A stretch of DNA of 64,000 bases from Marinomonas sp. KMM3893 (GTDB lineage: Bacteria; Pseudomonadota; Gammaproteobacteria; Pseudomonadales; Marinomonadaceae), in assembly GCF_004352855.1 (NCBI RefSeq), contig NZ_SJSC01000009.1:1-64000 (forward strand), given 5' to 3'. The number at the start of each line of letters is the position of its first letter. The stretch's first letter is position 1. Below the pieces are notes generated by a model. That model worked only from the letters and a program-made list of their open reading frames with translations, ran no database searches and was not told the origin of the DNA. A program made the position numbers and the translations under genes. This document shows, piece after piece, positions 1 through 64,000 of this stretch.

Positions 1-12
1 TTTAAACAGAAT

Positions 13-191
13 TTCTTGTTCTTCCATTTGCTTGCGCCATTACTTTCTAAAGAGCCAAGCTCGACGCGTCAGCGGCTCTCTAAAGATACGGAAAAACAAG
101 AACCTCTACACTGATTGCGCAGGGTCAGACCCCTTAAAAAGTAGCACCGCGTTCAAACAACCACATCTCTTGATGTTTAAGGGTTCTGACC
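13..191. repeat. Nested inverted repeats (REP/RAYT-like)
   Basis: The gene-free left end (1-543) holds two inverted-repeat pairs. Pair A: positions 13-25 and 90-102 are complementary with one mismatch, and they enclose a second stem of AGAGCC (51-56) with GGCTCT (74-79). Pair B: 123-138 and 176-191 match at 15 of 16 positions, with arms related to GGTCAGACCCCTTAAA. From memory, GGGTCTGACC-type hairpins often sit beside REP-associated tyrosine transposases; that transposase would lie left of the window and is not seen here. A 72-codon open frame across this stretch looks accidental. Nothing recognisable is seen in 192-500 beyond presumed promoter sequence for rimK. Confidence 0.5.
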
Positions 192-543
192 AGTTGCAAC
201 CGTGTCGCTCACCAACACTAAGGCAGTGCAGTAGGGGGGTAGGTGATTGAGATAGCAGCACGTAGCTCTATTTTATATTAGCAGCCAATTTCTTCTGTAT
301 TTAGCAAGGCGAGTATTGCGTTATACGCTAAGCTTTAGGTTCATTGAAGGCTAATTCATTCGCTCGAAAGCGTTGCTATAGGCACTGAAAGAGGTGGTGG
401 GTTTGTGTTGTGAATATTTGTATCTTTCGAAAAATATTGCTTCCCTAGCATCAGCTTATTAACTATTCTCGCGCACGTGTTATAAGCCTATTTTTATAAG
501 AAGACTTTCGTTCAAAGCTTCTTTTTTTGTTCAAGGAACACCC

Positions 544-1449
544 ATGAAAATTGCTATTCTATCTCGTAATCCCAACCTTTATTCTACTCGACGTCTTGTT
601 GAGGCGGGTGAAAAACTCGGTCACGAGGTGGATGTGATCGATACCATGCACTGTTATATGGATATCTCCAGTAACAATCCATCGGTTCGCTATGACGGTA
701 AGCCTTTGCCTAAGTACGATGCCGTTATTCCTCGTATCGGCGCGTCGGTTACATTTTACGGTACCGCGGTCGTGCGCCAATTTGAGATGATGGGGACTTA
801 TAGTATCAATGAGTCTGTTGCCATTAGCCGTTCCCGCGACAAACTGCGCTCTTTGCAGCTAATGTCTCGTAAGGGCTTGGGTTTGCCGAAGACAGGCTTT
901 GCTCATCACCCAGATAAAATAGGTGACTTGCTTAAGAACGTTGGGGGTGCGCCAGTTGTGATTAAGCTTCTAGAAGGGACGCAGGGTATTGGTGTGGTAT
1001 TGGCAGAGTCGAATAAAACTGCGGAGTCGATTATTGAAGCTTTCATGGGGCTAAAGGCTAATATTTTGGTGCAAGAATACATCAAGGAAGCCGGTGGTGC
1101 CGATATTCGCTGTTTGGTTGTTGGTGGTAAGGTTATTGCCGCTATGAAGCGTCAGGGCGCTGAAGGCGAATTTCGATCAAACCTTCATCGTGGTGGCACT
1201 GCGTCTTTGGTAAAACTTTCCCCAGAAGAGCGTAGGACCGCTGTTGAGGCCGCTAAAGTGATGGGGTTGAATATGTGTGGCGTTGATATTCTTCGCTCTA
1301 ATGACGGCCCATTGATTATGGAGGTGAACTCGTCTCCAGGTCTTGAGGGCATAGAGTCAGCGACCAACAAAGATGTGGCGGCTATGATCATCAATCACAT
1401 TGAGAAGTCTGCAATTAGCGGCAATACTAAAACCAAAGGTAGAGGTTAA
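544..1449 (+). CDS. rimK: RimK-type alpha-L-glutamate ligase
   Basis: ATP-grasp ligase that adds glutamate residues to the C-terminus of ribosomal protein S6 in the family's best-known member; it acts in the cytosol. The 301-residue length is normal for RimK. The nucleotide-binding glycine-rich segment (LLEGTQGIG) is at about residues 142-150, and the C-terminal metal-binding segment MEVNSSPG is at about 259-266, with Glu260 and Asn262 as expected Mg ligands. The ATG follows a short AAGGAA-like ribosome site. The next gene starts on the last base of its stop codon (1449), so the two are translationally coupled. In related bacteria an aspartic-protease-like gene often precedes rimK, but none is seen here. 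The family is certain; S6 as substrate is inferred. Confidence 0.93.
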
Positions 1450-2477
1450 TGAACGACGCTATTTTAACCATCGACGGCATTTCTATTGCACCGGGTGAAA
1501 CCGCTAAAATTAAATTGCCGATCGTTAAACTATATACTGATACGAACATGTCGATGCCAGTGTTTGTAAAAAGAGGAAAGCGTTCTGGTCCAACGATCTT
1601 TATTAGCGCTGCGATTCATGGCGATGAATTAAATGGAATTGAAATCATTAGCCGATTAATTCAAAGTAAATATATGGATCGGATTAGAGGGACTTTTATT
1701 GCTGTTCCTGTGGTAAATGGTTATGGCGTATTAAATCAAAGTCGTTATTTGCCGGATAGACGAGATTTAAATCGCTCTTTTCCAGGATCAAAGCGAGGTT
1801 CTTTAGCCGGTAGAGTAGCCGATCGCTTTTTGAGTGAAATAGTATCAAAGGCGGATTACGGAATAGATTTACACACTGGAAGTTTGCATCGTAGTAATCT
1901 ACCTCAAATACGCGCGAATTTAGATGACCAAGAGACGTTGGATATCGCTACTGCGTTTGGTGTTCCTGTGATTTTAAACTCAAACCTTAGGGATGGCTCA
2001 TTAAGAGAATGCGCTAATGATGTTGGTGCTAAAGTCATTTTATATGAGGCAGGTGAAGCACTTAGGTTTGATGAGCTGTCGATACGAGCTGGCGTTAAAG
2101 GCACAGTTGGGGTCATGCGCCACCTGGGTATGTTGCCTAAAGCACGTAGTAAAAAATCTCTTTCTGAACCCAGAATTGCTCGTAGCAGCAGCTGGGTTAG
2201 AGCCACTGACAGTGGTTTTACGACTCATATCAAAGAGCTTGGTGATTTGGTTGAAAGCGGGGATCTTTTGGCTCAAATTAAAGACCCTTATGGGGAAGTA
2301 TTGGATGATGTTGTTTGCAAAAATGGCGGTATTATTATTGGTAAGCAAAACATCCCATTAGTACAGGAAGGCGATGCCATGTACCACATCGCACACTTCT
2401 CTTCACCGGATGAGGTCGCAGAGCATGTGGAAACAATGCAAGATGAGCTAATGGAAAATTATCGAGATCCGAATTGA
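1449..2477 (+). CDS. AstE/aspartoacylase-family zinc deacylase
   Basis: Succinylglutamate desuccinylase/aspartoacylase family member of 342 residues, a zinc carboxypeptidase-fold hydrolase. The metal-binding signature HGDE is at residues 57-60 (His57, Glu60 as ligands), and the third ligand is His142 in DLHTGS. These enzymes remove acyl groups from, or cleave, N-acylated amino acids. The gene overlaps rimK by one base and is certainly co-transcribed with it. Such a pairing is common in marine gammaproteobacteria and suggests action on glutamyl conjugates or on RimK products, which is inference. An AT-rich inverted repeat (2471-2503) covers the stop codon. It is not the arginine-catabolic AstE, because no other ast genes are nearby. 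Confidence 0.85.
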   Translation: MNDAILTIDGISIAPGETAKIKLPIVKLYTDTNMSMPVFVKRGKRSGPTIFISAAIHGDELNGIEIISRLIQSKYMDRIRGTFIAVPVVNGYGVLNQSRYLPDRRDLNRSFPGSKRGSLAGRVADRFLSEIVSKADYGIDLHTGSLHRSNLPQIRANLDDQETLDIATAFGVPVILNSNLRDGSLRECANDVGAKVILYEAGEALRFDELSIRAGVKGTVGVMRHLGMLPKARSKKSLSEPRIARSSSWVRATDSGFTTHIKELGDLVESGDLLAQIKDPYGEVLDDVVCKNGGIIIGKQNIPLVQEGDAMYHIAHFSSPDEVAEHVETMQDELMENYRDPN

Positions 2478-2503
2478 AATAATTCTTTTTATTATCTCAA
2501 TTC
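2471..2503 (+). terminator. AT-rich hairpin at the rimK operon end
   Basis: Arms 2471-2483 and 2491-2503 are complementary at 12 of 13 positions around a 7-base T-rich loop. The stem is AU-rich and has no terminal T-run, so it may protect the mRNA 3' end or terminate only weakly. Confidence 0.4.
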
Positions 2504-2606
2504 AAGGGGTAGTGTTATTAAACTCTAATGAATAAGGGAATATTTTAGTAATTCATCTGGATGCATCGTCTTTATCGTTGTTTTTGGTTATTATCCTGCG
2601 AAATTA

Positions 2607-3239
2607 ATGCAGCAGGCTTTTTTTATGTTTTTAGTGCGCGCTTTTATATATCTAATTTCCTTGGCTGGAGTGGGCTACCTCATTGGTCTAGAGGGATATA
2701 AGTTTAAAACATTGGCCGCTTATAGCGAGCATACCTTGACTGAGCATATGCAAGATGTGATGACGTTTTTAAGCTGTATGCTCTTTCTATACGCTTCTCG
2801 TATTGATCCTAAGCTAAAAATAGCAGGGACTTTATTGGCGGCCTTATTGGCGATGATGTTTGTTCGAGAGTCAGATGCTCTGTTAGATCGATATGTCTAT
2901 GACGGTGCTTGGCAAACGATTGTTTGTTTTATTTTAGTGTCCGTGTTCATCTTTCTGTGGGGCAAATTCTCTACAATTTACGCTTCTTTAAAGGCCTACT
3001 CGGAGACGGCGTGTTACGGAACTTGTTTGTCCGGTGTTGTTATTGTATTGGCTTTTTCGAGAATGATGGGGCGCAATTCATTCTGGACATCCGTAATGGG
3101 TGATCACTACATGCGAGTCGTGAAAGACATCGTTGAAGAAGGCACAGAAACGCTTGGTTATACTTTGATTCTGATTTCTGCGATTGAACTTGTTTTAATT
3201 TGTAGAAGAAATCGAGCACGAGCCCTTGCTGCTAAATAA
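2607..3239 (+). CDS. Hypothetical six-helix membrane protein
   Basis: I do not recognise this 210-residue protein. It is strongly hydrophobic, with about six predicted membrane helices (roughly residues 7-28, 48-64, 72-88, 100-120, 133-152 and 180-197) and a basic tail RRNRARALAAK that should be cytosolic. No motif for transport or catalysis is apparent. It stands alone, 129 bases after the deacylase gene, and ends at a good rho-independent terminator, so it is probably its own transcription unit. The start chosen is the ATG at 2607; the ribosome site is poor, and the ATG at 2625 is an alternative. Confidence 0.7.
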   Translation: MQQAFFMFLVRAFIYLISLAGVGYLIGLEGYKFKTLAAYSEHTLTEHMQDVMTFLSCMLFLYASRIDPKLKIAGTLLAALLAMMFVRESDALLDRYVYDGAWQTIVCFILVSVFIFLWGKFSTIYASLKAYSETACYGTCLSGVVIVLAFSRMMGRNSFWTSVMGDHYMRVVKDIVEEGTETLGYTLILISAIELVLICRRNRARALAAK

Positions 3240-3286
3240 ATGTCTGTGGGCTTGTGTTATAGACTGACAATTTAAACGTTATTAAT

Positions 3287-3318
3287 AACGCCTGATGATA
3301 TTCATCAGGCGTTTTTTT
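3287..3318 (+). terminator. Rho-independent terminator
   Basis: The stem AACGCCTGATGA / TCATCAGGCGTT is followed by a T-run. It lies 48 bases after the hypothetical membrane protein gene. Confidence 0.85.
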
Positions 3319-3508
3319 GTTTAAGCGACGGCTAATATACGATTCTGCATTCGAACTTCTTTTTGTGGGAGTGTCTCACACGGATTAATATGAGTAGTGC
3401 TTGGTTAGAGTATATAAAGAGGGGCAGTGTTGTCGTCTTATTAGGCCACGAAGGTTCTGTTATTTTATATAGGCAACAAAGTAACGGCCTAAGGTTCGCT
3501 TTTAGGTT

Positions 3509-3534
3509 AAAAAAAAGCCCTGCAAAGCAGGGCT
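3509..3534 (-). terminator. Terminator of ppsA (minus strand)
   Basis: The stem AGCCCTGC / GCAGGGCT has a 3-base loop. Read on the minus strand it is followed by a run of T, placed just after the ppsA stop codon. Confidence 0.85.
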
Positions 3535-3577
3535 ATAAAACTAGAGAGTGACGTTACAATAACGTTACTTGCCGTGA

Positions 3578-5974
3578 CTAAACGGCATTCTGACTCAATG
3601 CAGTATTCTCTAATACTTCATTAAGATGCAGCCAGGTTTCAATGACGGTATCAGGATTAAGGGAAACGCTCTCAATCCCTTGCTCAACAAGCCAGTCAGC
3701 AAAATCCGCATGGTCTGATGGGCCTTGGCCACAAATCCCTACGTATTTGCCTTTTTCTCGACAAGCGGATATCGCCATTTTTAGCAGTTTTTTCACTGCT
3801 GGATTTCGTTCATCAAATTTATCCGCGATGAGACCAGAATCTCGGTCTAGACCCAATGTCAGCTGGGTTAAATCGTTGGAGCCAATTGAGAAACCATCGA
3901 AGAATTCCAAGAACTCATCGGCCAATAAGGCATTAGAAGGTAGTTCACACATCATAATGACTTTAAGGCCATTCTTACCGCGCTCTAGGCCTTGTTCTGC
4001 GAGTAACTCTGTTACCTGCTGAGCTTCTTCTAGGGTACGAACAAAAGGAATCATAATTTGTACGTTGGTTAATCCCATATCGTTACGTACTCGACGGATT
4101 GCTTCACATTCCAAAGCAAAACAGTCGCGGAATGAGTCGTCAATGTAGCGCGCTGCGCCACGGAACCCAAGCATTGGATTTTCTTCATCTGGTTCGAATA
4201 AAGGGCCACCAACTAAATTGTGGTATTCGTTAGATTTAAAGTCCGACAGACGAACAATGACTGGTTTTTGAGAGAAAGAGCAGGCAAGAGTCGCCACCCC
4301 TTCAACCAGTTTATCAACGTAAAATTCAACTGGACCTTGGTAGCCTGCAATGCGGTGATCAATCTCTTCTTTTATCGATGCCGTCATGTCTGCGTAATTC
4401 AACAAGGCTTTCGGGTGAATACCAATCATGCGGTTAATGATGAACTCTAAGCGAGCTAAGCCAATGCCTGCATTAGGCAGCATCGCGAAGTCGAAGGCGC
4501 GGTTAGGGTTACCAACATTCATCATTACTTTTACAGGAAGGTCTGGCATGTTGCCGACTTCAGATGTGATAACTTCAAAGTTCAGTTCGTCTTGGTAGAC
4601 AAATCCCATGTCACCTTGTGCACACGATACGGTGACTTTCTGGCCATCTTTAAGTACGTCTGTCGCATCACCACAGCCAACCACAGCAGGAATGCCTAAT
4701 TCACGCGCAATGATAGCGGCGTGGCAAGTACGACCACCACGATTGGTGACAATCGCAGAGGCTCGTTTCATGATAGGCTCCCAATCTGGGTCAGTAATGT
4801 CCGTGACTAATATATCGCCAGGTTGGATACGATCCATTTCAGTAATAGAAGAGAGTACTTTGACTTCGCCACTGCCAATTTTATGGCCGATAGCACGTCC
4901 AGTGATCAGCACAGGAGAGGTTTCTTTCAGTGAGAAACGTTCCATACTTTGAGCATTTGCTTGACTGCGTACGGTTTCTGGTCGTGCTTGTACAATGTAG
5001 ATTTTTCCATCGATGCCGTCTTTTGCCCACTCGATGTCCATTGGGCGCTCGTAATGTTGCTCAATGATGCATGCTTGACGAGCCAGGTCTTCGATTTCTT
5101 CGTTGCTTAATGCGAAGCGGTTTTGATCGTCTAGGGCAACAGGCACGATATTGACGAATTCATCACTGCCGGCTTCGGCGTATTCCATTTTTTGGGCTTT
5201 AGAGCCTAATGACTTACGTACCACGGCTGGTCGCTTAGCCGCCAGTGTGGATTTGTGAACATAGTATTCATCAGGGTTTACTGTGCCTTGGACCACCATT
5301 TCGCCCAGACCGTATGCCGCGGTAATAAAGACAACTTCATCGAAGCCAGATTCTGTGTCTAACGTGAATAACACCCCAGAGGCGCCTATATCACTGCGTA
5401 CCATTTTTTGAATGCCGGCAGACAAGGCCACGCCTTTATGTTCAAACCCTTGGTGTACTCGGTAGGAGATGGCTCGGTCGTTATATAAAGAAGCAAACAC
5501 GCGTTTAATAGAGGCTTTAATATCTGCTAAGCCTTTCACGTTCAGGTAAGTTTCTTGTTGTCCTGCAAAAGAGGCGTCAGGTAGGTCTTCAGCCGTTGCA
5601 GAAGAGCGCACTGCGAAAGAGGTATCGTCAGCATTGTCGTCACACAATACTTTAAATGCCTGTTCGATTTCAGCGTCAAACTCTGCTGAGAAAGGTGTTT
5701 CCTCTACCCATTGGCGGATTTTCACACCCGCTTCTGCTAGAGCATGAACGTCATCAATGTCTAGGCTGTCTAGTATTTGGTGAATCTTAGCGTCTAATCC
5801 ACTTTCTTCTAGAAAGCTTTGGTAAGCATAAGATGTGGTGGCAAAGCCGTTTGGCACTTGAATGCCAAGGTCTGTCAAATTAGAGATCATTTCTCCTAAT
5901 GAGGCGTTTTTACCGCCGACATCAGCGACGTCTTCCAAGCGAAGATCTTTGAACCACTTAATAAAATTGCTCAC
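3578..5974 (-). CDS. ppsA: Phosphoenolpyruvate synthase
   Basis: Converts pyruvate, ATP and water into phosphoenolpyruvate, AMP and phosphate, the entry step to gluconeogenesis from three-carbon acids. The 798-residue length matches the family (about 790). Domain order is normal: N-terminal ATP-binding domain (about 1-340), the swivelling phosphohistidine domain with catalytic His418 in [11 protein letters not shown], and the C-terminal PEP/pyruvate barrel (about 470-780) with SIGSNDLTQ and a CGQGPSDH segment. It is transcribed away from ppsR, its own regulator. It fits with lldD and the acetate-type symporter elsewhere in the window, which would feed pyruvate and acetate carbon. Confidence 0.97.
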
Positions 5975-6035
5975 ACGGGACTCCCAAATAGTTACCTGAT
6001 GTTCTTCTTTGTTATAACGACTTCTGGACTTAAGT

Positions 6036-6051
6036 AAGTCTGCGAAGACTT
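6036..6051. promoter_or_regulatory. Small palindrome in the ppsA-ppsR divergent region
   Basis: AAGTCT (6036-6041) and AGACTT (6046-6051) form a 6-base hairpin or operator-like dyad, 62 bases upstream of the ppsA start. Function is unknown; an activator or repressor site is one possibility. Confidence 0.25.
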
Positions 6052-6177
6052 GTCAAAGCAGTGTGTCTGGGGTCATTGTATGTAGCGCAGGGACATGGAA
6101 TAAAATCGATTATTCGATGTAGTTTTATTTCAATTGAAAAATTAAATGTTGTTACATAACAACAAAATGAGAAAAAA

Positions 6178-6984
6178 ATGATGAAAGTGTATTTTGTTTC
6201 AGATGGTACAGCGATCACGGCTGAGGTATTTGGTTCCGCTATGTTGTCATTTTTTGATGTGGCGGTTGAAACCCAAAGCGTGCCGTTTTTAACGACAATG
6301 GATCAGGCAAATGGGTTAAAACAACAGATTAATTTAGATGTGAAATCAGGTGAGCCTCCGTTGGTTTTCTACACCATCTCGGACATTGCGATTCGCGATG
6401 TGATTCAGTCATGCGATTGCCATTGCTATAACCTATTTGGAGATCTCTTGTTACCCATTGAAAAGGCTTTAGGTGTGCCAGCGCAACCAACGGCTCAAAA
6501 GGCACATGGTATGAAAGAGGGGGTCTATGATGGACGAATAGACGCCATTAACTATGCATTGGCGAATGATGATGGCGTATCTATCAAAAATTTCGATCAG
6601 GCAGATATCATTCTATTGGGGGTTTCACGGTCCGGTAAAACGCCGACCAGTTTGTATTTAGCCATGCAATACGGCATTAAGGCAGCAAATTACCCGATTA
6701 CAGAAGATGACTTTGCTTCCCCAGGCTTACCTAAAGCGCTAAAAGCACATAAGAAAAAACTCTTCGGTTTGACCATTGATCCTGATAGGTTACACGAGAT
6801 TCGCACGGGGAGAATGGCGGCCAGCAAGTACGCCTCGCCTCGACAATGCCGCTACGAGTTAGAGGAAGTGGAGTCATTATATCGCCAAGAGCGGATTCCT
6901 TTTTTGAATTCCACAAAACTCTCTGTGGAAGAAATTTCCACCAAAGTGATGGCTGAGATGCATTTGGTTCGTCATAGACAGTAG
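6178..6984 (+). CDS. ppsR: PEP synthase kinase/pyrophosphorylase PpsR
   Basis: Bifunctional DUF299 enzyme that inactivates PEP synthase by ADP-dependent phosphorylation of a threonine next to the catalytic histidine and reactivates it by phosphate-dependent removal. The 268 residues fit the family. The P-loop-like GVSRSGKT is at residues 148-155, and the family motif SDGTAITAE is at the N-terminus. It is divergent from ppsA with about 200 bases between, the usual arrangement. Two adjacent ATG codons (6178 and 6181) are both possible starts, and the ribosome site is weak and A-rich. Confidence 0.95.
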   Translation: MMKVYFVSDGTAITAEVFGSAMLSFFDVAVETQSVPFLTTMDQANGLKQQINLDVKSGEPPLVFYTISDIAIRDVIQSCDCHCYNLFGDLLLPIEKALGVPAQPTAQKAHGMKEGVYDGRIDAINYALANDDGVSIKNFDQADIILLGVSRSGKTPTSLYLAMQYGIKAANYPITEDDFASPGLPKALKAHKKKLFGLTIDPDRLHEIRTGRMAASKYASPRQCRYELEEVESLYRQERIPFLNSTKLSVEEISTKVMAEMHLVRHRQ

Positions 6985-7368
6985 ATTTTCAAAGAAAACC
7001 TATCGAATTATTTGATGTGTTTGCTGTTTCTGCTGGAAATATGATCAAAAAGTTATAAAAAAAACGAAAATCAGTCAAAAAAGTTTCATGTTCATTTGCT
7101 ATAAGCGGTCTGTGGGAGCTTCTATCCTCTGTTTTGTTGTGGAATTACAAAAGACAGCAGCGTGGTGAAGGCTTGTTTGTATGACGGGTCGCTTTCAGCT
7201 AAAGAGTATTGAGTGATAATGCTCTATAATGACAACAAATTAGACCCGTCAGCGTTTTGCTTCATACAAATAGGGCGAGACGTCGAAAATGTTCTGAACA
7301 ATAAGCTGTTAAAGCTCGACCATTTCTACAGAGTGCAGCTTATTGCATCATCCAAGGATAAATATACA
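6985..7368. other. Leader region before rnr with an inverted repeat
   Basis: No gene is seen between ppsR and the likely rnr start. The perfect 9-base dyad TGACGGGTC (7182-7190) / GACCCGTCA (7243-7251) could form a leader stem. The second arm lies inside the upstream part of the rnr frame, which supports reading that part as untranslated leader. Confidence 0.4.
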
Positions 7369-9939
7369 TTGAGTAATAAAAATATAAACGATCCCCATAA
7401 ACAACGAGAAGCTTCTAAGTACGATAATCCCGTACCAAGCCGTGAATTCATATTGGAGTTCCTTGCGTCTAAGAATGTTAGCTTAGGCCATTTAGCGCTA
7501 TGCAAAGAGTTCGCTTTGACTGGCGAAGATGAAATAGAAGCGTTACGACGCCGTTTGATCGCCATGTGCCGTGATCATCAACTAACGAGCAACCAAGAAG
7601 AACAATACACCCCTATTTTAGAAAGTGACCTGATTGAAGGTTTTGTCCAAGGCAATAAAGAAGGCCATGGCTTTTTGTTGCGCCAAAGTGACGACGATAT
7701 CTTCCTCTCTGCGCGTCAAATGCAAAATGTTATGGATGGCGATAAAGTGAAAGCTCGCCTATCTGGACGCAGTGTGAAAGGCCGTTTAGACGGAGTAGTG
7801 GTAGAGGTTATTGAGCGTAAGCACAGCCAGTTAGTTGGTCGTTATTACGAAGAAAGCCGCACTTCTTTTGTGACACCTGAAAATCCACGTATTTCTCAAG
7901 ACATCTTGATTAGCAAAGATTCCGCATTAACACCGACTCATGGTCAATACGTATTAACAGAAATTGTTTCGTATGCCGAGCGCGGCAAGCCAGCAAGAGG
8001 GGTTATTAAGAAAATTCTTGGTGACTTCATGGCGCCAGGTCTTGAGATTGATGTGGCTATTCATCGCTATGAAATCCCCAACGAATGGCCGAAAGCGGTT
8101 GAAAAACAAGTTCAAAACTTCACCTCCGAAGTCGCTGAAGAAGACAAGCAATATCGTGTGGATTTACGTGATACGCCGTTTGTAACTATTGATGGTGAAG
8201 ACGCGCGCGACTTTGACGACGCTGTCTATTGTGAAAAAACCGCGGGCGGCTGGAAGTTATTTGTCGCCATTGCAGATGTGTCCCATTATGTGAAAAAAGA
8301 CACGGCGCTTGATGAAGAAGCCATTGTTCGTGGTAACTCAGTGTATTTCCCAGGGCGCGTTGTGCCTATGCTGCCAGAAGTATTATCGAACGGATTGTGT
8401 TCATTAAACCCAGACGTTGACCGTTTGGCGATGGTGGCAGAAGTGTCTCTTACCAGCAAAGGTAAAATGAGAGGCTTTAAGTTTTATGAAGGCTTGATTC
8501 GATCTCACGCTCGCCTTACTTATACCAAGGTCGCGAAGATGATTGCGCCAGAGCCGGAAGAAGATGGCTTGGCATTGCGTGACCGTTATGCGCCGATCGT
8601 GTCGCATATTGATGCGCTAAATGGTCTTTACCATGTATTAAAAGACGCTCGTGATGAACGTGGTGCGATGGAATTTGATACCGTCGAAACGCGTATGGTA
8701 TTTGATCAACATTCTAAGATCGATCAAATTGTTCCAGTAGAGCGCAACGATGCGCACAAATTGATTGAAGAATGCATGTTGTGCGCCAACGTGGCGGCAG
8801 CAGAATTATTGATTAAGGCGGATTTACCTGCCTTATTCCGTGTCCACGAAGGGCCAAAAGAAGATCGCTTATTAACGCTGCGTTCTTACCTTGGTTTGCT
8901 AGGTCTTGAACTGACCGGCGGATTGAAACCAACACCAAGTGATTACGCGGTGTTAGCAGAACAGATTAAAGACCGTGCCGACGCGCGTAGCATACAAGTG
9001 ATGTTGTTGCGTTCTATGTCTCAAGCTGTGTACCAAGCGGATAATCTTGGTCACTTTGGCTTGAACTACGAAGCTTATACACACTTTACTTCGCCGATTC
9101 GTCGTTACCCAGATTTGTTAGTGCATCGTGCGATTCGTTATTTGATTCGAGGTGAAGGTCGTCCCGTGGTGCGTCAGGCGCACCGAGTGACCGGTAGCCC
9201 AACCTTGAAAGAGCGTAAAATTTACGGCTACGATCAAGCCGACATGGATGCTTTAGGGGATTCTTGTTCGATTACAGAACGTCGAGCAGATGAAGCGACT
9301 CGCGACGTAGAAGCTTGGTTGAAATGTCAGTACGTAGAGCAACATTTAGGCGAACCGTTCGATGGTGTTGTGACCGCAGTAACCTCGTTCGGCTTGTTTG
9401 TTGAGCTACAAGGGTTGTTCGTGGATGGTTTGATCCATATTTCTGGATTGGGACAAGATTATTTTGTTCATGATCTAGAGCATCAAGCGATTATTGGTGA
9501 AAGAAGTGGTCGAGTCTTCCGCTTGGGCGATCGCCTAAAAGTGAAAGTGGCCAATGTGAACTTGGAACAGCGCAAAATTGACTTGAGCTTGGATGAGACA
9601 CAATCGCGTCCGCGTAAAAAAGTAGTGCGTAGTGAAACCAGTGAGCTTGAAATGCAATTGGCGCAACTGCCTCCTATTGAGTTGGGCGGCCGTGTGAAAC
9701 CTAAAAAAGCAGCACCAAGTGCCACTCAAGGTGACAAAGTAGAAAAAGCCGGTAAAGACGCGAAAGAGGGAGAAAAACCTAAGGCAAAAAAACGCCGTGG
9801 GCCTTCTAAAGGCAAGATCATTCGTCAAAAGAAAAGCGCTCAAAGTGCGGCGAAAGCCAAACCGGCTTCTGCAGCTAAAAAAGCGAAGAAGCCCAAAAAA
9901 GCGAAAAAAAATAACGCTAAGCCTCGCGCTCGCGATTAA
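7369..9939 (+). CDS. rnr: Ribonuclease R
   Basis: Processive 3'-5' exoribonuclease that degrades structured RNA. Numbered from the TTG at 7369 it has 856 residues: N-terminal helix and cold-shock domains (about 20-250), RNB catalytic domain with DGEDARDFDD at 275-284 carrying the Mg-binding aspartates, an S1 domain (about 660-745), and a long Lys/Ala-rich tail. The frame is open back to an ATG at 7213, but family proteins begin close to DPHxQREAxKYDNPxPSREF. That point coincides with TTG 7369, which has AAGGA ten bases upstream, so I prefer it. rlmB follows after 32 bases, a conserved pairing. Confidence 0.93.
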   Translation: MSNKNINDPHKQREASKYDNPVPSREFILEFLASKNVSLGHLALCKEFALTGEDEIEALRRRLIAMCRDHQLTSNQEEQYTPILESDLIEGFVQGNKEGHGFLLRQSDDDIFLSARQMQNVMDGDKVKARLSGRSVKGRLDGVVVEVIERKHSQLVGRYYEESRTSFVTPENPRISQDILISKDSALTPTHGQYVLTEIVSYAERGKPARGVIKKILGDFMAPGLEIDVAIHRYEIPNEWPKAVEKQVQNFTSEVAEEDKQYRVDLRDTPFVTIDGEDARDFDDAVYCEKTAGGWKLFVAIADVSHYVKKDTALDEEAIVRGNSVYFPGRVVPMLPEVLSNGLCSLNPDVDRLAMVAEVSLTSKGKMRGFKFYEGLIRSHARLTYTKVAKMIAPEPEEDGLALRDRYAPIVSHIDALNGLYHVLKDARDERGAMEFDTVETRMVFDQHSKIDQIVPVERNDAHKLIEECMLCANVAAAELLIKADLPALFRVHEGPKEDRLLTLRSYLGLLGLELTGGLKPTPSDYAVLAEQIKDRADARSIQVMLLRSMSQAVYQADNLGHFGLNYEAYTHFTSPIRRYPDLLVHRAIRYLIRGEGRPVVRQAHRVTGSPTLKERKIYGYDQADMDALGDSCSITERRADEATRDVEAWLKCQYVEQHLGEPFDGVVTAVTSFGLFVELQGLFVDGLIHISGLGQDYFVHDLEHQAIIGERSGRVFRLGDRLKVKVANVNLEQRKIDLSLDETQSRPRKKVVRSETSELEMQLAQLPPIELGGRVKPKKAAPSATQGDKVEKAGKDAKEGEKPKAKKRRGPSKGKIIRQKKSAQSAAKAKPASAAKKAKKPKKAKKNNAKPRARD

Positions 9940-9971
9940 TTGATTTATCCGATTAGAGTAAAAACGTCATA

Positions 9972-10739
9972 ATGTCAGATTTAGAATGGATTTACGGTAT
10001 TCACGCCGTAGAAAATGCCTTATCACAGCAACCTGAACGCGTTAAAGAAGTGCGCTTTCAGGAAGGTCGTGATGACAAAAAAACACAGCGTCTAGTGCAG
10101 CTTTGCAAAACGAATAAAGTGCGTTATAGCCTAGTCGCGCGTCGTGAATTGGACCAGCTCTTTACTAAGAATAAAGAGCGTGCTGTTCACCAAGGTGTGG
10201 TGGCTTATACCACCATGACCAAAGCCGGTAACGAAGGTGATTTACATACCTTAGTGGAAGGGTTGGATGAAACACCGCTGATTATTATTTTGGATGGGGT
10301 GACTGACCCACATAATTTAGGTGCGTGTTTGCGCAGCGCAGACGCCGCTGGTGCCCATGCGGTCGTGATGCCAAAAGATAACTCAGCGCCATTGAATGCG
10401 ACAGTGAGTAAAGTGGCGTGTGGTGCGGCTGAAAGCATCCCTGTTTACGCGGTAACGAACTTAGCGCGTACTATGAAGAAGCTACAAGACCAAGGCGTTT
10501 GGATATTTGGTACGGCTGGTGAAGCGACGCAAACGGTTTATGAGCAAGATTTTACCATTCCGACGGCCATTGTAATGGGCGCTGAAGGTGAAGGTATGCG
10601 CCGTTTAACTCGTGAACAGTGCGACTATTTAGTGAAATTACCCATGTCAGGTGTGGTTTCAAGCTTAAATGTCTCGGTTGCGACCGGTGTTTGTTTGTAT
10701 GAAGTAGTGCGTCAGCGCGCTCAAAAAGCACAGGGTTAA
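9972..10739 (+). CDS. rlmB: 23S rRNA (Gm2251) 2'-O-methyltransferase RlmB
   Basis: SPOUT-class methyltransferase that modifies G2251 in the peptidyl-transferase P loop of 23S rRNA using S-adenosylmethionine. The 255 residues fit the family: an N-terminal L30e-like substrate domain (about 1-80), then the knotted catalytic domain with NLGACLRSADAAGA (motif 1), MGAEGEGMRRL (motif 2) and SLNVSVATGVCLYE (motif 3). It lies 32 bases after rnr and 8 bases before cobT, so cobT may share its transcript. Confidence 0.96.
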   Translation: MSDLEWIYGIHAVENALSQQPERVKEVRFQEGRDDKKTQRLVQLCKTNKVRYSLVARRELDQLFTKNKERAVHQGVVAYTTMTKAGNEGDLHTLVEGLDETPLIIILDGVTDPHNLGACLRSADAAGAHAVVMPKDNSAPLNATVSKVACGAAESIPVYAVTNLARTMKKLQDQGVWIFGTAGEATQTVYEQDFTIPTAIVMGAEGEGMRRLTREQCDYLVKLPMSGVVSSLNVSVATGVCLYEVVRQRAQKAQG

Positions 10740-10747
10740 GGAGTATC

Positions 10748-11818
10748 GTGGTGTTTGAATGCTTTTCAATTCAAGCCCCGTCGGCGGCATTAGACGACGC
10801 ACTGCAGCATAAAATTGACAATAAAACCAAACCGTTAGGTGCTTTAGGTACGCTAGAAACATTGGCGTACCAGCTTGGTCGTATTCAGGGAACACTTCAT
10901 ATAGATGTTTCTAAACCCAAGATGATTGTGTTTGCTGCAGACCATGGTGTTGTGGCTCAGGGTGTCAGTTTGTTTCCTCAGGAAGTTACACCACAAATGG
11001 TGATGAACTTTTTGCATGGAGGGGCTGCTGTGAGCGTCTTTTGCGCACAGCACAATGTGCCGCTGCAAGTGGTGGATGTGGGTGTTAATGCGACATTAGA
11101 AGATCATCCGCTATTGAGCAAACGCAAAGTAGCCTTGGGTTCAAATGACTTTAGCCAAGAACCCGCGATGACAACACAAGCCCTGTCACAAGCGATTCAA
11201 GCCGGTGTTAGTGAAGTAGATACAGCGATTAATGACGGCGTTAATCTACTGATGTTCGGCGAAATGGGCATTGGGAACACTTGTGTTTCCTCTTGCATGA
11301 TGAGTGCGCTAATGGGCATTGACCCGCTAGAGAGTGCAGGTCGTGGTACAGGACTGGACGCCTCTGGAGTGTCCAGAAAAGCACGGGTGATCGCTGCCTC
11401 ATTACAACGTGCAGAGGCGCACACGGGGCAACCTGTGGCACAGTGGAATGCGCAGACATTGGCAGAGCAGGTCGGTGGTTTTGAAATCCTTGCTTTGGCT
11501 GGCGCTATGTTGCAATCAGCACAGCGTAAAACGGCGTTTGTGGTCGATGGCTTTATTTGCTCGGTCGCCTTGTTGTTTGCCCAAAAAGTGGCTCCTAATG
11601 TGAGTGAATACGCGATTTTTGCTCATCAATCGAATGAAAAAGCGCACAAACTTTTATTAGCACACTTAAACGCGGACCCTATCTTGTCGTTGGATTTACG
11701 TTTAGGGGAAGGCTCAGGTGCGATTCTGTCTTATCCTTTAATTCAAAGCGCGGCGGTATTTTTAAATACTATGGCGAGTTTTGAAAGCGCAGGTGTGAGT
11801 GACGGTGACAATATTTAA
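10748..11818 (+). CDS. cobT: Nicotinate-nucleotide:DMB phosphoribosyltransferase
   Basis: Transfers phosphoribose from nicotinate mononucleotide to 5,6-dimethylbenzimidazole, making alpha-ribazole phosphate for the lower loop of cobalamin. The 356 residues match CobT. The signature GEMGIGNTCVSS lies near 170-182, and the catalytic glutamate is Glu321 in LGEGSG. The start is one of two tandem GTG codons (10748 or 10751) behind AAGGAG; the second has better spacing. It overlaps cobS by 20 bases. The base itself would be made by the BluB encoded at 28.3-28.9 kb. Confidence 0.96.
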   Translation: MVFECFSIQAPSAALDDALQHKIDNKTKPLGALGTLETLAYQLGRIQGTLHIDVSKPKMIVFAADHGVVAQGVSLFPQEVTPQMVMNFLHGGAAVSVFCAQHNVPLQVVDVGVNATLEDHPLLSKRKVALGSNDFSQEPAMTTQALSQAIQAGVSEVDTAINDGVNLLMFGEMGIGNTCVSSCMMSALMGIDPLESAGRGTGLDASGVSRKARVIAASLQRAEAHTGQPVAQWNAQTLAEQVGGFEILALAGAMLQSAQRKTAFVVDGFICSVALLFAQKVAPNVSEYAIFAHQSNEKAHKLLLAHLNADPILSLDLRLGEGSGAILSYPLIQSAAVFLNTMASFESAGVSDGDNI

Positions 11819-12581
11819 CCCTCATTGGCAAGGCTTCAAACGCAGCCTTGTTACTTATACTCGGATTCCGCTAACGGTGGATTGGGACGACACGATAAAG
11901 CACACCCCAGCGGTGTGCTTTTTACCTTGGGTCGGCATTGTTGTTGCGCTATTGAGTGCTTGGCCATTATGGTTTGAAGGCTTGCCTGCGACTATTCAAG
12001 CTATTTTTATGTTGCTAACCGCGGTATTGCTGACTGGCGGCTTCCATGAAGATGGTCTGATGGACGCTTGTGATGGTCTGGTCGGCGGTTGGGATAAAGA
12101 ACAACGCTTGAAGATCATGAAAGACTCTAGGATTGGCAGTTATGCCGCCTTGTCGATTTGGTTTGCCCTGATGCTGAAATGGTTGTTGCTGACTCAGATA
12201 CTACTAAGCTTTGCCTCTAATAGCGCTCATTATGGTTCTGCATTGATCGCGTGGATTGCGGTGCATAGCGTATCTCGTATTACGCCTTTGGTGGTTATGA
12301 ATACGATGGAGTATGTGTCCGCTGGTGGCAGTAAAGCCTCTAGCATGATCGCAAGGTTAGACGCGCCACAATGGGGCGTGGCCTTACTGCCTTGTGTATT
12401 GCTCCTGTTATTAGACTTTTCCTACCTCATTAAAGCAGTGCTTGTATTGGCGTTGTTTACGTTTGGCGCACGACGCTACCTAAGAAAACGCATCGATGGC
12501 TATAATGGTGACGCATTGGGGGCGGTAGAGCAGATAAGCGAAGTGTTATTGCTGTTGTGCTTTATGGATGCCTTAGCATGA
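11799..12581 (+). CDS. cobS: Cobalamin synthase (adenosylcobinamide-GDP ribazoletransferase)
   Basis: Integral membrane enzyme that joins adenosylcobinamide-GDP and alpha-ribazole (phosphate) to give cobalamin. The 260 residues carry the family motif GGFHEDGLMDACDGLVGGW near 76-94 and several membrane helices (about 35-75 and 125-250). It overlaps cobT by 20 bases at its start and cobC by four bases (ATGA) at its end, so the three are translationally coupled. Confidence 0.95.
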   Translation: MTVTIFNPHWQGFKRSLVTYTRIPLTVDWDDTIKHTPAVCFLPWVGIVVALLSAWPLWFEGLPATIQAIFMLLTAVLLTGGFHEDGLMDACDGLVGGWDKEQRLKIMKDSRIGSYAALSIWFALMLKWLLLTQILLSFASNSAHYGSALIAWIAVHSVSRITPLVVMNTMEYVSAGGSKASSMIARLDAPQWGVALLPCVLLLLLDFSYLIKAVLVLALFTFGARRYLRKRIDGYNGDALGAVEQISEVLLLLCFMDALA

Positions 12582-13165
12582 AGCTGTATTTGGTTCGACA
12601 TCCTCAGCCGGATGTCGAAAAAGGGCTTTGTTATGGGCAAACGGATGTACCGCTTTGTAAAGGCTGGCCGGTTCATGCCGAAAAGCTAAAACAACACCTT
12701 GATCAGCGCATACAGCAAGATGACGCGACTTTTTTTCATAGCCCATTAGAGCGAGCTGCCAAACTTGGTGTGTTTATCAGTCAGGGTCAATCTCAAGCCA
12801 AAGACGCTCTTCAAGAGTTGGATTTTGGTTGTTGGGAAAATACCTTATGGCAAAGTATCCCCAGAGAGTCGATAGAATCGTGGTTTGAGGACATCCTTCA
12901 TGCTACGCCTTATCAAGGAGAGTCACTTCAAGCATTAGCGGATCGAGTGTGGACGTGGTGGTTGTCGGTGAGAGAAGGCGCTGCCGAACACTTAATCCTT
13001 GTTACGCATGCCGGGGTGATTAAAGTGCTGGTTAGTTTGCTGTGTCAGTGGCCATTAGCGCAAGCGCATCGCATTGATGTGGGCTTTATGAGTGTGACAG
13101 AACTGTATATTCAAGATGATTATATTTCCTTGAAGCGTCTCGGCGCTGGTGATTGGGTCGTCTAA
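12578..13165 (+). CDS. cobC: Alpha-ribazole phosphatase-like histidine phosphatase
   Basis: Histidine-phosphatase (phosphoglycerate-mutase fold) protein predicted to dephosphorylate alpha-ribazole phosphate or cobalamin phosphate. The N-terminal catalytic motif is RHPQP rather than the usual RHGxT but keeps Arg-His, and the second histidine is in LVTHAGVIKVL. The frame is open from 12557, but the ATG at 12578 gives the typical MKLYLVRHP start and an ATGA overlap with cobS, so I use it (195 residues). The position in the cob run supports the CobC role over a generic phosphatase. Confidence 0.88.
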   Translation: MKLYLVRHPQPDVEKGLCYGQTDVPLCKGWPVHAEKLKQHLDQRIQQDDATFFHSPLERAAKLGVFISQGQSQAKDALQELDFGCWENTLWQSIPRESIESWFEDILHATPYQGESLQALADRVWTWWLSVREGAAEHLILVTHAGVIKVLVSLLCQWPLAQAHRIDVGFMSVTELYIQDDYISLKRLGAGDWVV

Positions 13166-13208
13166 TTTCATCCAATAGAACGTGATTTGAACAGAGAAAA
13201 ATTACACT

Positions 13209-13823
13209 ATGCTGTTATATATTTTAGGCATGATAGGCATTGCTGCGTTTGCGATTACTGGCGTGATCTCGTCTGGAAAGCGAGACATGGATCTTTTTAG
13301 CATTGTCCTTTTAGGCATGGTTACCTCATTGGGAGGAGGCACGATTCGAGACACCATATTAGGGGTAGAAAGCGTGTATTGGGTGAAAGACACCTCTTAT
13401 CTTTGGGTGGCATTTTTATCTTCTTTGTTTGCTTTTTTTGCGGTGCGCATTATCGATGACAGACAAAGGGTGTTTCATTACGCTGATGCGTTTGGCTTAG
13501 CCTTGTTTACTGTTGTTGCCACAGAGCGAGTGCTGACATTAGGGTTTTCACCAACCATAGCGATTACCATGGGGGTCACTACTGGTGTGGCTGGCGGTAT
13601 TATTCGTGATGTGCTGAGCAATCGACCGCCAATGGTATTGGGGCGTGAGTTTTATGCGACTCCAGCCTTTATCGGAGCCGTGCTGTTAGTGCTTCTTCAA
13701 AAAAACATACCTTCTCATGAATATAACTCGATTTACGCCGTCGCTCTGATCTTTATACTCAGGTTGTTTGCTATTCATAAAGGCCTGTATTACCCCAGTT
13801 GGCTACTATATAAGAAGAGATAA
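13209..13823 (+). CDS. TRIC/UPF0126 cation channel family protein
   Basis: Membrane protein of 204 residues with about seven helices. The repeated TRIC signatures GGGTIRDTILG (about 38-48) and GGIIRDVLSNRPPMVL (about 130-145) are the two halves of the known inverted duplication. Bacterial TRIC homologues form trimeric monovalent-cation channels. Here it lies inside a cobalamin gene run, 43 bases after cobC and 3 bases before cobO, so it is surely co-transcribed. A role in cobalt or corrinoid handling is only a guess from position. Confidence 0.88.
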   Translation: MLLYILGMIGIAAFAITGVISSGKRDMDLFSIVLLGMVTSLGGGTIRDTILGVESVYWVKDTSYLWVAFLSSLFAFFAVRIIDDRQRVFHYADAFGLALFTVVATERVLTLGFSPTIAITMGVTTGVAGGIIRDVLSNRPPMVLGREFYATPAFIGAVLLVLLQKNIPSHEYNSIYAVALIFILRLFAIHKGLYYPSWLLYKKR

Positions 13824-13826
13824 TTC

Positions 13827-14426
13827 ATGACAGAACTTGATGCAAAACAAGAAGCGCGCTTATTAAAGAAAAAGGCTGTGGTTGATCAGCGTATCGCCGC
13901 CGCGACAGAAGAGCGTGGCGTCACCATTTTGTTAACCGGTACAGGCAAAGGCAAAAGTTCTAGTGCCTTTGGCACCATGGCAAGAGCGTTAGGACATGGC
14001 CATAAATGTGCTGTCATCCAGTTTATAAAAGGCCGTAAGGCGACCGGGGAGCAACTTTTCTTTGGCGAGCATCCTGGTGTGGATTTTCACGTTATGGGGC
14101 ATGGCTTTAGCTGGGAAACCCGTAACCCAGAATTAGAAAAGCACGCGGCTGAGCAAGCTTGGGAATTGGCAAAACAAGTATTGTCTAATCCAGATATTCA
14201 TTTTGTACTGCTGGATGAAATTACCTATATGTATAAATACGGCCATCTCGATGAAGCAGACTTGCTGGCAGCATTGGCGGCGCGTCCAGCTCACCAAAAT
14301 GTCATGATGACAGGTAGAACGGCCCCTAGAGCATTATTGGACAGTGTGGATACCCACAGCAAGGTGGCGAATGAGCGCCATGCGTTTGCGAATGGTGTAA
14401 AAGCACAAGCAGGCATTGAGTGGTAG
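13827..14426 (+). CDS. cobO: Cob(I)yrinic acid a,c-diamide adenosyltransferase
   Basis: Transfers the adenosyl group of ATP to the reduced cobalt of corrinoids (CobA/CobO/BtuR family). The 199-residue protein has the family P-loop GTGKGKSS at 38-45 and the LLDEITYMYKYGHLD segment typical of the family near 130-144. It starts 3 bases after the TRIC gene and overlaps the following EEP gene by 7 bases. No cobU/cobP, cobD/cbiB or cobQ gene is in the window. Confidence 0.95.
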   Translation: MTELDAKQEARLLKKKAVVDQRIAAATEERGVTILLTGTGKGKSSSAFGTMARALGHGHKCAVIQFIKGRKATGEQLFFGEHPGVDFHVMGHGFSWETRNPELEKHAAEQAWELAKQVLSNPDIHFVLLDEITYMYKYGHLDEADLLAALAARPAHQNVMMTGRTAPRALLDSVDTHSKVANERHAFANGVKAQAGIEW

Positions 14427-15481
14427 TTCGCATTGCGAGCTACAATACCGCATTAAGTCGACCTAATAGAGGCGATTTATTGGCTGCTCTAGAGTCTGGT
14501 CGTGATAAACAAGTGTTAGCCACGGTGGCGCTGTTGCAGCATATCCGAGCAGATATCATTTTACTGAACGAGGTAGACTTTGACCCAAGTGGTCGAGTCG
14601 TTGCCTTATTACAGCAAGCTCTTCGTCAACCAGCAAATAATGCGGCTTTGGATTACCCTTACGCATATTGCCAACCTGTTAATAGCGGGGAGCCTTCAGG
14701 ACGTGATTTTGACAAAGACGGAATGGCCTCTGATCAGGGGAGTGACGCCTTAGGTTTTGGCCTGTTTCCAGGCCAGTATGGCATGGTGTTATTGTCGCGT
14801 TTCCCGATTGATAGCGCTTCGTCACGGACCTTTCAATCCTTCCTTTGGAAGGACATGCCTAATCCTTGTTTGCCCAAAAATGCTCAAGGTGATGCTTGGT
14901 TTGATTCAGCGGACCTTGCGGTATTGCCTTTGTCTTCAAAGTCTCATTGGGATGTGGCCATTAATATTGGGGGCAGGCGTCTTAGATGCTTGTGTTCACA
15001 TCCAACGCCACCAGTGTTTGACGGTCCAGAAAGGCGCAATGCCTGCCGTAATCACGATGAAATTCGTTTTTGGAGCGATTATTTATCCGCTGAGCCTTAC
15101 TTTTACGATGATCAAGGAAGGCGAGGAGGGTTAGACCAAGAGGACTTTGTTTTACTGGGGGATTTGAACGCTTCACCAGTGGAAGGGGACGCTTACCAAC
15201 AAGCGATCAAGAGCTTATTACAACACCCCAGAATGGCACAATGTGCTTTTCCTGACAGCATCGGAGCCATTGCTCATAGTGCTAAGCTCGATAAAAACAT
15301 CGCTAAACACCATACCGCTGTTTGGCGAATGCAAGCGGATTACGTACGAGTCAGCCACACACTCTCTCCCTCCTACCAGGCTGTATTTTGGCCTGCAAAA
15401 AAGCATAAAGCAGCGTCCTTGCTCACGGATACTTCAGATCATCGTCTTGTGTTTATTGACCTTCCTTTTGTAAAAAACTAA
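14420..15481 (+). CDS. Endonuclease/exonuclease/phosphatase (EEP) family protein
   Basis: Metal-dependent phosphodiesterase-fold protein of 353 residues. The EEP catalytic motifs are visible: Asn50-Glu51 in LLNEVD, GDLNA with Asp248 and Asn250, and SDHR with Asp340-His341. It has no signal peptide, so it should be cytosolic. It starts with GTG, overlapping the end of cobO by 7 bases, and ends the cobalamin-linked run. Substrate is unknown; the position suggests a nucleotide-loop or phosphodiester intermediate of corrinoid metabolism, but a DNA- or lipid-directed role is equally open. A Fur-type dyad follows the stop codon. Confidence 0.85.
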   Translation: MVVRIASYNTALSRPNRGDLLAALESGRDKQVLATVALLQHIRADIILLNEVDFDPSGRVVALLQQALRQPANNAALDYPYAYCQPVNSGEPSGRDFDKDGMASDQGSDALGFGLFPGQYGMVLLSRFPIDSASSRTFQSFLWKDMPNPCLPKNAQGDAWFDSADLAVLPLSSKSHWDVAINIGGRRLRCLCSHPTPPVFDGPERRNACRNHDEIRFWSDYLSAEPYFYDDQGRRGGLDQEDFVLLGDLNASPVEGDAYQQAIKSLLQHPRMAQCAFPDSIGAIAHSAKLDKNIAKHHTAVWRMQADYVRVSHTLSPSYQAVFWPAKKHKAASLLTDTSDHRLVFIDLPFVKN

Positions 15482-15487
15482 ATCAAA

Positions 15488-15502
15488 TGAGATTTATTCT
15501 CA
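15488..15502. promoter_or_regulatory. Fur-like dyad 1 upstream of the Ni-SOD operon
   Basis: TGAGATTTATTCTCA is palindromic at six of seven paired positions and resembles the 7-1-7 Fur consensus TGATAATxATTATCA. It lies 7 bases after the EEP stop codon, so it could alternatively be a weak transcript-end hairpin. Confidence 0.45.
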
Positions 15503-15532
15503 ATATCGCTGGATTTATTATAGTTTTTTAAT

Positions 15533-15551
15533 GATAATGATTCTCGTTACT
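15533..15551 (+). promoter_or_regulatory. Fur box upstream of the Ni-SOD operon
   Basis: GATAATGATTCTCGTTACT matches the 19-base Fur consensus GATAATGATAATCATTATC at 14 of 19 positions by eye. It lies about 50 bases before the first gene of the operon, where it would block the promoter when iron is plentiful. Confidence 0.7.
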
Positions 15552-15601
15552 TTGTTTTTCGACATTCATGACTATGAAAATCAACCGAAGTGGAGATGAC
15601 T

Positions 15602-16045
15602 ATGCAGTACTGGGAAAAGTTAACAAGAGAAGCCAATCAAGCCTATTTCAAACATGCTTTTTCTGATGCGGTAGATCTGAACCGAGAGGCGCTGACACAA
15701 GTTGAAAGTGACTTCGATCGTGGTTTTTATCAGGACCCAGAATCGTATGTATCCGCTGCTGTGGTTAGCCATTTAAATATCGCCGAAGCATTTGTTGCGT
15801 TGGGAGATTTTATTTCGGCTAATTTACAGTATGAAAACGCCGCTAATTTCTTACAAGCTATTTTGATTCGCCCTGATTTAGAGTGTGAACAGCGTGATTT
15901 GATTATGCGTACCGCGACTCACATACGTTTCGAATGGGATCTTTTTAGTCAAAGCCATAGTGCGAACTTGAAGGAACAAAGCAAGGTATTGATGCAGGCT
16001 ATTACGCATGCGGTATCGTATTCAACAGCGGTTGTACATCACTAG
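15602..16045 (+). CDS. Hypothetical helical (TPR-like) protein, Fur-box operon
   Basis: I do not recognise this 147-residue protein with certainty. It is soluble, rich in Ala/Leu/Gln, and looks all-helical, with an alternation resembling tetratricopeptide units (REANQAYFKHAFSDAVDLNREAL, then HLNIAEAFVALGDFISANLQYENA). I use ATG 15602, which has GTGGAG as ribosome site; a GTG at 15590 is an upstream alternative. It is the first gene after the Fur box. From memory, Pseudomonas aeruginosa has a small unassigned gene (orfX) in its Fur-controlled fumC-sodA operon, which may be a counterpart; this needs an alignment. Confidence 0.75.
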   Translation: MQYWEKLTREANQAYFKHAFSDAVDLNREALTQVESDFDRGFYQDPESYVSAAVVSHLNIAEAFVALGDFISANLQYENAANFLQAILIRPDLECEQRDLIMRTATHIRFEWDLFSQSHSANLKEQSKVLMQAITHAVSYSTAVVHH

Positions 16046-16057
16046 GGTTGATAGAGG

Positions 16058-16282
16058 ATGAAAAAAAAGACAGTCATAGCATGCTGGGTTCTGTTCGCAA
16101 GTGTTGTCAGTGGACGTTCTTTTGCTCAAGCAAACGAATGCGCTTCTTGGTTTACTGTTCATAATCTAGCGTTTGTCTTTGTGGGTCTTTTGCTCTTTGC
16201 CGGTGTGTATTACAAGCAATTTTTTATGCGACGAAAAAACAGACAGAAAGGACGTGTTCACCATGATGCATCAGATGATTAA
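16058..16282 (+). CDS. Small secreted or membrane-anchored protein before sodN
   Basis: A 74-residue protein with a signal-peptide-like N-terminus (MKKKTVIACWVLFASVVSGRSFAQA, likely cleaved after AQA), a short polar piece, one membrane helix (about 35-53) and a basic-then-acidic tail with a histidine pair (VHHDASDD). It has a GAGG ribosome site, starts 12 bases after the previous gene, and overlaps the start of sodN by 20 bases, so it is part of the operon. No family is recognised. A role in nickel delivery or in SOD export would be speculative. Confidence 0.65.
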   Translation: MKKKTVIACWVLFASVVSGRSFAQANECASWFTVHNLAFVFVGLLLFAGVYYKQFFMRRKNRQKGRVHHDASDD

Positions 16283-16766
16283 CCTGTTAGATAAAATGGT
16301 TCATTTTAAACAAGCTCAGGCGCATTGCGATATTCCTTGTAAAATTTACGACCCATCTGGTGCTTTGTTGGCGGCATTGAGTTGTGTTCGTATGATTGAC
16401 CTGATTCATGAAGTCGGTGATGGCACCAGTTTGTCCGTCTCTGATGTGGCGAAAATTTCACGCTTAGTGCAGGAAAAAGAAAAAACCTGTAGCGATGTAA
16501 AAGAAGAAATTCGAACCATTTGGGGAGATTATTTTAAGGCAGCGCAGTTTGAACAAGTACCGGATGTGCACACCATGGTTCACGATATCATGATGCAAGC
16601 CTCTAAGTGCAAGCAAGGAATCGACCGCTCTGACAGTGAAGCCTTGGTAGAAAAAATAAATCGATTTGCTGAAGCTTTCTGGCTAACAAAAGGAGTGAGT
16701 ACTTACCGAGCGCCTTGCCCTTATCCGCCAGCATTAGAAACGGTTTACCCTAATTTAAAACCTTAA
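16263..16766 (+). CDS. sodN: Superoxide dismutase [Ni]
   Basis: Nickel-containing superoxide dismutase precursor. The start ATG 16263 has AAAGGA ten bases upstream; an earlier in-frame ATG (16173) would only add unrelated residues from the upstream gene's frame. The precursor has a 20-residue leader ending in KQAQA, followed by the nickel hook HCDIPCKIYDP. In the mature enzyme His1, Cys2 and Cys6 bind nickel, and Tyr9 guards the site. The mature part (about 147 residues) is helical as expected. The maturation protease SodX is encoded 79 bases downstream. The leader is not a classical export signal, so the enzyme should be cytosolic. Confidence 0.95.
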   Translation: MMHQMINLLDKMVHFKQAQAHCDIPCKIYDPSGALLAALSCVRMIDLIHEVGDGTSLSVSDVAKISRLVQEKEKTCSDVKEEIRTIWGDYFKAAQFEQVPDVHTMVHDIMMQASKCKQGIDRSDSEALVEKINRFAEAFWLTKGVSTYRAPCPYPPALETVYPNLKP

Positions 16767-16845
16767 ATAGCTCGCAGGCACATGCCTTTGATAGTGATTG
16801 CGCAGGCCTGCGTTTATTTGATCAATGTTTACACGGGGACGCTTT

Positions 16846-17172
16846 ATGTTTCGTTTAATTAAAGTGCTGGGCAACAGCATGGTGCCACGGCTTTATGATG
16901 GCGACTTTGTTTTTACAAGCCGCTTTTACACGACGTTAAAAGTAGGGCATCTTGTTGTTGTGGATCATGCCTTATACGGACTTATTCTTAAAAAAGTACT
17001 CCACATAGCCCCAGATGGACAACTTTGGCTAGGCGGAGAAAACAACCAAAGTATGCAGTCTGAACGCATTGGTTGGGTGTCATCAAGGCGAGTGGTCGGC
17101 AAAGTAGTCGCGTCTATTTGTGCTCATCGTCCTTCGGCTGCGGTTATTGAAGGGCAGAGTAGCGTCAAATAA
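16846..17172 (+). CDS. sodX: Ni-superoxide dismutase maturation protease
   Basis: Signal-peptidase-I-like (S26) protease of 108 residues that removes the N-terminal leader of SodN so that His1 is exposed for nickel binding. It has the catalytic serine Ser11 in GNSMVP and a candidate general-base lysine Lys49 or Lys50 in LILKKVL. Unlike true signal peptidases it lacks a membrane anchor. The ATG at 16846, behind GGGGAC, gives the compact family start; an ATG at 16825 is also in frame. It sits directly after sodN, the usual order. Confidence 0.93.
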   Translation: MFRLIKVLGNSMVPRLYDGDFVFTSRFYTTLKVGHLVVVDHALYGLILKKVLHIAPDGQLWLGGENNQSMQSERIGWVSSRRVVGKVVASICAHRPSAAVIEGQSSVK

Positions 17173-17307
17173 GTGTACAGAAAAAAAGACACTTTTTAGA
17201 AAAGAGTAAAAACAGAGTATGGCTCAACAGTTGGTCTTCGGGCTGTGTTTCTCTAAAATTTGCTTATCCGTTATGCGAATTTTAATGTCTAATTTGAAGA
17301 GAAACTT

Positions 17308-17925
17308 ATGTCTACTAGTGCAACAATACCTAAACGCCATACTCGAATAGAAGATATTCAGGCGCTTGTTATTGGTACCCTTATTATTGCCTTAGGGGTG
17401 AATTTTTTCACTCAAGCGGGGTTGTTGACCGGTGGTACCGCTGGCATGGCATTTCTACTGCAATACACAACCTCACTGACTTTTGGTGAAGCCTTCTTTT
17501 TAGTCAATATACCGTTTTATCTATTAGCGATGAAATACATGGGGTGGGAATTTACGCTTAAAACGTTTTCCGCTGTGTTTTGTGTTTCGCTTTTTTCCGA
17601 TCTGACTCCCAGGTTTATTTCGTTAAACAGCATTGAGCCCATTTATGCGGCATTGGCTGGTGGTTTTCTGATGGGCGTGGGCTTTTTGATGTTATTCAGA
17701 CACAACGCCAGTTTAGGTGGTATCAATATTTTGGCACGCTACATCGCGGAAAAGTATGGTATCTCGTTTGGTAAATTTCAGATGGCCGTGGATTGCACCA
17801 TAGTGACCTTGTCTATTTTTGTGGTGGACATCTACTTGATTGCGATCTCAATTATCGGCGCCATTGCATTGAATATCATTCTGGCAGTCAACCATAAGCC
17901 TGGACGTTACATGGGCAATATCTAA
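17308..17925 (+). CDS. YitT/DUF161 family membrane protein
   Basis: Integral membrane protein of 205 residues with five to six helices and the family GGTAGMAF and NASLGGINILARY segments. Members are annotated as putative transporters with no settled substrate. It lies alone between sodX (135 bases upstream) and a strong terminator, so it is probably monocistronic. Confidence 0.85.
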   Translation: MSTSATIPKRHTRIEDIQALVIGTLIIALGVNFFTQAGLLTGGTAGMAFLLQYTTSLTFGEAFFLVNIPFYLLAMKYMGWEFTLKTFSAVFCVSLFSDLTPRFISLNSIEPIYAALAGGFLMGVGFLMLFRHNASLGGINILARYIAEKYGISFGKFQMAVDCTIVTLSIFVVDIYLIAISIIGAIALNIILAVNHKPGRYMGNI

Positions 17926-17940
17926 TCAAATTACAGTGTT

Positions 17941-17975
17941 AAAAAATACGGCGGCCTATGGTCGCCGTATTTTTT
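17941..17975 (+). terminator. Rho-independent terminator after the YitT gene
   Basis: The stem AAAAAATACGGCG / CGCCGTATTTTTT has a 9-base loop and ends in a T-run; it is well formed. Confidence 0.92.
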
Positions 17976-18068
17976 GGAAAGCAGTGCATTCGCTTGATGT
18001 AACGCCATTTCTAATGCCGACAGGCTCAGGTATCATAGCGACTTATAGATTAAAGAAGGATACACGGT

Positions 18069-18599
18069 TTGGAGCTACTCAAAGTAGATGACCTCAACCC
18101 TTACCTGAATGACCTAGTTGAATTGCTTTGTGATGCGGTTGACTCAGGTGCTCCTATTGGCTTCTTACCACCACTGAGTGAGCCGGAAGCGAAAGCTTAT
18201 TGGCTGTCAATCAATGAAGAATTACAGGTCAATTCTCGGCAGGTGTTATTGGTTCGAGAAGAAGACAAAATTGTTGGCAGTGTACAGATAGCCATGTCTC
18301 CGAAGGCCAATGCATTGCACCGCTGTGATGTGGAAAAATTAATGGTACACACAGAGGCTCGAGAAAATGGCCTTGGTAGCATTTTAATGCAGGGCGTTGA
18401 GCGTGTTGCTGCCTCGATGCAAAGACAGCTGTTAATATTAGAAGTAAGAAGCGATGATATCGCCCATGACATGTATGTTAAATTAGGTTTTACACCGTTT
18501 GGTGAAGTGCCAAATTACACACGAAGTGCCAATGGTGCGTTACACAATTCCACTTTTTTCTTTAAAGAAATAGAGTTAACTCACGAAGTTTTCTCTTAA
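18069..18599 (+). CDS. GNAT family N-acetyltransferase
   Basis: Acetyl-CoA-dependent acetyltransferase of 176 residues. The acetyl-CoA loop region reads LMVHTEARENGLGSILMQGVE (about 95-115), matching the R/Q-x-x-G-x-G/A pattern in a degenerate form (ENGLGS). The C-terminus has the usual YVKLGFTPFGEVPNY segment. The start is TTG with AAGGA eight bases upstream. Substrate unknown. rsuA begins 31 bases downstream and may be co-transcribed. Confidence 0.85.
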   Translation: MELLKVDDLNPYLNDLVELLCDAVDSGAPIGFLPPLSEPEAKAYWLSINEELQVNSRQVLLVREEDKIVGSVQIAMSPKANALHRCDVEKLMVHTEARENGLGSILMQGVERVAASMQRQLLILEVRSDDIAHDMYVKLGFTPFGEVPNYTRSANGALHNSTFFFKEIELTHEVFS

Positions 18600-18630
18600 A
18601 TTGATCGATTAGGCACAGGCGAATCCCCCT

Positions 18631-19320
18631 TTGAGACTAGATTTTTATTTATCCCATGTGACAGACCTTGCTCGCAAGGCATCAAAAATAGCGGCATCAA
18701 AAGGCCGTGTCACAGTGAATGGCGAGATCATTAAGAAAGCAAATTATACGGTACAAGAAACAGACGTTATCTGTTTAGATGATGAACGCCTAGCATGGCC
18801 ATCTGAAGGCTACTATTTGCTTCATAAACCTGCAGGTTATGTTTGTGCAACCGAAGATGCCGAGCACCCAATCGTGGTGGACTTATTGCCTTCTCACCTT
18901 GGCCAAAGCTTAAAAGTGGTTGGACGCTTGGATAAAGACACCACAGGATTATTGCTATTAACCACCGATGGACAATGGCTACACCGAATTACTTCTCCTA
19001 AAAAAGCGTGCAGTAAACGTTATCAAATGACGCTAGTCGATAGCATTGATGATGCCGCTCTGGAGCAGCTTGAAAAAGGGGTATTGCTCAATGGCGAGTC
19101 CCAACTTACTTTGCCTGCGGTAGCGGAGCGTATTTCGGATAAAGAAATATACTTAACCATTCAAGAAGGTAAATATCATCAAGTGAAGCGCATGCTGGCG
19201 GCGGTTGGCAATAAAGTAGTCACGCTGCATCGAGACCAAATTGGTGATCTAGTATTAGATAGCGCGCTGGCTCCAGGTGAGTTTAGAGCGTTAACCGAAG
19301 ACGAAGTTGGCTATTTCTAG
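18631..19320 (+). CDS. rsuA: 16S rRNA pseudouridine(516) synthase
   Basis: Isomerises uridine 516 of 16S rRNA. The 229-residue protein has an N-terminal S4 domain (about 1-55) and the RsuA/RluB-type catalytic domain with GRLDKDTTGLLLLTTDG, whose aspartate is catalytic, and GKYHQVKRMLAAVGN near 185-199. The start is a TTG at MRLDFYLS, as in the family, with a weak ribosome site. RsuA is preferred over RluE/RluB by length and by the S4 domain; specificity is inferred. Confidence 0.88.
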   Translation: MRLDFYLSHVTDLARKASKIAASKGRVTVNGEIIKKANYTVQETDVICLDDERLAWPSEGYYLLHKPAGYVCATEDAEHPIVVDLLPSHLGQSLKVVGRLDKDTTGLLLLTTDGQWLHRITSPKKACSKRYQMTLVDSIDDAALEQLEKGVLLNGESQLTLPAVAERISDKEIYLTIQEGKYHQVKRMLAAVGNKVVTLHRDQIGDLVLDSALAPGEFRALTEDEVGYF

Positions 19321-19363
19321 ATAACATGATCGTACTTTAGCGACGACAAACGAGAGAACATAT

Positions 19364-19741
19364 ATGACTACTGAATTGTCTATGGATGAGCGCGTCCAAT
19401 TATTGATTGCACCAGATAGTGAGCGTTTAGCCTACTTTGTTGAAAAAGTAAAAGAAACTCAAACCGTATGGAGTTTGAGCAACGAAGAAGGCTTTGTGAT
19501 GGTTGAAACCGACGAAGGCGATTGTGTCATGGTTTGGCCTGATGCAGAGTTTGCAAGCCAGTGGGCGGTTGATGACTGGGATGATTGCGAGCCTGTTGCG
19601 GTTGAAATGGCTTCTTTTATGACGGAATGGTTGCCAAGCTTAGCCATGGATAAAATTACTATTGCTGTCTTTCCAAATATTGAAGACGAAGGGAAATTGT
19701 CTTCAGCAGATGACTTGAAAGCGCTTTTGTCTGAAGCTTAA
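19364..19741 (+). CDS. DUF2750 domain protein
   Basis: Acidic 125-residue cytosolic protein of the DUF2750 family, recognised by the succession RxAYFVEKV, VWSL, VMVWPDAEFASQWAVDDWDDCEP and a C-terminal ITIAVFPNIEDEG segment. Function is unknown. The family resembles small immunity or regulatory proteins only superficially. It follows rsuA by 43 bases. Confidence 0.85.
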   Translation: MTTELSMDERVQLLIAPDSERLAYFVEKVKETQTVWSLSNEEGFVMVETDEGDCVMVWPDAEFASQWAVDDWDDCEPVAVEMASFMTEWLPSLAMDKITIAVFPNIEDEGKLSSADDLKALLSEA

Positions 19742-20117
19742 GTGTCTTTTTTCTAGGGATGGTATCGCTGAGCAACAAACCCAAATAGGGTTTGTGGCTT
19801 GTTATATCAGAGTTGGACGCGAGCAAGCTTTTTGGTGTCGTATTTTTTTATGCCGCTGAAAGACAAAACGCTTGTTCGGGCTCCCTAATAATCCGGCATA
19901 GATCTGGCTTGTTCAGGGTGTTTATTAAACAACTTAGCCTTGTTGTATTACTAAGCTGTATTACTGGATTTCTTTGATATAACCTCAGTGAATTTATTGC
20001 TTGAATATAAATTCGCTTCTCGCCTCAGCGTCTCCCATTGTGCATAATATTCGTTTCCCCTTTTAAGTAAGCGATAGTTTACAGATATTGATTGTATGAT
20101 AAGGATGTAATCAAATA
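19742..20117. other. Intergenic stretch before the TetR gene
   Basis: No convincing gene. A small hairpin CAAACCC / GGGTTTG at 19776-19794 follows the DUF2750 gene but lacks a T-run. A 61-codon open frame at 19792-19977 has no ribosome site and looks accidental. Confidence 0.4.
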
Positions 20118-20741
20118 ATGAGCAAGCGCCAAAGTAATCGAGAAGAAATCTTTACTCGGATTTTAGAGGCTGCCGAGGTTGAGTTTGGCCTTAAAGGATA
20201 CAGTGGCGCCAGTTTGCAGCATATCGCCGACCGTGCAAATCTCCCAAAACCTAATATTGTTTACTATTTTCAATCGAAAGCGAATCTATACAAACAAGTG
20301 CTGAATCAAATCCTAATGGATTGGAATGATTTGTTTGATCAGGCAACCATTGATGATGATCCTGCCGTTGTATTAGATGCTTTCATTCGAGAAAAATTAG
20401 CATTGAGTTTCACCAATCCTCGCTCTTCGCGTATTTTTGCGATGGAAGTAATTGGTGGCGCCTTGCACATTGGCGACTATTTGAAAGAAGATTTGGTGCC
20501 CTGGCTGACGTCTCGTGTTGAGGTGATTCAAGGCTGGATTGATGCCGGCAAAATGCGCTCTATAGACCCAACCAGCCTCATTTTTATGATTTGGGCGACA
20601 ACACAGCATTATGCCGATTTTGAGGCGCAAATATTGGCTTTGACCAACAAAGAAGCGTTAGTCGAAGAGGATTTAAAGCGCATAGGAGACACTGTCAGTA
20701 GTATTGTGTTGACTGGCGTTGGCTTAACCTTACCTAATTAA
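20118..20741 (+). CDS. TetR family regulator (RutR/YcdC type)
   Basis: DNA-binding repressor of 207 residues. The N-terminal helix-turn-helix is complete (ILEAAEVEFGLKGYSGASLQHIADRANLPKPNIVYYFQSK, about 16-55). The C-terminal part with WATTQHYADFEAQ matches the RutR-like ligand domain that in E. coli senses uracil. No pyrimidine-degradation genes are nearby, so the ligand here is unknown. ATG with AAGGATG upstream. Confidence 0.85.
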   Translation: MSKRQSNREEIFTRILEAAEVEFGLKGYSGASLQHIADRANLPKPNIVYYFQSKANLYKQVLNQILMDWNDLFDQATIDDDPAVVLDAFIREKLALSFTNPRSSRIFAMEVIGGALHIGDYLKEDLVPWLTSRVEVIQGWIDAGKMRSIDPTSLIFMIWATTQHYADFEAQILALTNKEALVEEDLKRIGDTVSSIVLTGVGLTLPN

Positions 20742-20850
20742 CTACCTTATCTAATTAGAAACGGTGCACGAAGACAAACTACTGAGGAATAACACGGCGC
20801 CTTTGTTTCCTGATGCATTATGTTAAAGGGATGCTAAGGCGTAGATTTTA

Positions 20851-20884
20851 AGAGAGGGAGCATAATTTATTATGCTCCCTCTCT
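20851..20884. terminator. Bidirectional terminator containing the sensor-kinase stop codon
   Basis: A stem of about 15 bases, AGAGAGGGAGCATAA with its complement at 20870-20884. The TAA of the minus-strand kinase gene (20870-20872) lies in the stem, so the transcript ends almost at the stop codon. It may also stop readthrough from the TetR side. Confidence 0.75.
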
Positions 20885-23800
20885 TTGTTTATGGATGTGT
20901 TGAATAAGGGCTCTTAATTTAGCGGGCTTGGCAGGTTTTGCCATATAAAGCACATTACTTTGTTTGCAGCGTTCGATAAGGTCTGCTTCTTGCAATGCTG
21001 TGATTAAAACTGCTGGAATGTCTTTGTTGGCTTTTTGGCGCAAGGCTGCGATCAGTGAAAGGCCGTCTTGGTCTTGATTTAATTGATAATCGACAAGCAA
21101 TAACTCTGCTTCGCCTTCCGCTTGTTTTGCATCTTCGATACTTTCAAACGTACGGCATTCACATTGCCAATGGGTTAATAAGGTTCGCATGGCAGCGAGG
21201 TTATTTTTATCGTCATCAATACACCAGACAGAACAGGTGGCGGTATGGCTCTGTACTTTGGGAGCGCCTAATGGTTTTTTATTTTCATTGTCTTGCTGCT
21301 GTTTTGCCAATGGAATAAGAATGCCAAAGCAACTTCCTTTGCCTGGTACCGAGCGTGTCTGTGTTTCCAGCCCCAGCTGGTTTTGCAATCGTCTTACCAG
21401 GCCTAATCCAAGTCCCATACCTTGCTCTGCGGTGTTTTCCCAGCGATAAAAATCATCGAATATTTTTTGTTGTTCGGATTCTGGAATGCCGATTCCCGTG
21501 TCCCAAACTTGCAACAGCGCGTGGTCTTTTCGTCGACGAGTACTCAGTAATATATGTCCTTTTGTCGTATATTTAACGGCATTTGAGACAAAGTTTTGAA
21601 TAATGCGGCGCAGATAAATGGGGTCGCTGTGTACTTGAAGCGGTAAAATATGGGTGGAAAGGGTGAGTGATTTGTCTTCTGCTATAACCCCAAACTCTGC
21701 CACAATCGGGGCGAGCAGGTCCGCTAAATGACAGTCGGATAATCTGGGTTTAATCGCCCCTTGGTCAAGACGGGCAATTTCGAGCAGAGTTGAAATCAGT
21801 GATTCAGTGGATTCTAACGCGTCTGATAATTTTCCCACGATTTCACCTGACTCAGGCGCTAAATGGCTCGACTGAAGCACGCCCATATAGAGTTTTGCTG
21901 CATTTAATGGTTGCAGTATGTCGTGGCTGGCGAGAGCGAGAAACTCTGTTTTTGAGGCGTTTGCATGCTCTGCTTCCGCTTTCGCTTTAATAAGCGCTTG
22001 CTCTGCGATATTACGCCGAGAAATTTCAGCCATCAGCTCTTGGTTAATACCTTGTACTTCCACCGTACGAGCTTCGACACGTTTTTCCAAATCGATGTTG
22101 GCTTCTTTAAGGGCTTGCTGGCTTTCGATGTGTTCTGTGACATCCGTGAAACTGGTGACAAAGCCGCCATCAGGTAGGGGATTCCCCACCATCTCAATCA
22201 CGCGGCCACTGGCTCTGCGGCGTAAAAAACGATGGCCGGAGCCTTTACGAAGGTAATCTAAACGACGATTCACTAACTCTTCAATATCGCCGACACCACA
22301 TTCACCGCGTTCCGCGTTGTAACGAATTAAAGCTTCAACCGGAAGGCCAATTTTCAACATGCCTTCGGGGTAGGGGTAAAGAGATAGATAGGTTTTATTC
22401 CAAGCCACCATGTGCAGATCTTTGTCTACCACGCTGATGCCTTGGTCTAAATTGTCCATGGAAACGAACAATAAGTTTTGGCTGAATTGAATGGCTTGGG
22501 TGGTTTCATCGAGATAAGTCACCATCTCTTCGACCTTGATCTGCTTATCGACCAAGATAGAGTTGATGATGGTACGTGCGGATGAGCCGCCTAGTACGCC
22601 ACCAAGAATACGTTCGCAATAGTCGATAAACAATCGATTCGGCGCCGCATTAGGAGACAGGTTTTGGGTGTAATCGTGCTCGAATGTCTGTAAAACGCGC
22701 TGACTTTTTTGGGCTCCTAAAAAGGTTTCTAATAAAACAAATAAGTCGCTGTTTAAAGCTTTGCTTTTGGGTTTAAAAAAGCGCTTTTCCAATTCGGCTG
22801 TAGGGCTGACGAAAGCGGTTGCTTGTATGCGGTCTATGAGGCGTTCAGAGGACAAAACAGAACCTCCAATATAGCCTATGATATTGGCAATTAAACTGAT
22901 AAAAGCGCCATAGCTCAGTAAATTAGAGCGTGACTCAGGATTGTCTAATGCCCAGTTCATATTGCCGGTAAGCGGCAGCATGAGTAATAAAATCCAGCAT
23001 AAAAAGCCTAACGTTAAGCCGGTATAAACGCCATAGGCGTGGCCTCGCTTCCAATAGAGTCCGCCAAGTACCGCTGGCAACAGCTGGAGAACCAAAGAGA
23101 AGGCGACTAATCCGGTTCCGGCCAGTGATTCGCTGTTCGCCATTTTCTGATAATAAAGGAACGACAGCATCAAAATTCCGGCCATCGCAAAACGGCGAAT
23201 AATCAAAATACGGCGGCGATAAATCGGCAGACCTTGCTGCTGTGCGTTAGCTCGTGCCAACATCAAAGGTAGGATGACATCGTTGCTAATCATGATGCTT
23301 AATGCAAACGTGGAAATGATAATCATGGCTGTAGTAGCGGACATGCCACCCAGAAAAATCAGCATTTGCAGTGCTAAGTTATCCGACGCGAGTGCGAACT
23401 GAATGACGTAGGTGTCGGCGTTGATATCACTGGAAAATAAACTTTGTCCAGCAATCGCCAAAGGCGGAATGATAAGGGCAAATATCAATAAATAGAGAGG
23501 AAACAGCAATCGTGCCATGCTTGATTGGCGGTTGTCTTGATGGTCTACCACAGTGACGTGAAATTGCCGTGGCAGGCAGATAACCGCGGCGGCCGACATA
23601 AGCGTTTGCATGATAAAAGAAAAAGACAGTAATTGGTCTGTATGCCAAGCGCTAAAGTCGATAGAAAGGGCTCTCCAGCTGGGTGCAGAATGCTTCATCA
23701 TGATGATGGCAACAATGCCCACCGCGACAATAGCGATCAACTTAAACAGTGACTCAGCGCCAATGGCGAGCATCATTCCTGAACGGTACTCTGTTACTTC

Positions 23801-24325
23801 GACTTTGCGCGTGCCAAACAACATGGCAAAAACGCCAATAAGAATGGTGGCAATAAAAACCACCAAGTTGGCCGAGGACTCTTCTTGATTAACAAACAAA
23901 GCAAAGTTGGAACCAATGGCCTTTAGTTGCAGAGCGATATACGGAATAATGGCCAGCATGGCAATTAAAATGACCAAGGGGGCAGTCATTGGGCGCTTGC
24001 CATAACGAGATGAAATAAAGTCTGCGATGGAGGTGATGTTTTGCTTTCGACTGACCAAGATCATCTTACGAATAAAGGGAAAGGCGAACAGATACAGTAA
24101 GATAGGGCCTAATAAAACCGGTAAGTAGTTCCAGCCAGAGCGAGAGGCTTCGCCGATTGCGCCATAAAACGTCCAAGCGGTACAATAGATCGCCAATGAA
24201 AGGCTGTAGACGACAGGATGGCGAGTCAGTTTCTTAGCAATAGGGCTTTCTTTATCGCCCCATATCGCGATCCAAAACAAGCCTAAAATATAAAGAATGG
24301 CCAATAAAACCCAAAAAACCGTCAT
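20870..24325 (-). CDS. SSS-PAS hybrid sensor histidine kinase, CrbS/MxtR type
   Basis: Very large membrane sensor (1151 residues). Residues 1 to about 500 form a sodium:solute-symporter (SLC5) domain with about 13 helices. A linker follows, then a PAS domain (about 615-730), a coiled coil (about 735-785), a histidine-kinase core with phosphoacceptor His801 in ASHDILQPLN, an ATPase domain with NFVSNAVKY and GLGLGLVRRL, and a C-terminal receiver domain with Asp1079. This order matches CrbS of Vibrio and MxtR of Pseudomonas, which control acetate utilisation through a LuxR-type regulator; CbrA differs by lacking the receiver. The partner regulator is not in the window, but its classic targets (ActP/DUF4212) are at 29.7-31.7 kb. 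Confidence 0.88.
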   Translation of the reverse strand: MTVFWVLLAILYILGLFWIAIWGDKESPIAKKLTRHPVVYSLSLAIYCTAWTFYGAIGEASRSGWNYLPVLLGPILLYLFAFPFIRKMILVSRKQNITSIADFISSRYGKRPMTAPLVILIAMLAIIPYIALQLKAIGSNFALFVNQEESSANLVVFIATILIGVFAMLFGTRKVEVTEYRSGMMLAIGAESLFKLIAIVAVGIVAIIMMKHSAPSWRALSIDFSAWHTDQLLSFSFIMQTLMSAAAVICLPRQFHVTVVDHQDNRQSSMARLLFPLYLLIFALIIPPLAIAGQSLFSSDINADTYVIQFALASDNLALQMLIFLGGMSATTAMIIISTFALSIMISNDVILPLMLARANAQQQGLPIYRRRILIIRRFAMAGILMLSFLYYQKMANSESLAGTGLVAFSLVLQLLPAVLGGLYWKRGHAYGVYTGLTLGFLCWILLLMLPLTGNMNWALDNPESRSNLLSYGAFISLIANIIGYIGGSVLSSERLIDRIQATAFVSPTAELEKRFFKPKSKALNSDLFVLLETFLGAQKSQRVLQTFEHDYTQNLSPNAAPNRLFIDYCERILGGVLGGSSARTIINSILVDKQIKVEEMVTYLDETTQAIQFSQNLLFVSMDNLDQGISVVDKDLHMVAWNKTYLSLYPYPEGMLKIGLPVEALIRYNAERGECGVGDIEELVNRRLDYLRKGSGHRFLRRRASGRVIEMVGNPLPDGGFVTSFTDVTEHIESQQALKEANIDLEKRVEARTVEVQGINQELMAEISRRNIAEQALIKAKAEAEHANASKTEFLALASHDILQPLNAAKLYMGVLQSSHLAPESGEIVGKLSDALESTESLISTLLEIARLDQGAIKPRLSDCHLADLLAPIVAEFGVIAEDKSLTLSTHILPLQVHSDPIYLRRIIQNFVSNAVKYTTKGHILLSTRRRKDHALLQVWDTGIGIPESEQQKIFDDFYRWENTAEQGMGLGLGLVRRLQNQLGLETQTRSVPGKGSCFGILIPLAKQQQDNENKKPLGAPKVQSHTATCSVWCIDDDKNNLAAMRTLLTHWQCECRTFESIEDAKQAEGEAELLLVDYQLNQDQDGLSLIAALRQKANKDIPAVLITALQEADLIERCKQSNVLYMAKPAKPAKLRALIQHIHKQREGA

Positions 24326-24474
24326 CGATTGAATTACCTTTCCTTCGACTTATCATTATTGTTAATAGCAAACCAATGTATCATAGCTAACCTAACAATC
24401 CTCTACGACTTAGGTCGCTATCCTGATGAAATTAGGGCGGCTACTGTGTTATATGAATCATTAGGAATGTAATT

Positions 24475-24831
24475 ATGCCTACTCATTTGTCAGAAAAAAG
24501 TATTAAGGCGTTTCATGCACATCTTTATTTCAAAGATGAAGTTGGTACAGAAATCGCAAAGAAAGTTGCACAACAAGCGGCAGAATTGTTTGATATTAAA
24601 GTTGGCCGCTTCCATCAAAAGCCAGTTGGCCCTCATCCATTGTGGAGTTGCCAATTGTCCTTTGCCGTGGAAACCTTTTCAAAAATAGTCCCCTGGTTGA
24701 TGTTTCATCGTCAGTCTTTGGATGTCTTTTTGCACCCACTAACGGGAGATGACTATGTGGACCACACACAAGGTATTAGTTGGTTAGGACATTCTCATCC
24801 CCTTAACCTTGCTCAATTTACCCCTAAATAA
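24475..24831 (+). CDS. DOPA 4,5-dioxygenase family protein
   Basis: Small 118-residue protein of the DOPA 4,5-dioxygenase family, a ferredoxin-like fold known for extradiol cleavage in plants and fungi. Conserved histidines are in FHAHLYF (near 15), GPHPLW (near 52), FLHPLTGDDYVDHT and GHSHPLNL. The bacterial role is unsettled. It is divergent from the large sensor kinase, and marC follows after 24 bases. Confidence 0.85.
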   Translation: MPTHLSEKSIKAFHAHLYFKDEVGTEIAKKVAQQAAELFDIKVGRFHQKPVGPHPLWSCQLSFAVETFSKIVPWLMFHRQSLDVFLHPLTGDDYVDHTQGISWLGHSHPLNLAQFTPK

Positions 24832-24855
24832 GGGACTTTCTAGAAAAGGTATTTT

Positions 24856-25503
24856 ATGGAAGATTGGTTCAAACAGTTTATTATTTTATGGTCGGTTATC
24901 GATCCAATTGGTACCGTACCAGTATTTTTAGCGGTAACCGCAGGACTCGCTAGTCCTTCTTTAGCTCGTAAGCTCGCGCTAAAAGCCGTGCTTATTTCGG
25001 CGCTCGTATTGCTCTTTTTTGTGATTGCTGGTGAGTATCTTCTAAACGAAATGGGTATACCGCTTGAAGCCTTTCAAATCGCTGGTGGCTTGGTTCTCTT
25101 CCTGTTCGCCTTGACGATGATCTTTGGTGAAAGTAAGCCGGATGAAGAGATGGGCATAGTGGAAAAAGGAATGCACAGTGCGGTATTTCCGTTGGCCATA
25201 CCTTCTATTGCTTCACCAGGGGCGATGATGGCTGCTGTGCTATTAACAGATAACAATCGTTTTTCTGTGATGCATCAGTTTGTCACCACCATGGTGATGT
25301 TAAGTGTCTTGTTTGTGACCTTTATTTTGATGTTGCTGGCTACTCGTATTCAAAAAATTATCGGTGTGGCTGGTGCCAGTGTGATTAGTCGAGTCATGGG
25401 CTTGATTCTAGCGGCGGTAGCGGTGAACTCTGTATTAACAGGGATTCAGCAGTATTTTGATTTGCATACGGCAATCAGTACTAAGGATTCGTTGGGGCTG
25501 TAA
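24856..25503 (+). CDS. MarC family integral membrane protein
   Basis: Inner-membrane protein of 215 residues with six helices and family features (WSVIDPIGTVPVFLAVTAG near the N-terminus, IPSIASPGAMMAAVLLT in the middle). MarC proteins were once thought to be drug transporters; their function is not established. It probably shares a transcript with the dioxygenase-like gene. Confidence 0.9.
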   Translation: MEDWFKQFIILWSVIDPIGTVPVFLAVTAGLASPSLARKLALKAVLISALVLLFFVIAGEYLLNEMGIPLEAFQIAGGLVLFLFALTMIFGESKPDEEMGIVEKGMHSAVFPLAIPSIASPGAMMAAVLLTDNNRFSVMHQFVTTMVMLSVLFVTFILMLLATRIQKIIGVAGASVISRVMGLILAAVAVNSVLTGIQQYFDLHTAISTKDSLGL

Positions 25504-25745
25504 ACGCCCATTGTGGACGCTGTATTTTATGATATTTTGCCTACGGGTAAAAAAAATGAAAGCGGGCCCTAGAAAAATCGTCGATCGTCCCAAACTTTAT
25601 GGCTAACGGTAGTTATTAGCGCTATGGAAGGTTATCATAGTGCGACAAACTACAGTTTGGGTTCGTGTTGTGGCGGTGTATCGCAAAGTCTGTTTGCTTC
25701 TATCAAGCACTCGTTCCCCTATTCATATTTAAGCAGGAGAAGACA

Positions 25746-26228
25746 ATGCAAATCGCAGAAAACGCCGTTGTAAGCATGCACTACACATTGACAGATGAAC
25801 AAGGTCAAGAATTGGACTCTTCCATTGGCCAAGAGCCACTTGTATTTTTGAGTGGCGCACAAAATATCATTGATGGGCTAGACAAAGCGCTTCAAGGTAA
25901 AACGGCGGGTGAGAAGCTAACGGTTTCTGTTGCACCTGAAGAAGGTTACGGTGACGTTCATCAAGAATTGATTCAAAAAGTACCACACGATAACTTCCAA
26001 GGTGTTGATGATATCCAAGTGGGTATGCAATTCATGGCGCAAACGCCAGGTGGTCAACAGCCAGTAACCGTTATTGGTGTTGAAGAAGATGGCGTTATGC
26101 TAGACGGCAATCACCCATTAGCGGGTAAAACATTGAATTTTGATGTTGAGATTGTTGACGTTCGTGAAGCTGTTGCTGAAGAACTAGAACACGGTCATGT
26201 GCATGGCGAAGGCGGTCACCAGCACTAG
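25746..26228 (+). CDS. slyD: FKBP-type peptidyl-prolyl isomerase SlyD
   Basis: Cytosolic prolyl isomerase and chaperone. The ATG at 25746 has a strong AGGAG eight bases upstream and gives 160 residues beginning MQIAENAVVSMHYTL, as in SlyD. An in-frame upstream ATG (25665) has no ribosome site. The FKBP domain is split by the insert-in-flap chaperone domain (about 70-125). The metal-binding tail is short (EHGHVHGEGGHQH), poorer in histidine and lacking the cysteines of E. coli SlyD. With a Ni-enzyme encoded 9 kb away, nickel handling is plausible. Confidence 0.92.
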   Translation: MQIAENAVVSMHYTLTDEQGQELDSSIGQEPLVFLSGAQNIIDGLDKALQGKTAGEKLTVSVAPEEGYGDVHQELIQKVPHDNFQGVDDIQVGMQFMAQTPGGQQPVTVIGVEEDGVMLDGNHPLAGKTLNFDVEIVDVREAVAEELEHGHVHGEGGHQH

Positions 26229-26272
26229 GCTATTGAATAGCGATATTGATTCGCTATCATAGGGTTAATGAG

Positions 26273-26304
26273 AAACGGTATCCTTAATGGGTACCGTTTT
26301 TTTA
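26273..26304 (+). terminator. Rho-independent terminator after slyD
   Basis: The stem AAACGGTATCC / GGGTACCGTTT has a 5-base loop and a following T-run. Confidence 0.85.
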
Positions 26305-26368
26305 TGTCTGCTATTTATCGCTGGGCAGAGTGGATGAAAAAACGGATTGATAACGAGAGGATTAGGTC

Positions 26369-26971
26369 GTGGAAGAATGTACGTTTGCTGAGCTAGAGTC
26401 AAAAATATTGGCCTGTACTGCTTGTGCGCGTTTGCTACCTCATAAGCCTAAACCTATTTTACAAATTCACCCACAAGCGAAAATACTCATTGCCGGACAA
26501 GCGCCAGGGCAACGAGCGCATGATGCGAATTTACCGTTTGATGATCCCAGTGGCGACAGGCTAAGGGGTTGGCTTGGGGTCTCAAAAGACACCTTTTATA
26601 ACCCTACAAAAATTGCTTTGGTGCCAATGGGGTTTTGTTTTCCAGGGGCGGGCAAGTCAGGGGATTTAGCCCCTAGAAAAGAATGCGCTGAGAAATGGCG
26701 TGACCCACTTCTTCGCCAGTTAACACACGTAAAACTGACGGTTATTCTGGGGACTTATGCGCAAGCTTACCATCTGGAAACGAATCGAAAAACGACACTG
26801 ACAGAACAAGTTAAAGCCTCAAAAGCTTGGCTTGAGCAGGGCAAGATAGTCTTGCCCCACCCAAGCCCAAGAAACAATCGTTGGCTGGCTCAGAATCGCT
26901 GGTTTGAGGAGGAAATATTGCCTCTGTTAAAAGCGCGCATAGAGCAGATATTGTCTACTCACGAAGCATAG
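26369..26971 (+). CDS. Uracil-DNA glycosylase family protein
   Basis: Protein of 200 residues in the uracil-DNA-glycosylase superfamily, resembling the YcjX-independent, family-4-like group. It has an N-terminal CxxC (ACTACARL), the motif-1 region LIAGQAPGQRAHDANLPFDD (about 39-58), VPMGFCFPG, and the C-terminal LPHPSPRNNRW with the motif-2 histidine. The usual catalytic residues of families 1 and 4 are not all obvious, so base-excision activity is not assured. The start is GTG after GAGAGG. Its 3' end overlaps the convergent elaA by 17 bases. Confidence 0.82.
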   Translation: MEECTFAELESKILACTACARLLPHKPKPILQIHPQAKILIAGQAPGQRAHDANLPFDDPSGDRLRGWLGVSKDTFYNPTKIALVPMGFCFPGAGKSGDLAPRKECAEKWRDPLLRQLTHVKLTVILGTYAQAYHLETNRKTTLTEQVKASKAWLEQGKIVLPHPSPRNNRWLAQNRWFEEEILPLLKARIEQILSTHEA

Positions 26972-27404
26972 AAATATGCTCAATGCCGTCTTCTAAATAG
27001 GGCTTAGACACAGTGACAAAACCATGGGAAGCGTAGAAGTTTTCAAGATGTGATTGCGCCCCGATTTTGATGCCAATGTTAGGCCAGAGCGTGAGTGTTT
27101 GGTTAATGGCTTGCTCAATCAGGGCATGACCCAGTTTGTCTTTTCGGTTGTTTGGCGCTACCACGACACGTCCTATACTCGAATATAGCGGATAGCTTGC
27201 CTCAACAGGCAAGAGCCTTGCGTAGGCGATGAGATGGCCTTCTTGAACCGCATAGAGGTGCTGTGTATCTGGCAAACGATCTAGGTCATCGAGGTCAGGG
27301 TAGGGACAGTTTTGCTCAACGACAAAGACGTTGCTGCGCAGTTTGAGTAAGTCATAAAGCGTGTCTACAGAGAGCTCATGGAATTTTCTGCAATACCAAT
27401 TCAT
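26955..27404 (-). CDS. elaA: ElaA-like GNAT acetyltransferase
   Basis: GNAT protein related to E. coli ElaA, recognised by NWYCRKFHELSVDTLYDLLKLRSNVFVVEQNCPYPDLDDLD and by GRVVVAPNNRKDKLGHALIEQA, the acetyl-CoA loop. The ATG at 27404 has AAGGGAAAGA upstream and gives 149 residues starting as ElaA does; the frame is open from 27443. Substrate unknown. Convergent with the glycosylase gene and overlapping it by 17 bases. Confidence 0.88.
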   Translation of the reverse strand: MNWYCRKFHELSVDTLYDLLKLRSNVFVVEQNCPYPDLDDLDRLPDTQHLYAVQEGHLIAYARLLPVEASYPLYSSIGRVVVAPNNRKDKLGHALIEQAINQTLTLWPNIGIKIGAQSHLENFYASHGFVTVSKPYLEDGIEHISMLRE

Positions 27405-27518
27405 TCTTTCCCTTATTCTTAAATAGTCTTGCTTGATTAGCACGATGTGATCAATTGATTATCGGCCAAAAAGAAACTGGCATAAAGTCGTTTGATAAGA
27501 TCACAATGAGAGTTAAGT

Positions 27519-27755
27519 ATGCCAGAGTACATAGTATATGGTCAGGACACCTGCTTATTTTGTCGGCGTGCACGGAAAGTATTAGAAGAGCATGGTATCG
27601 CTTTTCAATTTATTGATGTGCTCAAAGAGTCAATATCACGGTCAGCGCTCACAAAGGTGATAGGACACGACGTGTATACTTTGCCACAAATTTTTAAAGG
27701 GTCCCATTATTTGGGCGGATTTCATGAACTGCAAAAATATTTTGGCATCATCTAA
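27519..27755 (+). CDS. Glutaredoxin
   Basis: Small 78-residue thioredoxin-fold protein with active-site Cys12-Leu-Phe-Cys15 and the cis-proline segment YTLPQIF; GGFHEL is the glutathione-binding GG motif. It reduces disulfides or glutathione mixed disulfides in the cytosol. CLFC differs from the classical CPYC. It stands divergently from elaA. Confidence 0.9.
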   Translation: MPEYIVYGQDTCLFCRRARKVLEEHGIAFQFIDVLKESISRSALTKVIGHDVYTLPQIFKGSHYLGGFHELQKYFGII

Positions 27756-27943
27756 TAGAAAATTAGGTAAACAGAGAGAGAGAAAAAAGAGAACTGAACA
27801 GAAGAGGGCGCTTTATTGCTTGAAGAAGAGAGCTGTGATGCAGAGAAGTGAGCAAGTGCATGTATTGTTATTTTTCATGCTACTCATATGTCACTAGGAT
27901 TGCTTAAGCGAGAGTGACTTACTTACTTTATTGTAAGCCAGTA

Positions 27944-28156
27944 TTACGCTTGGTGTTTACGTGGCTGAATGCTTGGTACTAGAGCATTTTTAACTTTTAC
28001 TAAGCCTTTTTTAACGCTCTTGTAGGCGTAAAATGCAACTTCAATCATAGTTTCACTTCTTTCAGCGCTAACGATAGCGTTGTTTTTTTCTGCTTCAGTT
28101 AAGTAGCTACCGTCAATTCCTTTGATCAGTTCAGCAAGACGTTGTGAGTTATTCAT
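27944..28156 (-). CDS. Small hypothetical protein
   Basis: A 70-residue, mostly helical protein with an acidic N-terminal half (LAELIKGIDGSYLTEAEKNN) and a basic C-terminal half (KSVKKGLVKVKNALVPSIQPRKHQ). ATG with AGGAG seven bases upstream, so it is very likely expressed. No family recognised. A dyad CTATCA / TGATAG lies in its 5' region (about 28167-28199). Nothing else is seen between it and the glutaredoxin gene. Confidence 0.65.
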   Translation of the reverse strand: MNNSQRLAELIKGIDGSYLTEAEKNNAIVSAERSETMIEVAFYAYKSVKKGLVKVKNALVPSIQPRKHQA

Positions 28157-28287
28157 GGTGGTCTCCTATCAGGTTTTATTTCGATAATGAGATGATAGGA
28201 AGTTGCGTCATATAAGACAAACGATAAAAAATATCCTCAAAGGTGAGAAAAACTCATCAATAGGAAAAACGTTATTTTATCATGGGC

Positions 28288-28944
28288 TTATAGCGGATTA
28301 TCGTCAGGCCAGGTCTCAAAGTGAATGGCATTTTTAGCGTCTCGTCTTGGCAACCAGCCAAGGCGTTCTAAGTCCGGTGTCGTTTGAAATTGCTCTACGT
28401 AACCAACGCATAAATAGGCGATGATATCTATGTTGTCAGGGATGTTTAACGTGTCTCTAACGACATTATCATGAACAATGCTGACCCAACCGACACCGAC
28501 ATTTTCAGCTCTTGCTGCGAGCCATAAATTTTGTACGGCACACACAGCACTAAAAAGGTCCATTTCAGGTTTTACTGTTCGTCCTAACACCACAGACCCT
28601 GTTCGGCTGCGGTCACAAGTGACGCAAATACCAAGAGGTGCTTCTTCGATGCCTTCTAGCTTTAAAGCTTGGTATTGGGCTTTACGTTCGCCTTCAAAAA
28701 GTTCGGATGATTGGGCATGGGCGTCTAGAAACCCCTGCTTTATTTTCTTCTTGGAGGTCGCGCTCTTTACCACAATAAAGTCCCAAGGCTGCATAAAACC
28801 AACACTTGGAGCATGGTGTGCTGCGAGTAAGATACGCTCTAATACGTCATCAGGTATGGCGGTGTCGGTGAATTCACGGCGTACGTCTCGGCGCGAGAAA
28901 ATGGTTTTGTATACCGCGTCACGTTCTTCTGGAGAAATGGTCAT
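28288..28944 (-). CDS. bluB: 5,6-dimethylbenzimidazole synthase BluB
   Basis: Nitroreductase-fold enzyme that breaks down reduced flavin mononucleotide with oxygen to form 5,6-dimethylbenzimidazole, the lower ligand base of cobalamin. The 218 residues carry the flavin-binding SRRDVRREF (about 17-25), HHAPSVGFMQPWDFIVV, and GVGWVSIVHD typical of BluB rather than other nitroreductases. It supplies the substrate of CobT encoded at 10.7 kb, although the two loci are 17 kb apart. Confidence 0.93.
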   Translation of the reverse strand: MTISPEERDAVYKTIFSRRDVRREFTDTAIPDDVLERILLAAHHAPSVGFMQPWDFIVVKSATSKKKIKQGFLDAHAQSSELFEGERKAQYQALKLEGIEEAPLGICVTCDRSRTGSVVLGRTVKPEMDLFSAVCAVQNLWLAARAENVGVGWVSIVHDNVVRDTLNIPDNIDIIAYLCVGYVEQFQTTPDLERLGWLPRRDAKNAIHFETWPDDNPL

Positions 28945-29062
28945 AACTGCCTAAGGTTCAATCTTAAAAGACAGGCATTATGACGCCGAATGAATAGGGA
29001 TGCCAACGAAGGGATAGCACTAAGAGATGAATAGACTTCATCTCTTAGTTATAAATTGGGTA

Positions 29063-29578
29063 CTAGCCTGCTTTTTCACATACGGCGTTGATTAAGGGGT
29101 CGTTGGCCTTTAGAGCATGCCAGTGGCTATCCTCAAGATTAGAAGGACTAAATGCAGTGGTGAAATCCGTGCGCGCCGCTTTTACGCAATCAACAATTTG
29201 TGGCACTCGTTTCGCTAAGTGACGGCGCTCGAAGAAATAGAGGTCGACGAGCACAAGATCAGAGTCGACTTTATTTTTAGCTGAGTTACTTACATCTGCG
29301 GCAATGAAACGCATGGTTTGAGGGTAAACATAACTCCAAGGGCGCCATGGTGCTTCTTCTTGAACGGCCTTAATAACGACGAGGCCATTAGGCAATAAAC
29401 TTTTCTGGTGATCGTACCAATTGTATTCACCGTGTACTTGGAAACCTAACATCGCAAGGCCTGCAAATGTTGGGACTAACCACTTAGGGGCTTTTTTCTT
29501 AGACAATGTTCGAATAAAAAGGGCAATACCAGCGCCTCCTATTCCTGCAAATACCGTTGCTATTAATTCCCAAAACAT
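29063..29578 (-). CDS. Hypothetical membrane protein
   Basis: Unrecognised 171-residue protein with two N-terminal membrane helices (about 5-24 and 33-49) and a larger, probably periplasmic, C-terminal part containing WRPWSYVYPQTMRFIA and two cysteines (in DCVKAA and AVCEKAG) that could pair. It is a lone gene between bluB and the symporter terminator. Confidence 0.65.
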   Translation of the reverse strand: MFWELIATVFAGIGGAGIALFIRTLSKKKAPKWLVPTFAGLAMLGFQVHGEYNWYDHQKSLLPNGLVVIKAVQEEAPWRPWSYVYPQTMRFIAADVSNSAKNKVDSDLVLVDLYFFERRHLAKRVPQIVDCVKAARTDFTTAFSPSNLEDSHWHALKANDPLINAVCEKAG

Positions 29579-29630
29579 AGTCTTCTCTCTGTGTGTGCGA
29601 TCTTTGTTTAAACAAACATAAACGAAATAA

Positions 29631-29664
29631 AAAGATCGAGCACCATCATGGATGCTCGATCTTT
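29631..29664 (-). terminator. Terminator of the symporter operon (minus strand)
   Basis: The stem AAAGATCGAGCA / TGCTCGATCTTT has a 10-base loop. On the minus strand it ends in TTTTTATTT just after the actP-like gene. Confidence 0.88.
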
Positions 29665-29678
29665 CTCATTGATCAATA

Positions 29679-31445
29679 TTAGTGATCAACCGCCTTACCC
29701 GCACCTTGTGGGTAACGCACGCTTTCGACTAGATCTTGGATTTCTTTTGGTGGCTCTTCGGTCATAGAAGACACCAAGAAAGCGACCGAGAAGTTAATCA
29801 CAGCGCCGATTGCACCGAAGGACAATGGTGATATACCGAACAACCAGTTATCTGGTGTGTTGGCATAAGACGCTGTACCTGGGATAAAGAACCAACCTAG
29901 GAATAAGAAGATATAAACCAAGGTAGAAATTAACCCAGCTAGCATACCCGCGACGGCGCCTTTGCTGTTCACACGTTTCGAGAAGATCCCCATCATAAGA
30001 GCAGGGAAGATCGAAGCGGCGGCAATACCAAATGCGAGAGCCACTACCTGCGCGGCGAACCCTGGAGGGTTCATACCCAAGTAGGTGGCAACAACAATGG
30101 CGACAAACATCGACACCCTAGCGGCAAATAACTCACCTTTATCGGTTATGTCGGGATTGATCGTGCCTTTGATTAAGTCATGACTGATTGCCGACGAAAT
30201 GGCGAGCAATAAGCCTGCCGCGGTAGATAAGGCTGCAGCAAGACCACCGGCCGCAATCAAACCAATTACCCAGCTAGGAAGGTTCGCGATTTCAGGGTTA
30301 GCCAAGACAAGAATGTCTCGGTTAACCACCAACTCATTACCGTTCCAGCCACGGGCTGTGGCTTCGGCTTCAAATGCTGGTGTGTCGTTATACAGTTCAA
30401 TACGACCATCGCCGTTTTTGTCTTCGAATTTGATTAAGCCTGTTGTTTCCCAGTTTTTAATCCAATCAGGACGTTCGGCATATTCAATAGATTGTGCCGT
30501 AGGGCCGTCTGGGTAAATGGTACTTAATAGGTTTAAACGAGCCATAGACGCAACGGCTGGCGCGGTTAAGTAAAGCAGAGCGATAAACACCAATGCCCAG
30601 CCAGCAGACCAGCGAGCATCCGCTACTTTAGGAACGGTGAAGAAGCGAATAATAACGTGTGGTAAGCCTGCAGTACCTATCATCAATGATAGGGTAAACA
30701 GCACCATGTTTAACTTATTATCCACATCCGCGGTGTAGTCTCTAAAGCCTAGTTCACGAACCACTTCGTCTAGCTTTTGCAATAATGGCATACCAGATTC
30801 AGTGTGATTAGAGAACAGACCAATAGCAGGGATGAAGGTGTCAGTCAGTTGTAAAGAGATAAATACCGCAGGAATGGTATACGCAATGATTAACACCACA
30901 TATTGAGCAACCTGAGTATAGGTAATCCCTTTCATACCACCAAGTACGGCATAAAAGAATACGACAATAGCCGCAATAATTAAGCCGGTATCGTTGTCGA
31001 CTTCTAAGAAGCGAGAGAAGGCAACGCCAGCCCCCGTCATTTGACCGATTACATAAGTGACCGAGGCAATAATCAAACAAGCCACCGCCACGAGTCGAGC
31101 GGTACGACTGTAGAAACGGTCGCCAATGAAGTCCGGCACGGTGAACTTACCAAATTTGCGTAAGTAAGGTGCGAGCAACATAGCCAGTAGTACGTAACCG
31201 CCAGTCCAACCCATAAGGAAGGTTGAGTTAGCGTAACCACCGGCGGCAATAAGACCCGCCATTGAAATGAACGACGCCGCTGACATCCAGTCAGCCGCTG
31301 TGGCCATACCGTTTAGAACGGGGTGAACACCACCGCCGGCCACGTAAAACTCTTTTGTAGAGCCTGCACGTGCCCAGAAAGCAATCCCAAAGTAGAGTGC
31401 GAAAGAGGCACCAACGAAAATCAGGTTGATGGTAAATTGACTCAT
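29679..31445 (-). CDS. actP: Sodium:solute symporter, ActP-like (large subunit)
   Basis: SSS-family transporter of 588 residues with about 13 helices. Sequence and partner match the two-component symporters formed with a DUF4212 subunit (VC_2705-like group), presumed to carry acetate or related monocarboxylates with Na+. An unusual polar insert (about 315-390, with an EF-hand-like DKNGDGRIE segment that may bind calcium) interrupts the membrane core. It starts 6 bases after the small subunit and ends at a strong terminator. In Vibrio the homologous pair is under CrbS/CrbR control, and a CrbS-type kinase is encoded at 20.9-24.3 kb. The symbol is by similarity to the family, not to E. coli ActP strictly. 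Confidence 0.85.
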   Translation of the reverse strand: MSQFTINLIFVGASFALYFGIAFWARAGSTKEFYVAGGGVHPVLNGMATAADWMSAASFISMAGLIAAGGYANSTFLMGWTGGYVLLAMLLAPYLRKFGKFTVPDFIGDRFYSRTARLVAVACLIIASVTYVIGQMTGAGVAFSRFLEVDNDTGLIIAAIVVFFYAVLGGMKGITYTQVAQYVVLIIAYTIPAVFISLQLTDTFIPAIGLFSNHTESGMPLLQKLDEVVRELGFRDYTADVDNKLNMVLFTLSLMIGTAGLPHVIIRFFTVPKVADARWSAGWALVFIALLYLTAPAVASMARLNLLSTIYPDGPTAQSIEYAERPDWIKNWETTGLIKFEDKNGDGRIELYNDTPAFEAEATARGWNGNELVVNRDILVLANPEIANLPSWVIGLIAAGGLAAALSTAAGLLLAISSAISHDLIKGTINPDITDKGELFAARVSMFVAIVVATYLGMNPPGFAAQVVALAFGIAAASIFPALMMGIFSKRVNSKGAVAGMLAGLISTLVYIFLFLGWFFIPGTASYANTPDNWLFGISPLSFGAIGAVINFSVAFLVSSMTEEPPKEIQDLVESVRYPQGAGKAVDH

Positions 31446-31451
31446 ACTGAC

Positions 31452-31712
31452 TTACTCCTCTAGGCCAAATTTTTCATCAAGCTTGTTCATTCTCCATGCA
31501 TAGAAGAAGGTCAAGATGATAAAGACAAGAATGGAGCCTTGTTGAGCGAACCAAAATCCTAGGTCGGTTCCGCCAATATGAATTCCGCTGAGTAAAGGTC
31601 GAAAGAGAATGGCACACCCATAGGACGCCAATGCCCATACGACCAAACAACCTAGGATAAGCCTTAGGTTGGCCTGCCAGTATTGTTGCGCATTAAGATT
31701 GTGATCTGACAC
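31452..31712 (-). CDS. DUF4212 symporter small subunit
   Basis: An 86-residue membrane protein with two helices (about 15-37 and 48-70), typical of the DUF4212 partner of SSS transporters. It precedes the large subunit by 6 bases and has an AAGGAGA ribosome site. First gene of the operon. Confidence 0.9.
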   Translation of the reverse strand: MSDHNLNAQQYWQANLRLILGCLVVWALASYGCAILFRPLLSGIHIGGTDLGFWFAQQGSILVFIILTFFYAWRMNKLDEKFGLEE

Positions 31713-32138
31713 GGTAGATCTCCTTATTTATAATTATTTTTTCTACACCTGATCAATTTAGCAGCACTTTACAAATTAATAAGTCCGACTTTAGTCGAAT
31801 AAGGACATATTGGGCAAAAATAGCGCAAGCTCTGTTAATTAATTAGCGGCTGAAAGAGGCGTTTAAAGGAATATAGGATCGTTGTAAAAATAACGGGAGG
31901 CCGTTAAATAATGGAAGCATTACGCCAGAATAAGGCTTTTAGTGACAATGACGGCAAAAGGGGAGATATAAACGGCGAAGAGTCTTTATACTTTATTTAT
32001 CCAAACGGACAAATTTTGATTGAGTCGTTTGCAGTAGCATTATGTTGCTGTTTACTCATTTTGGACGTGAGTTTACCCGCATCACGACTGTGGTGATGTT
32101 TGGTTGTGCTCGAGATGATAACCATAAGGAGGTTGTTC
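31713..32138. other. Divergent promoter region with palindrome CGACT-TT-AGTCG
   Basis: The dyad at 31786-31797, about 75 bases upstream of the DUF4212 gene, is a candidate operator for its regulator (possibly a CrbR-type LuxR protein; inference). A 61-codon frame on the plus strand at 31911-32096 has GGGAGG ten bases before its ATG and could be a short leader ORF for the GNAT gene, but its sequence resembles no protein I know. Confidence 0.35.
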
Positions 32139-32666
32139 ATGAAAGGAAGTAGATTTAAATGGCAGCTCGCTCGATTTCACGAAGCCGCTGAGATTAGTGA
32201 TTTGTTGAACTTAGCTTACCGAGGTGTTGATAACTGGACAGAAGAAACACAGTTATTAAGTGGTAAAAGGTCGACGCAATCTTTAGTTGAACGCAGTATG
32301 AATGAGACTGGGACGTATTTTTTTGTTTGTCGAAATGACGCCGCATTACTGGCTTGTGCTCGATTAACGCTGGTGGGAAATGAGGCTTACATTGGTTCGT
32401 TTGCGGTATTGCCTAGGTATCAAAGAAACGGTATTGGCAGCTACCTTTTGAGCGAAATCGAGCAGATTGTCATGAAAGAATATGGTGTGACTTTTTTTTC
32501 TGTGCCTGTTTTGTCCGAGCAACACACCTTGAAAGCATTTTATGAAAAGTGTGGTTACCAAAAAAATGGGCAGGCCGAACCTTATCCAGCTCACTTAAAT
32601 ATAGGTACGCCTAAACGCAGTGATATTATGATTGAGTTTTATTTGAAAAAAGCGAGCTTACATTAA
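32139..32666 (+). CDS. GNAT family N-acetyltransferase
   Basis: Acetyltransferase of 175 residues from the ATG at 32139, which has an excellent AAGGAGG seven bases upstream; the frame is open from 32100. The acetyl-CoA site reads SFAVLPRYQRNGIGSYLLSEIE (about 88-109) with the canonical Q-R-N-G-I-G. The C-terminal FYEKCGYQKNG is typical. Substrate unknown. Confidence 0.9.
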   Translation: MKGSRFKWQLARFHEAAEISDLLNLAYRGVDNWTEETQLLSGKRSTQSLVERSMNETGTYFFVCRNDAALLACARLTLVGNEAYIGSFAVLPRYQRNGIGSYLLSEIEQIVMKEYGVTFFSVPVLSEQHTLKAFYEKCGYQKNGQAEPYPAHLNIGTPKRSDIMIEFYLKKASLH

Positions 32667-32728
32667 TACCCGAGTTTATAAGCTAAGCGATACCAAGGTT
32701 AAATGCTTGTGTGTAGGCTGATAACGGC

Positions 32729-34429
32729 TTAGTCCAAAATAGGATTGAACTCAGACACTTGATCTCGACCATTGTGTTTTGCTTCATAAAGCGTTTGGTC
32801 CGCTAGGTGAATTAATTTATCTAAATCATCACCAGGCTTAGGTTGATGAGTTGCCACACCAATGCTTAATGTGACCTTGCCCTTGTCGGACCCTTGATGA
32901 AGAATGTTCGCTTCTTTGACTTTCGTTGTCAGATGTTTCGCGAAAACCATTGCGCTCATTTTATCGGTATTTGGTAATAAAATAATGAATTCTTCACCGC
33001 CATAACGAGCGACCAAACCGCCCACACTTTCCGCTTCCGTTTTGAACATTTGCGCGAGTTGGAAAAGACACTGATCTCCTGCTTGATGGCCATAATGATC
33101 GTTAAATTGTTTAAACCAATCTAAGTCAATCATAATGACACTAACGTCATGCTTTTCTGTGCTGGCTTTGTCCCAGTATGCGATGAAATGCTGGAAGAAG
33201 TAGCGGCGGTTCGCTATTTGCGTTAAATCGTCTGTGTGGCTGAGCTGCTGCAATGATTGATTTAATTCGATCAATTTCAGATTGGCGTCTTCCACTTCTT
33301 TCCTGGCGTACATGGAGTCTTTTTGAGCTTGTTCTGTGGCTGCTACGAAAACAGAAAAAACTTTTCCCATTAGCGCTATTTCATCTTCTCCTTCTTGTGG
33401 TATCGGGGTTTTTAAGCCTTTGGCGTGTTGTAGCATGACTTGATTCAAGCGGTTAAGTCGGAAGATGAGGTAGTGACGAATGAACCAATAAGCGAATGCC
33501 GTTAAGACTAAAAAAACGCAACTGAATAGAATGATATTTGTGATGACATTACGAATTAATACATCGTGTTTTTGTGTCGAATCTAATGTGGCTTTTTTTA
33601 GTAATAGATAGAAATCAAAGGAAGCTGCGCTTAACTGTTGTGCTTTTTGTCGAGTTTGTCTGATTGCCGACAGGGTTGCTAAGTGTTGGTTTTGAAATTT
33701 TAATCTGGTAGAAAATGCGTGTTGCGAGGTGTGATAAAGCTGATCCAATAATGCCAACTGAGCGTCAGAAAGGGTATCCGTATAATACATTTTGGCCAAT
33801 AACGCGCTGATGGCATTTTTTTGAGCTTGCAGTTCACCTCGGCTAACGGCGTTTTGGCTTAGCATTGTGATATTAATGGCGTTTAGAAAGAGGTTTGTAA
33901 AATGCTGCTGGTGGGGGGTTAGGTCCACGTTGGAGGAAATGGCTTTTTGCAGGTGACGCAATGAATTAGAAATACTGCTGTGCTGCTTAGCAAGCTCTTT
34001 TTCTGTTAATAAGTAATTATCCAAGATTTTTAAGGTGTTGAAGTAAGGCTTCGTTATGCTGTCTATTTCATCAAGGATGGCTTGTTCTTTGGGGGTGTTA
34101 GCGTAAAGCTTTTCTCGGATTGAATAGAATACTTTCTTGGGAGAGTTGCTCAGTGATTGATAGTAGGAGCTGCTGTAACCTTGAACAATCATCTTCTCTA
34201 AGGCTTGTGAGGTGATTTGCTCTGCGTCTCTTGATAATTCCGCGGCATGAATAGCGCGTTCGAACTGGGTATTGGTAAGGTGCTTAAACTCTTCGGATTG
34301 CTGCCATAAGATGAAAATACTGTAAGCTGTGATAATAAGGTAAAAACACAGAACGCTAAGAAGAACTAAATTCAAACGAAAGCCAATCTTCTTCCTTGAT
34401 TTGAGCTTTACCGTGGCAAAATCTGCCAT
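32729..34429 (-). CDS. Membrane diguanylate cyclase with a helical sensor domain
   Basis: A 566-residue enzyme predicted to make cyclic di-GMP. Membrane helices lie at about 20-42 and 293-315; between them is a long all-helical periplasmic domain. A HAMP-like linker and coiled coil follow, then the GGDEF domain with an intact GGEEF (477-481) and the TDDLTQIANRRYF start. No RxxD inhibitory site is seen five residues before the GGEEF motif, so product feedback is probably absent. The gene follows an orphan amino-acid-binding protein gene by 55 bases on the same strand, with its own AAGGAGAGG site; the pair suggests ligand sensing. Confidence 0.92.
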   Translation of the reverse strand: MADFATVKLKSRKKIGFRLNLVLLSVLCFYLIITAYSIFILWQQSEEFKHLTNTQFERAIHAAELSRDAEQITSQALEKMIVQGYSSSYYQSLSNSPKKVFYSIREKLYANTPKEQAILDEIDSITKPYFNTLKILDNYLLTEKELAKQHSSISNSLRHLQKAISSNVDLTPHQQHFTNLFLNAINITMLSQNAVSRGELQAQKNAISALLAKMYYTDTLSDAQLALLDQLYHTSQHAFSTRLKFQNQHLATLSAIRQTRQKAQQLSAASFDFYLLLKKATLDSTQKHDVLIRNVITNIILFSCVFLVLTAFAYWFIRHYLIFRLNRLNQVMLQHAKGLKTPIPQEGEDEIALMGKVFSVFVAATEQAQKDSMYARKEVEDANLKLIELNQSLQQLSHTDDLTQIANRRYFFQHFIAYWDKASTEKHDVSVIMIDLDWFKQFNDHYGHQAGDQCLFQLAQMFKTEAESVGGLVARYGGEEFIILLPNTDKMSAMVFAKHLTTKVKEANILHQGSDKGKVTLSIGVATHQPKPGDDLDKLIHLADQTLYEAKHNGRDQVSEFNPILD

Positions 34430-34484
34430 GTAACCTCTCCTTACACACTGTGTACTACAACAACTTTCATCTTACTGAATTTTT

Positions 34485-35501
34485 TTATTTAAAGGGAGGA
34501 GCGAATAAGGTTCCACCGTGTTTCCATAATGCGCTCAATCCTCGCTCTGCCTGAACAGGAGAGTGCTTTCCTAAGTGTCGGTCAAAAATCTGTGCGTAAT
34601 TCCCCACGGACTTAATAATACGGTACGCCCAATCTTTGTCTAATCCCAACATGTCGCCAATTTCACCTGTTGTTCCAAGCAAGTTCGTGACTTCAATGTC
34701 ATCACTATGAGCTCGGAGTGCATCAACATTGTCTGCAGTAATGCCTTTGTCCTCTGCAAGAATGACGGCATGGATGACGGAGCGAATAATACGCTGCCAT
34801 TGAGCGTCATCGTTGCGAACCGTTGGGCCAATGGGCTCTCTGGACAAGGTAACGGGTAGGATGACGTATTCTTGTTTGCGCGCGGTATTGTTGGCTAAAG
34901 AGATGCGTAAATTCATTTTGTCGCCAGTATAAGCGTCACAAGCACTGCCGCGGAAAAACTGGCTGCCCTTTGAGTAGATAACCTTGGTTTTGAGTTTTTT
35001 AATGGTAACTATGTTTTCAATATTGCGCTGTGATGTCGTGTTGTTGGTAACACAAATAGACTTGTTATCTAAGTCTTCAAGGGTACCAATACCGGAGCTT
35101 TTACGAACCAAAATACCTTGGCCATCAAAAAGATATATCGCTGGGAAGCTAATAGCGTAGGCGTCTTCTCGGCCCAATGTCCAGGTAGAGCTGTACATAA
35201 CCACATCGGTCGTTTTATCGACAAGACTGGTAAAGCGTGTTTTGGCTCGCACCTCAACATAGTTAACATACTCTGGGTTTTTAAGCACAGCCGCGGCAAC
35301 GGCTCGACAAAAATCCACGTAGAAACCTTCCCAATGGCCATTTATCGAAATGGCGCTTCTGCTTGGATCATCCGGGTAAACGCCACAATTTAAATCCCCA
35401 CGGTCGATAACATTCTGCAATGTTGATGCATGGGCATTTGTCTCAAAAACGAATACGAAAAAACTAAAAAGACAAAAACCTAGGCGTTGCGGTAACGACA
35501 T
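34485..35501 (-). CDS. Orphan amino-acid ABC-type periplasmic binding protein
   Basis: Family-3 solute-binding protein of the AapJ/BztA type (338 residues from the ATG at 35501; GGAAG precedes it, and a further in-frame ATG at 35555 would add residues before the signal peptide). The signal peptide MSLPQRLGFCLFSFFVFVFETNAHA is cleaved after AHA. The binding domain has WEGFYVDFCRAVAAAVL and the SLVDKTTDVVMYSSTWTLGRE segment. No permease or ATPase gene is nearby; instead a membrane diguanylate cyclase gene follows. That makes a sensory role at least as likely as transport. Confidence 0.85.
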   Translation of the reverse strand: MSLPQRLGFCLFSFFVFVFETNAHASTLQNVIDRGDLNCGVYPDDPSRSAISINGHWEGFYVDFCRAVAAAVLKNPEYVNYVEVRAKTRFTSLVDKTTDVVMYSSTWTLGREDAYAISFPAIYLFDGQGILVRKSSGIGTLEDLDNKSICVTNNTTSQRNIENIVTIKKLKTKVIYSKGSQFFRGSACDAYTGDKMNLRISLANNTARKQEYVILPVTLSREPIGPTVRNDDAQWQRIIRSVIHAVILAEDKGITADNVDALRAHSDDIEVTNLLGTTGEIGDMLGLDKDWAYRIIKSVGNYAQIFDRHLGKHSPVQAERGLSALWKHGGTLFAPPFK

Positions 35502-35752
35502 AAAAACTTCCACATTATAAAGTCGCCATCTATTTTCATTACTCTTGATGGGCAACTGGCTGCTATCAGTGCTAAAAGAAAAACCATTAGTTTATGTTTT
35601 GATAGTACGCTTTTATCACGGATAAACAGTTTTTAGTAATAAAATATTAAAATGACGAGGAAGTGAATAGCTTGTTCCTTTGAGTTTATTACGTCATTGC
35701 CATGCAGAAAAACACATGGCAATGACCGTTTTCTAAAACAAAGGGGGTTCTA

Positions 35753-37384
35753 TTAGTGGATATCTTGGACTAATACAAAATCTCTAATGTCGTTGTATGC
35801 TGGGTTAAAGGTGTGTTTTTGAATGTCGTACACATGGTTTTGGCAATCTTGGATGACCTTTTTCGCCTCATCAAAATACCTCGTTTTATTCATCTCTTTG
35901 GCTGCCTTTGGCGTGTTTGTATTATGGGGGAGATCGAAGAGGCTATTTAAAGACAGACAGTCGGCCACTTTTCCTTGAAAGCGCCATAAATCACCGTCTT
36001 GGTCATAAGCGTAATAAGGCAGAATCGCAAGACCATAAGAGGCAATGAAATCAATGGCATCAAGAATAAAGTCGACATCAGACTGAGTTAAAAAATAGTT
36101 GAGGTTAAAGCGTACCCAGCCTGGTTTAACCAGCTTCTCTCCATGAGACAGGGCCTCTTGAATACGTGCCGAGCGCTGATTATCTATGCCTAATAGCTGG
36201 TGGCCATAAGGCCCTGCGCAGGAGCAACCTCCGCGCACTTGAATACCAAACAGATCATTTAGCAGCGCTGTGACCAGTCCATGATGTAGGTAGCCATGTT
36301 CTGTACGAATACGAAACGCCGTAATAGAAAGCCTTGCCGCGGTGGGGTGGCCTAATCTTTCAATCGCTGGATTGTTAGCCCAGCGCTGATGGGTTTGCTC
36401 AACCCAAGCGTGTTCGCGCTCCTCGATGGTTTTGATCCCAACGGCTTGTTTAAGCTGAAACACCAAACCTGCTCGAATGGATTCGGTAATGGCCGGTGTG
36501 CCACCTTCTTCACGACGCTCTCCTAGTGGCAAGAATGTATGATCATCAGGGGTAACAAATGACACAGTTCCACCACCAATTGAACTGGGTTTTTGATTTT
36601 TAATAATGGATTTTTTAACAATCAATACGCCAGGCGTACCAGGCCCGCCCACTAGTTTATGGGTTGAAAAAAAGAGCGCATCTTTGTTTGCCGCTTTATT
36701 ATTAGCCGGGTTCATGTCTATGTTTACATAGGGTGCGGCCGCGGCAAAATCCCAAAAAGAGAGGGCATTATATTGATGTAATAGCGACGTGATAGCATCT
36801 TGATCACAAAGAATACCCGTCACGTTAGAAGCGGCACTAAAGCTACCGATTAGACATTTATGTTGATTTTGTTGAAGCGCTTTTTCTAAGTCTTCTAAAC
36901 AGACGCCACCTTCTTGCGCTTCTTTTATCCGGATAACGTTAATGCCCAGTTCTCGCCATGGTAATTCATTCGAGTGATGTTCATATGGGCCGATCAAAAT
37001 ACAATGTTTGTCTTTTTCGGCCTCTGTTAACGTACGCAATTCCAACTGTGTAATTAACGTATTGATTGCGCTTGTAGCGCCACTTCCACAAAATAGAACA
37101 AGGTCGTCATCATTCGCATTGGTTGCGCGACGAATCTGTTGCCTTGCTTGCTCGCGAAATGCGGTGGTTTGTTGACCTGTCGCATTTGCTTCCGTATGAG
37201 TATTTGCATATAAAGGCAAGACATAATTCATCATGGCATCTTCGATAAACTGAAGGCTACGTCCAGAAGCGGTATAATCGGCGTAAGTTAAATATCGTAA
37301 ACCAAATGGCGTTTTTATTTCAGTGTCTTTGCCAATAATGTTTTCACGAATCGTATTAATCAGAGCATCATCTTTATCTGCCAT
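35753..37384 (-). CDS. Class V aminotransferase-fold PLP enzyme
   Basis: Pyridoxal-phosphate protein of 543 residues from the ATG at 37384 (AGAGAGA upstream; the ATG at 37402 is also in frame). The fold is that of cysteine desulfurase/isopenicillin-N epimerase. The PLP lysine is Lys243 in FFSTHKLVGGPG, and a conserved cysteine lies in RGGCSCAGPYGHQLLG near 400-415. About 130 extra C-terminal residues make it longer than CsdA or SufS. Substrate unknown; cysteine desulfuration or another amino-acid reaction is possible. The Lrp-type regulator gene directly upstream on the same strand probably controls it. Confidence 0.85.
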   Translation of the reverse strand: MADKDDALINTIRENIIGKDTEIKTPFGLRYLTYADYTASGRSLQFIEDAMMNYVLPLYANTHTEANATGQQTTAFREQARQQIRRATNANDDDLVLFCGSGATSAINTLITQLELRTLTEAEKDKHCILIGPYEHHSNELPWRELGINVIRIKEAQEGGVCLEDLEKALQQNQHKCLIGSFSAASNVTGILCDQDAITSLLHQYNALSFWDFAAAAPYVNIDMNPANNKAANKDALFFSTHKLVGGPGTPGVLIVKKSIIKNQKPSSIGGGTVSFVTPDDHTFLPLGERREEGGTPAITESIRAGLVFQLKQAVGIKTIEEREHAWVEQTHQRWANNPAIERLGHPTAARLSITAFRIRTEHGYLHHGLVTALLNDLFGIQVRGGCSCAGPYGHQLLGIDNQRSARIQEALSHGEKLVKPGWVRFNLNYFLTQSDVDFILDAIDFIASYGLAILPYYAYDQDGDLWRFQGKVADCLSLNSLFDLPHNTNTPKAAKEMNKTRYFDEAKKVIQDCQNHVYDIQKHTFNPAYNDIRDFVLVQDIH

Positions 37385-37465
37385 TTTATCTCTCTCTATC
37401 ATTGTTGGCGTTGGTTTTTCTGCTTTTAGATAATTAATAGAGAAAGGCTTTTTATTATTGAGCCA

Positions 37466-37939
37466 TTACTTATTTTTACTTAAAGGCAGAGGCAATTCTG
37501 TGGTGTATTTAATTTGCTCCATAGCAAAGTTTGATGTGACATCTGTTAATGCGGTGGCACTGATTAGTTTTTTATAAAAACGGTCATAAGCTGGAATATC
37601 CTTGACGAGTACTCGCATTAAATAATCGTAATCTCCTGCCATTCGGTAAAACTCAACAATTTCTGGAAACTCAGTCACAGCTTCAGCAAACTTCATTGCC
37701 CAATTGGCATCGTGTTGATTGGTTTTTACCTGCACAAAAACCGAGACCCCTAACGCCAGTTTGTCTGCGTCTAATAAAGCCACATGACGCTTCACATAAC
37801 CTGCTTTTTCAAGCTTCTGGATGCGTCGCCAGCAAGGGGTTTTGGAGAGGCCAACTTGCTGTGCCATCAGGTCTAAAGAGATACTATCATCATGTTGCAT
37901 TAAGGCAAGTAGTTGCATATCTGTGTTATCTAGGTTCAT
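37466..37939 (-). CDS. Lrp/AsnC family regulator
   Basis: Leucine-responsive-type regulator of 157 residues: helix-turn-helix (about 5-55, LDLMAQQVGLSKTPCWRRIQKLEKAGYV) and the C-terminal RAM ligand domain (about 65-150) with GDYDYLMRVLVKD. It lies upstream of the class V aminotransferase gene (82 bases), which it likely regulates in response to an amino acid. An AGGTAAAAA / TTTTTACCT dyad (38058-38112) upstream could be its own operator. Confidence 0.9.
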   Translation of the reverse strand: MNLDNTDMQLLALMQHDDSISLDLMAQQVGLSKTPCWRRIQKLEKAGYVKRHVALLDADKLALGVSVFVQVKTNQHDANWAMKFAEAVTEFPEIVEFYRMAGDYDYLMRVLVKDIPAYDRFYKKLISATALTDVTSNFAMEQIKYTTELPLPLSKNK

Positions 37940-38472
37940 TTTGTTCTCTTTTTGGATGATTTATTGGAATTTAATTTTTAATAATGAAGTTTTCTTTTGC
38001 CTCGTGCAACCTGGTTTTATATTTGCTCTATTTTTAGCAATGAAAGCTCTCAAAAGTAGGTAAAAAAGATCACAAAAATTCGAAAATTACCTTAAAAGTA
38101 GGCTTTTTACCTTAGTGGGATAGGATGAAAAAGAGATTGAAACTAAGGAGGGAGCTTCTCTGGTAGGGGCAAAACGTTCATAGGAGGGGTTAAACGTTGT
38201 GTGCAAGGGGAAAGGTTAGGTGATTATAGAAGTGAGAGAGGCATTAGAGTCAATTAGGAAATTGACGAAGCATCAAGGCGATAGCGATAATCCTAATAAG
38301 AATAATGTCGCCTATATGGATGGCTTTACTCTTTAAAGATAAAAGTATTGTTTCTGCAAGATGACACTTATATGAATCTTTAATGACATCGATGAAAGTG
38401 GGTACCATGAATCGGAGAAAAGACTTACAGTAGTGGCTCATTCAAACATACTTATCGATGGTGGAGACACTT
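37940..38472. other. Intergenic region with dyad and direct repeats
   Basis: Contains the AGGTAAAAA (from 38058) and TTTTTACCT (to 38112) inverted pair, and three degenerate direct repeats of GGGGnnAAACGTT type at 38166-38178, 38186-38198 and 38207-38217, spaced 20 to 21 bases, about two helical turns. A 63-codon minus-strand frame at 38250-38441 has no ribosome site and is not called. Confidence 0.45.
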
Positions 38473-38589
38473 ATGTCTAATAAAGAAATCAAATCTATTA
38501 AAAAAGAAATAAAAGCTAGAAAAGAGAAAGTAGCGAAACAAAAAAGTAAAATTGATAAACTAAAAAAATCTCTAAAGAAAAAAGCTTAA
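38473..38589 (+). CDS. Small basic coiled-coil protein (38 aa)
   Basis: Very short gene with a clear GTGGAG ribosome site 7 bases before ATG. The protein starts MSNKEIKSIKKEIKARKEKV and continues as a lysine-rich heptad-like helix ending in KKKA; about 20 of 38 residues are basic. It has no cysteine or hydrophobic core, so it should be a single charged helix or bind nucleic acid or acidic partners. No known family is assigned, though I recall similar small Lys-rich ORFs in related genomes. It is a single gene upstream of a hairpin. Confidence 0.6.
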   Translation: MSNKEIKSIKKEIKARKEKVAKQKSKIDKLKKSLKKKA

Positions 38590-38622
38590 TATAGCGTTAT
38601 TATTCATTGTTAACAATGCGAT

Positions 38623-38653
38623 GAACAAGTGGAACGACAGCTTCCTCTTGTTC
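38623..38653. other. Hairpin between the 38-aa gene and lldD
   Basis: GAACAAGTGGAA (38623-38634) and TTCCTCTTGTTC (38642-38653) pair at 11 of 12 positions around a 7-base loop. No T-run follows on either strand, so a processing or operator role is as likely as termination. Confidence 0.4.
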
Positions 38654-38733
38654 GCACGCATTATATTAATCCCTAGAGAGTTATGATAAATAACCTTGTC
38701 TAACTCGCTTTTACTTATTCTGGTTATTAACCA

Positions 38734-39882
38734 TTAAGGCCTAAATCTTAGGTTTTCTCTAGAAAGTTGCTTTATTGACGTTTTCCCCATTAATTTCATG
38801 TCCCGTTCTAGCTCTGCTTTCATCAGCCCTAATGCTCTCTCGACACCGGGTTGTCCTGCCGCAGCGAGAGGATAAAGGTACATTCTGCCAATACCAACGG
38901 CTTTGGCGCCCAATGATAATGCTTTTAAAACATGAGTACCGCGCTGTACACCACTGTCAAAAATGACGTCTATTTCATCGCCTACTTCATCGACTATCTC
39001 GGCGAGCTGATCGAAAGAACTTCGTGAGCCATCAAGCTGGCGACCACCATGATTAGAAATAATAATCCCAGTACAGCCAATATCTACCGCCTTACGGGCA
39101 TCCTTTCGACTCATAATGCCTTTTAAGCAAAACTCCCCATCCCAAAATTTCACCATCTCGGCCACGTCATCCCAATTCATTGAAGGGTCGAGCATGTTGG
39201 TAAAATAGTCACCTATTGAGGTGGCGCCAGAACCCATGTCTATGTGCTCATCCAACTGAGGTAAGCGAAATTTTTCATGGGTGACGTAATTGATCCCCCA
39301 CATGGGTTTGAGTGCAAATTGCAACATTCCCGCGAGCGTCAAACGGAAGGGGATGGAAAAGCCGGTGCGCAAGTCGCGTTCGCGATTACCGCCGGTGATC
39401 GAATCAACGGTCAACATCATAACTTGTACGCCAGCCGCTTTTGCTCGCTCCATCATGGCGCGGTTTAAGCCGCGATCCTTATGGAAGTAAAACTGATAAA
39501 CCTGAGGCGTGTTCACTTGTTTCGCGATCTCTTCCATGCTGACGGTACCAAGGGAGGAGACGCCAAACATGGTGCCATATTTCTCAGCGGCACCTGCAAC
39601 TGCGCGCTCTCCTTGATGATGAAATAAACGTTGCAGTGCGGTAGGGGAGCAATAAACAGGCATGTCGAGCTTTTGTCCCATGACGGTGACAGACAGGTCA
39701 ATGTCTTTTACGCCTGTTAGGACACTAGGGACGAGGTCACAGGTTTCAAAGGCTGCGGTGTTACGTCGATAAGTCGACTCATCATCAGAGCCGCCATCTA
39801 TATAATTGAAAATTGGACTCGGCAGGCGTTTTTTAGCCAGAGTACGAAAATCCTGAAAGTTATGGCAGTCATTGAGTCGCAT
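38734..39882 (-). CDS. lldD: L-lactate dehydrogenase (FMN, quinone-linked)
   Basis: FMN-dependent alpha-hydroxy-acid dehydrogenase of 382 residues that oxidises L-lactate to pyruvate at the membrane. The catalytic histidine is His278 in SNHGGRQLDGSRSS, and the FMN-phosphate region is FDSGVQRGTHVLKALSLGAKAVGIGR (about 310-335). N-terminal FRTLAKKRLPSPIFNYIDGG is typical. It is divergent from a LysR gene, its probable regulator. Related family members (mandelate or glycolate oxidases) cannot be fully excluded. Confidence 0.9.
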   Translation of the reverse strand: MRLNDCHNFQDFRTLAKKRLPSPIFNYIDGGSDDESTYRRNTAAFETCDLVPSVLTGVKDIDLSVTVMGQKLDMPVYCSPTALQRLFHHQGERAVAGAAEKYGTMFGVSSLGTVSMEEIAKQVNTPQVYQFYFHKDRGLNRAMMERAKAAGVQVMMLTVDSITGGNRERDLRTGFSIPFRLTLAGMLQFALKPMWGINYVTHEKFRLPQLDEHIDMGSGATSIGDYFTNMLDPSMNWDDVAEMVKFWDGEFCLKGIMSRKDARKAVDIGCTGIIISNHGGRQLDGSRSSFDQLAEIVDEVGDEIDVIFDSGVQRGTHVLKALSLGAKAVGIGRMYLYPLAAAGQPGVERALGLMKAELERDMKLMGKTSIKQLSRENLRFRP

Positions 39883-40000
39883 TAAGTTGCTCCTAAAAAT
39901 GGATTAATGAGGACATTGGTGCGTAGAGGCAAAGTATAGTGGTAGTTTTATTTGTGATAAATACGACATAAACTAATTAACTATTTCCTAAAACGGTGTA

Positions 40001-40906
40001 ATGACAGTGAATGCTGCAGATTTGACGCTATTTGTAAGTGTTGCCGATCAAGGGTCGTTTCATAAAGCGGCTGAGCAAGTGGGCTTATCCACGCCTGCTT
40101 TGAGTAAAAGAGTCAGTAAATTGGAGGCCTCTCTGGGGGTTCAATTAATTCACCGAACCACACGACGACTCAGCTTAACGGAAGCAGGAGAGAGCCTGTA
40201 TGTCCATGCTAAAAACATTGAGGGACAAGTGAGTGATGCGATCGCATCCGTATCAACGTTTAGCCAAGGCTTGACTGGAACAATAAAAATGTCGGTGCCA
40301 ACGATTTCTGGTGAACTGCTACTGGCCGAGGCGGTGGCGGATTTTTGCCAACAATACCCGAATATCACCGTGGATATTCGCCTCGAAAACGACTTCGTGA
40401 ATTTGGTTGAAGAAGGTCTAGATCTTGCGATACGTACGGGGAAATTGGAAGATTCAAGCCTGATCGCCAAACCATTAATTCAATCAAATTGGGTTGTTTG
40501 TTGTTCGCCTACGTATTTGGAAAAGCACGGTGAAGCCAAGACACTAGACGCTTTAAAAGAACACAATTGCCTTGCTTATACTTACCAGACTCATGGCTCA
40601 TTTGATTGGCGATTCTTTCAAGCAGGGGAAGAAAAAAGTGTTCGAATCAGCGGCAGTTTTGCGACAAATAATGCTCAAGCACTGCGTAAAGCGGCATTGG
40701 CAGGCTTTGGTATAGTGTATGTTCCTCGCTGCAGTGTTTATGAAGATTTGCAGCAAGGGAAGCTGGTTGCTATTTTGACGCAATTTGAACCTAGGCGCTT
40801 GGGGGTCTATGCTATTTACCCTTTTACGAAATATTTGCCAGAAAAGCTTAGGTTACTCATTGAACACATTAAGCAGGCTTATCAGGATAAAAAAGAGTAC
40901 TTTTGA
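40001..40906 (+). CDS. LysR family regulator
   Basis: LysR-type activator/repressor of 301 residues with an N-terminal winged helix (DLTLFVSVADQGSFHKAAEQVGLSTPALSKRVSKLEASLG, about 7-46) and a periplasmic-binding-like effector domain (about 95-295) of the CrgA/DsdC-like subgroup (VDIRLENDFVNLVEEGLDLAIR). It is divergent from lldD with 118 bases between, which suggests lactate or another hydroxy acid as effector. Confidence 0.9.
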   Translation: MTVNAADLTLFVSVADQGSFHKAAEQVGLSTPALSKRVSKLEASLGVQLIHRTTRRLSLTEAGESLYVHAKNIEGQVSDAIASVSTFSQGLTGTIKMSVPTISGELLLAEAVADFCQQYPNITVDIRLENDFVNLVEEGLDLAIRTGKLEDSSLIAKPLIQSNWVVCCSPTYLEKHGEAKTLDALKEHNCLAYTYQTHGSFDWRFFQAGEEKSVRISGSFATNNAQALRKAALAGFGIVYVPRCSVYEDLQQGKLVAILTQFEPRRLGVYAIYPFTKYLPEKLRLLIEHIKQAYQDKKEYF

Positions 40907-41109
40907 GCCTCCCACAGAACGAGTCTTATGAGTTTTCATATAAGGCAAATCCTATGGTGAATCTTCTGCGCTTTTCTGTGGCGATTTAGAGTAAAGATCT
41001 TCGCGCTAGATTGGCATATTCATGGCTAGCGCTTTGATATTCCGTTATCATGCGCATCATTAGCAGGCGGCATTTTATCGCAGCCTCACTCTTAACCTGT
41101 AGGATTCTA

Positions 41110-41418
41110 ATGAAAAAGACATTTCAGCTAACTCACCCAAAAATTGCTTACCCTCGTTTAATTGAAGCAGCAAAAGCAGACGTTAAAAAATATCTAAAGC
41201 GAGAGCGTAATAAGACGTTACCTGACTATGCTGATTTTTGGGGTTTTGACTGCAAATTCGGTAACACAGCCGAGCAAGCTGATGTGATTCATGTTGCTGA
41301 AATTAATGACAAAATCAGCTTTGCAGAAAGCCAAGCTTGGGAAACATTTTACCTAGAAATCTTGGCGACACCTGCTAATCGCATGAAACGCCCAGAAGGT
41401 GAAGTAGACGGCGAATAA
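41110..41418 (+). CDS. DUF6172 family protein
   Basis: A 102-residue protein from the ATG at 41110 (AGGATTCTA before it; the frame is open from 41050). The start MKKTFQLTHPKIAYPRLIEAAKADVKKYLKRERNK and the DFWGFDCKFG and VIHVAEI segments place it in the DUF6172 family of unknown function. It is followed by a strong terminator. An inverted repeat GCGCTAG / CTAGCGC (41003-41032) lies upstream. Confidence 0.85.
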   Translation: MKKTFQLTHPKIAYPRLIEAAKADVKKYLKRERNKTLPDYADFWGFDCKFGNTAEQADVIHVAEINDKISFAESQAWETFYLEILATPANRMKRPEGEVDGE

Positions 41419-41436
41419 GTCGTTCTGTTGATTTTA

Positions 41437-41470
41437 AAAAGCCAGACTCGTGTCCATGAGTCTGGCTTTT
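41437..41470 (+). terminator. Rho-independent terminator
   Basis: The stem AAAAGCCAGACTC / GAGTCTGGCTTTT follows the DUF6172 gene. Confidence 0.9.
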
Positions 41471-41670
41471 GTGTTTTTAACGCCTCTTATTCTCACTAGT
41501 GAGCTTGCTAAAGTCATCTCATCATTGCGTCATAATGATCGATACGTTTTTCCTTTTTCCTGACTCTCTACCTGCTTGTTCGTTTCTCTGTCGCCCTTAT
41601 TCTAATAAAGAGTGAGGATGCAACGATTCCCCGCGATTGAATGACCGTTTATTGTTTCAGGAGTATGGCT

Positions 41671-42516
41671 ATGAGTGATGATGCAAGTCGATTGATTGAT
41701 CAATTGTTTGAACGCGTAAAAGAGGCTGAAAAGCAAACCGGGGAACGTGATTCTCATGCGGAGTCGCAAATTAATAAGCGCTTAGTCGAGCAGCCGTCAG
41801 CACCTTATTATATGGCGCAAACGATTATTATGCAGGAAGCGGCTCTAAAGCGATTAAACGCAAGAGTAGAGCAGTTGGAGCGTAAGTTAACAGAAAAGCC
41901 AAGCTCTGGCGGCTTTCTCTCAGGGTTATTTGGCGGCGATTCGTCACAAGGGACACAATCGAGAAACGCGCAGAATAAAGCGCAAGCCGGTTGGGGTGAT
42001 GGTCGTGCCCAATACAAAGGGCAAGGCGCCTCTCAACAACAAGCGTCTGGACCTAGGGCGGCGAATCAAACTCAGCCGAATCAAAATTATGGCACTGGTG
42101 GCAATCGCAGCTTTTTAGGCGGGGCTCTGCAAACGGCCGCAGGCGTAGCTGGCGGTGTGGTGGTCGGTAGTATGTTGATGAACATGTTTGGTCACCATAC
42201 TCCAACCGAAATGGTCGACGTTATTCAAGAAGAACCTACTGGGCAAGATTTTAGTTCAGATAACATGGGAGACAGCGGCGCAGGGGCAGATGACTTTGCC
42301 AGCAATGGATTTGATACAAGTGGCGCGGATCAAGGCGGTTTTGGTCAGGCAGGCTTTGATCAAAGTAATGGTTTTGACCAATCCAACTTTGAGCAATCCA
42401 ACTTTGAACAAGGTGGCTTCGCTGATACAGGTTCAGATTCAGGTGGTTTTGGGCAAGGCGGTTTTGATGATTTCGGTGGTGGTTTTGATGATTTTGGCGA
42501 TGACTTTGATATCTAA
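41671..42516 (+). CDS. DUF2076 domain protein with Gly/Phe/Asp-rich tail
   Basis: A 281-residue protein from the ATG at 41671, seven bases after AGGAG (in-frame ATGs at 41641 and 41665 are less well placed). N-terminal DUF2076 helices (about 1-75) carry the SRLIDQLFERVKEAEKQTGERD pattern. A glycine hinge with GGFLSGLFGG and GGALQTAAGVAGGVVVGSMLM (hydrophobic, about 150-170) follows, then a low-complexity acidic tail built from imperfect Gly-Phe-Asp/Glu-Gln units (about 210-281). Function unknown. The tail may drive self-association. Confidence 0.85.
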   Translation: MSDDASRLIDQLFERVKEAEKQTGERDSHAESQINKRLVEQPSAPYYMAQTIIMQEAALKRLNARVEQLERKLTEKPSSGGFLSGLFGGDSSQGTQSRNAQNKAQAGWGDGRAQYKGQGASQQQASGPRAANQTQPNQNYGTGGNRSFLGGALQTAAGVAGGVVVGSMLMNMFGHHTPTEMVDVIQEEPTGQDFSSDNMGDSGAGADDFASNGFDTSGADQGGFGQAGFDQSNGFDQSNFEQSNFEQGGFADTGSDSGGFGQGGFDDFGGGFDDFGDDFDI

Positions 42517-42550
42517 ATTGCCGCTTTAGCTTGAAGACATATGGCGATGC

Positions 42551-43528
42551 TTAATGCTTTAGTAAATGGCCATTTGCGCAATTTTTAGAGACATCGCCTG
42601 CTAAGGCTTGAATTAAATTATCGACGGCACAAGACACCATTTTTAAGCGGGTTTCTGTGGTGGCTGAGCCGATATGAGGGAATAACACCGCATTATCGAG
42701 AGTGCACAAAGGGGAGTTTGCAGGTAGGGGTTCTACTTCGTATACATCCAATCCGGCCGCTCGAATCACGCGCTTAGAAAGCGCGTTAATGAGCGCTTTT
42801 TCATTGATAACCTTGCCCCGTGATCCATTGATAAAAATAGCGCTTTTTTTCATCATCGAAAATTCTTTTTCACCAATTAAATGCTCGGTTTGCGGGGTTA
42901 ATGGTGTCATTACACAGATGAAATCTGAGCTCTCAAGCAGGGCTTCCATGCTTAGGTAGGTGGCGTTGAGGTCTCGCTCTGCGTTTATATTTCGGCTGCG
43001 ATTAGTGTATTGAATGGGCATGTTAAAACCAAAGTGTCCCCGTTTTGCAAGCGCATAACCGATGCGCCCCATACCAATAATACCTAACGTTTTACCATGA
43101 ACATCTGTGCCGTATTCTGCTGCTCCAATGCTCTTAGTCCAGCGTCCTTCACGGACCATATTAGACAGTTCTACCGCACGCCGAGCGGTGCACATAAGCA
43201 GGGTAAAGAGGGTGTCTGCAGTGGTTTCATTGAGTACATCGGGAGTGTGCATCAGAGGAATACGACGTTCGGCAAGATAGGCTAGATCAAACTGATCCGT
43301 TCCAACGGAAATGGTTGATGCCGCTTTGAGTTTAAGGGCTTTATCCAGCACATTAGGGCCCATAGGGAGGCTACTGCCAATAAGGCCTTCAGCCTCCTTT
43401 AACGCGGCAAAAAAGTCGCTCCGATTCGAATCATTGACTGTGTCAAAAAAAGCGATGTCGAACCGAGCTTTGAGTCTCTCATACTCTTGTTCAGGGATGG
43501 CTTTGTATAAGAGAACTTTTTTTTTCAT
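42551..43528 (-). CDS. kguD: D-2-hydroxyacid dehydrogenase, KguD-like
   Basis: NAD(P)-dependent reductase of 325 residues. The Rossmann motif is GIIGMGRIGYALAKR (about 148-162), and the catalytic Arg-Glu-His set is visible (NGSRGKV; the VEPLP region; PHIGSAT near 287-293). Start and overall sequence resemble 2-ketogluconate-6-phosphate reductase KguD of Pseudomonas; GhrB-type glyoxylate/hydroxypyruvate reductase is the alternative. It lies 9 bases after a sugar kinase gene and downstream of a PtxS-like regulator, which supports the ketogluconate role. Confidence 0.8.
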   Translation of the reverse strand: MKKKVLLYKAIPEQEYERLKARFDIAFFDTVNDSNRSDFFAALKEAEGLIGSSLPMGPNVLDKALKLKAASTISVGTDQFDLAYLAERRIPLMHTPDVLNETTADTLFTLLMCTARRAVELSNMVREGRWTKSIGAAEYGTDVHGKTLGIIGMGRIGYALAKRGHFGFNMPIQYTNRSRNINAERDLNATYLSMEALLESSDFICVMTPLTPQTEHLIGEKEFSMMKKSAIFINGSRGKVINEKALINALSKRVIRAAGLDVYEVEPLPANSPLCTLDNAVLFPHIGSATTETRLKMVSCAVDNLIQALAGDVSKNCANGHLLKH

Positions 43529-43537
43529 CGTTAACGC

Positions 43538-44488
43538 CTACGCAAGTTCGTTGAGTTGAGCGCGAGTTGGTAAGCCTTCACTGTCGCCGCGAACCTGTAC
43601 TGCAAGAGAGCCAAATAAATTACCTCTGCGAGTCGCTTGCTCTGTCGATTCTCCATCCAGTAAGGCTGAGATAACACCAACAGCAAAGCTGTCGCCTGCT
43701 CCAACAGTATCAATAACCTCTTTGACTGGATAGCCAGCAACCGTAGCGGATTCGCCTGTTGCGGTTTTGTAATACGCTCCTTGGCCACCCAGTTTTACAA
43801 TCACGGTGTTAACGCCTTGGCTTAGATAAAAATCAGCAATGGTTTCTGGGTCTTCACTGCCAACCAAAATTTTCCCTTCTTCAACTCCTGGTAAGACAAT
43901 GTCACTGGCAAAGGCAAGCTGGTTGATTGTGTTAACCATGGTGTCAATATCAGGCCAAAGAGAAGGGCGTAAGTTAGTGTCAAAACTAATACTGCTGCCT
44001 TGTTCTTTTGCGAAAGTCAGTGCTTGCTGAACGGCTTCTCTCATGGAGCTTGAAACCGCGGCGGCTACACCAGTCAAATGTAGGTGGCTGCTAGAATGGA
44101 ATAGACTACGATCAATGTCTGTTGCATTTAATGTGGAGGCGGCTGAGTTACGACGAAAATACTCAACAGCAGGATCGCTGCCATCAGTTTGTTTTGTTTT
44201 CATCATGAAGCCGGTGGCGTGTTCCGCGCTTTCCGCGATACCATCGGTTCCAATGCGCTCTTTTGCTATGGCTTTTTTAATGAATTGTCCTAAGCAATCT
44301 TGGCCAATTTTGCTGATGTAAGTGGTGGGGAAATCTAGGCGAGCCATACCGATCGCCACATTGACTTCTGCCCCAGCAAGAGAGCGGCTAAATTCTTCGA
44401 CTTCTGCAAGTGGTTCAGGTGTTTTAGCAATAAATAGGGCCATAGCTTCGCCCAGCGTAACAAAAGATGGTGCCGCATTTGTTTGCAT
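43538..44488 (-). CDS. kguK: PfkB-family sugar kinase, KguK/KdgK-like
   Basis: Ribokinase-fold kinase of 316 residues from the ATG at 44488 (AGAGAG precedes it; the ATG at 44512 is in frame without a ribosome site). The N-terminal SLAGAEVNVAIGMARLDF and the C-terminal DTVGAGDSFAVGVISALLDG with the catalytic aspartate mark the PfkB family. The likely substrate is 2-ketogluconate, or 2-keto-3-deoxygluconate, from context with kguD and a ptxS-like gene. Nine bases separate it from kguD, so the two form an operon. Confidence 0.82.
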   Translation of the reverse strand: MQTNAAPSFVTLGEAMALFIAKTPEPLAEVEEFSRSLAGAEVNVAIGMARLDFPTTYISKIGQDCLGQFIKKAIAKERIGTDGIAESAEHATGFMMKTKQTDGSDPAVEYFRRNSAASTLNATDIDRSLFHSSSHLHLTGVAAAVSSSMREAVQQALTFAKEQGSSISFDTNLRPSLWPDIDTMVNTINQLAFASDIVLPGVEEGKILVGSEDPETIADFYLSQGVNTVIVKLGGQGAYYKTATGESATVAGYPVKEVIDTVGAGDSFAVGVISALLDGESTEQATRRGNLFGSLAVQVRGDSEGLPTRAQLNELA

Positions 44489-44683
44489 TGTGGTCTCTCT
44501 TCTAACATTCATGGTGACTATATAGAGTAATTTTTATTGTATTTTGATACTAAATAAGTTGCCTTAGAAAAATGCATCGTAGCAAAATAATAAGAATTCA
44601 TACGAGAATGATGACCTAAATAACAGACTACTGTGAGTACTTTATTGTATTTATATTGATCACATCAAGCGCCATGACAATAT

Positions 44684-44701
44684 CATGGGATCGGTTCCAT
44701 G
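44684..44701. promoter_or_regulatory. LacI-type operator upstream of the kinase-reductase operon
   Basis: CATGGGATCGGTTCCATG is an imperfect palindrome with the CG-centred shape of LacI-family sites (TGGnATCGGTTCCA). It is 196 bases before the kinase start and 34 bases after the end of the LacI-type gene. Confidence 0.55.
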
Positions 44702-44734
44702 AACAGAGTCTGCCTTTTCTTAGAGGCGTTTTTT

Positions 44735-45745
44735 CTAGGTAGATTGACGAATAATAAGCTCTGCTGGCAACTGAATGTGTTGTGCTGGCTCTGTATTTCC
44801 TTGGATGCGAGTAAGTAATCTACTGCAAGCTTGCTGCCCTATTTCACGGGTGGGTTGTCGCATGACGGTAATCCCCCCTTCAAAAAGTTGCACCCATTCT
44901 GGGTCATCGATGCTGATCATGCCGATCTGATGCCCAAGCTTAAGCTGTCGGCTTTTTATGGCTTTGGCTGCCAATAAAGTGGCCACGCCATTTGTGGTGA
45001 AAATGGCTTGTTTACAGCCTTTGTGTCGATTCATGAAATCACCGATGGCGGCATTTAGGTGGGCGTCGTTGCTTTTGCTGACTTCAACGAGCTCGTAGGC
45101 GATGTCGGAATGCTGCTGACAAAAGGTTTCAATGGCATTGATCCGAGCTTTACGAGGGGCGACGTCTAAAGATTCGGTTACCACCAGAATGGATTGATAG
45201 TGCCGAGCTTTTAAATGCTGGCATGCATCCTCGATGGCGGCCTCATTGTCCAGCCCAACAGAATCGAACCCCAAAGACGTGTCAATTCTGTCCACAAGGA
45301 CCAGCGGGCAATTTATTTGCTTAAGATGGTTAAGTTGAGTTTGTGCCATGTCTGCGGTGTTCACAATAAGGCCATCGACACGATGGGCTTCAAGTAAGGC
45401 CAAATAGCCTTCCTGTAAAGCCGTTTCATTGTCTGTATTGCAAACCATCAACATATAGCCTTGTTGACGACAGATATGTTCTACCCCTTGGAGAATATCA
45501 ATGGAATAGGGGTTGGTGACGTCGGCGAGTAATAGTCCAATCAGCTTAGAATGCCCCGCTTTTAGCATTCGAGCAGAATGGTTGGGGCGAAAATCGAGAT
45601 GCTCTATTGCGTCTGCAATTTTATCTCGTAACGCATCAGAGAGCTTATCTTGCTCACCATTTAGGTATCGGGAGACACTGGTTTTTCCGACTTTTGCGTA
45701 GTTAGCAACATCTGAAATAGTGGCGAAACTTTTGTGGTTCTTCAA
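44735..45745 (-). CDS. LacI family regulator, PtxS-like
   Basis: Repressor of 336 residues with an N-terminal LacI helix-turn-helix (ATISDVANYAKVGKTSVSRYLNGEQ, about 8-32) and a periplasmic-binding-like sugar domain (about 65-330). The DNA-recognition part closely resembles PtxS, the 2-ketogluconate regulator of Pseudomonas, as recalled. It lies upstream of the kguK/kguD-like operon on the same strand. No kguE or kguT gene is adjacent. Confidence 0.88.
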   Translation of the reverse strand: MKNHKSFATISDVANYAKVGKTSVSRYLNGEQDKLSDALRDKIADAIEHLDFRPNHSARMLKAGHSKLIGLLLADVTNPYSIDILQGVEHICRQQGYMLMVCNTDNETALQEGYLALLEAHRVDGLIVNTADMAQTQLNHLKQINCPLVLVDRIDTSLGFDSVGLDNEAAIEDACQHLKARHYQSILVVTESLDVAPRKARINAIETFCQQHSDIAYELVEVSKSNDAHLNAAIGDFMNRHKGCKQAIFTTNGVATLLAAKAIKSRQLKLGHQIGMISIDDPEWVQLFEGGITVMRQPTREIGQQACSRLLTRIQGNTEPAQHIQLPAELIIRQST

Positions 45746-46552
45746 TGTGTTATCTCACAGTAGAGTCCTGAGTGGGCGATTTCATATTTCAGCCTTCGCC
45801 GCTGGGATGACTGTAAACGATCTATTTACTCAGGCGCAATGGTCTTATTGCGCCAAAATGCGAATGAAAATCGCTTAGTATGTTGTTATATAGGGTACTT
45901 TTTTTGTTGAGTATATGCTGACGTTATTTCTTGGCGTCAGCGGATGGACGGTGTTTTTTCCATTTTCATGCCTTATTCACAGAGTCTCCATTATCTTGTT
46001 AGAAAACCTGCAGAAGGCTTGGTTTCCTTGTGATTTGACAGGGCGACGACAGTGACGAGCGACATGATTTATCGTGTTGTTGTTTTCTTTATGAGATGGA
46101 AAGCAATTATTTACTGAGCTGAAATTCAGTTTTATGACAGAGTTATTTTCATAACTCTATGTTTCATATCTATTTTTTAATTTTCTATCTGGTCATTCTT
46201 ATTAAATATGTAACGACTTTGTATGCGTTGATGCAAATAACGACGTCCTGCGCAGTGAATAGGGTGTTCTCAAAGATCAATGGTGAGGATTTTGTCAGGA
46301 TTTAGGATTATGTAATGACGCTATGTCAGCAACGGTGAGCGGCTTGCTTGAGGTGTCATAAATATTGCTGTAATTATTCGTCGCGATATTGTTACGACTA
46401 AGCAGATCTGTCTCGCAACATGGTCAGCAAGACCTTTACCTTGTTCGCTTTTATATCTTTTGTATCAACGACATAGAAAGTGCAATGTTACTAATGTGAG
46501 ACACCGTCGTATCAATAAGTTCACCTTTTTATAAAAAAAATGAGTTCGAGTA
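45746..46552. other. Long gene-free region between ptxS-like and gabP-like genes
   Basis: About 800 bases without a convincing gene. Two hairpins are visible: GGCGCAAT / ATTGCGCC (45833-45854) and GCTGACG / CGTCAGC (about 45918-45940). The rest is AT-rich and presumably holds the promoter regions of the two flanking divergent genes. Confidence 0.4.
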
Positions 46553-47953
46553 ATGGGGAAGTTGACCATGGGTAGTAACACGACAAGTGAACAGTTAGGG
46601 GCAGGCCTAACGAATCGACAGGTTTCGATGATCTCAATCGCAGGAATAATTGGTGCTGGGCTGTTTGTCGGCTCTGCTAATGCCATTGCGACAACCGGTC
46701 CTGCTATTATTATTTCTTATGCATTAACCGGCTTGTTGGTGCTACTGGTAATGCGAATGCTGGGTGAGATGGCGGTTTCTAATCCTGACTCTGGCTCTTT
46801 TTCTACTTATGCGGCTCGTGCTATCGGGCCATGGGCTGGTTTTACTATTGGTTGGCTTTATTGGTGGTTTTGGGTGCTCGTGATTCCAGTTGAAGCCATT
46901 GCCGGGGCGAATATTCTTCACGCTTGGTTTCAAGGTATTGCCTCATGGGAATTTGCCATTGGCATTATGGTGGTGTTGACGTTATCTAATTTGTGGGACG
47001 TGAAAAGCTTTGGTGAATTCGAATTCTGGTTTGCACTGATTAAAGTGGTGGCCATTATTGCGTTTATTATTGCTGGCGGATTGGCCATCTTTGGCTTTTG
47101 GCCTTTGGCGAATGTGAGCGGCGTCGCCAGCTTGTATTCCCATGGCGGTTTCATGCCAAATGGTTTTGGCGCCGTATTAGCTGGTGTGTTGGTGACTATC
47201 TTTTCTTTCTTTGGGGCTGAAATTGTTACGATCGCCGCCGCCGAATCAGAAAACCCACAAGCTAAAATTCGTCAGGCAACAAAACTTGTTATTTACCGTA
47301 TAGCTTTGTTTTATCTGCTGTCTATTTTTATCGTAGTGTCTTTGGTCGCATGGAATGACCCGGCTCTTAAGCAAGGCTCTTTTCAGTTTGTATTAACCGC
47401 ACTAAATGTCCCTCACGCAAAATTACTGGTAGACATTGTTGTCTTGACCGCCGTATGCAGTTGCATGAACTCCGGTTTATACACGGCTTCTCGTATGTTT
47501 TATTCACTGGCGCGTCGTGGCGATGCGCCGGCTATCGCTAAAAAACTGTCACCTAGAGGTGTGCCGCGTTTGGCGGTTATTGCTTCGACCATCGCGGGTT
47601 TCGTTGGGTGTTTTGCAAGCTATGTGTTTCCGGGGGAAGTGTTTGGTTTCTTATTGTCGACAACCGGCGCGATTGCGCTTGTGGTGTATCTCGTTATTGC
47701 TGTCTCACAATTAAGAATGCGCACGGCAATGGAAAAGCAAGGAGACTCTCCAGACTTCAAAATGTGGCTGTTTCCAGGCTTAACATGGGCAACAATTGCG
47801 GTGATTTTGGTGGTTCTAGGTTACATGTGCTTCTCACCAGAGTATCGACCTGAAACCTTTGCCACCATTGGGGTCACAGGCATTATGTTGATCTGCAGTT
47901 TTATTGTTATTAAGAAACGCTCGACCACACTCGACGGTTTAGTAACAAACTAG
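46553..47953 (+). CDS. gabP: GABA permease-like APC transporter
   Basis: Amino-acid permease of 466 residues with 12 helices, closely resembling E. coli GabP along its whole length: GAGLFVGSANAIATTGPA, GSFSTYAARAIGPWAGFTIGWLYWWFWVLVIPVEA, FGAEIVTIAAAESE, and the C-terminal VYLVIAVSQLRMR. It takes up 4-aminobutyrate or related amino acids with protons. The ATG at 46568, seven bases after GGGGAAG, is an alternative start. No gabD or gabT gene is in the window. Confidence 0.85.
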   Translation: MGKLTMGSNTTSEQLGAGLTNRQVSMISIAGIIGAGLFVGSANAIATTGPAIIISYALTGLLVLLVMRMLGEMAVSNPDSGSFSTYAARAIGPWAGFTIGWLYWWFWVLVIPVEAIAGANILHAWFQGIASWEFAIGIMVVLTLSNLWDVKSFGEFEFWFALIKVVAIIAFIIAGGLAIFGFWPLANVSGVASLYSHGGFMPNGFGAVLAGVLVTIFSFFGAEIVTIAAAESENPQAKIRQATKLVIYRIALFYLLSIFIVVSLVAWNDPALKQGSFQFVLTALNVPHAKLLVDIVVLTAVCSCMNSGLYTASRMFYSLARRGDAPAIAKKLSPRGVPRLAVIASTIAGFVGCFASYVFPGEVFGFLLSTTGAIALVVYLVIAVSQLRMRTAMEKQGDSPDFKMWLFPGLTWATIAVILVVLGYMCFSPEYRPETFATIGVTGIMLICSFIVIKKRSTTLDGLVTN

Positions 47954-48008
47954 CCATTATGCTAACAGTGGGGGGATTTTCCGCTGTTTAGACAATGTCT
48001 TATTCCTG

Positions 48009-48055
48009 TCTATTCATACACAGAACAAGTTCTATTGTGATTGTGTATGAATAGA
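48009..48055. repeat. Perfect 14-base inverted repeat with inner hairpin
   Basis: TCTATTCATACACA (48009-48022) is exactly complementary to TGTGTATGAATAGA (48042-48055). An inner AGAACaaGTTCT stem (48022-48033) starts at the end of the left arm. No T-run follows, so it is not a standard terminator; it could be a transcript-end structure or a remnant of a small mobile element. The rest of the 47954-48273 intergenic stretch is AT-rich and shows nothing else. Confidence 0.6.
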
Positions 48056-48273
48056 TATCAGCCATCATTTTCTGCTTAAGACACTCATCTTTTTCGTTGA
48101 TCTATCTCTTGTTCTTAGCTTTCTAGATTGTTAGATATCCGTTCTATAACGGGTTAAACTAGAAGATTAGTTCGAGCTGTCTTTAGTGTTTACTACTGAA
48201 TAGGGAGCTTTATTCATTTAATTTAGTTTTATGCTTATCCATCAGGGTGGCTGGCTATGTCTTAGGGTACGAG

Positions 48274-49449
48274 ATGAGAATTGCGGTTGTAGTGAATTCA
48301 TTAAAAATGGGAGGCATGGAAAGAGTTGCCTGTAGTCTATCTGATGCGTTTACTAAGCAAGGGCATGACACCCACCTTATTTATTTGAAAAACCGTCAAG
48401 TTGAGATTAAACCAAGTAACCCAGAAGTGCAGTTGCACTTATTTAATTTACAGAAATGGGTTTTACTGAGCGGCATAGGCTTTTTGTGGATGATTCTTTG
48501 CCGATTATCCAATGTCGCCTTTCGCAAGTCTTTCGCCGTGCTTTTTGCTTATGCAGAGGCATTGGTTTTTGCTTATAAATTAAAAAAAGTAGAAAAAAAA
48601 TCTGGTCGTTTTGATCTTATCGTATTTCGCGGCCATGGTACCTTTAGCCACGTTTGGCCATTGAAAGATAAGCGTTTTGTGTTTGTTTGCGAGAGCACTC
48701 AAAACAAGAAGCACTTTGGAAAACACTCCAAACGTATTTACTCTTTATTGTTTTCAAATCGACGCATGGTCTGTGTATCTGAAGGTGCTAAGCTGTCTTT
48801 TATGGACTTGATTGAATCCTTTAATATTTCTTGTGAAAGTGTTTTGACGATTAGTAACCCAAATGATTATGAACATATTTTCCGTGAGTCCGTGAACTTA
48901 ATGCCCGATGTCGCCTACCATGCAAAACCTTATATTTTGGGGTTAGGACGGTTAGTCCCAGGTAAGAATTTTCCTTTGCTGATCGATGCTTATTGTTTTG
49001 CTCGTCAACATTATGGGCTCAAGCAGGACCTAGTGATTGTTGGAGAAGGAAGAGAAAAAGATACGATAAAAAACAAGATAAAAGCCTTGGGTTTGGAGGA
49101 CTGCGTGTTTTTGAAAGGGCAACAAAACAACCCTTTTCCTTGGTATAAACAGGCAGATCTTTTTGTTTTAAGTTCAAAAAGTGAAGGGCTAGGAATGGTG
49201 CTGATTGAAGCGCTTGCTTGTGGTACTAGTGTCGTGGCGACCAATTGTCCAGGTGGCGTTGGAGATATCATGGTCGGTAAACTAAGAGATTTTTTAGCAG
49301 AGCAAACGCCAGAGTCATTAGCCCAGAAAATGATATTAGCCTTAGAGCAAGCAAAGGTTCCTGAGCTAAAAGCCGATGTTGCTAAAGCACTAGAACAATT
49401 TGATGAAGAGTATATTGTTAGAAAATATCGTGATGCTTATTTAACCTAA
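48274..49449 (+). CDS. Glycosyltransferase family 4
   Basis: GT-B fold glycosyltransferase of 391 residues from the ATG at 48274 (the frame is open from 48247). It starts MRIAVVVNSLKMGGMERV, as in family 4, and the C-terminal donor-binding motif is SEGLGMVLIEALACGTSVVATNCPGG, with the E-x7-E glutamates. The central VPGKNFPLLIDAY segment is typical. Cytosolic or peripheral to the inner membrane; probably adds a sugar to lipopolysaccharide core or another surface glycan. The next gene, a PIG-L deacetylase, follows after 51 bases. Confidence 0.9.
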   Translation: MRIAVVVNSLKMGGMERVACSLSDAFTKQGHDTHLIYLKNRQVEIKPSNPEVQLHLFNLQKWVLLSGIGFLWMILCRLSNVAFRKSFAVLFAYAEALVFAYKLKKVEKKSGRFDLIVFRGHGTFSHVWPLKDKRFVFVCESTQNKKHFGKHSKRIYSLLFSNRRMVCVSEGAKLSFMDLIESFNISCESVLTISNPNDYEHIFRESVNLMPDVAYHAKPYILGLGRLVPGKNFPLLIDAYCFARQHYGLKQDLVIVGEGREKDTIKNKIKALGLEDCVFLKGQQNNPFPWYKQADLFVLSSKSEGLGMVLIEALACGTSVVATNCPGGVGDIMVGKLRDFLAEQTPESLAQKMILALEQAKVPELKADVAKALEQFDEEYIVRKYRDAYLT

Positions 49450-49500
49450 CCTCTGTCCTTAATACACGTTTAATGGATTGACTCAACAGATAGAATTTTT

Positions 49501-50850
49501 ATGAATAAACGAGATTATCAGTATGCTTTGCAACCAGATTGGCAAAGTAATGTTCTCTTAACTAAAAGTAATGCGTCAGAGAAAGGTGATATAAGGGCGT
49601 TAAACTTAGTGGATAAAAGTGGTTTTTTGGCTTTAGATCCAAATGAATTTACCTGGTTACTGTCCTTCTCATACCAATCCACGAATAAGAAAAAGCAAGG
49701 ATGCATTAAGATGCATTTTGGGGACTGTGCGAGCCAGTCAATGGACCATTTACAGTTTTTTGAAGCTGGCGAGAAAGGTACAAGGTATCTTAATCTAAGT
49801 GGTTTTTTGGAAGAGACACCGCGTTCTGGCCCGTTAATCTTATCCAGTGAAAACTGCCAATTACCGACAGAAGCTAAAATATTAGGGTTTAAAAAACCAG
49901 ATTTTTCAGATGGCCCTATTTTAATTGTCGCGCCTCACGCTGATGATGCAGAGCTTGCTGCCTACGGTTTTTATCACCAGCATTCCGAACAAGTGTGGAT
50001 TACGACAATCAATGCAGGGCAAAATGTACAAAAGCTAGAGCGACAATATATCTCGAATCTAGATGATAGTATGCAGGATGCGGTGTCGCGCAAGGCTAAC
50101 ATCCGCGCTTGGAACAGTATGACAACGCCCTTGTTAGCTGGAGTGAAACTGGAAAGGCTATCCTCTTTAGGGTATTTTGGGTTAACCAAAGATGGGCTAT
50201 ATAACTCGCCAAATGAAGAGCAAAAAGATTCGCATTTTCCCGCTTTGACGCCTGCGATTAGTCGAAAATGGAACCCTCTTTCTCTCCCTAGTGATGCGAC
50301 CGACATAAGCTCAGGGCAATCGCTAATTGATGATTTGGTCTATTTATTAGAGCATATTAAGCCAACAACCGTTCTGATTACTGAGCCTGAAGTCGACCCT
50401 CATCCGGAGCATGTTATGTCGGCTCATGCCTTAGCACTTGCTATTGAGCAAGGGGAGCATGTCCCTGAGAGAGTGTTAATGTATGTGAATCATCTGCGTA
50501 AAATTAAGAAATTCCCTTATGGACCTGAACATGCCAGAACAGCTTTACCGCCTTGGTTTAGTGCCACCTCATTATTTGGTCAGTTCTCTTGCTACAGTTA
50601 TCAGTTGGAATTAGACATGCAGAAAGAGAAAGTTGTGTCGTTTGATTCTATGCACGATTTACGCAGCAAATCTCGCGTTGGAAAGACCATCAAGCAGTGG
50701 TGGAACAAAAAAGTTTTGAAAAATGGTTATCAGTATTATGCTGATCACGGCTATTTTCAAACGCATATAAAAGCAAATGAGGTTTTTACATTTGTAGATG
50801 GCCGGACATTCAGTCAATCGATCATTCAGTCAATCGATCATTCAATCTAA
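49501..50850 (+). CDS. PIG-L family sugar deacetylase
   Basis: Metal-dependent N-acetyl-sugar deacetylase of 449 residues. The first zinc motif is PHADDAELAAYGF (about 145-157) and the second is EPEVDPHPEHV, whose HPEH holds a metal histidine. About 140 extra N-terminal residues precede the catalytic domain, a long form I associate with DnpA-type enzymes of the Pseudomonas LPS-core region, from memory. With the GT4 gene upstream it suggests removal of an acetyl group from a surface glycan. A 16-base tandem duplication (50811-50842) has rewritten its last residues. Confidence 0.85.
   Translation: MNKRDYQYALQPDWQSNVLLTKSNASEKGDIRALNLVDKSGFLALDPNEFTWLLSFSYQSTNKKKQGCIKMHFGDCASQSMDHLQFFEAGEKGTRYLNLSGFLEETPRSGPLILSSENCQLPTEAKILGFKKPDFSDGPILIVAPHADDAELAAYGFYHQHSEQVWITTINAGQNVQKLERQYISNLDDSMQDAVSRKANIRAWNSMTTPLLAGVKLERLSSLGYFGLTKDGLYNSPNEEQKDSHFPALTPAISRKWNPLSLPSDATDISSGQSLIDDLVYLLEHIKPTTVLITEPEVDPHPEHVMSAHALALAIEQGEHVPERVLMYVNHLRKIKKFPYGPEHARTALPPWFSATSLFGQFSCYSYQLELDMQKEKVVSFDSMHDLRSKSRVGKTIKQWWNKKVLKNGYQYYADHGYFQTHIKANEVFTFVDGRTFSQSIIQSIDHSI
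50811..50842. repeat. 16-bp perfect tandem duplication at the PIG-L/cpxA junction
   Basis: CAGTCAATCGATCATT occurs twice in tandem (50811-50826 and 50827-50842). Because 16 is not a multiple of three, the second copy shifts the PIG-L reading frame; the cpxA stop codon starts at its last base and is kept. Confidence 0.95.
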
Positions 50851-52314
50851 CGGCAAATGAATCTCAACCAGTAACCCGCCAAGAGGGCTGCGAGACGCTT
50901 GGATACTGCCATTATGTTGTCGGATAGCGCTTTCTGTAATGGAAAGTCCTAATCCTGTGCCACCAGAATGGCGGTCTCTGGCTGTCGATACTCGATAAAA
51001 AGGCCTAAAAATAGCGCTCAGTTCTTCTTCTGGAACGCCTTCTCCATTGTCTTCTACTCGAATAATCAATTGATCTGATTTCGCTTCCATGGATACCTGG
51101 ATGGTATCTTTTCCATAGTAGATGGCATTTCGAATAATGTTTTCCAAAGCACTCACAATAAGTTGTGGGTGGGCGTGAATATTTCGTTGAGGGATATCAG
51201 TGAACGTCAGGCGTTTCCCCATCTGTTCGGCTTCAAATTGGGTGTCTTCTAGTAACCCTTCCCAAAGAAGTGGTAGCGCTAAGCTCTCTCGATTTATATG
51301 GCTGTCTACTTGCATGTGAGACAGTTCCAGCAGTTTACCAATCATCTGTTCAAGCCGCTGTGCTTCGGTATCAATGCGAGTCAATTCTTGGCTTTCTCCC
51401 TGCTTTCTAACCGCTAGGGCTTGAGCCATTCTGAGACGAGTTAGGGGCGACCTTAACTCATGAGAAATGTCAGATAAGAGACGCTGTTGTCGTGAAATCA
51501 TTTGGTTTATGGCTTCAACCATTTGATTAAAGCTGGCCCCAGCCTGACGAAATTCAGACGAGCCTTTCTCCAGAGTCGGGTCTGTTTTAAATTCCCCTCT
51601 GGCAACACATTGAGCGGCTTTTTCCAATCGACGAGCCGGTTGACTTAGGGCCCAAGAAAGCCAAAGTAATAAAGGGGTGCTCACCAGCATTACCGCAAGC
51701 AACAGCTGAAATGGATGGTCAAACAATTGAAATAAGAAGCTAGGAGGGCGGTTCCACCTTTCGCCTACGTACAACTGATACTGAGAACCTGCAAGTGTGA
51801 TTGGAAGAGGCCCGGACACCATAAAACGGCCATATAAGCGTTGTTTTGGTGTGTCTGGCGTATCCACTGAGGTGATAAAGTTACGAATCGCTCGATAAGT
51901 AAAATGCGGGGCTCGATATCGAGTCAGAATATCCCCTTTGTCATTGACGATGAAAAACATAGGTGGGGACGATTCTTTGAAATCCCATGCTCCTTTTTTC
52001 TTAGGGCGATCTTCGAACTCTGCTTTTACGTCTTCGTCAGGTTGACGCGGTGCGAAGTCATCCTTTTGAAAGGTGTTGTATCTGCTGACTAAATCCTTGG
52101 TAATCACTGATATTTTTGTATCGAGCGAAAATTGTTGCTCTATTCGAATGCTTGTATCGAGCAATTCTTTGTATTTGTCTCTAGGGATATCTTTTGCTTT
52201 ACGAGGATCTAAGTGTTGCAGAGCGAGTACTGCCACTAAGACTAGAAACATAGTGAACCAAAAAATTGCGAAGATTCTACCGTATAAGCTGGTTATATTT
52301 GGCAGGCGCATCAT
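50842..52314 (-). CDS. cpxA: CpxA-like sensor histidine kinase
   Basis: Envelope-stress sensor kinase of 490 residues: one N-terminal membrane helix (about 10-28), a periplasmic domain of about 150 residues, a second helix (about 195-215), a HAMP domain (SQPARRLEKAAQCVARGEF), the phosphoacceptor His285 in DISHELRSPLTRLR, and a HK ATPase domain with NAIYYGKD and DNGEGVP / GGTGLGLSI. It overlaps cpxR by four bases (ATGA) and the convergent PIG-L gene by nine. The neighbouring Spy/CpxP gene and CpxR box support the Cpx identity. Confidence 0.92.
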   Translation of the reverse strand: MMRLPNITSLYGRIFAIFWFTMFLVLVAVLALQHLDPRKAKDIPRDKYKELLDTSIRIEQQFSLDTKISVITKDLVSRYNTFQKDDFAPRQPDEDVKAEFEDRPKKKGAWDFKESSPPMFFIVNDKGDILTRYRAPHFTYRAIRNFITSVDTPDTPKQRLYGRFMVSGPLPITLAGSQYQLYVGERWNRPPSFLFQLFDHPFQLLLAVMLVSTPLLLWLSWALSQPARRLEKAAQCVARGEFKTDPTLEKGSSEFRQAGASFNQMVEAINQMISRQQRLLSDISHELRSPLTRLRMAQALAVRKQGESQELTRIDTEAQRLEQMIGKLLELSHMQVDSHINRESLALPLLWEGLLEDTQFEAEQMGKRLTFTDIPQRNIHAHPQLIVSALENIIRNAIYYGKDTIQVSMEAKSDQLIIRVEDNGEGVPEEELSAIFRPFYRVSTARDRHSGGTGLGLSITESAIRQHNGSIQASRSPLGGLLVEIHLPLD

Positions 52315-53015
52315 TCTTCTTCCACTAGTAAATAGCCCCGGCCGCGCAGCGTTTTGATGCGTGGTTTTTTGTTCGAGCTATCAGGAAGCTTTTTACGTAG
52401 ATTAGAAACATGCATGTCTATGGCTCGATCGAAAGCGGCTAAGCGTTTACCTAGAACATCTAAGCTAAGTACTTCTTTGGTGATGATTTCGCCTGGGTGA
52501 AGTAAAAAGTGGTGAAGAAGTGCAAATTCTGTACTGGTTAAATCCAGTAGTTGCTGATTGCAATAAGCCTCAAGCTTCCCTGGGTAGAGTTGAATATCTT
52601 GGTAGGAGATATGTTCTTGTCGTTTGTCCACTTTACTGTCTTTTTTCTCTTTGATGTGTTGAGCGCGTCGGAGGATGGCGCGAATTCTAGCCAAGAGTTC
52701 ACGTTCGCTAAATGGTTTAGGAAGATAATCATCCGCGCCCAGTTCAAGGCCAATTACTCGATCGATCTCATCCCCTTTGGCGGTAAGCATCAGTACTGGA
52801 ACTTCCCACGTTTCGCGTAGCTGTTTTAGCGTTTCAATGCCGTTTAGTTTTGGCATCATAACGTCTAATAAAATTAAGTCGACGCTGTCATTCATTGCTT
52901 CAAGTCCTGCTTCACCATCTTGAGCCGTGGATACGGTGAAGTTTTCGAGTATTAATACTTCTTTCAGCAAGTCGGTTAGTTCAGTATCGTCATCGATTAA
53001 GAGAATATGTGCCAT
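52311..53015 (-). CDS. cpxR: CpxR-like response regulator
   Basis: OmpR-class regulator of 234 residues: receiver domain with phosphoacceptor Asp51 in LILLDVMMP and Lys near 100 (LPKPFSERELLARI), and a C-terminal winged helix (about 135-230) with DMHVSNLRKKLPD. It binds GTAAA-N5-GTAAA boxes in the E. coli model; one is found 99 bases upstream of its own start. Confidence 0.94.
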   Translation of the reverse strand: MAHILLIDDDTELTDLLKEVLILENFTVSTAQDGEAGLEAMNDSVDLILLDVMMPKLNGIETLKQLRETWEVPVLMLTAKGDEIDRVIGLELGADDYLPKPFSERELLARIRAILRRAQHIKEKKDSKVDKRQEHISYQDIQLYPGKLEAYCNQQLLDLTSTEFALLHHFLLHPGEIITKEVLSLDVLGKRLAAFDRAIDMHVSNLRKKLPDSSNKKPRIKTLRGRGYLLVEEE

Positions 53016-53113
53016 TCAATGTCCTTAACAAAAAAGTACTTAGTAAAGCGCGTCCTAACAATCCGCAAGAACAGAACGTTATTTTACTGTGAAATCACAA
53101 TAGGCGCTGTGCC

Positions 53114-53128
53114 TTTACGATAATTTAC
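53114..53128 (-). promoter_or_regulatory. CpxR box between cpxR and spy/cpxP
   Basis: Read on the minus strand: GTAAA-TTATC-GTAAA, an exact match to the GTAAA-N5-GTAAA consensus. A third TTTAC (53145-53149) lies 21 bases further along. It is 99 bases from the cpxR start and 102 from the spy/cpxP start, so it could control both. Confidence 0.88.
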
Positions 53129-53229
53129 CTTCGATAGACGTCAGTTTACCTAGCAGGTTTTATTCTATACCTCATCGCCACTTCGTTATGAATAGTCATG
53201 GCGACCCTATATTTTGAGAGAGGAATAAA

Positions 53230-53721
53230 ATGATGAAAATGATTAAAAAATTAATGCTTGCTACTGTCGTGTTACCGATTGCTTTAGGTTCTGCTGGCGC
53301 CTTCGCTGGTGGTGGGAAAGACAATCAGCGTCCATCTATGGAACGTTGCCAAGCTGGGCCAATATTAAACCCTAAAGTGATAAAACGTTTGGATTTAACC
53401 GATGCTCAGAAACAGCAAATGAAAGCACTTCGACAAGCGGATCGTGCCGATAGAAAAGCGAAAAGGGATGAGCACGAAAAACGCATTAATGGGCTATTAA
53501 TGGCCGATAAATTTGATCAGTCTAAAGCTGAAGCCATGGTCAAAGAAGGTCAAAATAACCGTGTTGAGCGTCAAGTACACATGCTAGAGCAGCAGTTCAA
53601 GATGCTGAGCATTTTAACCCCAGCACAAAAAGAAAAACTGATGACTCTTAATGAAAAGCATCAGCAAAAATGCGATGAGAAAATGCACCACGGTAAAGGC
53701 GACAGAGAACAAGGTGAATAA
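53230..53721 (+). CDS. cpxP: Spy/CpxP family periplasmic chaperone
   Basis: A 163-residue secreted protein with signal peptide MMKMIKKLMLATVVLPIALG to AFA, then an all-helical basic domain with two LTxxQ motifs (LDLTDAQKQQMKAL and ILTPAQKEKL, near 58 and 135). It belongs to the Spy/CpxP group that holds periplasmic misfolded protein and inhibits CpxA. The divergent cpxRA operon and the shared CpxR box favour the CpxP role. ATG behind GAGAGGA. Confidence 0.9.
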   Translation: MMKMIKKLMLATVVLPIALGSAGAFAGGGKDNQRPSMERCQAGPILNPKVIKRLDLTDAQKQQMKALRQADRADRKAKRDEHEKRINGLLMADKFDQSKAEAMVKEGQNNRVERQVHMLEQQFKMLSILTPAQKEKLMTLNEKHQQKCDEKMHHGKGDREQGE

Positions 53722-53734
53722 GCATTTCTTATAT

Positions 53735-53766
53735 TAAAAAAGGTGGCCTCAGGGCCACTTTTTTTA
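53735..53766 (+). terminator. Rho-independent terminator after spy/cpxP
   Basis: AAAAAAGGTGGCC pairs with GGCCACTTTTTT with one bulged G, around a TCA loop and ending in T. Confidence 0.85.
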
Positions 53767-54008
53767 TGTCTGATTTTTATGTTTTTATCCGTGCTACCGT
53801 CCGTCGGATAGCTTTTTTGTTGCTAAGAGTCATCGATTTAAGAAGGTTCCCAAGTGGGGAGATCTAGTGCACAAAGCGATGCGGTTGAGTGGCGTTTATG
53901 CAGATTGTTGAGCAAGTCGATGCCAGTAAAGTCGAGCGATTTTGTTATTTTTTTCTTACCTTTGCCCCAGTAGGATTTTGAGCATGGATGATCAACAGGA
54001 AGACAATC

Positions 54009-54431
54009 ATGATAAATAAGGTTCAGATAAAAGTAAGAGGCTACCACCTAGATATTTTTCAACATGTGAATAATGCGCGTTACCTTGAATTCCTTGAAGA
54101 AGGGCGTTGGGCATTTTTTGAGGACTTTGGTGTCGGCACAGACATGATGGCGCAAGGCATTGCTTGGGTCGTGGTGAATATCAATATTAACTTTAAAAAA
54201 GAAGCGAGTTTTGGGGATGTGTTAGAAGTTCAAACGGCCTTTTCAAAGTTGGGCAATCGAAGCATTAGCATGCAGCAAAATATTGTGAACAGGAAGACCC
54301 AGGCGCTTGTCGCCGAAGCCCAAGTTACCTATGTTTGCTTTTCTCAGGCGCGAAAAGAAGCCGTAGCACTGCCAGAAGAATATCGTCTTAAAATTGAAGA
54401 AGCGATCATCGGGCTAAATGAGCCCGCATAA
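54009..54431 (+). CDS. 4HBT hotdog-fold acyl-CoA thioesterase
   Basis: Thioesterase of 140 residues from the ATG at 54009 (AGGAAG upstream; the frame is open from 53988). The active-site aspartate region is HLDIFQHVNNARYLEFLEEGRW (about 15-36), the hallmark of the 4-hydroxybenzoyl-CoA-like family. It hydrolyses acyl-CoA or acyl-carrier thioesters; substrate unknown. It ends near a hairpin at 54444-54480. Confidence 0.88.
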   Translation: MINKVQIKVRGYHLDIFQHVNNARYLEFLEEGRWAFFEDFGVGTDMMAQGIAWVVVNININFKKEASFGDVLEVQTAFSKLGNRSISMQQNIVNRKTQALVAEAQVTYVCFSQARKEAVALPEEYRLKIEEAIIGLNEPA

Positions 54432-54508
54432 GAGCGGTTAAAAAAGGTGCCCTTTGCTATAAAGTAAAGCGCACCCTTAGGTGTTGTTGAACGCTTACTC
54501 GCTTAAGC

Positions 54509-55009
54509 TTAGTAGGCGCCAGCGCCGTAAGTTAGCTCGTAACTGTGGCTGTAGATTTCAAGAATGTTTCCGAAAGGGTCTTCCATATAGATCATGCGGT
54601 ATGGCTTTTCCCCTGGGTAGTAATAGCGCGGCTCTTTCATGCGTTTTTTCCCACCTGCGGCAACAATTTTCTCTGCTAGCTCTTCAAGGTTTGGATCTTG
54701 TACACAAAAATGGAAAATACCAGTCTTCCAGTATTCGAAATTATTTTCAGGGTTTTCCTGATGTTTGAATTGGAATAACTCGACACCAATACGATCGCCA
54801 GTGGAAAGGTGAGCGATGCGGAAACTTCCCCACTTAGCCCCAAAGACATCTGTACACATTTCACCAATAGGGCTGTCGTCTTCGACGATTTCTGTTGGTT
54901 TCATGATTTCATACCAGCCTAATACGTCTGTATAAAATGCGACGGCTTTCTCTAAATCTGGGACCGAGATACCAATATGTGAAAAGCTTCTAGGGTACGC
55001 ATTCGCCAT
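54509..55009 (-). CDS. VOC (glyoxalase/bleomycin resistance) family protein
   Basis: A 166-residue protein of the vicinal-oxygen-chelate fold. The two beta-alpha-beta modules start FSHIGISVPDLEKAVAFYTDVLGW (about 9-32) and FHFCVQDPNLEELAEKIV (about 98-115), and the C-terminal YMEDPFGNILEIYSH supplies the metal glutamate. A dioxygenase, isomerase or glyoxalase activity is possible. It is divergent from a LysR gene, which may regulate it. Confidence 0.85.
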   Translation of the reverse strand: MANAYPRSFSHIGISVPDLEKAVAFYTDVLGWYEIMKPTEIVEDDSPIGEMCTDVFGAKWGSFRIAHLSTGDRIGVELFQFKHQENPENNFEYWKTGIFHFCVQDPNLEELAEKIVAAGGKKRMKEPRYYYPGEKPYRMIYMEDPFGNILEIYSHSYELTYGAGAY

Positions 55010-55103
55010 TCTTTTTCTCCTGTTAGTGAATTTAATAGCAGGTTACAGGCTTCTTTAAATCATATAAAATTATTAAAAATTATAAATATGAGAAAATTTT
55101 GTA

Positions 55104-55988
55104 ATGATCAATCCCACTTGGTTAAGAACCTTCTGCACTCTCGTGGAACGAGGGCATTTCACTCGCACTGCAGAGAAGCTGCATATGACTCAATCTGGGG
55201 TGAGTCAACATATACGAAAATTAGAAGAGCACTTCGACACGCTTTTGCTAATGCGAGAAGGAAAGCAGTTTTCTTTGACCGATGCTGGAGAAAGGCTTTA
55301 TGACGAAGCGCACCAGATCATTGCAAACCTGTCTGATCTTGATTCTAAAATCAGAGAAGACGCAACATTTGCAGGCGTCGTTCGGATCATGTCGCCAGGC
55401 AGCATTGGTCTTAAGCTGTACCCTCATTTATTGACGCTGCAACAGGCGTTTCCTCGTTTGATAATAGATTATCGGTTTGCTCCTAATTCTGATGTTGAGC
55501 AAGCGTTGGCCGAGCGAAAAATTGACTTTGGGATAATGTCTCGTCGCTCGACGTTGAAAGAGGTGGACTGTCAATTGATATCCAGTGAAGCCTTGCTATT
55601 AGTGACTCCCGCCTCTTTGCCTGATCCACATTGGCAGGGGTTACTTGAGCTTGGCTTTATTGATCATCCAGATGGCACACATCATGCTAGCTTACTTTTA
55701 AGTCAGAACTTTACTGAATTTCAAAACATGAATATGTTCGAGAAAAAAGGCTTCTCTAATCAAATTGGCTTAATTCTTGAACCCGTTAGTCGAGGGCTGG
55801 GGTTTACTGTATTGCCTTCCCATGCGGTGAGTGCGTTTGCTAAACAATCGTTGATTTGTACAAGTGAGCTTGAAAAACCGGTGAAAGAATCTCTTTATTT
55901 GAGCTTGAATCACAAAAAGTACGTGCGAAATCGAACTCAAACTGTCATCAATGAGGTGAATAATTGGCTAGAAAACGAGAATAAATAG
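55104..55988 (+). CDS. LysR family regulator
   Basis: LysR-type regulator of 294 residues with the N-terminal winged helix (WLRTFCTLVERGHFTRTAEKLHMTQSGVSQHIRKLEEHFDTLLL, about 5-48) and a substrate domain (about 90-290). It is divergent from the VOC gene, its probable target. Effector unknown. Confidence 0.92.
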   Translation: MINPTWLRTFCTLVERGHFTRTAEKLHMTQSGVSQHIRKLEEHFDTLLLMREGKQFSLTDAGERLYDEAHQIIANLSDLDSKIREDATFAGVVRIMSPGSIGLKLYPHLLTLQQAFPRLIIDYRFAPNSDVEQALAERKIDFGIMSRRSTLKEVDCQLISSEALLLVTPASLPDPHWQGLLELGFIDHPDGTHHASLLLSQNFTEFQNMNMFEKKGFSNQIGLILEPVSRGLGFTVLPSHAVSAFAKQSLICTSELEKPVKESLYLSLNHKKYVRNRTQTVINEVNNWLENENK

Positions 55989-56195
55989 TTGTGCTATTCG
56001 TTGTGATTGTGGGAAATTAAGTGACTTAGTATATTGGCAGTTTATTGAGTTATAACAATAACTAATGGAGATGGCTTAAAAAGCACCCGTATGAGCTGCG
56101 CATTTGGTGTTATCTTTTTGTGAATTAAATTGTAAGTTTATAGCAGTGGTTTTATATAGACTATTTCGAAGTAGGTTAGCGGCTAAAGGACAGGG

Positions 56196-57518
56196 ATGAT
56201 GTTTGGACGGAAGAAGGCTCAACGAGAGAACGACCTTTTACAACAAGAAGTGTTATCACTTCGCCAAGTGCGAGACCGCTTGGATCGAGAAATGCTAAGC
56301 CTGACGTTATCCGCCTCAGGTGAAGTGATCAAGGTTAATTCGCTGTTTTTGGATGAACTTGGTTTGAAAGAAGAGACTGTTTTGGGAAAGAAAATGGTCG
56401 ACCTTGTCCCAGAAGATTTAAGAGATACGACTCACTTTGCATTAATGAAAGACTCGATAGCGGCGGGAAAGCATTGGTCTGGGGCGCTTCAAGTCGCTAG
56501 AGAAAATAGTAGCAATGCGTGGCTTAGAGCCATCATACAGCCTGTCAAAATGCTGGATGGGAGTATCGATTACATTTCCGTTCACGCCAACAACCTGACG
56601 CGTACAATAGAATCATCGATTGAGCATGAGAACCTGATTAAAGCATTGCAACGCTCTACCGCCGTGGTTGAATTTGATTTAGAGGGGCTCTTTATTACCG
56701 CTAATGATAAATTTCTTAAATCGATGGGGTATACGAAAGAGCAGCTTAAGGGGAAACACCACCGTATTTTCTGCTTACAAGAAGATGCGGACTCAGAAGA
56801 CTATCAAGCCTTTTGGGAAAAACTGAAGCGTGGCGAGTTTGTTGCAGGGCGTTTTCAGCGTCTTGATAGTCGCGGTGAAACTGTGTGGTTAGAAGCGTCC
56901 TATAATCCGATTTCAAATGCACATGGTCAGTTTTATAAAGTGGTAAAATTTGCCTCAGTTGTAACCGATCAAGTAAATCAAGAGTTGTCGATTGGTCATG
57001 CCGCCAAATTGGCTTATGAAACCTCAAAAGTGACGGATGAAACAGCCATTAACGGTAGTCGTATTATCAAAGAGACGGTTTCTGTTATGCAGGAGTTAGC
57101 TGATCAAATGACCTCGGTCTCACAAGGCATTTCAGATCTTGATGAGCAGTCTGAAAAAGTAGGTAATATTATTAAAAGTATCGGTGATATTGCTGATCAA
57201 ACAAACTTGCTGGCACTCAATGCCGCTATTGAAGCCGCGAGGGCCGGTGAATACGGGCGAGGTTTTGCCGTCGTTGCAGATGAAGTTAGGTTGCTTGCTT
57301 CAAGAACAACAAAAGCAACGGAAGAAATTGTAGACGTTGTGCTGCGCAATCAAGAATTAGCAAAAAATGCCGTGGGCATGGTGGAAAGTGGCCGTCAGCA
57401 AGCTGAGCGAGGGTTGGCGTTAGCAGGCGAGGCGGGCGAGGTTATCATAGACATTCAAAAAGGGGCTAAAGAAGTGGTTGGTGCCGTGAGTAAATTTGCC
57501 AACTACATAAAACCTTAA
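56196..57518 (+). CDS. Soluble PAS-PAS methyl-accepting chemotaxis protein, BdlA-like
   Basis: A 440-residue receptor without any membrane helix. It has two PAS domains (about 30-150 and 155-265; the second begins [22 protein letters not shown]) and then the signalling domain, whose hairpin tip is [32 protein letters not shown]. The layout is that of BdlA, which senses an internal redox or nutrient cue and triggers biofilm dispersal in Pseudomonas. There is no methylation pentapeptide tail. With a c-di-GMP cyclase elsewhere in the window, a dispersal role is conceivable but not shown. Confidence 0.88.
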
Positions 57519-57536
57519 TAAAACGACGGGGGAATT

Positions 57537-57998
57537 GTGGACAAGACAAATTGGAAGTTGCTCAAAGCGTTAGAAAGCAATGCCCGTCTCACCTACGCCG
57601 AGTTGGGGAAGCTGGTTCATCTTTCTGCCCCTGCTGTTGCCGAACGGGTTCGTAAGCTTGAAGAGTCTGGGGTGATCACCGGCTATGGTGCCAAAATCAA
57701 TTTAGAAAAAGTGGGTATTCCGATCACGGCGCTGGTGGCTTGTCATGTTTATCGAACCAAAGAGCGTGAGTTTAAAGCGCTAATACTCAATCTTGATGAA
57801 GTGATCTCTTGCCATAATGTCACAGGGCCTTACGCTTTTGTACTAAGAGTCGCTGTACGCTCCATGTCCTTATTGGATGAATTGCTGGAGCGTCTCATTG
57901 AGTTTAGTGATACCAACACCATGATGATTTTAGCGTCGCCTGTGTTGCGAGAAATGCCTGTTAATATTGAGAAAATGGTTATTTCAGAAGAATATTAA
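57537..57998 (+). CDS. Lrp/AsnC family regulator
   Basis: Regulator of 153 residues with a GTG start after GGGGGAA: helix-turn-helix (NARLTYAELGKLVHLSAPAVAERVRKLEESGVI) and a RAM domain (about 65-145). It converges with, and overlaps by four bases, the EamA transporter gene, and starts 18 bases after the BdlA-like gene, with which it may be co-transcribed. Effector unknown. Confidence 0.9.
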   Translation: MDKTNWKLLKALESNARLTYAELGKLVHLSAPAVAERVRKLEESGVITGYGAKINLEKVGIPITALVACHVYRTKEREFKALILNLDEVISCHNVTGPYAFVLRVAVRSMSLLDELLERLIEFSDTNTMMILASPVLREMPVNIEKMVISEEY

Positions 57999-58870
57999 GG
58001 TACGACGACAACCGTTTCTTTGGGGCTTCTTGGCCACTGGCTAACTATGATACCGATTAGAATGAAGCCACACCCAATGAGCGCGCGAGTCGACAGTGTT
58101 TCTCCCATCAGCATCCATCCACCTATCACAGAAAAAACACCTTCCGTGGACAGAATCAATGCACTTACGCTTGGTGAGACATTTTTTTGCCCTAACGTTT
58201 GCAGTGTGAAGGCAATGCCTGATGATGCTACGCCAGTATAAATTAATGGCCACCAAGCAAGTTCAAACCCTTTTAATGTAGGGCTTTCTAGTGTTAATGC
58301 TGTGAGGCAGGCAAATAGAGTCGCGACCATAAACTGCACTATTGATAAAGGCAGTGCGGATACATAACGGGATAAATAGGCGATAATCAGCACGTGAGCG
58401 GTCCAGAAAAAGGTGCCAACCAATTCGATAGCATCGCCTTTGTTGATACTGAAGTTAGGCCCAACCGTTAGGCAATAGAGACCAATAATCGCCAACACAA
58501 CCCCTACCCAAAGATTAGATTCGGTTTTATGACCGAGTAGAATGCCAGCAATAGGCACCAGTACAATGTACATGCTGGTAATAAAGCCTGCATTTCCTGC
58601 CGTTGTATATTGTAAGCCTACTTGTTGGAACGTTGAGCCGAGGAAAAGACAACACCCCCCAGCGATTCCCCCTAACCATAATTGCTTAGCGTGTTGGCTT
58701 TTTTTGGGCTTGAAGATGAGCAGTAAAGGCAACAGCGACAGCGTCGCTAAGAGAAATCGTGCCGCATTAAAACTGTGTGGGCCGATAGAATCCATCGCCA
58801 CACTTTGGGCTACAAAGGCAAAGCCCCAAATGGCGGCCGTGGACCATAAAAAAAGATGGGCAATAGACAT
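57995..58870 (-). CDS. EamA/DMT family transporter
   Basis: Inner-membrane transporter of 291 residues with ten helices in two EamA repeats (about 5-135 and 145-280; TAGNAGFITSMYIVLVPIAG and SALILSTEGVFSVIGGWMLMGE are the characteristic helices). Members export amino acids or metabolites. Substrate unknown. An Lrp gene lies convergently. Confidence 0.9.
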   Translation of the reverse strand: MSIAHLFLWSTAAIWGFAFVAQSVAMDSIGPHSFNAARFLLATLSLLPLLLIFKPKKSQHAKQLWLGGIAGGCCLFLGSTFQQVGLQYTTAGNAGFITSMYIVLVPIAGILLGHKTESNLWVGVVLAIIGLYCLTVGPNFSINKGDAIELVGTFFWTAHVLIIAYLSRYVSALPLSIVQFMVATLFACLTALTLESPTLKGFELAWWPLIYTGVASSGIAFTLQTLGQKNVSPSVSALILSTEGVFSVIGGWMLMGETLSTRALIGCGFILIGIIVSQWPRSPKETVVVVP

Positions 58871-59256
58871 AATAATCCTCTGATGGTTTTGTGTAATAAC
58901 GTACTTGTCAAAGCTGCGCAGTTAAGTCAGGCAATAGTACGGGGCGGACTCATTTGCCAACAGTGGAAAAAAAGGGTTCTTTTGCGCTTTCGCTTTGGAT
59001 TCCAAAGCAAAAGATAAGGTTGGCTTTGTTTTGCTAACCGGTAGCGTTTAGGTGTGTTTTTTTTGCGTTCCCTTCATCAAATAACGTCTTTTCGCAGGAC
59101 ATGAGAAAGAACCTTGCTCTGTGCACTTTTTTCCGTTGAAAACGCCTTTTTCGCAGCTGACAGCAAACCATTTACAGAGTACAGTCGAGCGCCTTTTTTC
59201 TTATTATTAAATCGTCACTGACGATTTTTTTGCTGACTTGTGTAGGTTCGATTGTT
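58871..59256. other. Intergenic region ending in an orphan terminator
   Basis: No coding sequence is seen. A strong terminator occupies 59209-59231 on the plus strand although no gene precedes it in that direction. An untranslated RNA or an attenuated leader of the LysE gene would explain it. Confidence 0.5.
59209..59231 (+). terminator. Orphan rho-independent terminator upstream of the LysE gene
   Basis: AAATCGTC / GACGATTT with a 3-base loop and a run of T lies 25 bases before the LysE start codon used here. It could end a small RNA or act as an attenuator. Confidence 0.75.
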
Positions 59257-59892
59257 ATGACATTTAGTGTGTGGTTGACCATGGCGCCTTTGTTGATGTT
59301 GCTGTCTTTAGGGCCAGGTCCCAATAACTTTACAGCGATGCATAATGGTATTCAGGTGGGAGCCAGAAAAGCGGTGATTGCCGTGGTGGGGCGAAACCTA
59401 GCGTTCAGTATTTTGATGCTGGTGTCCGCACTAGGGTTGGGCGCCGTTATAGTGTCCTCTGCTTTTTGGTTTAGCGTGGTGAAATGGGTTGGTGTCGCGT
59501 ATTTGTTTTATGTTGGTATCAAAACATGGCGTAGCGCCGCGGTTGTTTTAGAAGAACACGAGACTGAAAATGGCACCAAGGCAAAGCGAGGTCACCAAGC
59601 GAGAATGCGTCAAGAATTCTTAGTGGCGATTAGCAATCCTAAAGCGATTTTGCTGTTTACCGCGATTTTCCCACAGCTGTTAGATTTGAGTAAATCCGTG
59701 CCTGAGCAGTTTTTTTGGATGGGAGTGACCTTTTGTTGTACCGAATTTATCGCGGCGTATGTTTATGCGATGAGTGGCAAGCAGATTCGTCGTTTGATTC
59801 GGAGTCCAAAAGGCTTGCGAAATATGAATCGAGGCATGGGTAGTGTGTTTGTTTTAGCGAGTGCTTTTTTGGCAACAGCGTCTCGAATCTAA
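59257..59892 (+). CDS. LysE family translocator
   Basis: Amino-acid or homoserine-lactone exporter family (RhtB/LysE) of 211 residues from the ATG at 59257 (an in-frame ATG at 59230 lies in the T-run of the terminator, which makes it unlikely). Six helices; LSLGPGPNNFTAMHNGIQVG and FLVAISNPKAILLFTAIFPQ are the family signatures. A weak ribosome site. The preceding terminator suggests regulated readthrough. Confidence 0.85.
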   Translation: MTFSVWLTMAPLLMLLSLGPGPNNFTAMHNGIQVGARKAVIAVVGRNLAFSILMLVSALGLGAVIVSSAFWFSVVKWVGVAYLFYVGIKTWRSAAVVLEEHETENGTKAKRGHQARMRQEFLVAISNPKAILLFTAIFPQLLDLSKSVPEQFFWMGVTFCCTEFIAAYVYAMSGKQIRRLIRSPKGLRNMNRGMGSVFVLASAFLATASRI

Positions 59893-59901
59893 TCAAAGAT
59901 A

Positions 59902-59930
59902 AAAAAACGGAGCATGATGCTCCGTTTTTT
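59902..59930. terminator. Bidirectional terminator between the LysE gene and luxS
   Basis: The stem AAAAAACGGAGCA / TGCTCCGTTTTTT is symmetrical, with A- and T-runs, and serves both converging genes. Confidence 0.9.
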
Positions 59931-59955
59931 AGACTAATAATCCGCTCGCTTAAGA

Positions 59956-60468
59956 TTAGCTGTGTTCTTTTAAGAACTCTTCGCTAAGGTAAAGCTCTTC
60001 GTTAGAGTTTACTTTCACGTCACGGTCTAGAATCATTTTGGCAATCTCTTGAGCTTCTTCTAAAGAGTGCATTTCGTAGGTACCGCACTGGTATTCGTTT
60101 AGCTCAGGAATGTCGGCTTTTGCTTTTACGGTTAGCACATCTTCCATCGCCGCTTTCCAAGACGCCGCAACCACTTCTTCAGAAGGTTGGCCCACTAGGC
60201 TCATGTAAAAACCAGTACGACAGCCCATTGGAGAAATATCAATGACTTCTACGTTGTCGCTGTTCAAATGGTTGCGCATAAAGCCCGCGAACAAATGCTC
60301 TAAAGTATGAATGCCCTTTTCAGATAAAATCTCTTCGTTAGGAACACAGAAACGAAGGTCAAATACGGTAATTGTATCGCCTTTAGGGGTAGCCATGGAT
60401 TTCGCAACACGAACGGCTGGTGCGTCCATGCGGGTATGGTCAACTCGAAAACTGTCTAATAGTGGCAT
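59956..60468 (-). CDS. luxS: S-ribosylhomocysteine lyase (LuxS)
   Basis: Cleaves S-ribosylhomocysteine to homocysteine and the precursor of autoinducer-2. The 170 residues contain the metal ligands His54 and His58 (HTLEH, with Glu57 as catalytic base) and Cys128, and the catalytic Cys83 in GCRTGFYMS. It completes the activated-methyl cycle. An AI-2 receptor is not in the window. Probably transcribed alone. Confidence 0.97.
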
Positions 60469-60527
60469 CTCTTGTCTCCTTTACAGATAAAAGCCGTTAG
60501 CGCCTTTTATGCATGAATTTAATGGCG

Positions 60528-61802
60528 TCATTGTACATGAATTTCATGGTCTAGCATGAGGTTTTTCCTGCCTTTGTAATATTCAAAATACATTGCAATA
60601 GCAAAAATAGACAAGGCAAAGAGCATACTGACGCCAACAAAATACGTCATCAGTAAACAGGTTGTAGACGCCATAAAGCCTAACCATTTCTGATGGCTAG
60701 GTAGAAGTTTTAATGAGGTGATGCAAGTGAGTGTGTAGATAAGCAAAAAGGCCCCGTTGGTCATCTCTATAAACCAATGCAGAGACCATTCAGAGAAATA
60801 GCTCAAAAGAATGGACGCGAGCGTTAACCCCGTCACCAAATAGACAGCGTAAACCGGCGTCCCTTGTTTTGACAAATACGAAAAAGCGCGCGGCAGTGCT
60901 CCTTGGGATGACATGGATTGCACCATGCGAGCGAAACCTAATAAATACATGCCAGTGTTGGCGAAAGCGATGATGAAAGCGCCAATGGCAAACAGCTTTT
61001 TAGAAGGCTCTCCAAAAATTTGTCCGACCAATAAAGCCAGTGATTGGCTATTCGTAATTTCATCGCCATAGGTGTGGTGCTGAGTAATTAATAGAACCAA
61101 GGCGAGATACAGGGCAATAACAATGAGCATGCCGCCAAGTAAGGCAATGGGGAAATCTCGTGCTGGATTTTTGAATTCAGCCCCCATATGAGCCATGACT
61201 TCAATACCGATAAAACACCAAAAAATAGTACCAATCGCCAAGGATGCCGTTTGCCATTGTGACCACGATAGTGGTGTCTCTATGGTGTGAGTTGCGCCGA
61301 GTAAATCGCCTTTCCAGGATAGAAGCACCACCACAGTAATTAAAGCAACGACGACCATGGCTTGAAATCGTGAGGAGTTTTTTATTCCGGCCAAAGCATA
61401 CAGGGCAGTGGTAAAGACAGTTATGATGCTTAGTATGAAAACGCTGTCTTGTTGAAGGTTAAGCGCCACGGCTAGATAAGCCGCGGCAATGTTGATTGCC
61501 ACCGCAGGGCCTACAAACAAAATGCTTAAGAAAAGCCAGCCGACGGCTTTCTCTGCTTTCTTTCCGAACGCACGACCAATGTAATGAGACGCTCCGCCGG
61601 CAGAAGGGAAACGACTGCCTAACAGAGCGAAAACAAACGCCACAGGCAACACAATGGCGGTGGTAATTAGCCAGGCATAAAGCGCGAAACCGTTAGCCTG
61701 ACTGACGGATAAAGCGGGCAGCAGCATTAAGCCAGTACCAACAAAAGTGGTGACTGTCATTGCTATGCCTTGCAAAGGCCCCAAAGTGCGCTGATATTGC
61801 AT
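60528..61802 (-). CDS. APC family transporter, YjeH-like
   Basis: Amino-acid/polyamine/organocation transporter of 424 residues with 12 helices. Start and the FALLGSRFPSAGGASHYIGRAFG segment resemble YjeH, an exporter of methionine and branched-chain amino acids in E. coli. The divergent Lrp-type gene 146 bases away fits amino-acid-responsive control. Another APC exporter is possible. Confidence 0.85.
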   Translation of the reverse strand: MQYQRTLGPLQGIAMTVTTFVGTGLMLLPALSVSQANGFALYAWLITTAIVLPVAFVFALLGSRFPSAGGASHYIGRAFGKKAEKAVGWLFLSILFVGPAVAINIAAAYLAVALNLQQDSVFILSIITVFTTALYALAGIKNSSRFQAMVVVALITVVVLLSWKGDLLGATHTIETPLSWSQWQTASLAIGTIFWCFIGIEVMAHMGAEFKNPARDFPIALLGGMLIVIALYLALVLLITQHHTYGDEITNSQSLALLVGQIFGEPSKKLFAIGAFIIAFANTGMYLLGFARMVQSMSSQGALPRAFSYLSKQGTPVYAVYLVTGLTLASILLSYFSEWSLHWFIEMTNGAFLLIYTLTCITSLKLLPSHQKWLGFMASTTCLLMTYFVGVSMLFALSIFAIAMYFEYYKGRKNLMLDHEIHVQ

Positions 61803-61948
61803 TGAGTTAATCCTGACAATGTAAATGAATGTGGCATAGAATACGCCATATAGCTGGGATATAGACCTAGCATAATGAGGTTTAAGACCGTCAATTTGCA
61901 GCTTTTAAGTGACAGCTTGTAGGGTTGCGGTGCCATTGAGAAGACAAA

Positions 61949-62380
61949 ATGCAGTTAGATAAATACGATAAAAGAATAATAGCCTTGCTGGTGGAAGATG
62001 CTCGACAGTCAGTGTCAGACATTGGCAGACAGATTAACCTGTCTCGCTCTGCCGTGACCGATCGCATCAAACGTATGGAAGAAAAAGGCTATATTACGGG
62101 ATATCATGCGCACATTAATTACGGTTCTGCGTTAGCCGTCAGCGCGTATTTCTCGATCACTTTTCGGCCGTTGTCGTGTGAGCTTATCCAGCCTTATATC
62201 GATGCATTAGCGGAGGTTAAACTGGCACACTCTATTAGCGGCGATGTGGATTTAATGTTATTGGTAGAAGCGCCGAGTATGACTCGGTTAAATGAAATCC
62301 GTAGTGAAATGGATCAGTGGCCAAATGTGGCTAAAGTGGTCACACACATGTGCTTGTCGTCTCGCCTTGAGCGTGTTTGA
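61949..62380 (+). CDS. Lrp/AsnC family regulator
   Basis: Regulator of 143 residues with helix-turn-helix (DARQSVSDIGRQINLSRSAVTDRIKRMEEKGYI) and a RAM domain with ISGDVDLMLLVEA. It is divergent from the YjeH-like exporter gene, its probable target. It is the third Lrp-type gene of the window. Confidence 0.9.
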   Translation: MQLDKYDKRIIALLVEDARQSVSDIGRQINLSRSAVTDRIKRMEEKGYITGYHAHINYGSALAVSAYFSITFRPLSCELIQPYIDALAEVKLAHSISGDVDLMLLVEAPSMTRLNEIRSEMDQWPNVAKVVTHMCLSSRLERV

Positions 62381-62443
62381 GTTATGAATCACACGTTCTT
62401 CTAAACGCATTTAAGTTTTACTCTGTCGATAGGGAGGTCTGCT

Positions 62444-64000
62444 CTGAGTGAATTCAATTTAAAAGAAAAATGGCGACAGCAACGGCGCTCAAATGATGAC
62501 TTATTGGTGCTGTCTTTATTGGGCGCGGTGTGCGGCTTGCTCAGTGCGTTAGTCATGGCACTGCTGTATTGGCTTATCATGTCGCTCAGTCATTTGTTTA
62601 TGGCTGGCGGTAGCGAGGCGTTCGAGAGTCTGCCGATTGAATTGCGCGCGGTCATTCCTATTGTTGCCTGCTTTATATTAGCGGTTATTTTTACCTTGCT
62701 TCCCTCTAAACTTCGCAGTGTAGGGGTTCCCTATGTTGTAGAGCGGTTGAATTATCATCAAGGCATTCTTCCGGTGTTAAATGCCGTCGTGCAATTTTTT
62801 ACCGTGGCAATTAGCTTGATCGGGGGCTTGTCTGTTGGTAAAGAGGGGCCAGCGGTTCATTTGGGGGCGACCTTTGGCAGTTATCTTGCGCAAAAAGGCC
62901 GTTTGCCTCAATACGGCGTTGAGACGTTAGTCGCTTGCGGTGTTGCAGGCGCCATTGCTGCCGCGTTTCAAACCCCTGTAGCAGGCGTTTTGTTTGCTTT
63001 TGAAGTGATTTTTATTGAATACCGTATGGGCATGGCGTTGCCGGTTTTGTTGTCTTCGGTTGTTGGTATGCTGGTGAGTGAATATTTACTTGGCAGCATT
63101 GAAATCTTTGATATTGATCATTTGTCTACGGCGCAGTTCACTCCTGACTTTTTTCTTGCTTGTCTTGCTCTGGTTGGCTTTATAGTGATATTGGCCTTTC
63201 TTTTTTTGAAAGTGCAAAAAATCTTGTGGCGAATCGGAAAAGTGTCTGTTTGGTGGCGTTTTTCTTTGGTTGCATTGGTCACTTCCATTGTGGCTATTTA
63301 TTTACCAGAGGCGTTAGGTGGAGGGTACGACTCACTGCTTTCTTTACTGTCTGGTCAGGTCCTTGTTAGCTCTTTGTTGGTTATCATAGTCGTGAAAACG
63401 CTGCTTACTTCTGTGTCAATTGGATTGGGGATTCCCGGCGGCATGATTGGCCCTACTTTTGTGATTGGTGGGCTAGCTGGTGCGCAGGTGGCTTTTTTGT
63501 TTGATAGTGTGCTGTCCCATAATCATGAAATGGCCTTGTTCATTTTATTAGGCATGGCCGCTATGATGGCGGCTTGTTTTCAAGCGCCTCTCACGGCATT
63601 GATTGCCATGATTGAAATGACTCATACATCAGAAGTCATTGTTCCTGCGATGCTGGTTATTGTCTTATCGTGTTTGATCATGCGGCTCTTGTTTCGGCAG
63701 GACTCTGCGTTTGTGCAGCGCTTAGAATACGTCGGCTTATCTTCATCTGTGAGTCCTTTTCGCCGTTATTTACGACACCATACAGTCACCTCGGTTGCCG
63801 AGCCTGTGGTGGTGCTGCCGGCTCATGAGTCCATAGAACGACTAAAAGATCTTGGCTCAAGTGTGGTAGACTACGTGGCTTTTGAGTCGGACGGTAAGTG
63901 GATGTTGGCGCGTCGAGAAGCCGTGTTGAGTGCGTTGCAATCGATTCATTTTGGGCCTCCTCCATTTTTGGTTGTTGATGATGATCGTATTTTAATGGAT
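62444..64000 (+). CDS. CLC-family chloride channel/transporter (partial at window end)
   Basis: ClC-type anion channel or H+/Cl- exchanger; the gene runs off the window. The frame is open from a stop at 62402 to 64000 without ATG, GTG or TTG before residue 21. The best start is CTG 62444, seven bases after AGGGAGG, giving M(L)SEFNLKEKWRQQRRSNDD then the first helix. TTG 62504 and GTG 62507 are alternatives without a ribosome site. CLC motifs: GKEGP (132-136; Glu134 is the gating glutamate), GLGIPGGMIGP near 327, and SVGVP. Beyond about residue 440 a cytosolic CBS-type part begins. Confidence 0.85.
   Translation, partial: MSEFNLKEKWRQQRRSNDDLLVLSLLGAVCGLLSALVMALLYWLIMSLSHLFMAGGSEAFESLPIELRAVIPIVACFILAVIFTLLPSKLRSVGVPYVVERLNYHQGILPVLNAVVQFFTVAISLIGGLSVGKEGPAVHLGATFGSYLAQKGRLPQYGVETLVACGVAGAIAAAFQTPVAGVLFAFEVIFIEYRMGMALPVLLSSVVGMLVSEYLLGSIEIFDIDHLSTAQFTPDFFLACLALVGFIVILAFLFLKVQKILWRIGKVSVWWRFSLVALVTSIVAIYLPEALGGGYDSLLSLLSGQVLVSSLLVIIVVKTLLTSVSIGLGIPGGMIGPTFVIGGLAGAQVAFLFDSVLSHNHEMALFILLGMAAMMAACFQAPLTALIAMIEMTHTSEVIVPAMLVIVLSCLIMRLLFRQDSAFVQRLEYVGLSSSVSPFRRYLRHHTVTSVAEPVVVLPAHESIERLKDLGSSVVDYVAFESDGKWMLARREAVLSALQSIHFGPPPFLVVDDDRILMD

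Follow-up and report, generated by a model that had tools for sequence, protein, structure and literature searches.

Probable Fur control of a nickel superoxide dismutase operon in Marinomonas, with two candidate accessory genes

In Marinomonas sp. KMM3893, the four same-strand genes tpr-tm-sodN-sodX, preceded by two Fur-type dyads (Table 1), very likely form a Fur-repressed operon responding to iron starvation. The first-pass annotation of this locus had placed the nickel superoxide dismutase (Ni-SOD) under Fur, and this part of it is well supported by sequence comparison, that is, by conserved tandem sites and the presence of a true Fur, as well as by the induction under iron limitation reported for Alteromonas (PMC7190382). 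The two genes upstream of sodN and the operons without sodN were outside its scope. The two dyads ahead of a four-gene run ending in sodN-sodX were borne out both in coordinates and in gene order, the second dyad, originally given as 15533-15551, being a 19-mer reading of site 2.

The entire stretch analysed, 64,000 nt long and further referred to as the window, belongs to a genome of 3.75 Mb in 15 contigs. A 120-nt gap separates tpr from a gene of the Exo_endo_phos family that ends at 15481. The nearest named relative at the sodN locus is Marinomonas pollencensis (88% SodN identity), records very near to the genome itself being possibly omitted.

Table 1. Genes and predicted regulatory elements of the sodN locus (window coordinates).
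Feature	Coordinates	Strand	Description
Fur site 1	15488-15502	+	TGAGATTTATTCTCA; 11/14 to the Fur 7-1-7 consensus TGATAATnATTATCA
Putative promoter	15510-15538	+	TGGATT 15510-15515, 17-nt spacer, GATAAT 15533-15538; predicted from sequence
Fur site 2	15532-15546	+	TGATAATGATTCTCG; 12/14 to the Fur 7-1-7 consensus
tpr	15602-16045	+	TPR-type protein of 147 aa, all-helical; GTG at 15590 as a possible alternative start
tm	16058-16282	+	74 aa; signal-peptide-like segment plus another hydrophobic helix (hydropathy rules)
sodN	16263-16766	+	nickel superoxide dismutase; 20-nt overlap with tm
sodX	16846-17172	+	probable Ni-SOD maturation protease, S24/S26 type

Judged by its Sod_Ni domain and by the HCxxPC hook following the leader, SodN is a nickel superoxide dismutase. 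It scores 152.8 bits (7e-45) against TIGR02753, with the cut-off at 90, and 2.7e-42 against PF09055; the predicted cleavage of a 20-aa leader would yield a mature protein starting with the HCDIPCKIYDP hook, where HCDIPC (residues 21-26) is aligned to HCDLPC of 1q0d (PDB match 1.7e-13). Compared with M. pollencensis, sodN has pN 0.075 and pS 0.651. SodX, encoded by the gene adjacent to sodN, is above the Pfam cut-offs for S24 and S26 (PF00717, PF10502), its score against TIGR02754 (49.6 bits, 4.2e-13) being below the curated cut-off of 63.25. It contains GNSMVP and LILKK with the S26-type Ser and Lys. A short terminator-like inverted repeat is situated between sodN and sodX (16800-16813); it could lower the level of sodX relative to sodN, and the count of such repeats in the scan is at the chance level.

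Paired sites, candidate regulators and the iron SOD

Taken singly, each Fur site is weak, as the number of Fur-type sites with at most 3 mismatches in the window is at the chance level (7 vs 5.2 expected; a count of 7 is attained in 30 of 100 shuffles), and hence we dropped single-site statistics as a proof of Fur control. Such scores are what one would see if the dyads were chance AT-rich palindromes, and the operon were constitutive or controlled by another stress regulator. The pair, however, tells otherwise: both sites score at least 10/14 at a spacing of 43-45 bp in 24 of 25 tpr promoters (18 sodN-bearing loci and 7 sodN-less genomes after removal of duplicate genomes, without other genera and without L006, L037 and L040, which are more distant), vs 10 of 5000 shuffles preserving the neighbour frequencies. 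The sole miss is L007, where site 1 scores 9/14. For 23 promoters (L007 and L008 omitted as more distant) the pairwise identity is 0.95 in site 1 and 0.94 in site 2; it is as low as 0.42 in the sequence preceding site 1, 0.54 directly 3' of that site and 0.69 before site 2, while on the 3' side of site 2 it is 0.82 in the next four bases and then 0.36. Thus, the pair is conserved at a near-fixed spacing while its surroundings diverge, which argues against chance, and we regard the explanation by fortuitous palindromes as most improbable.

If the pair is a genuine regulatory element, the candidate regulators are to be considered. The search with PF01475 yielded two FUR-family proteins in the genome, one Fur and one Zur-like, and no third one. 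The best match of the first is 1mzb (5.9e-59), which we take to be the P. aeruginosa Fur; the best matches of the second are 7dh7 and the zinc uptake regulator 4mtd. The chain 3eyy, listed as a putative iron uptake regulator and presumably Nur, matches these two proteins at 1.6e-11 and 1.4e-6, far below the Fur and Zur chains. No NikR was found in the genome by the search that was positive in 5 of 14 control genomes, and the Nur-box consensus, with up to 3 mismatches allowed, was absent from 8115-17447. Nickel control, with the dyads being sites of a Nur-type or NikR regulator, has a precedent in Streptomyces, where sodN and sodF are controlled by Nur (PMC3919588). Nur belongs to the FUR family; here, however, such control would be left without a regulator, as there is neither a third FUR-family protein nor NikR. 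We reject it as having hardly any probability, and the Nur-type regulator, named in the first-pass annotation as evidence that would speak against Fur, was searched for and did not turn up, nor did a Nur-box. The Zur-like protein, in turn, could occupy the sites instead of Fur, linking Ni-SOD to zinc, and its gene adjoins an ABC ATPase gene which, by eye, resembles znuC. However, it is the Fur consensus that the dyads match, and further examples of this consensus precede Peripla_BP_2 genes in this genome, leaving Zur with very little credence.

Fur remains the preferred regulator. In the whole genome, 50 Fur-type sites with at most 2 mismatches were observed vs 15 for the reversed pattern. Nine sites have at most 1 mismatch, and the neighbours were classified for five of them (L099, L103, L104, L105, L107), being Peripla_BP_2 (L103 and L105), a cupredoxin (L107), one HTH_18 regulator, and one ArsP_2 permease; among these five, only L103, L105, and perhaps L107 look iron-related.

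In three more distant Marinomonas (L006, L037, L040) there is one site region each, situated in L037 and L040 at the place of site 2. Sites scoring 11-14/14 were found in front of the tpr ORF, at a distance of 4-65 nt, in these three loci, in Neptunomonas (L035, 14/14), and in L009 from another family of the order, some of these sites overlapping short mechanical ORFs. Five loci (L047, L050, L051, L063, L092) have Fur-type sites in non-coding DNA 5' of tm. The best Fur score near tpr does not exceed 9/14 in L013, L036 and L043, and the sole Fur-type match at the Alteromonas locus L034 (11/14) lies inside an ORF. The best site score is at least 12 at 45 of 88 loci vs 1.4 expected, a figure that is overstated, since the SAR86 matches are in coding sequence; the SAR86 candidates near -640 were discounted as they fall within a 548-aa ORF.

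The putative promoter would be situated so that its -10 element, GATAAT, probably falls within Fur site 2. Most of the 25 promoters have TGGATTT between the two Fur sites; TGGATT makes a poor -35 element. The consensus promoter scan, whose count was at the chance level, offered an alternative with TTCTCA from 15497 and TATAGT to 15524.

The first-pass annotation also proposed a scan for sodB and its regulation: an iron SOD is present, and a Fur site upstream of it was not found (the best score is 9/14). This is the only Fe/Mn-family SOD gene in the genome, with best matches to iron SODs (4l2b, 2.4e-111). The PrrF sRNA was dropped as a candidate sodB regulator, since its matches in the genome were below the family cut-off, as was also the case in 9 of 14 control genomes. 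Rfam models applied to 16 loci (sodB and 15 Fur-site loci) produced 8 matches, no iron sRNA among them, and only two tRNAs passed the gathering score. As for the nickel enzyme, it is likely induced by low iron; the replacement of the iron SOD put forward in the first-pass annotation would also take a drop in sodB, which is conjectural here.

The tm and tpr proteins

To collect tm-type ORFs, we used rules blind to histidine (a short ORF immediately 5' of sodN that encodes two hydrophobic segments). Such ORFs are present at 58 of 88 non-redundant sodN loci. In 56 of these 58 the first hydrophobic segment is followed by [ASG]H, vs 8 of 152 control ORFs taken at those loci, although the loci are kin to each other (many are from Marinomonas or SAR86), and hence the 58 are not independent cases. 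The strongest form of the motif is A|HPGHDHxHW; divergent SAR86 forms retain AH and further His residues. The two exceptions lacking the His motif are the tm ORFs of the window and of M. pollencensis (L025:3796-4017), with sodN intact. Since the motif is absent from the window copy, there are no grounds for ascribing to tm a role in nickel supply in this species.

Of 29 tm members, 9 match DUF6732 at E<=0.01 and none match NCBIfam, and a weak Pfam similarity to HupE_UreJ was seen for 2 members in one search and for 1 of 29 in another. In its own genome the tm profile finds a protein at 5.9e-15, this protein being itself a row of the profile. Profile A2 matches in 29 of 56 relatives, including 19 of 20 genomes with sodN (the exception being G038), the first figure being biased, as several of the matching proteins are rows of A2. 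It also matches in 10 of 36 sodN-less genomes, and therefore the idea that tm is strictly bound to sodN was rejected. These ten comprise seven relic operons and the genomes G047, G048 and G054. In G048, a 59-aa HPGHDH membrane protein (L136:3895-4074) is encoded right after genes for UreE, UreF and a CobW/HypB/UreG-domain protein; these urease accessory neighbours link the HPGHDH motif to nickel, suggesting a wider nickel-linked family. For G047 (L137) and G054 (L138) no nickel gene was identified nearby, and the L138 match is inside a longer frame.

Matches to the tpr profile were observed 5' of sodN at 32 of 94 sodN loci (duplicate genomes counted). The window protein alone has no Pfam match; the profile of its 21 relatives matches consensus TPR proteins, and 7 of the 21 match TPR_12 at E<=0.01. 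The AlphaFold2 model is all-helical, with six helices and the mean pLDDT of 93.5; Foldseek retrieved nothing at E<=0.001, the top, weak matches being TPR proteins. Judging by the profile and by the modelled helical hairpins, the product of the first gene is a TPR-type protein. DUF2753 was discarded as the tpr family: it matches 4 of 21 members at E<=0.01, and the search of 274 genomes was empty even in the controls and hence uninformative. A link of tpr to the Pseudomonas orfX, considered on the basis of papers, was set aside. The last residue of tpr (16040-16042) is His in all proteins tabulated (n = 25).

Among 369 genomes of the class, eight have tpr matches. Four are strong (the own genome, G310, G406, G194), and four are weak (E from 6.7e-4 to 2.0e-7, in open frames of 338-902 aa). 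At four tpr loci, each considered over about 3.3 kb, sodN was found only at L122, one of two tpr copies in G194, which lies inside tpr-tm-sodN-sodX. In G310, the tpr copy (L115) follows a TonB-dependent receptor barrel, from which it is separated by a single ORF, and no sodN is present within 3.3 kb, hinting at an iron-related role for the TPR protein; the copies at L116 and L117 have other neighbours.

Related operons without sodN

PF09055 is found in 17 of 35 genomes of the genus. Of the 18 sodN-less ones we studied seven (L129-L135), found through tm relics. All seven keep both Fur sites and the 147-residue tpr. Five of them (L129, L130, L132, L133, L134) also keep sodX together with a remnant of SodN that can be matched no further than residues 21-27, so that the leader is left and the catalytic body is gone; L131 and L135 have neither sodX nor a SodN remnant. 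The HPGHDH motif is altered in 7 of 7 relics, the N-terminal His being left in three (L130, L131, L132).

In the tree of tpr and yitT, six relics (L131 lacks yitT) occupy about five places interspersed with species that have sodN. Support is low at some nodes (0.30 for the one joining L129 and L022), and L135 and L132 are well apart. Such scattered positions make several separate losses of sodN likely.

The mean pN/pS in the sodN-less vs other pairs is 0.27 vs 0.20 for tpr and 0.79 (3 pairs only) vs 0.48 for tm, and for sodX it is 0.22 in the sodN-less pairs vs 0.18, all these rates being rough, as most comparisons are close to synonymous saturation. The pN of sodX against L017 is 0.075 for L129 and 0.100-0.121 for L130, L133 and L134, the range in L022, L019 and L030, which have sodN, being 0.070-0.086. 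These values are consistent with at most a slight relaxation of selection on sodX in the sodN-less species. In L133, the putative nucleophile Ser of SodX is replaced by Asn.

The persistence of tpr and sodX without sodN is not predicted for an operon serving purely SodN. Since both the Fur sites and tpr are retained in seven relatives devoid of sodN, this promoter probably serves more than Ni-SOD alone.

Proposed mechanism and comparison with known systems

When iron is plentiful, Fe-Fur would occupy the two dyads around the promoter, blocking transcription. When iron is low, Fur would leave, and tpr-tm-sodN-sodX would be transcribed. SodX would then trim the SodN leader, exposing the His1-Cys2-Cys6 nickel hook, and the cell would obtain a superoxide defence with no requirement for iron. 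The ancestral tm protein most likely bound nickel by its mature N-terminal His and HPGHDHxHW on the periplasmic side, aiding the nickel supply, and the TPR protein may be a cytosolic partner.

A bolder joint proposal, which we advance tentatively and consider rather unlikely to hold in full, is that tm, by means of its mature N-terminal His, is a membrane nickel-presenting factor for Ni-SOD, and in another lineage for urease; that tpr and SodX have a second, Fur-controlled job independent of SodN; and that the lineage of the window is an intermediate which has lost the tm motif. The second job is suggested because, where the body of SodN has disappeared, the Fur sites and tpr persist, along with a SodN peptide reduced to its leader and a SodX on which selection has weakened slightly at most.

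With Fur in control, the metal chosen for SOD in marine bacteria would depend on the repressor that responds to iron, and iron would be spared where it limits growth. To our knowledge, nickel delivery to Ni-SOD is not well understood, and tpr and tm are two candidate accessory proteins for this enzyme, while the sodN-less operons are natural knock-outs, in which tpr and SodX can be considered on their own.

The biology of iron limitation is already known in outline by analogy with two systems, namely, the induction of Ni-SOD in Alteromonas and the Mn-SOD operon linked to a Fur motif in Pseudomonas. Alteromonas macleodii is likewise a marine gammaproteobacterium with Ni-SOD, and its transcript (MASE_02360) is enriched under iron limitation; no Fur site or operon partners are described in the accessible part of that account (PMC7190382). 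The tandem sites and the four-gene run of Marinomonas are known from sequence, whereas the evidence in A. macleodii comes from expression, and another Alteromonas strain (L034) has no clear non-coding Fur site. The Pseudomonas operon fagA-fumC-orfX-sodA similarly consists of four genes behind a putative Fur motif, one of them encoding a non-iron SOD, and at low iron this SOD goes up and sodB goes down; it differs in having Mn-SOD in place of Ni-SOD and in the presence of fumC (PMC3377617).

Streptomyces shares with Marinomonas the adjacency of sodN and sodX and the choice between the iron and nickel SODs, but relies on the nickel-sensing Nur and on the s-SodF RNA (PMC3919588), while neither a Nur-like gene nor a Nur-box was found here in the searches described above. 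For tm, the closest parallel is a 2025 study in which domains with N-terminal His on HupE/UreJ permeases were found to bind copper and nickel (PMC12537917). Like these Ang-1/HupE-UreJ domains, tm proteins have His directly after the signal peptide and occur in a nickel context, but they are single-helix proteins of 50-90 aa with no permease domain, and the window copy lacks the His. In the accessible text of the sources returned by our literature search, which left out most subscription papers, neither the paired arrangement of the sites nor the association with tpr and tm was described, and the losses of sodN were not mentioned either. What appears newer, beside the known biology of iron limitation, is the association of tpr and tm with sodN.
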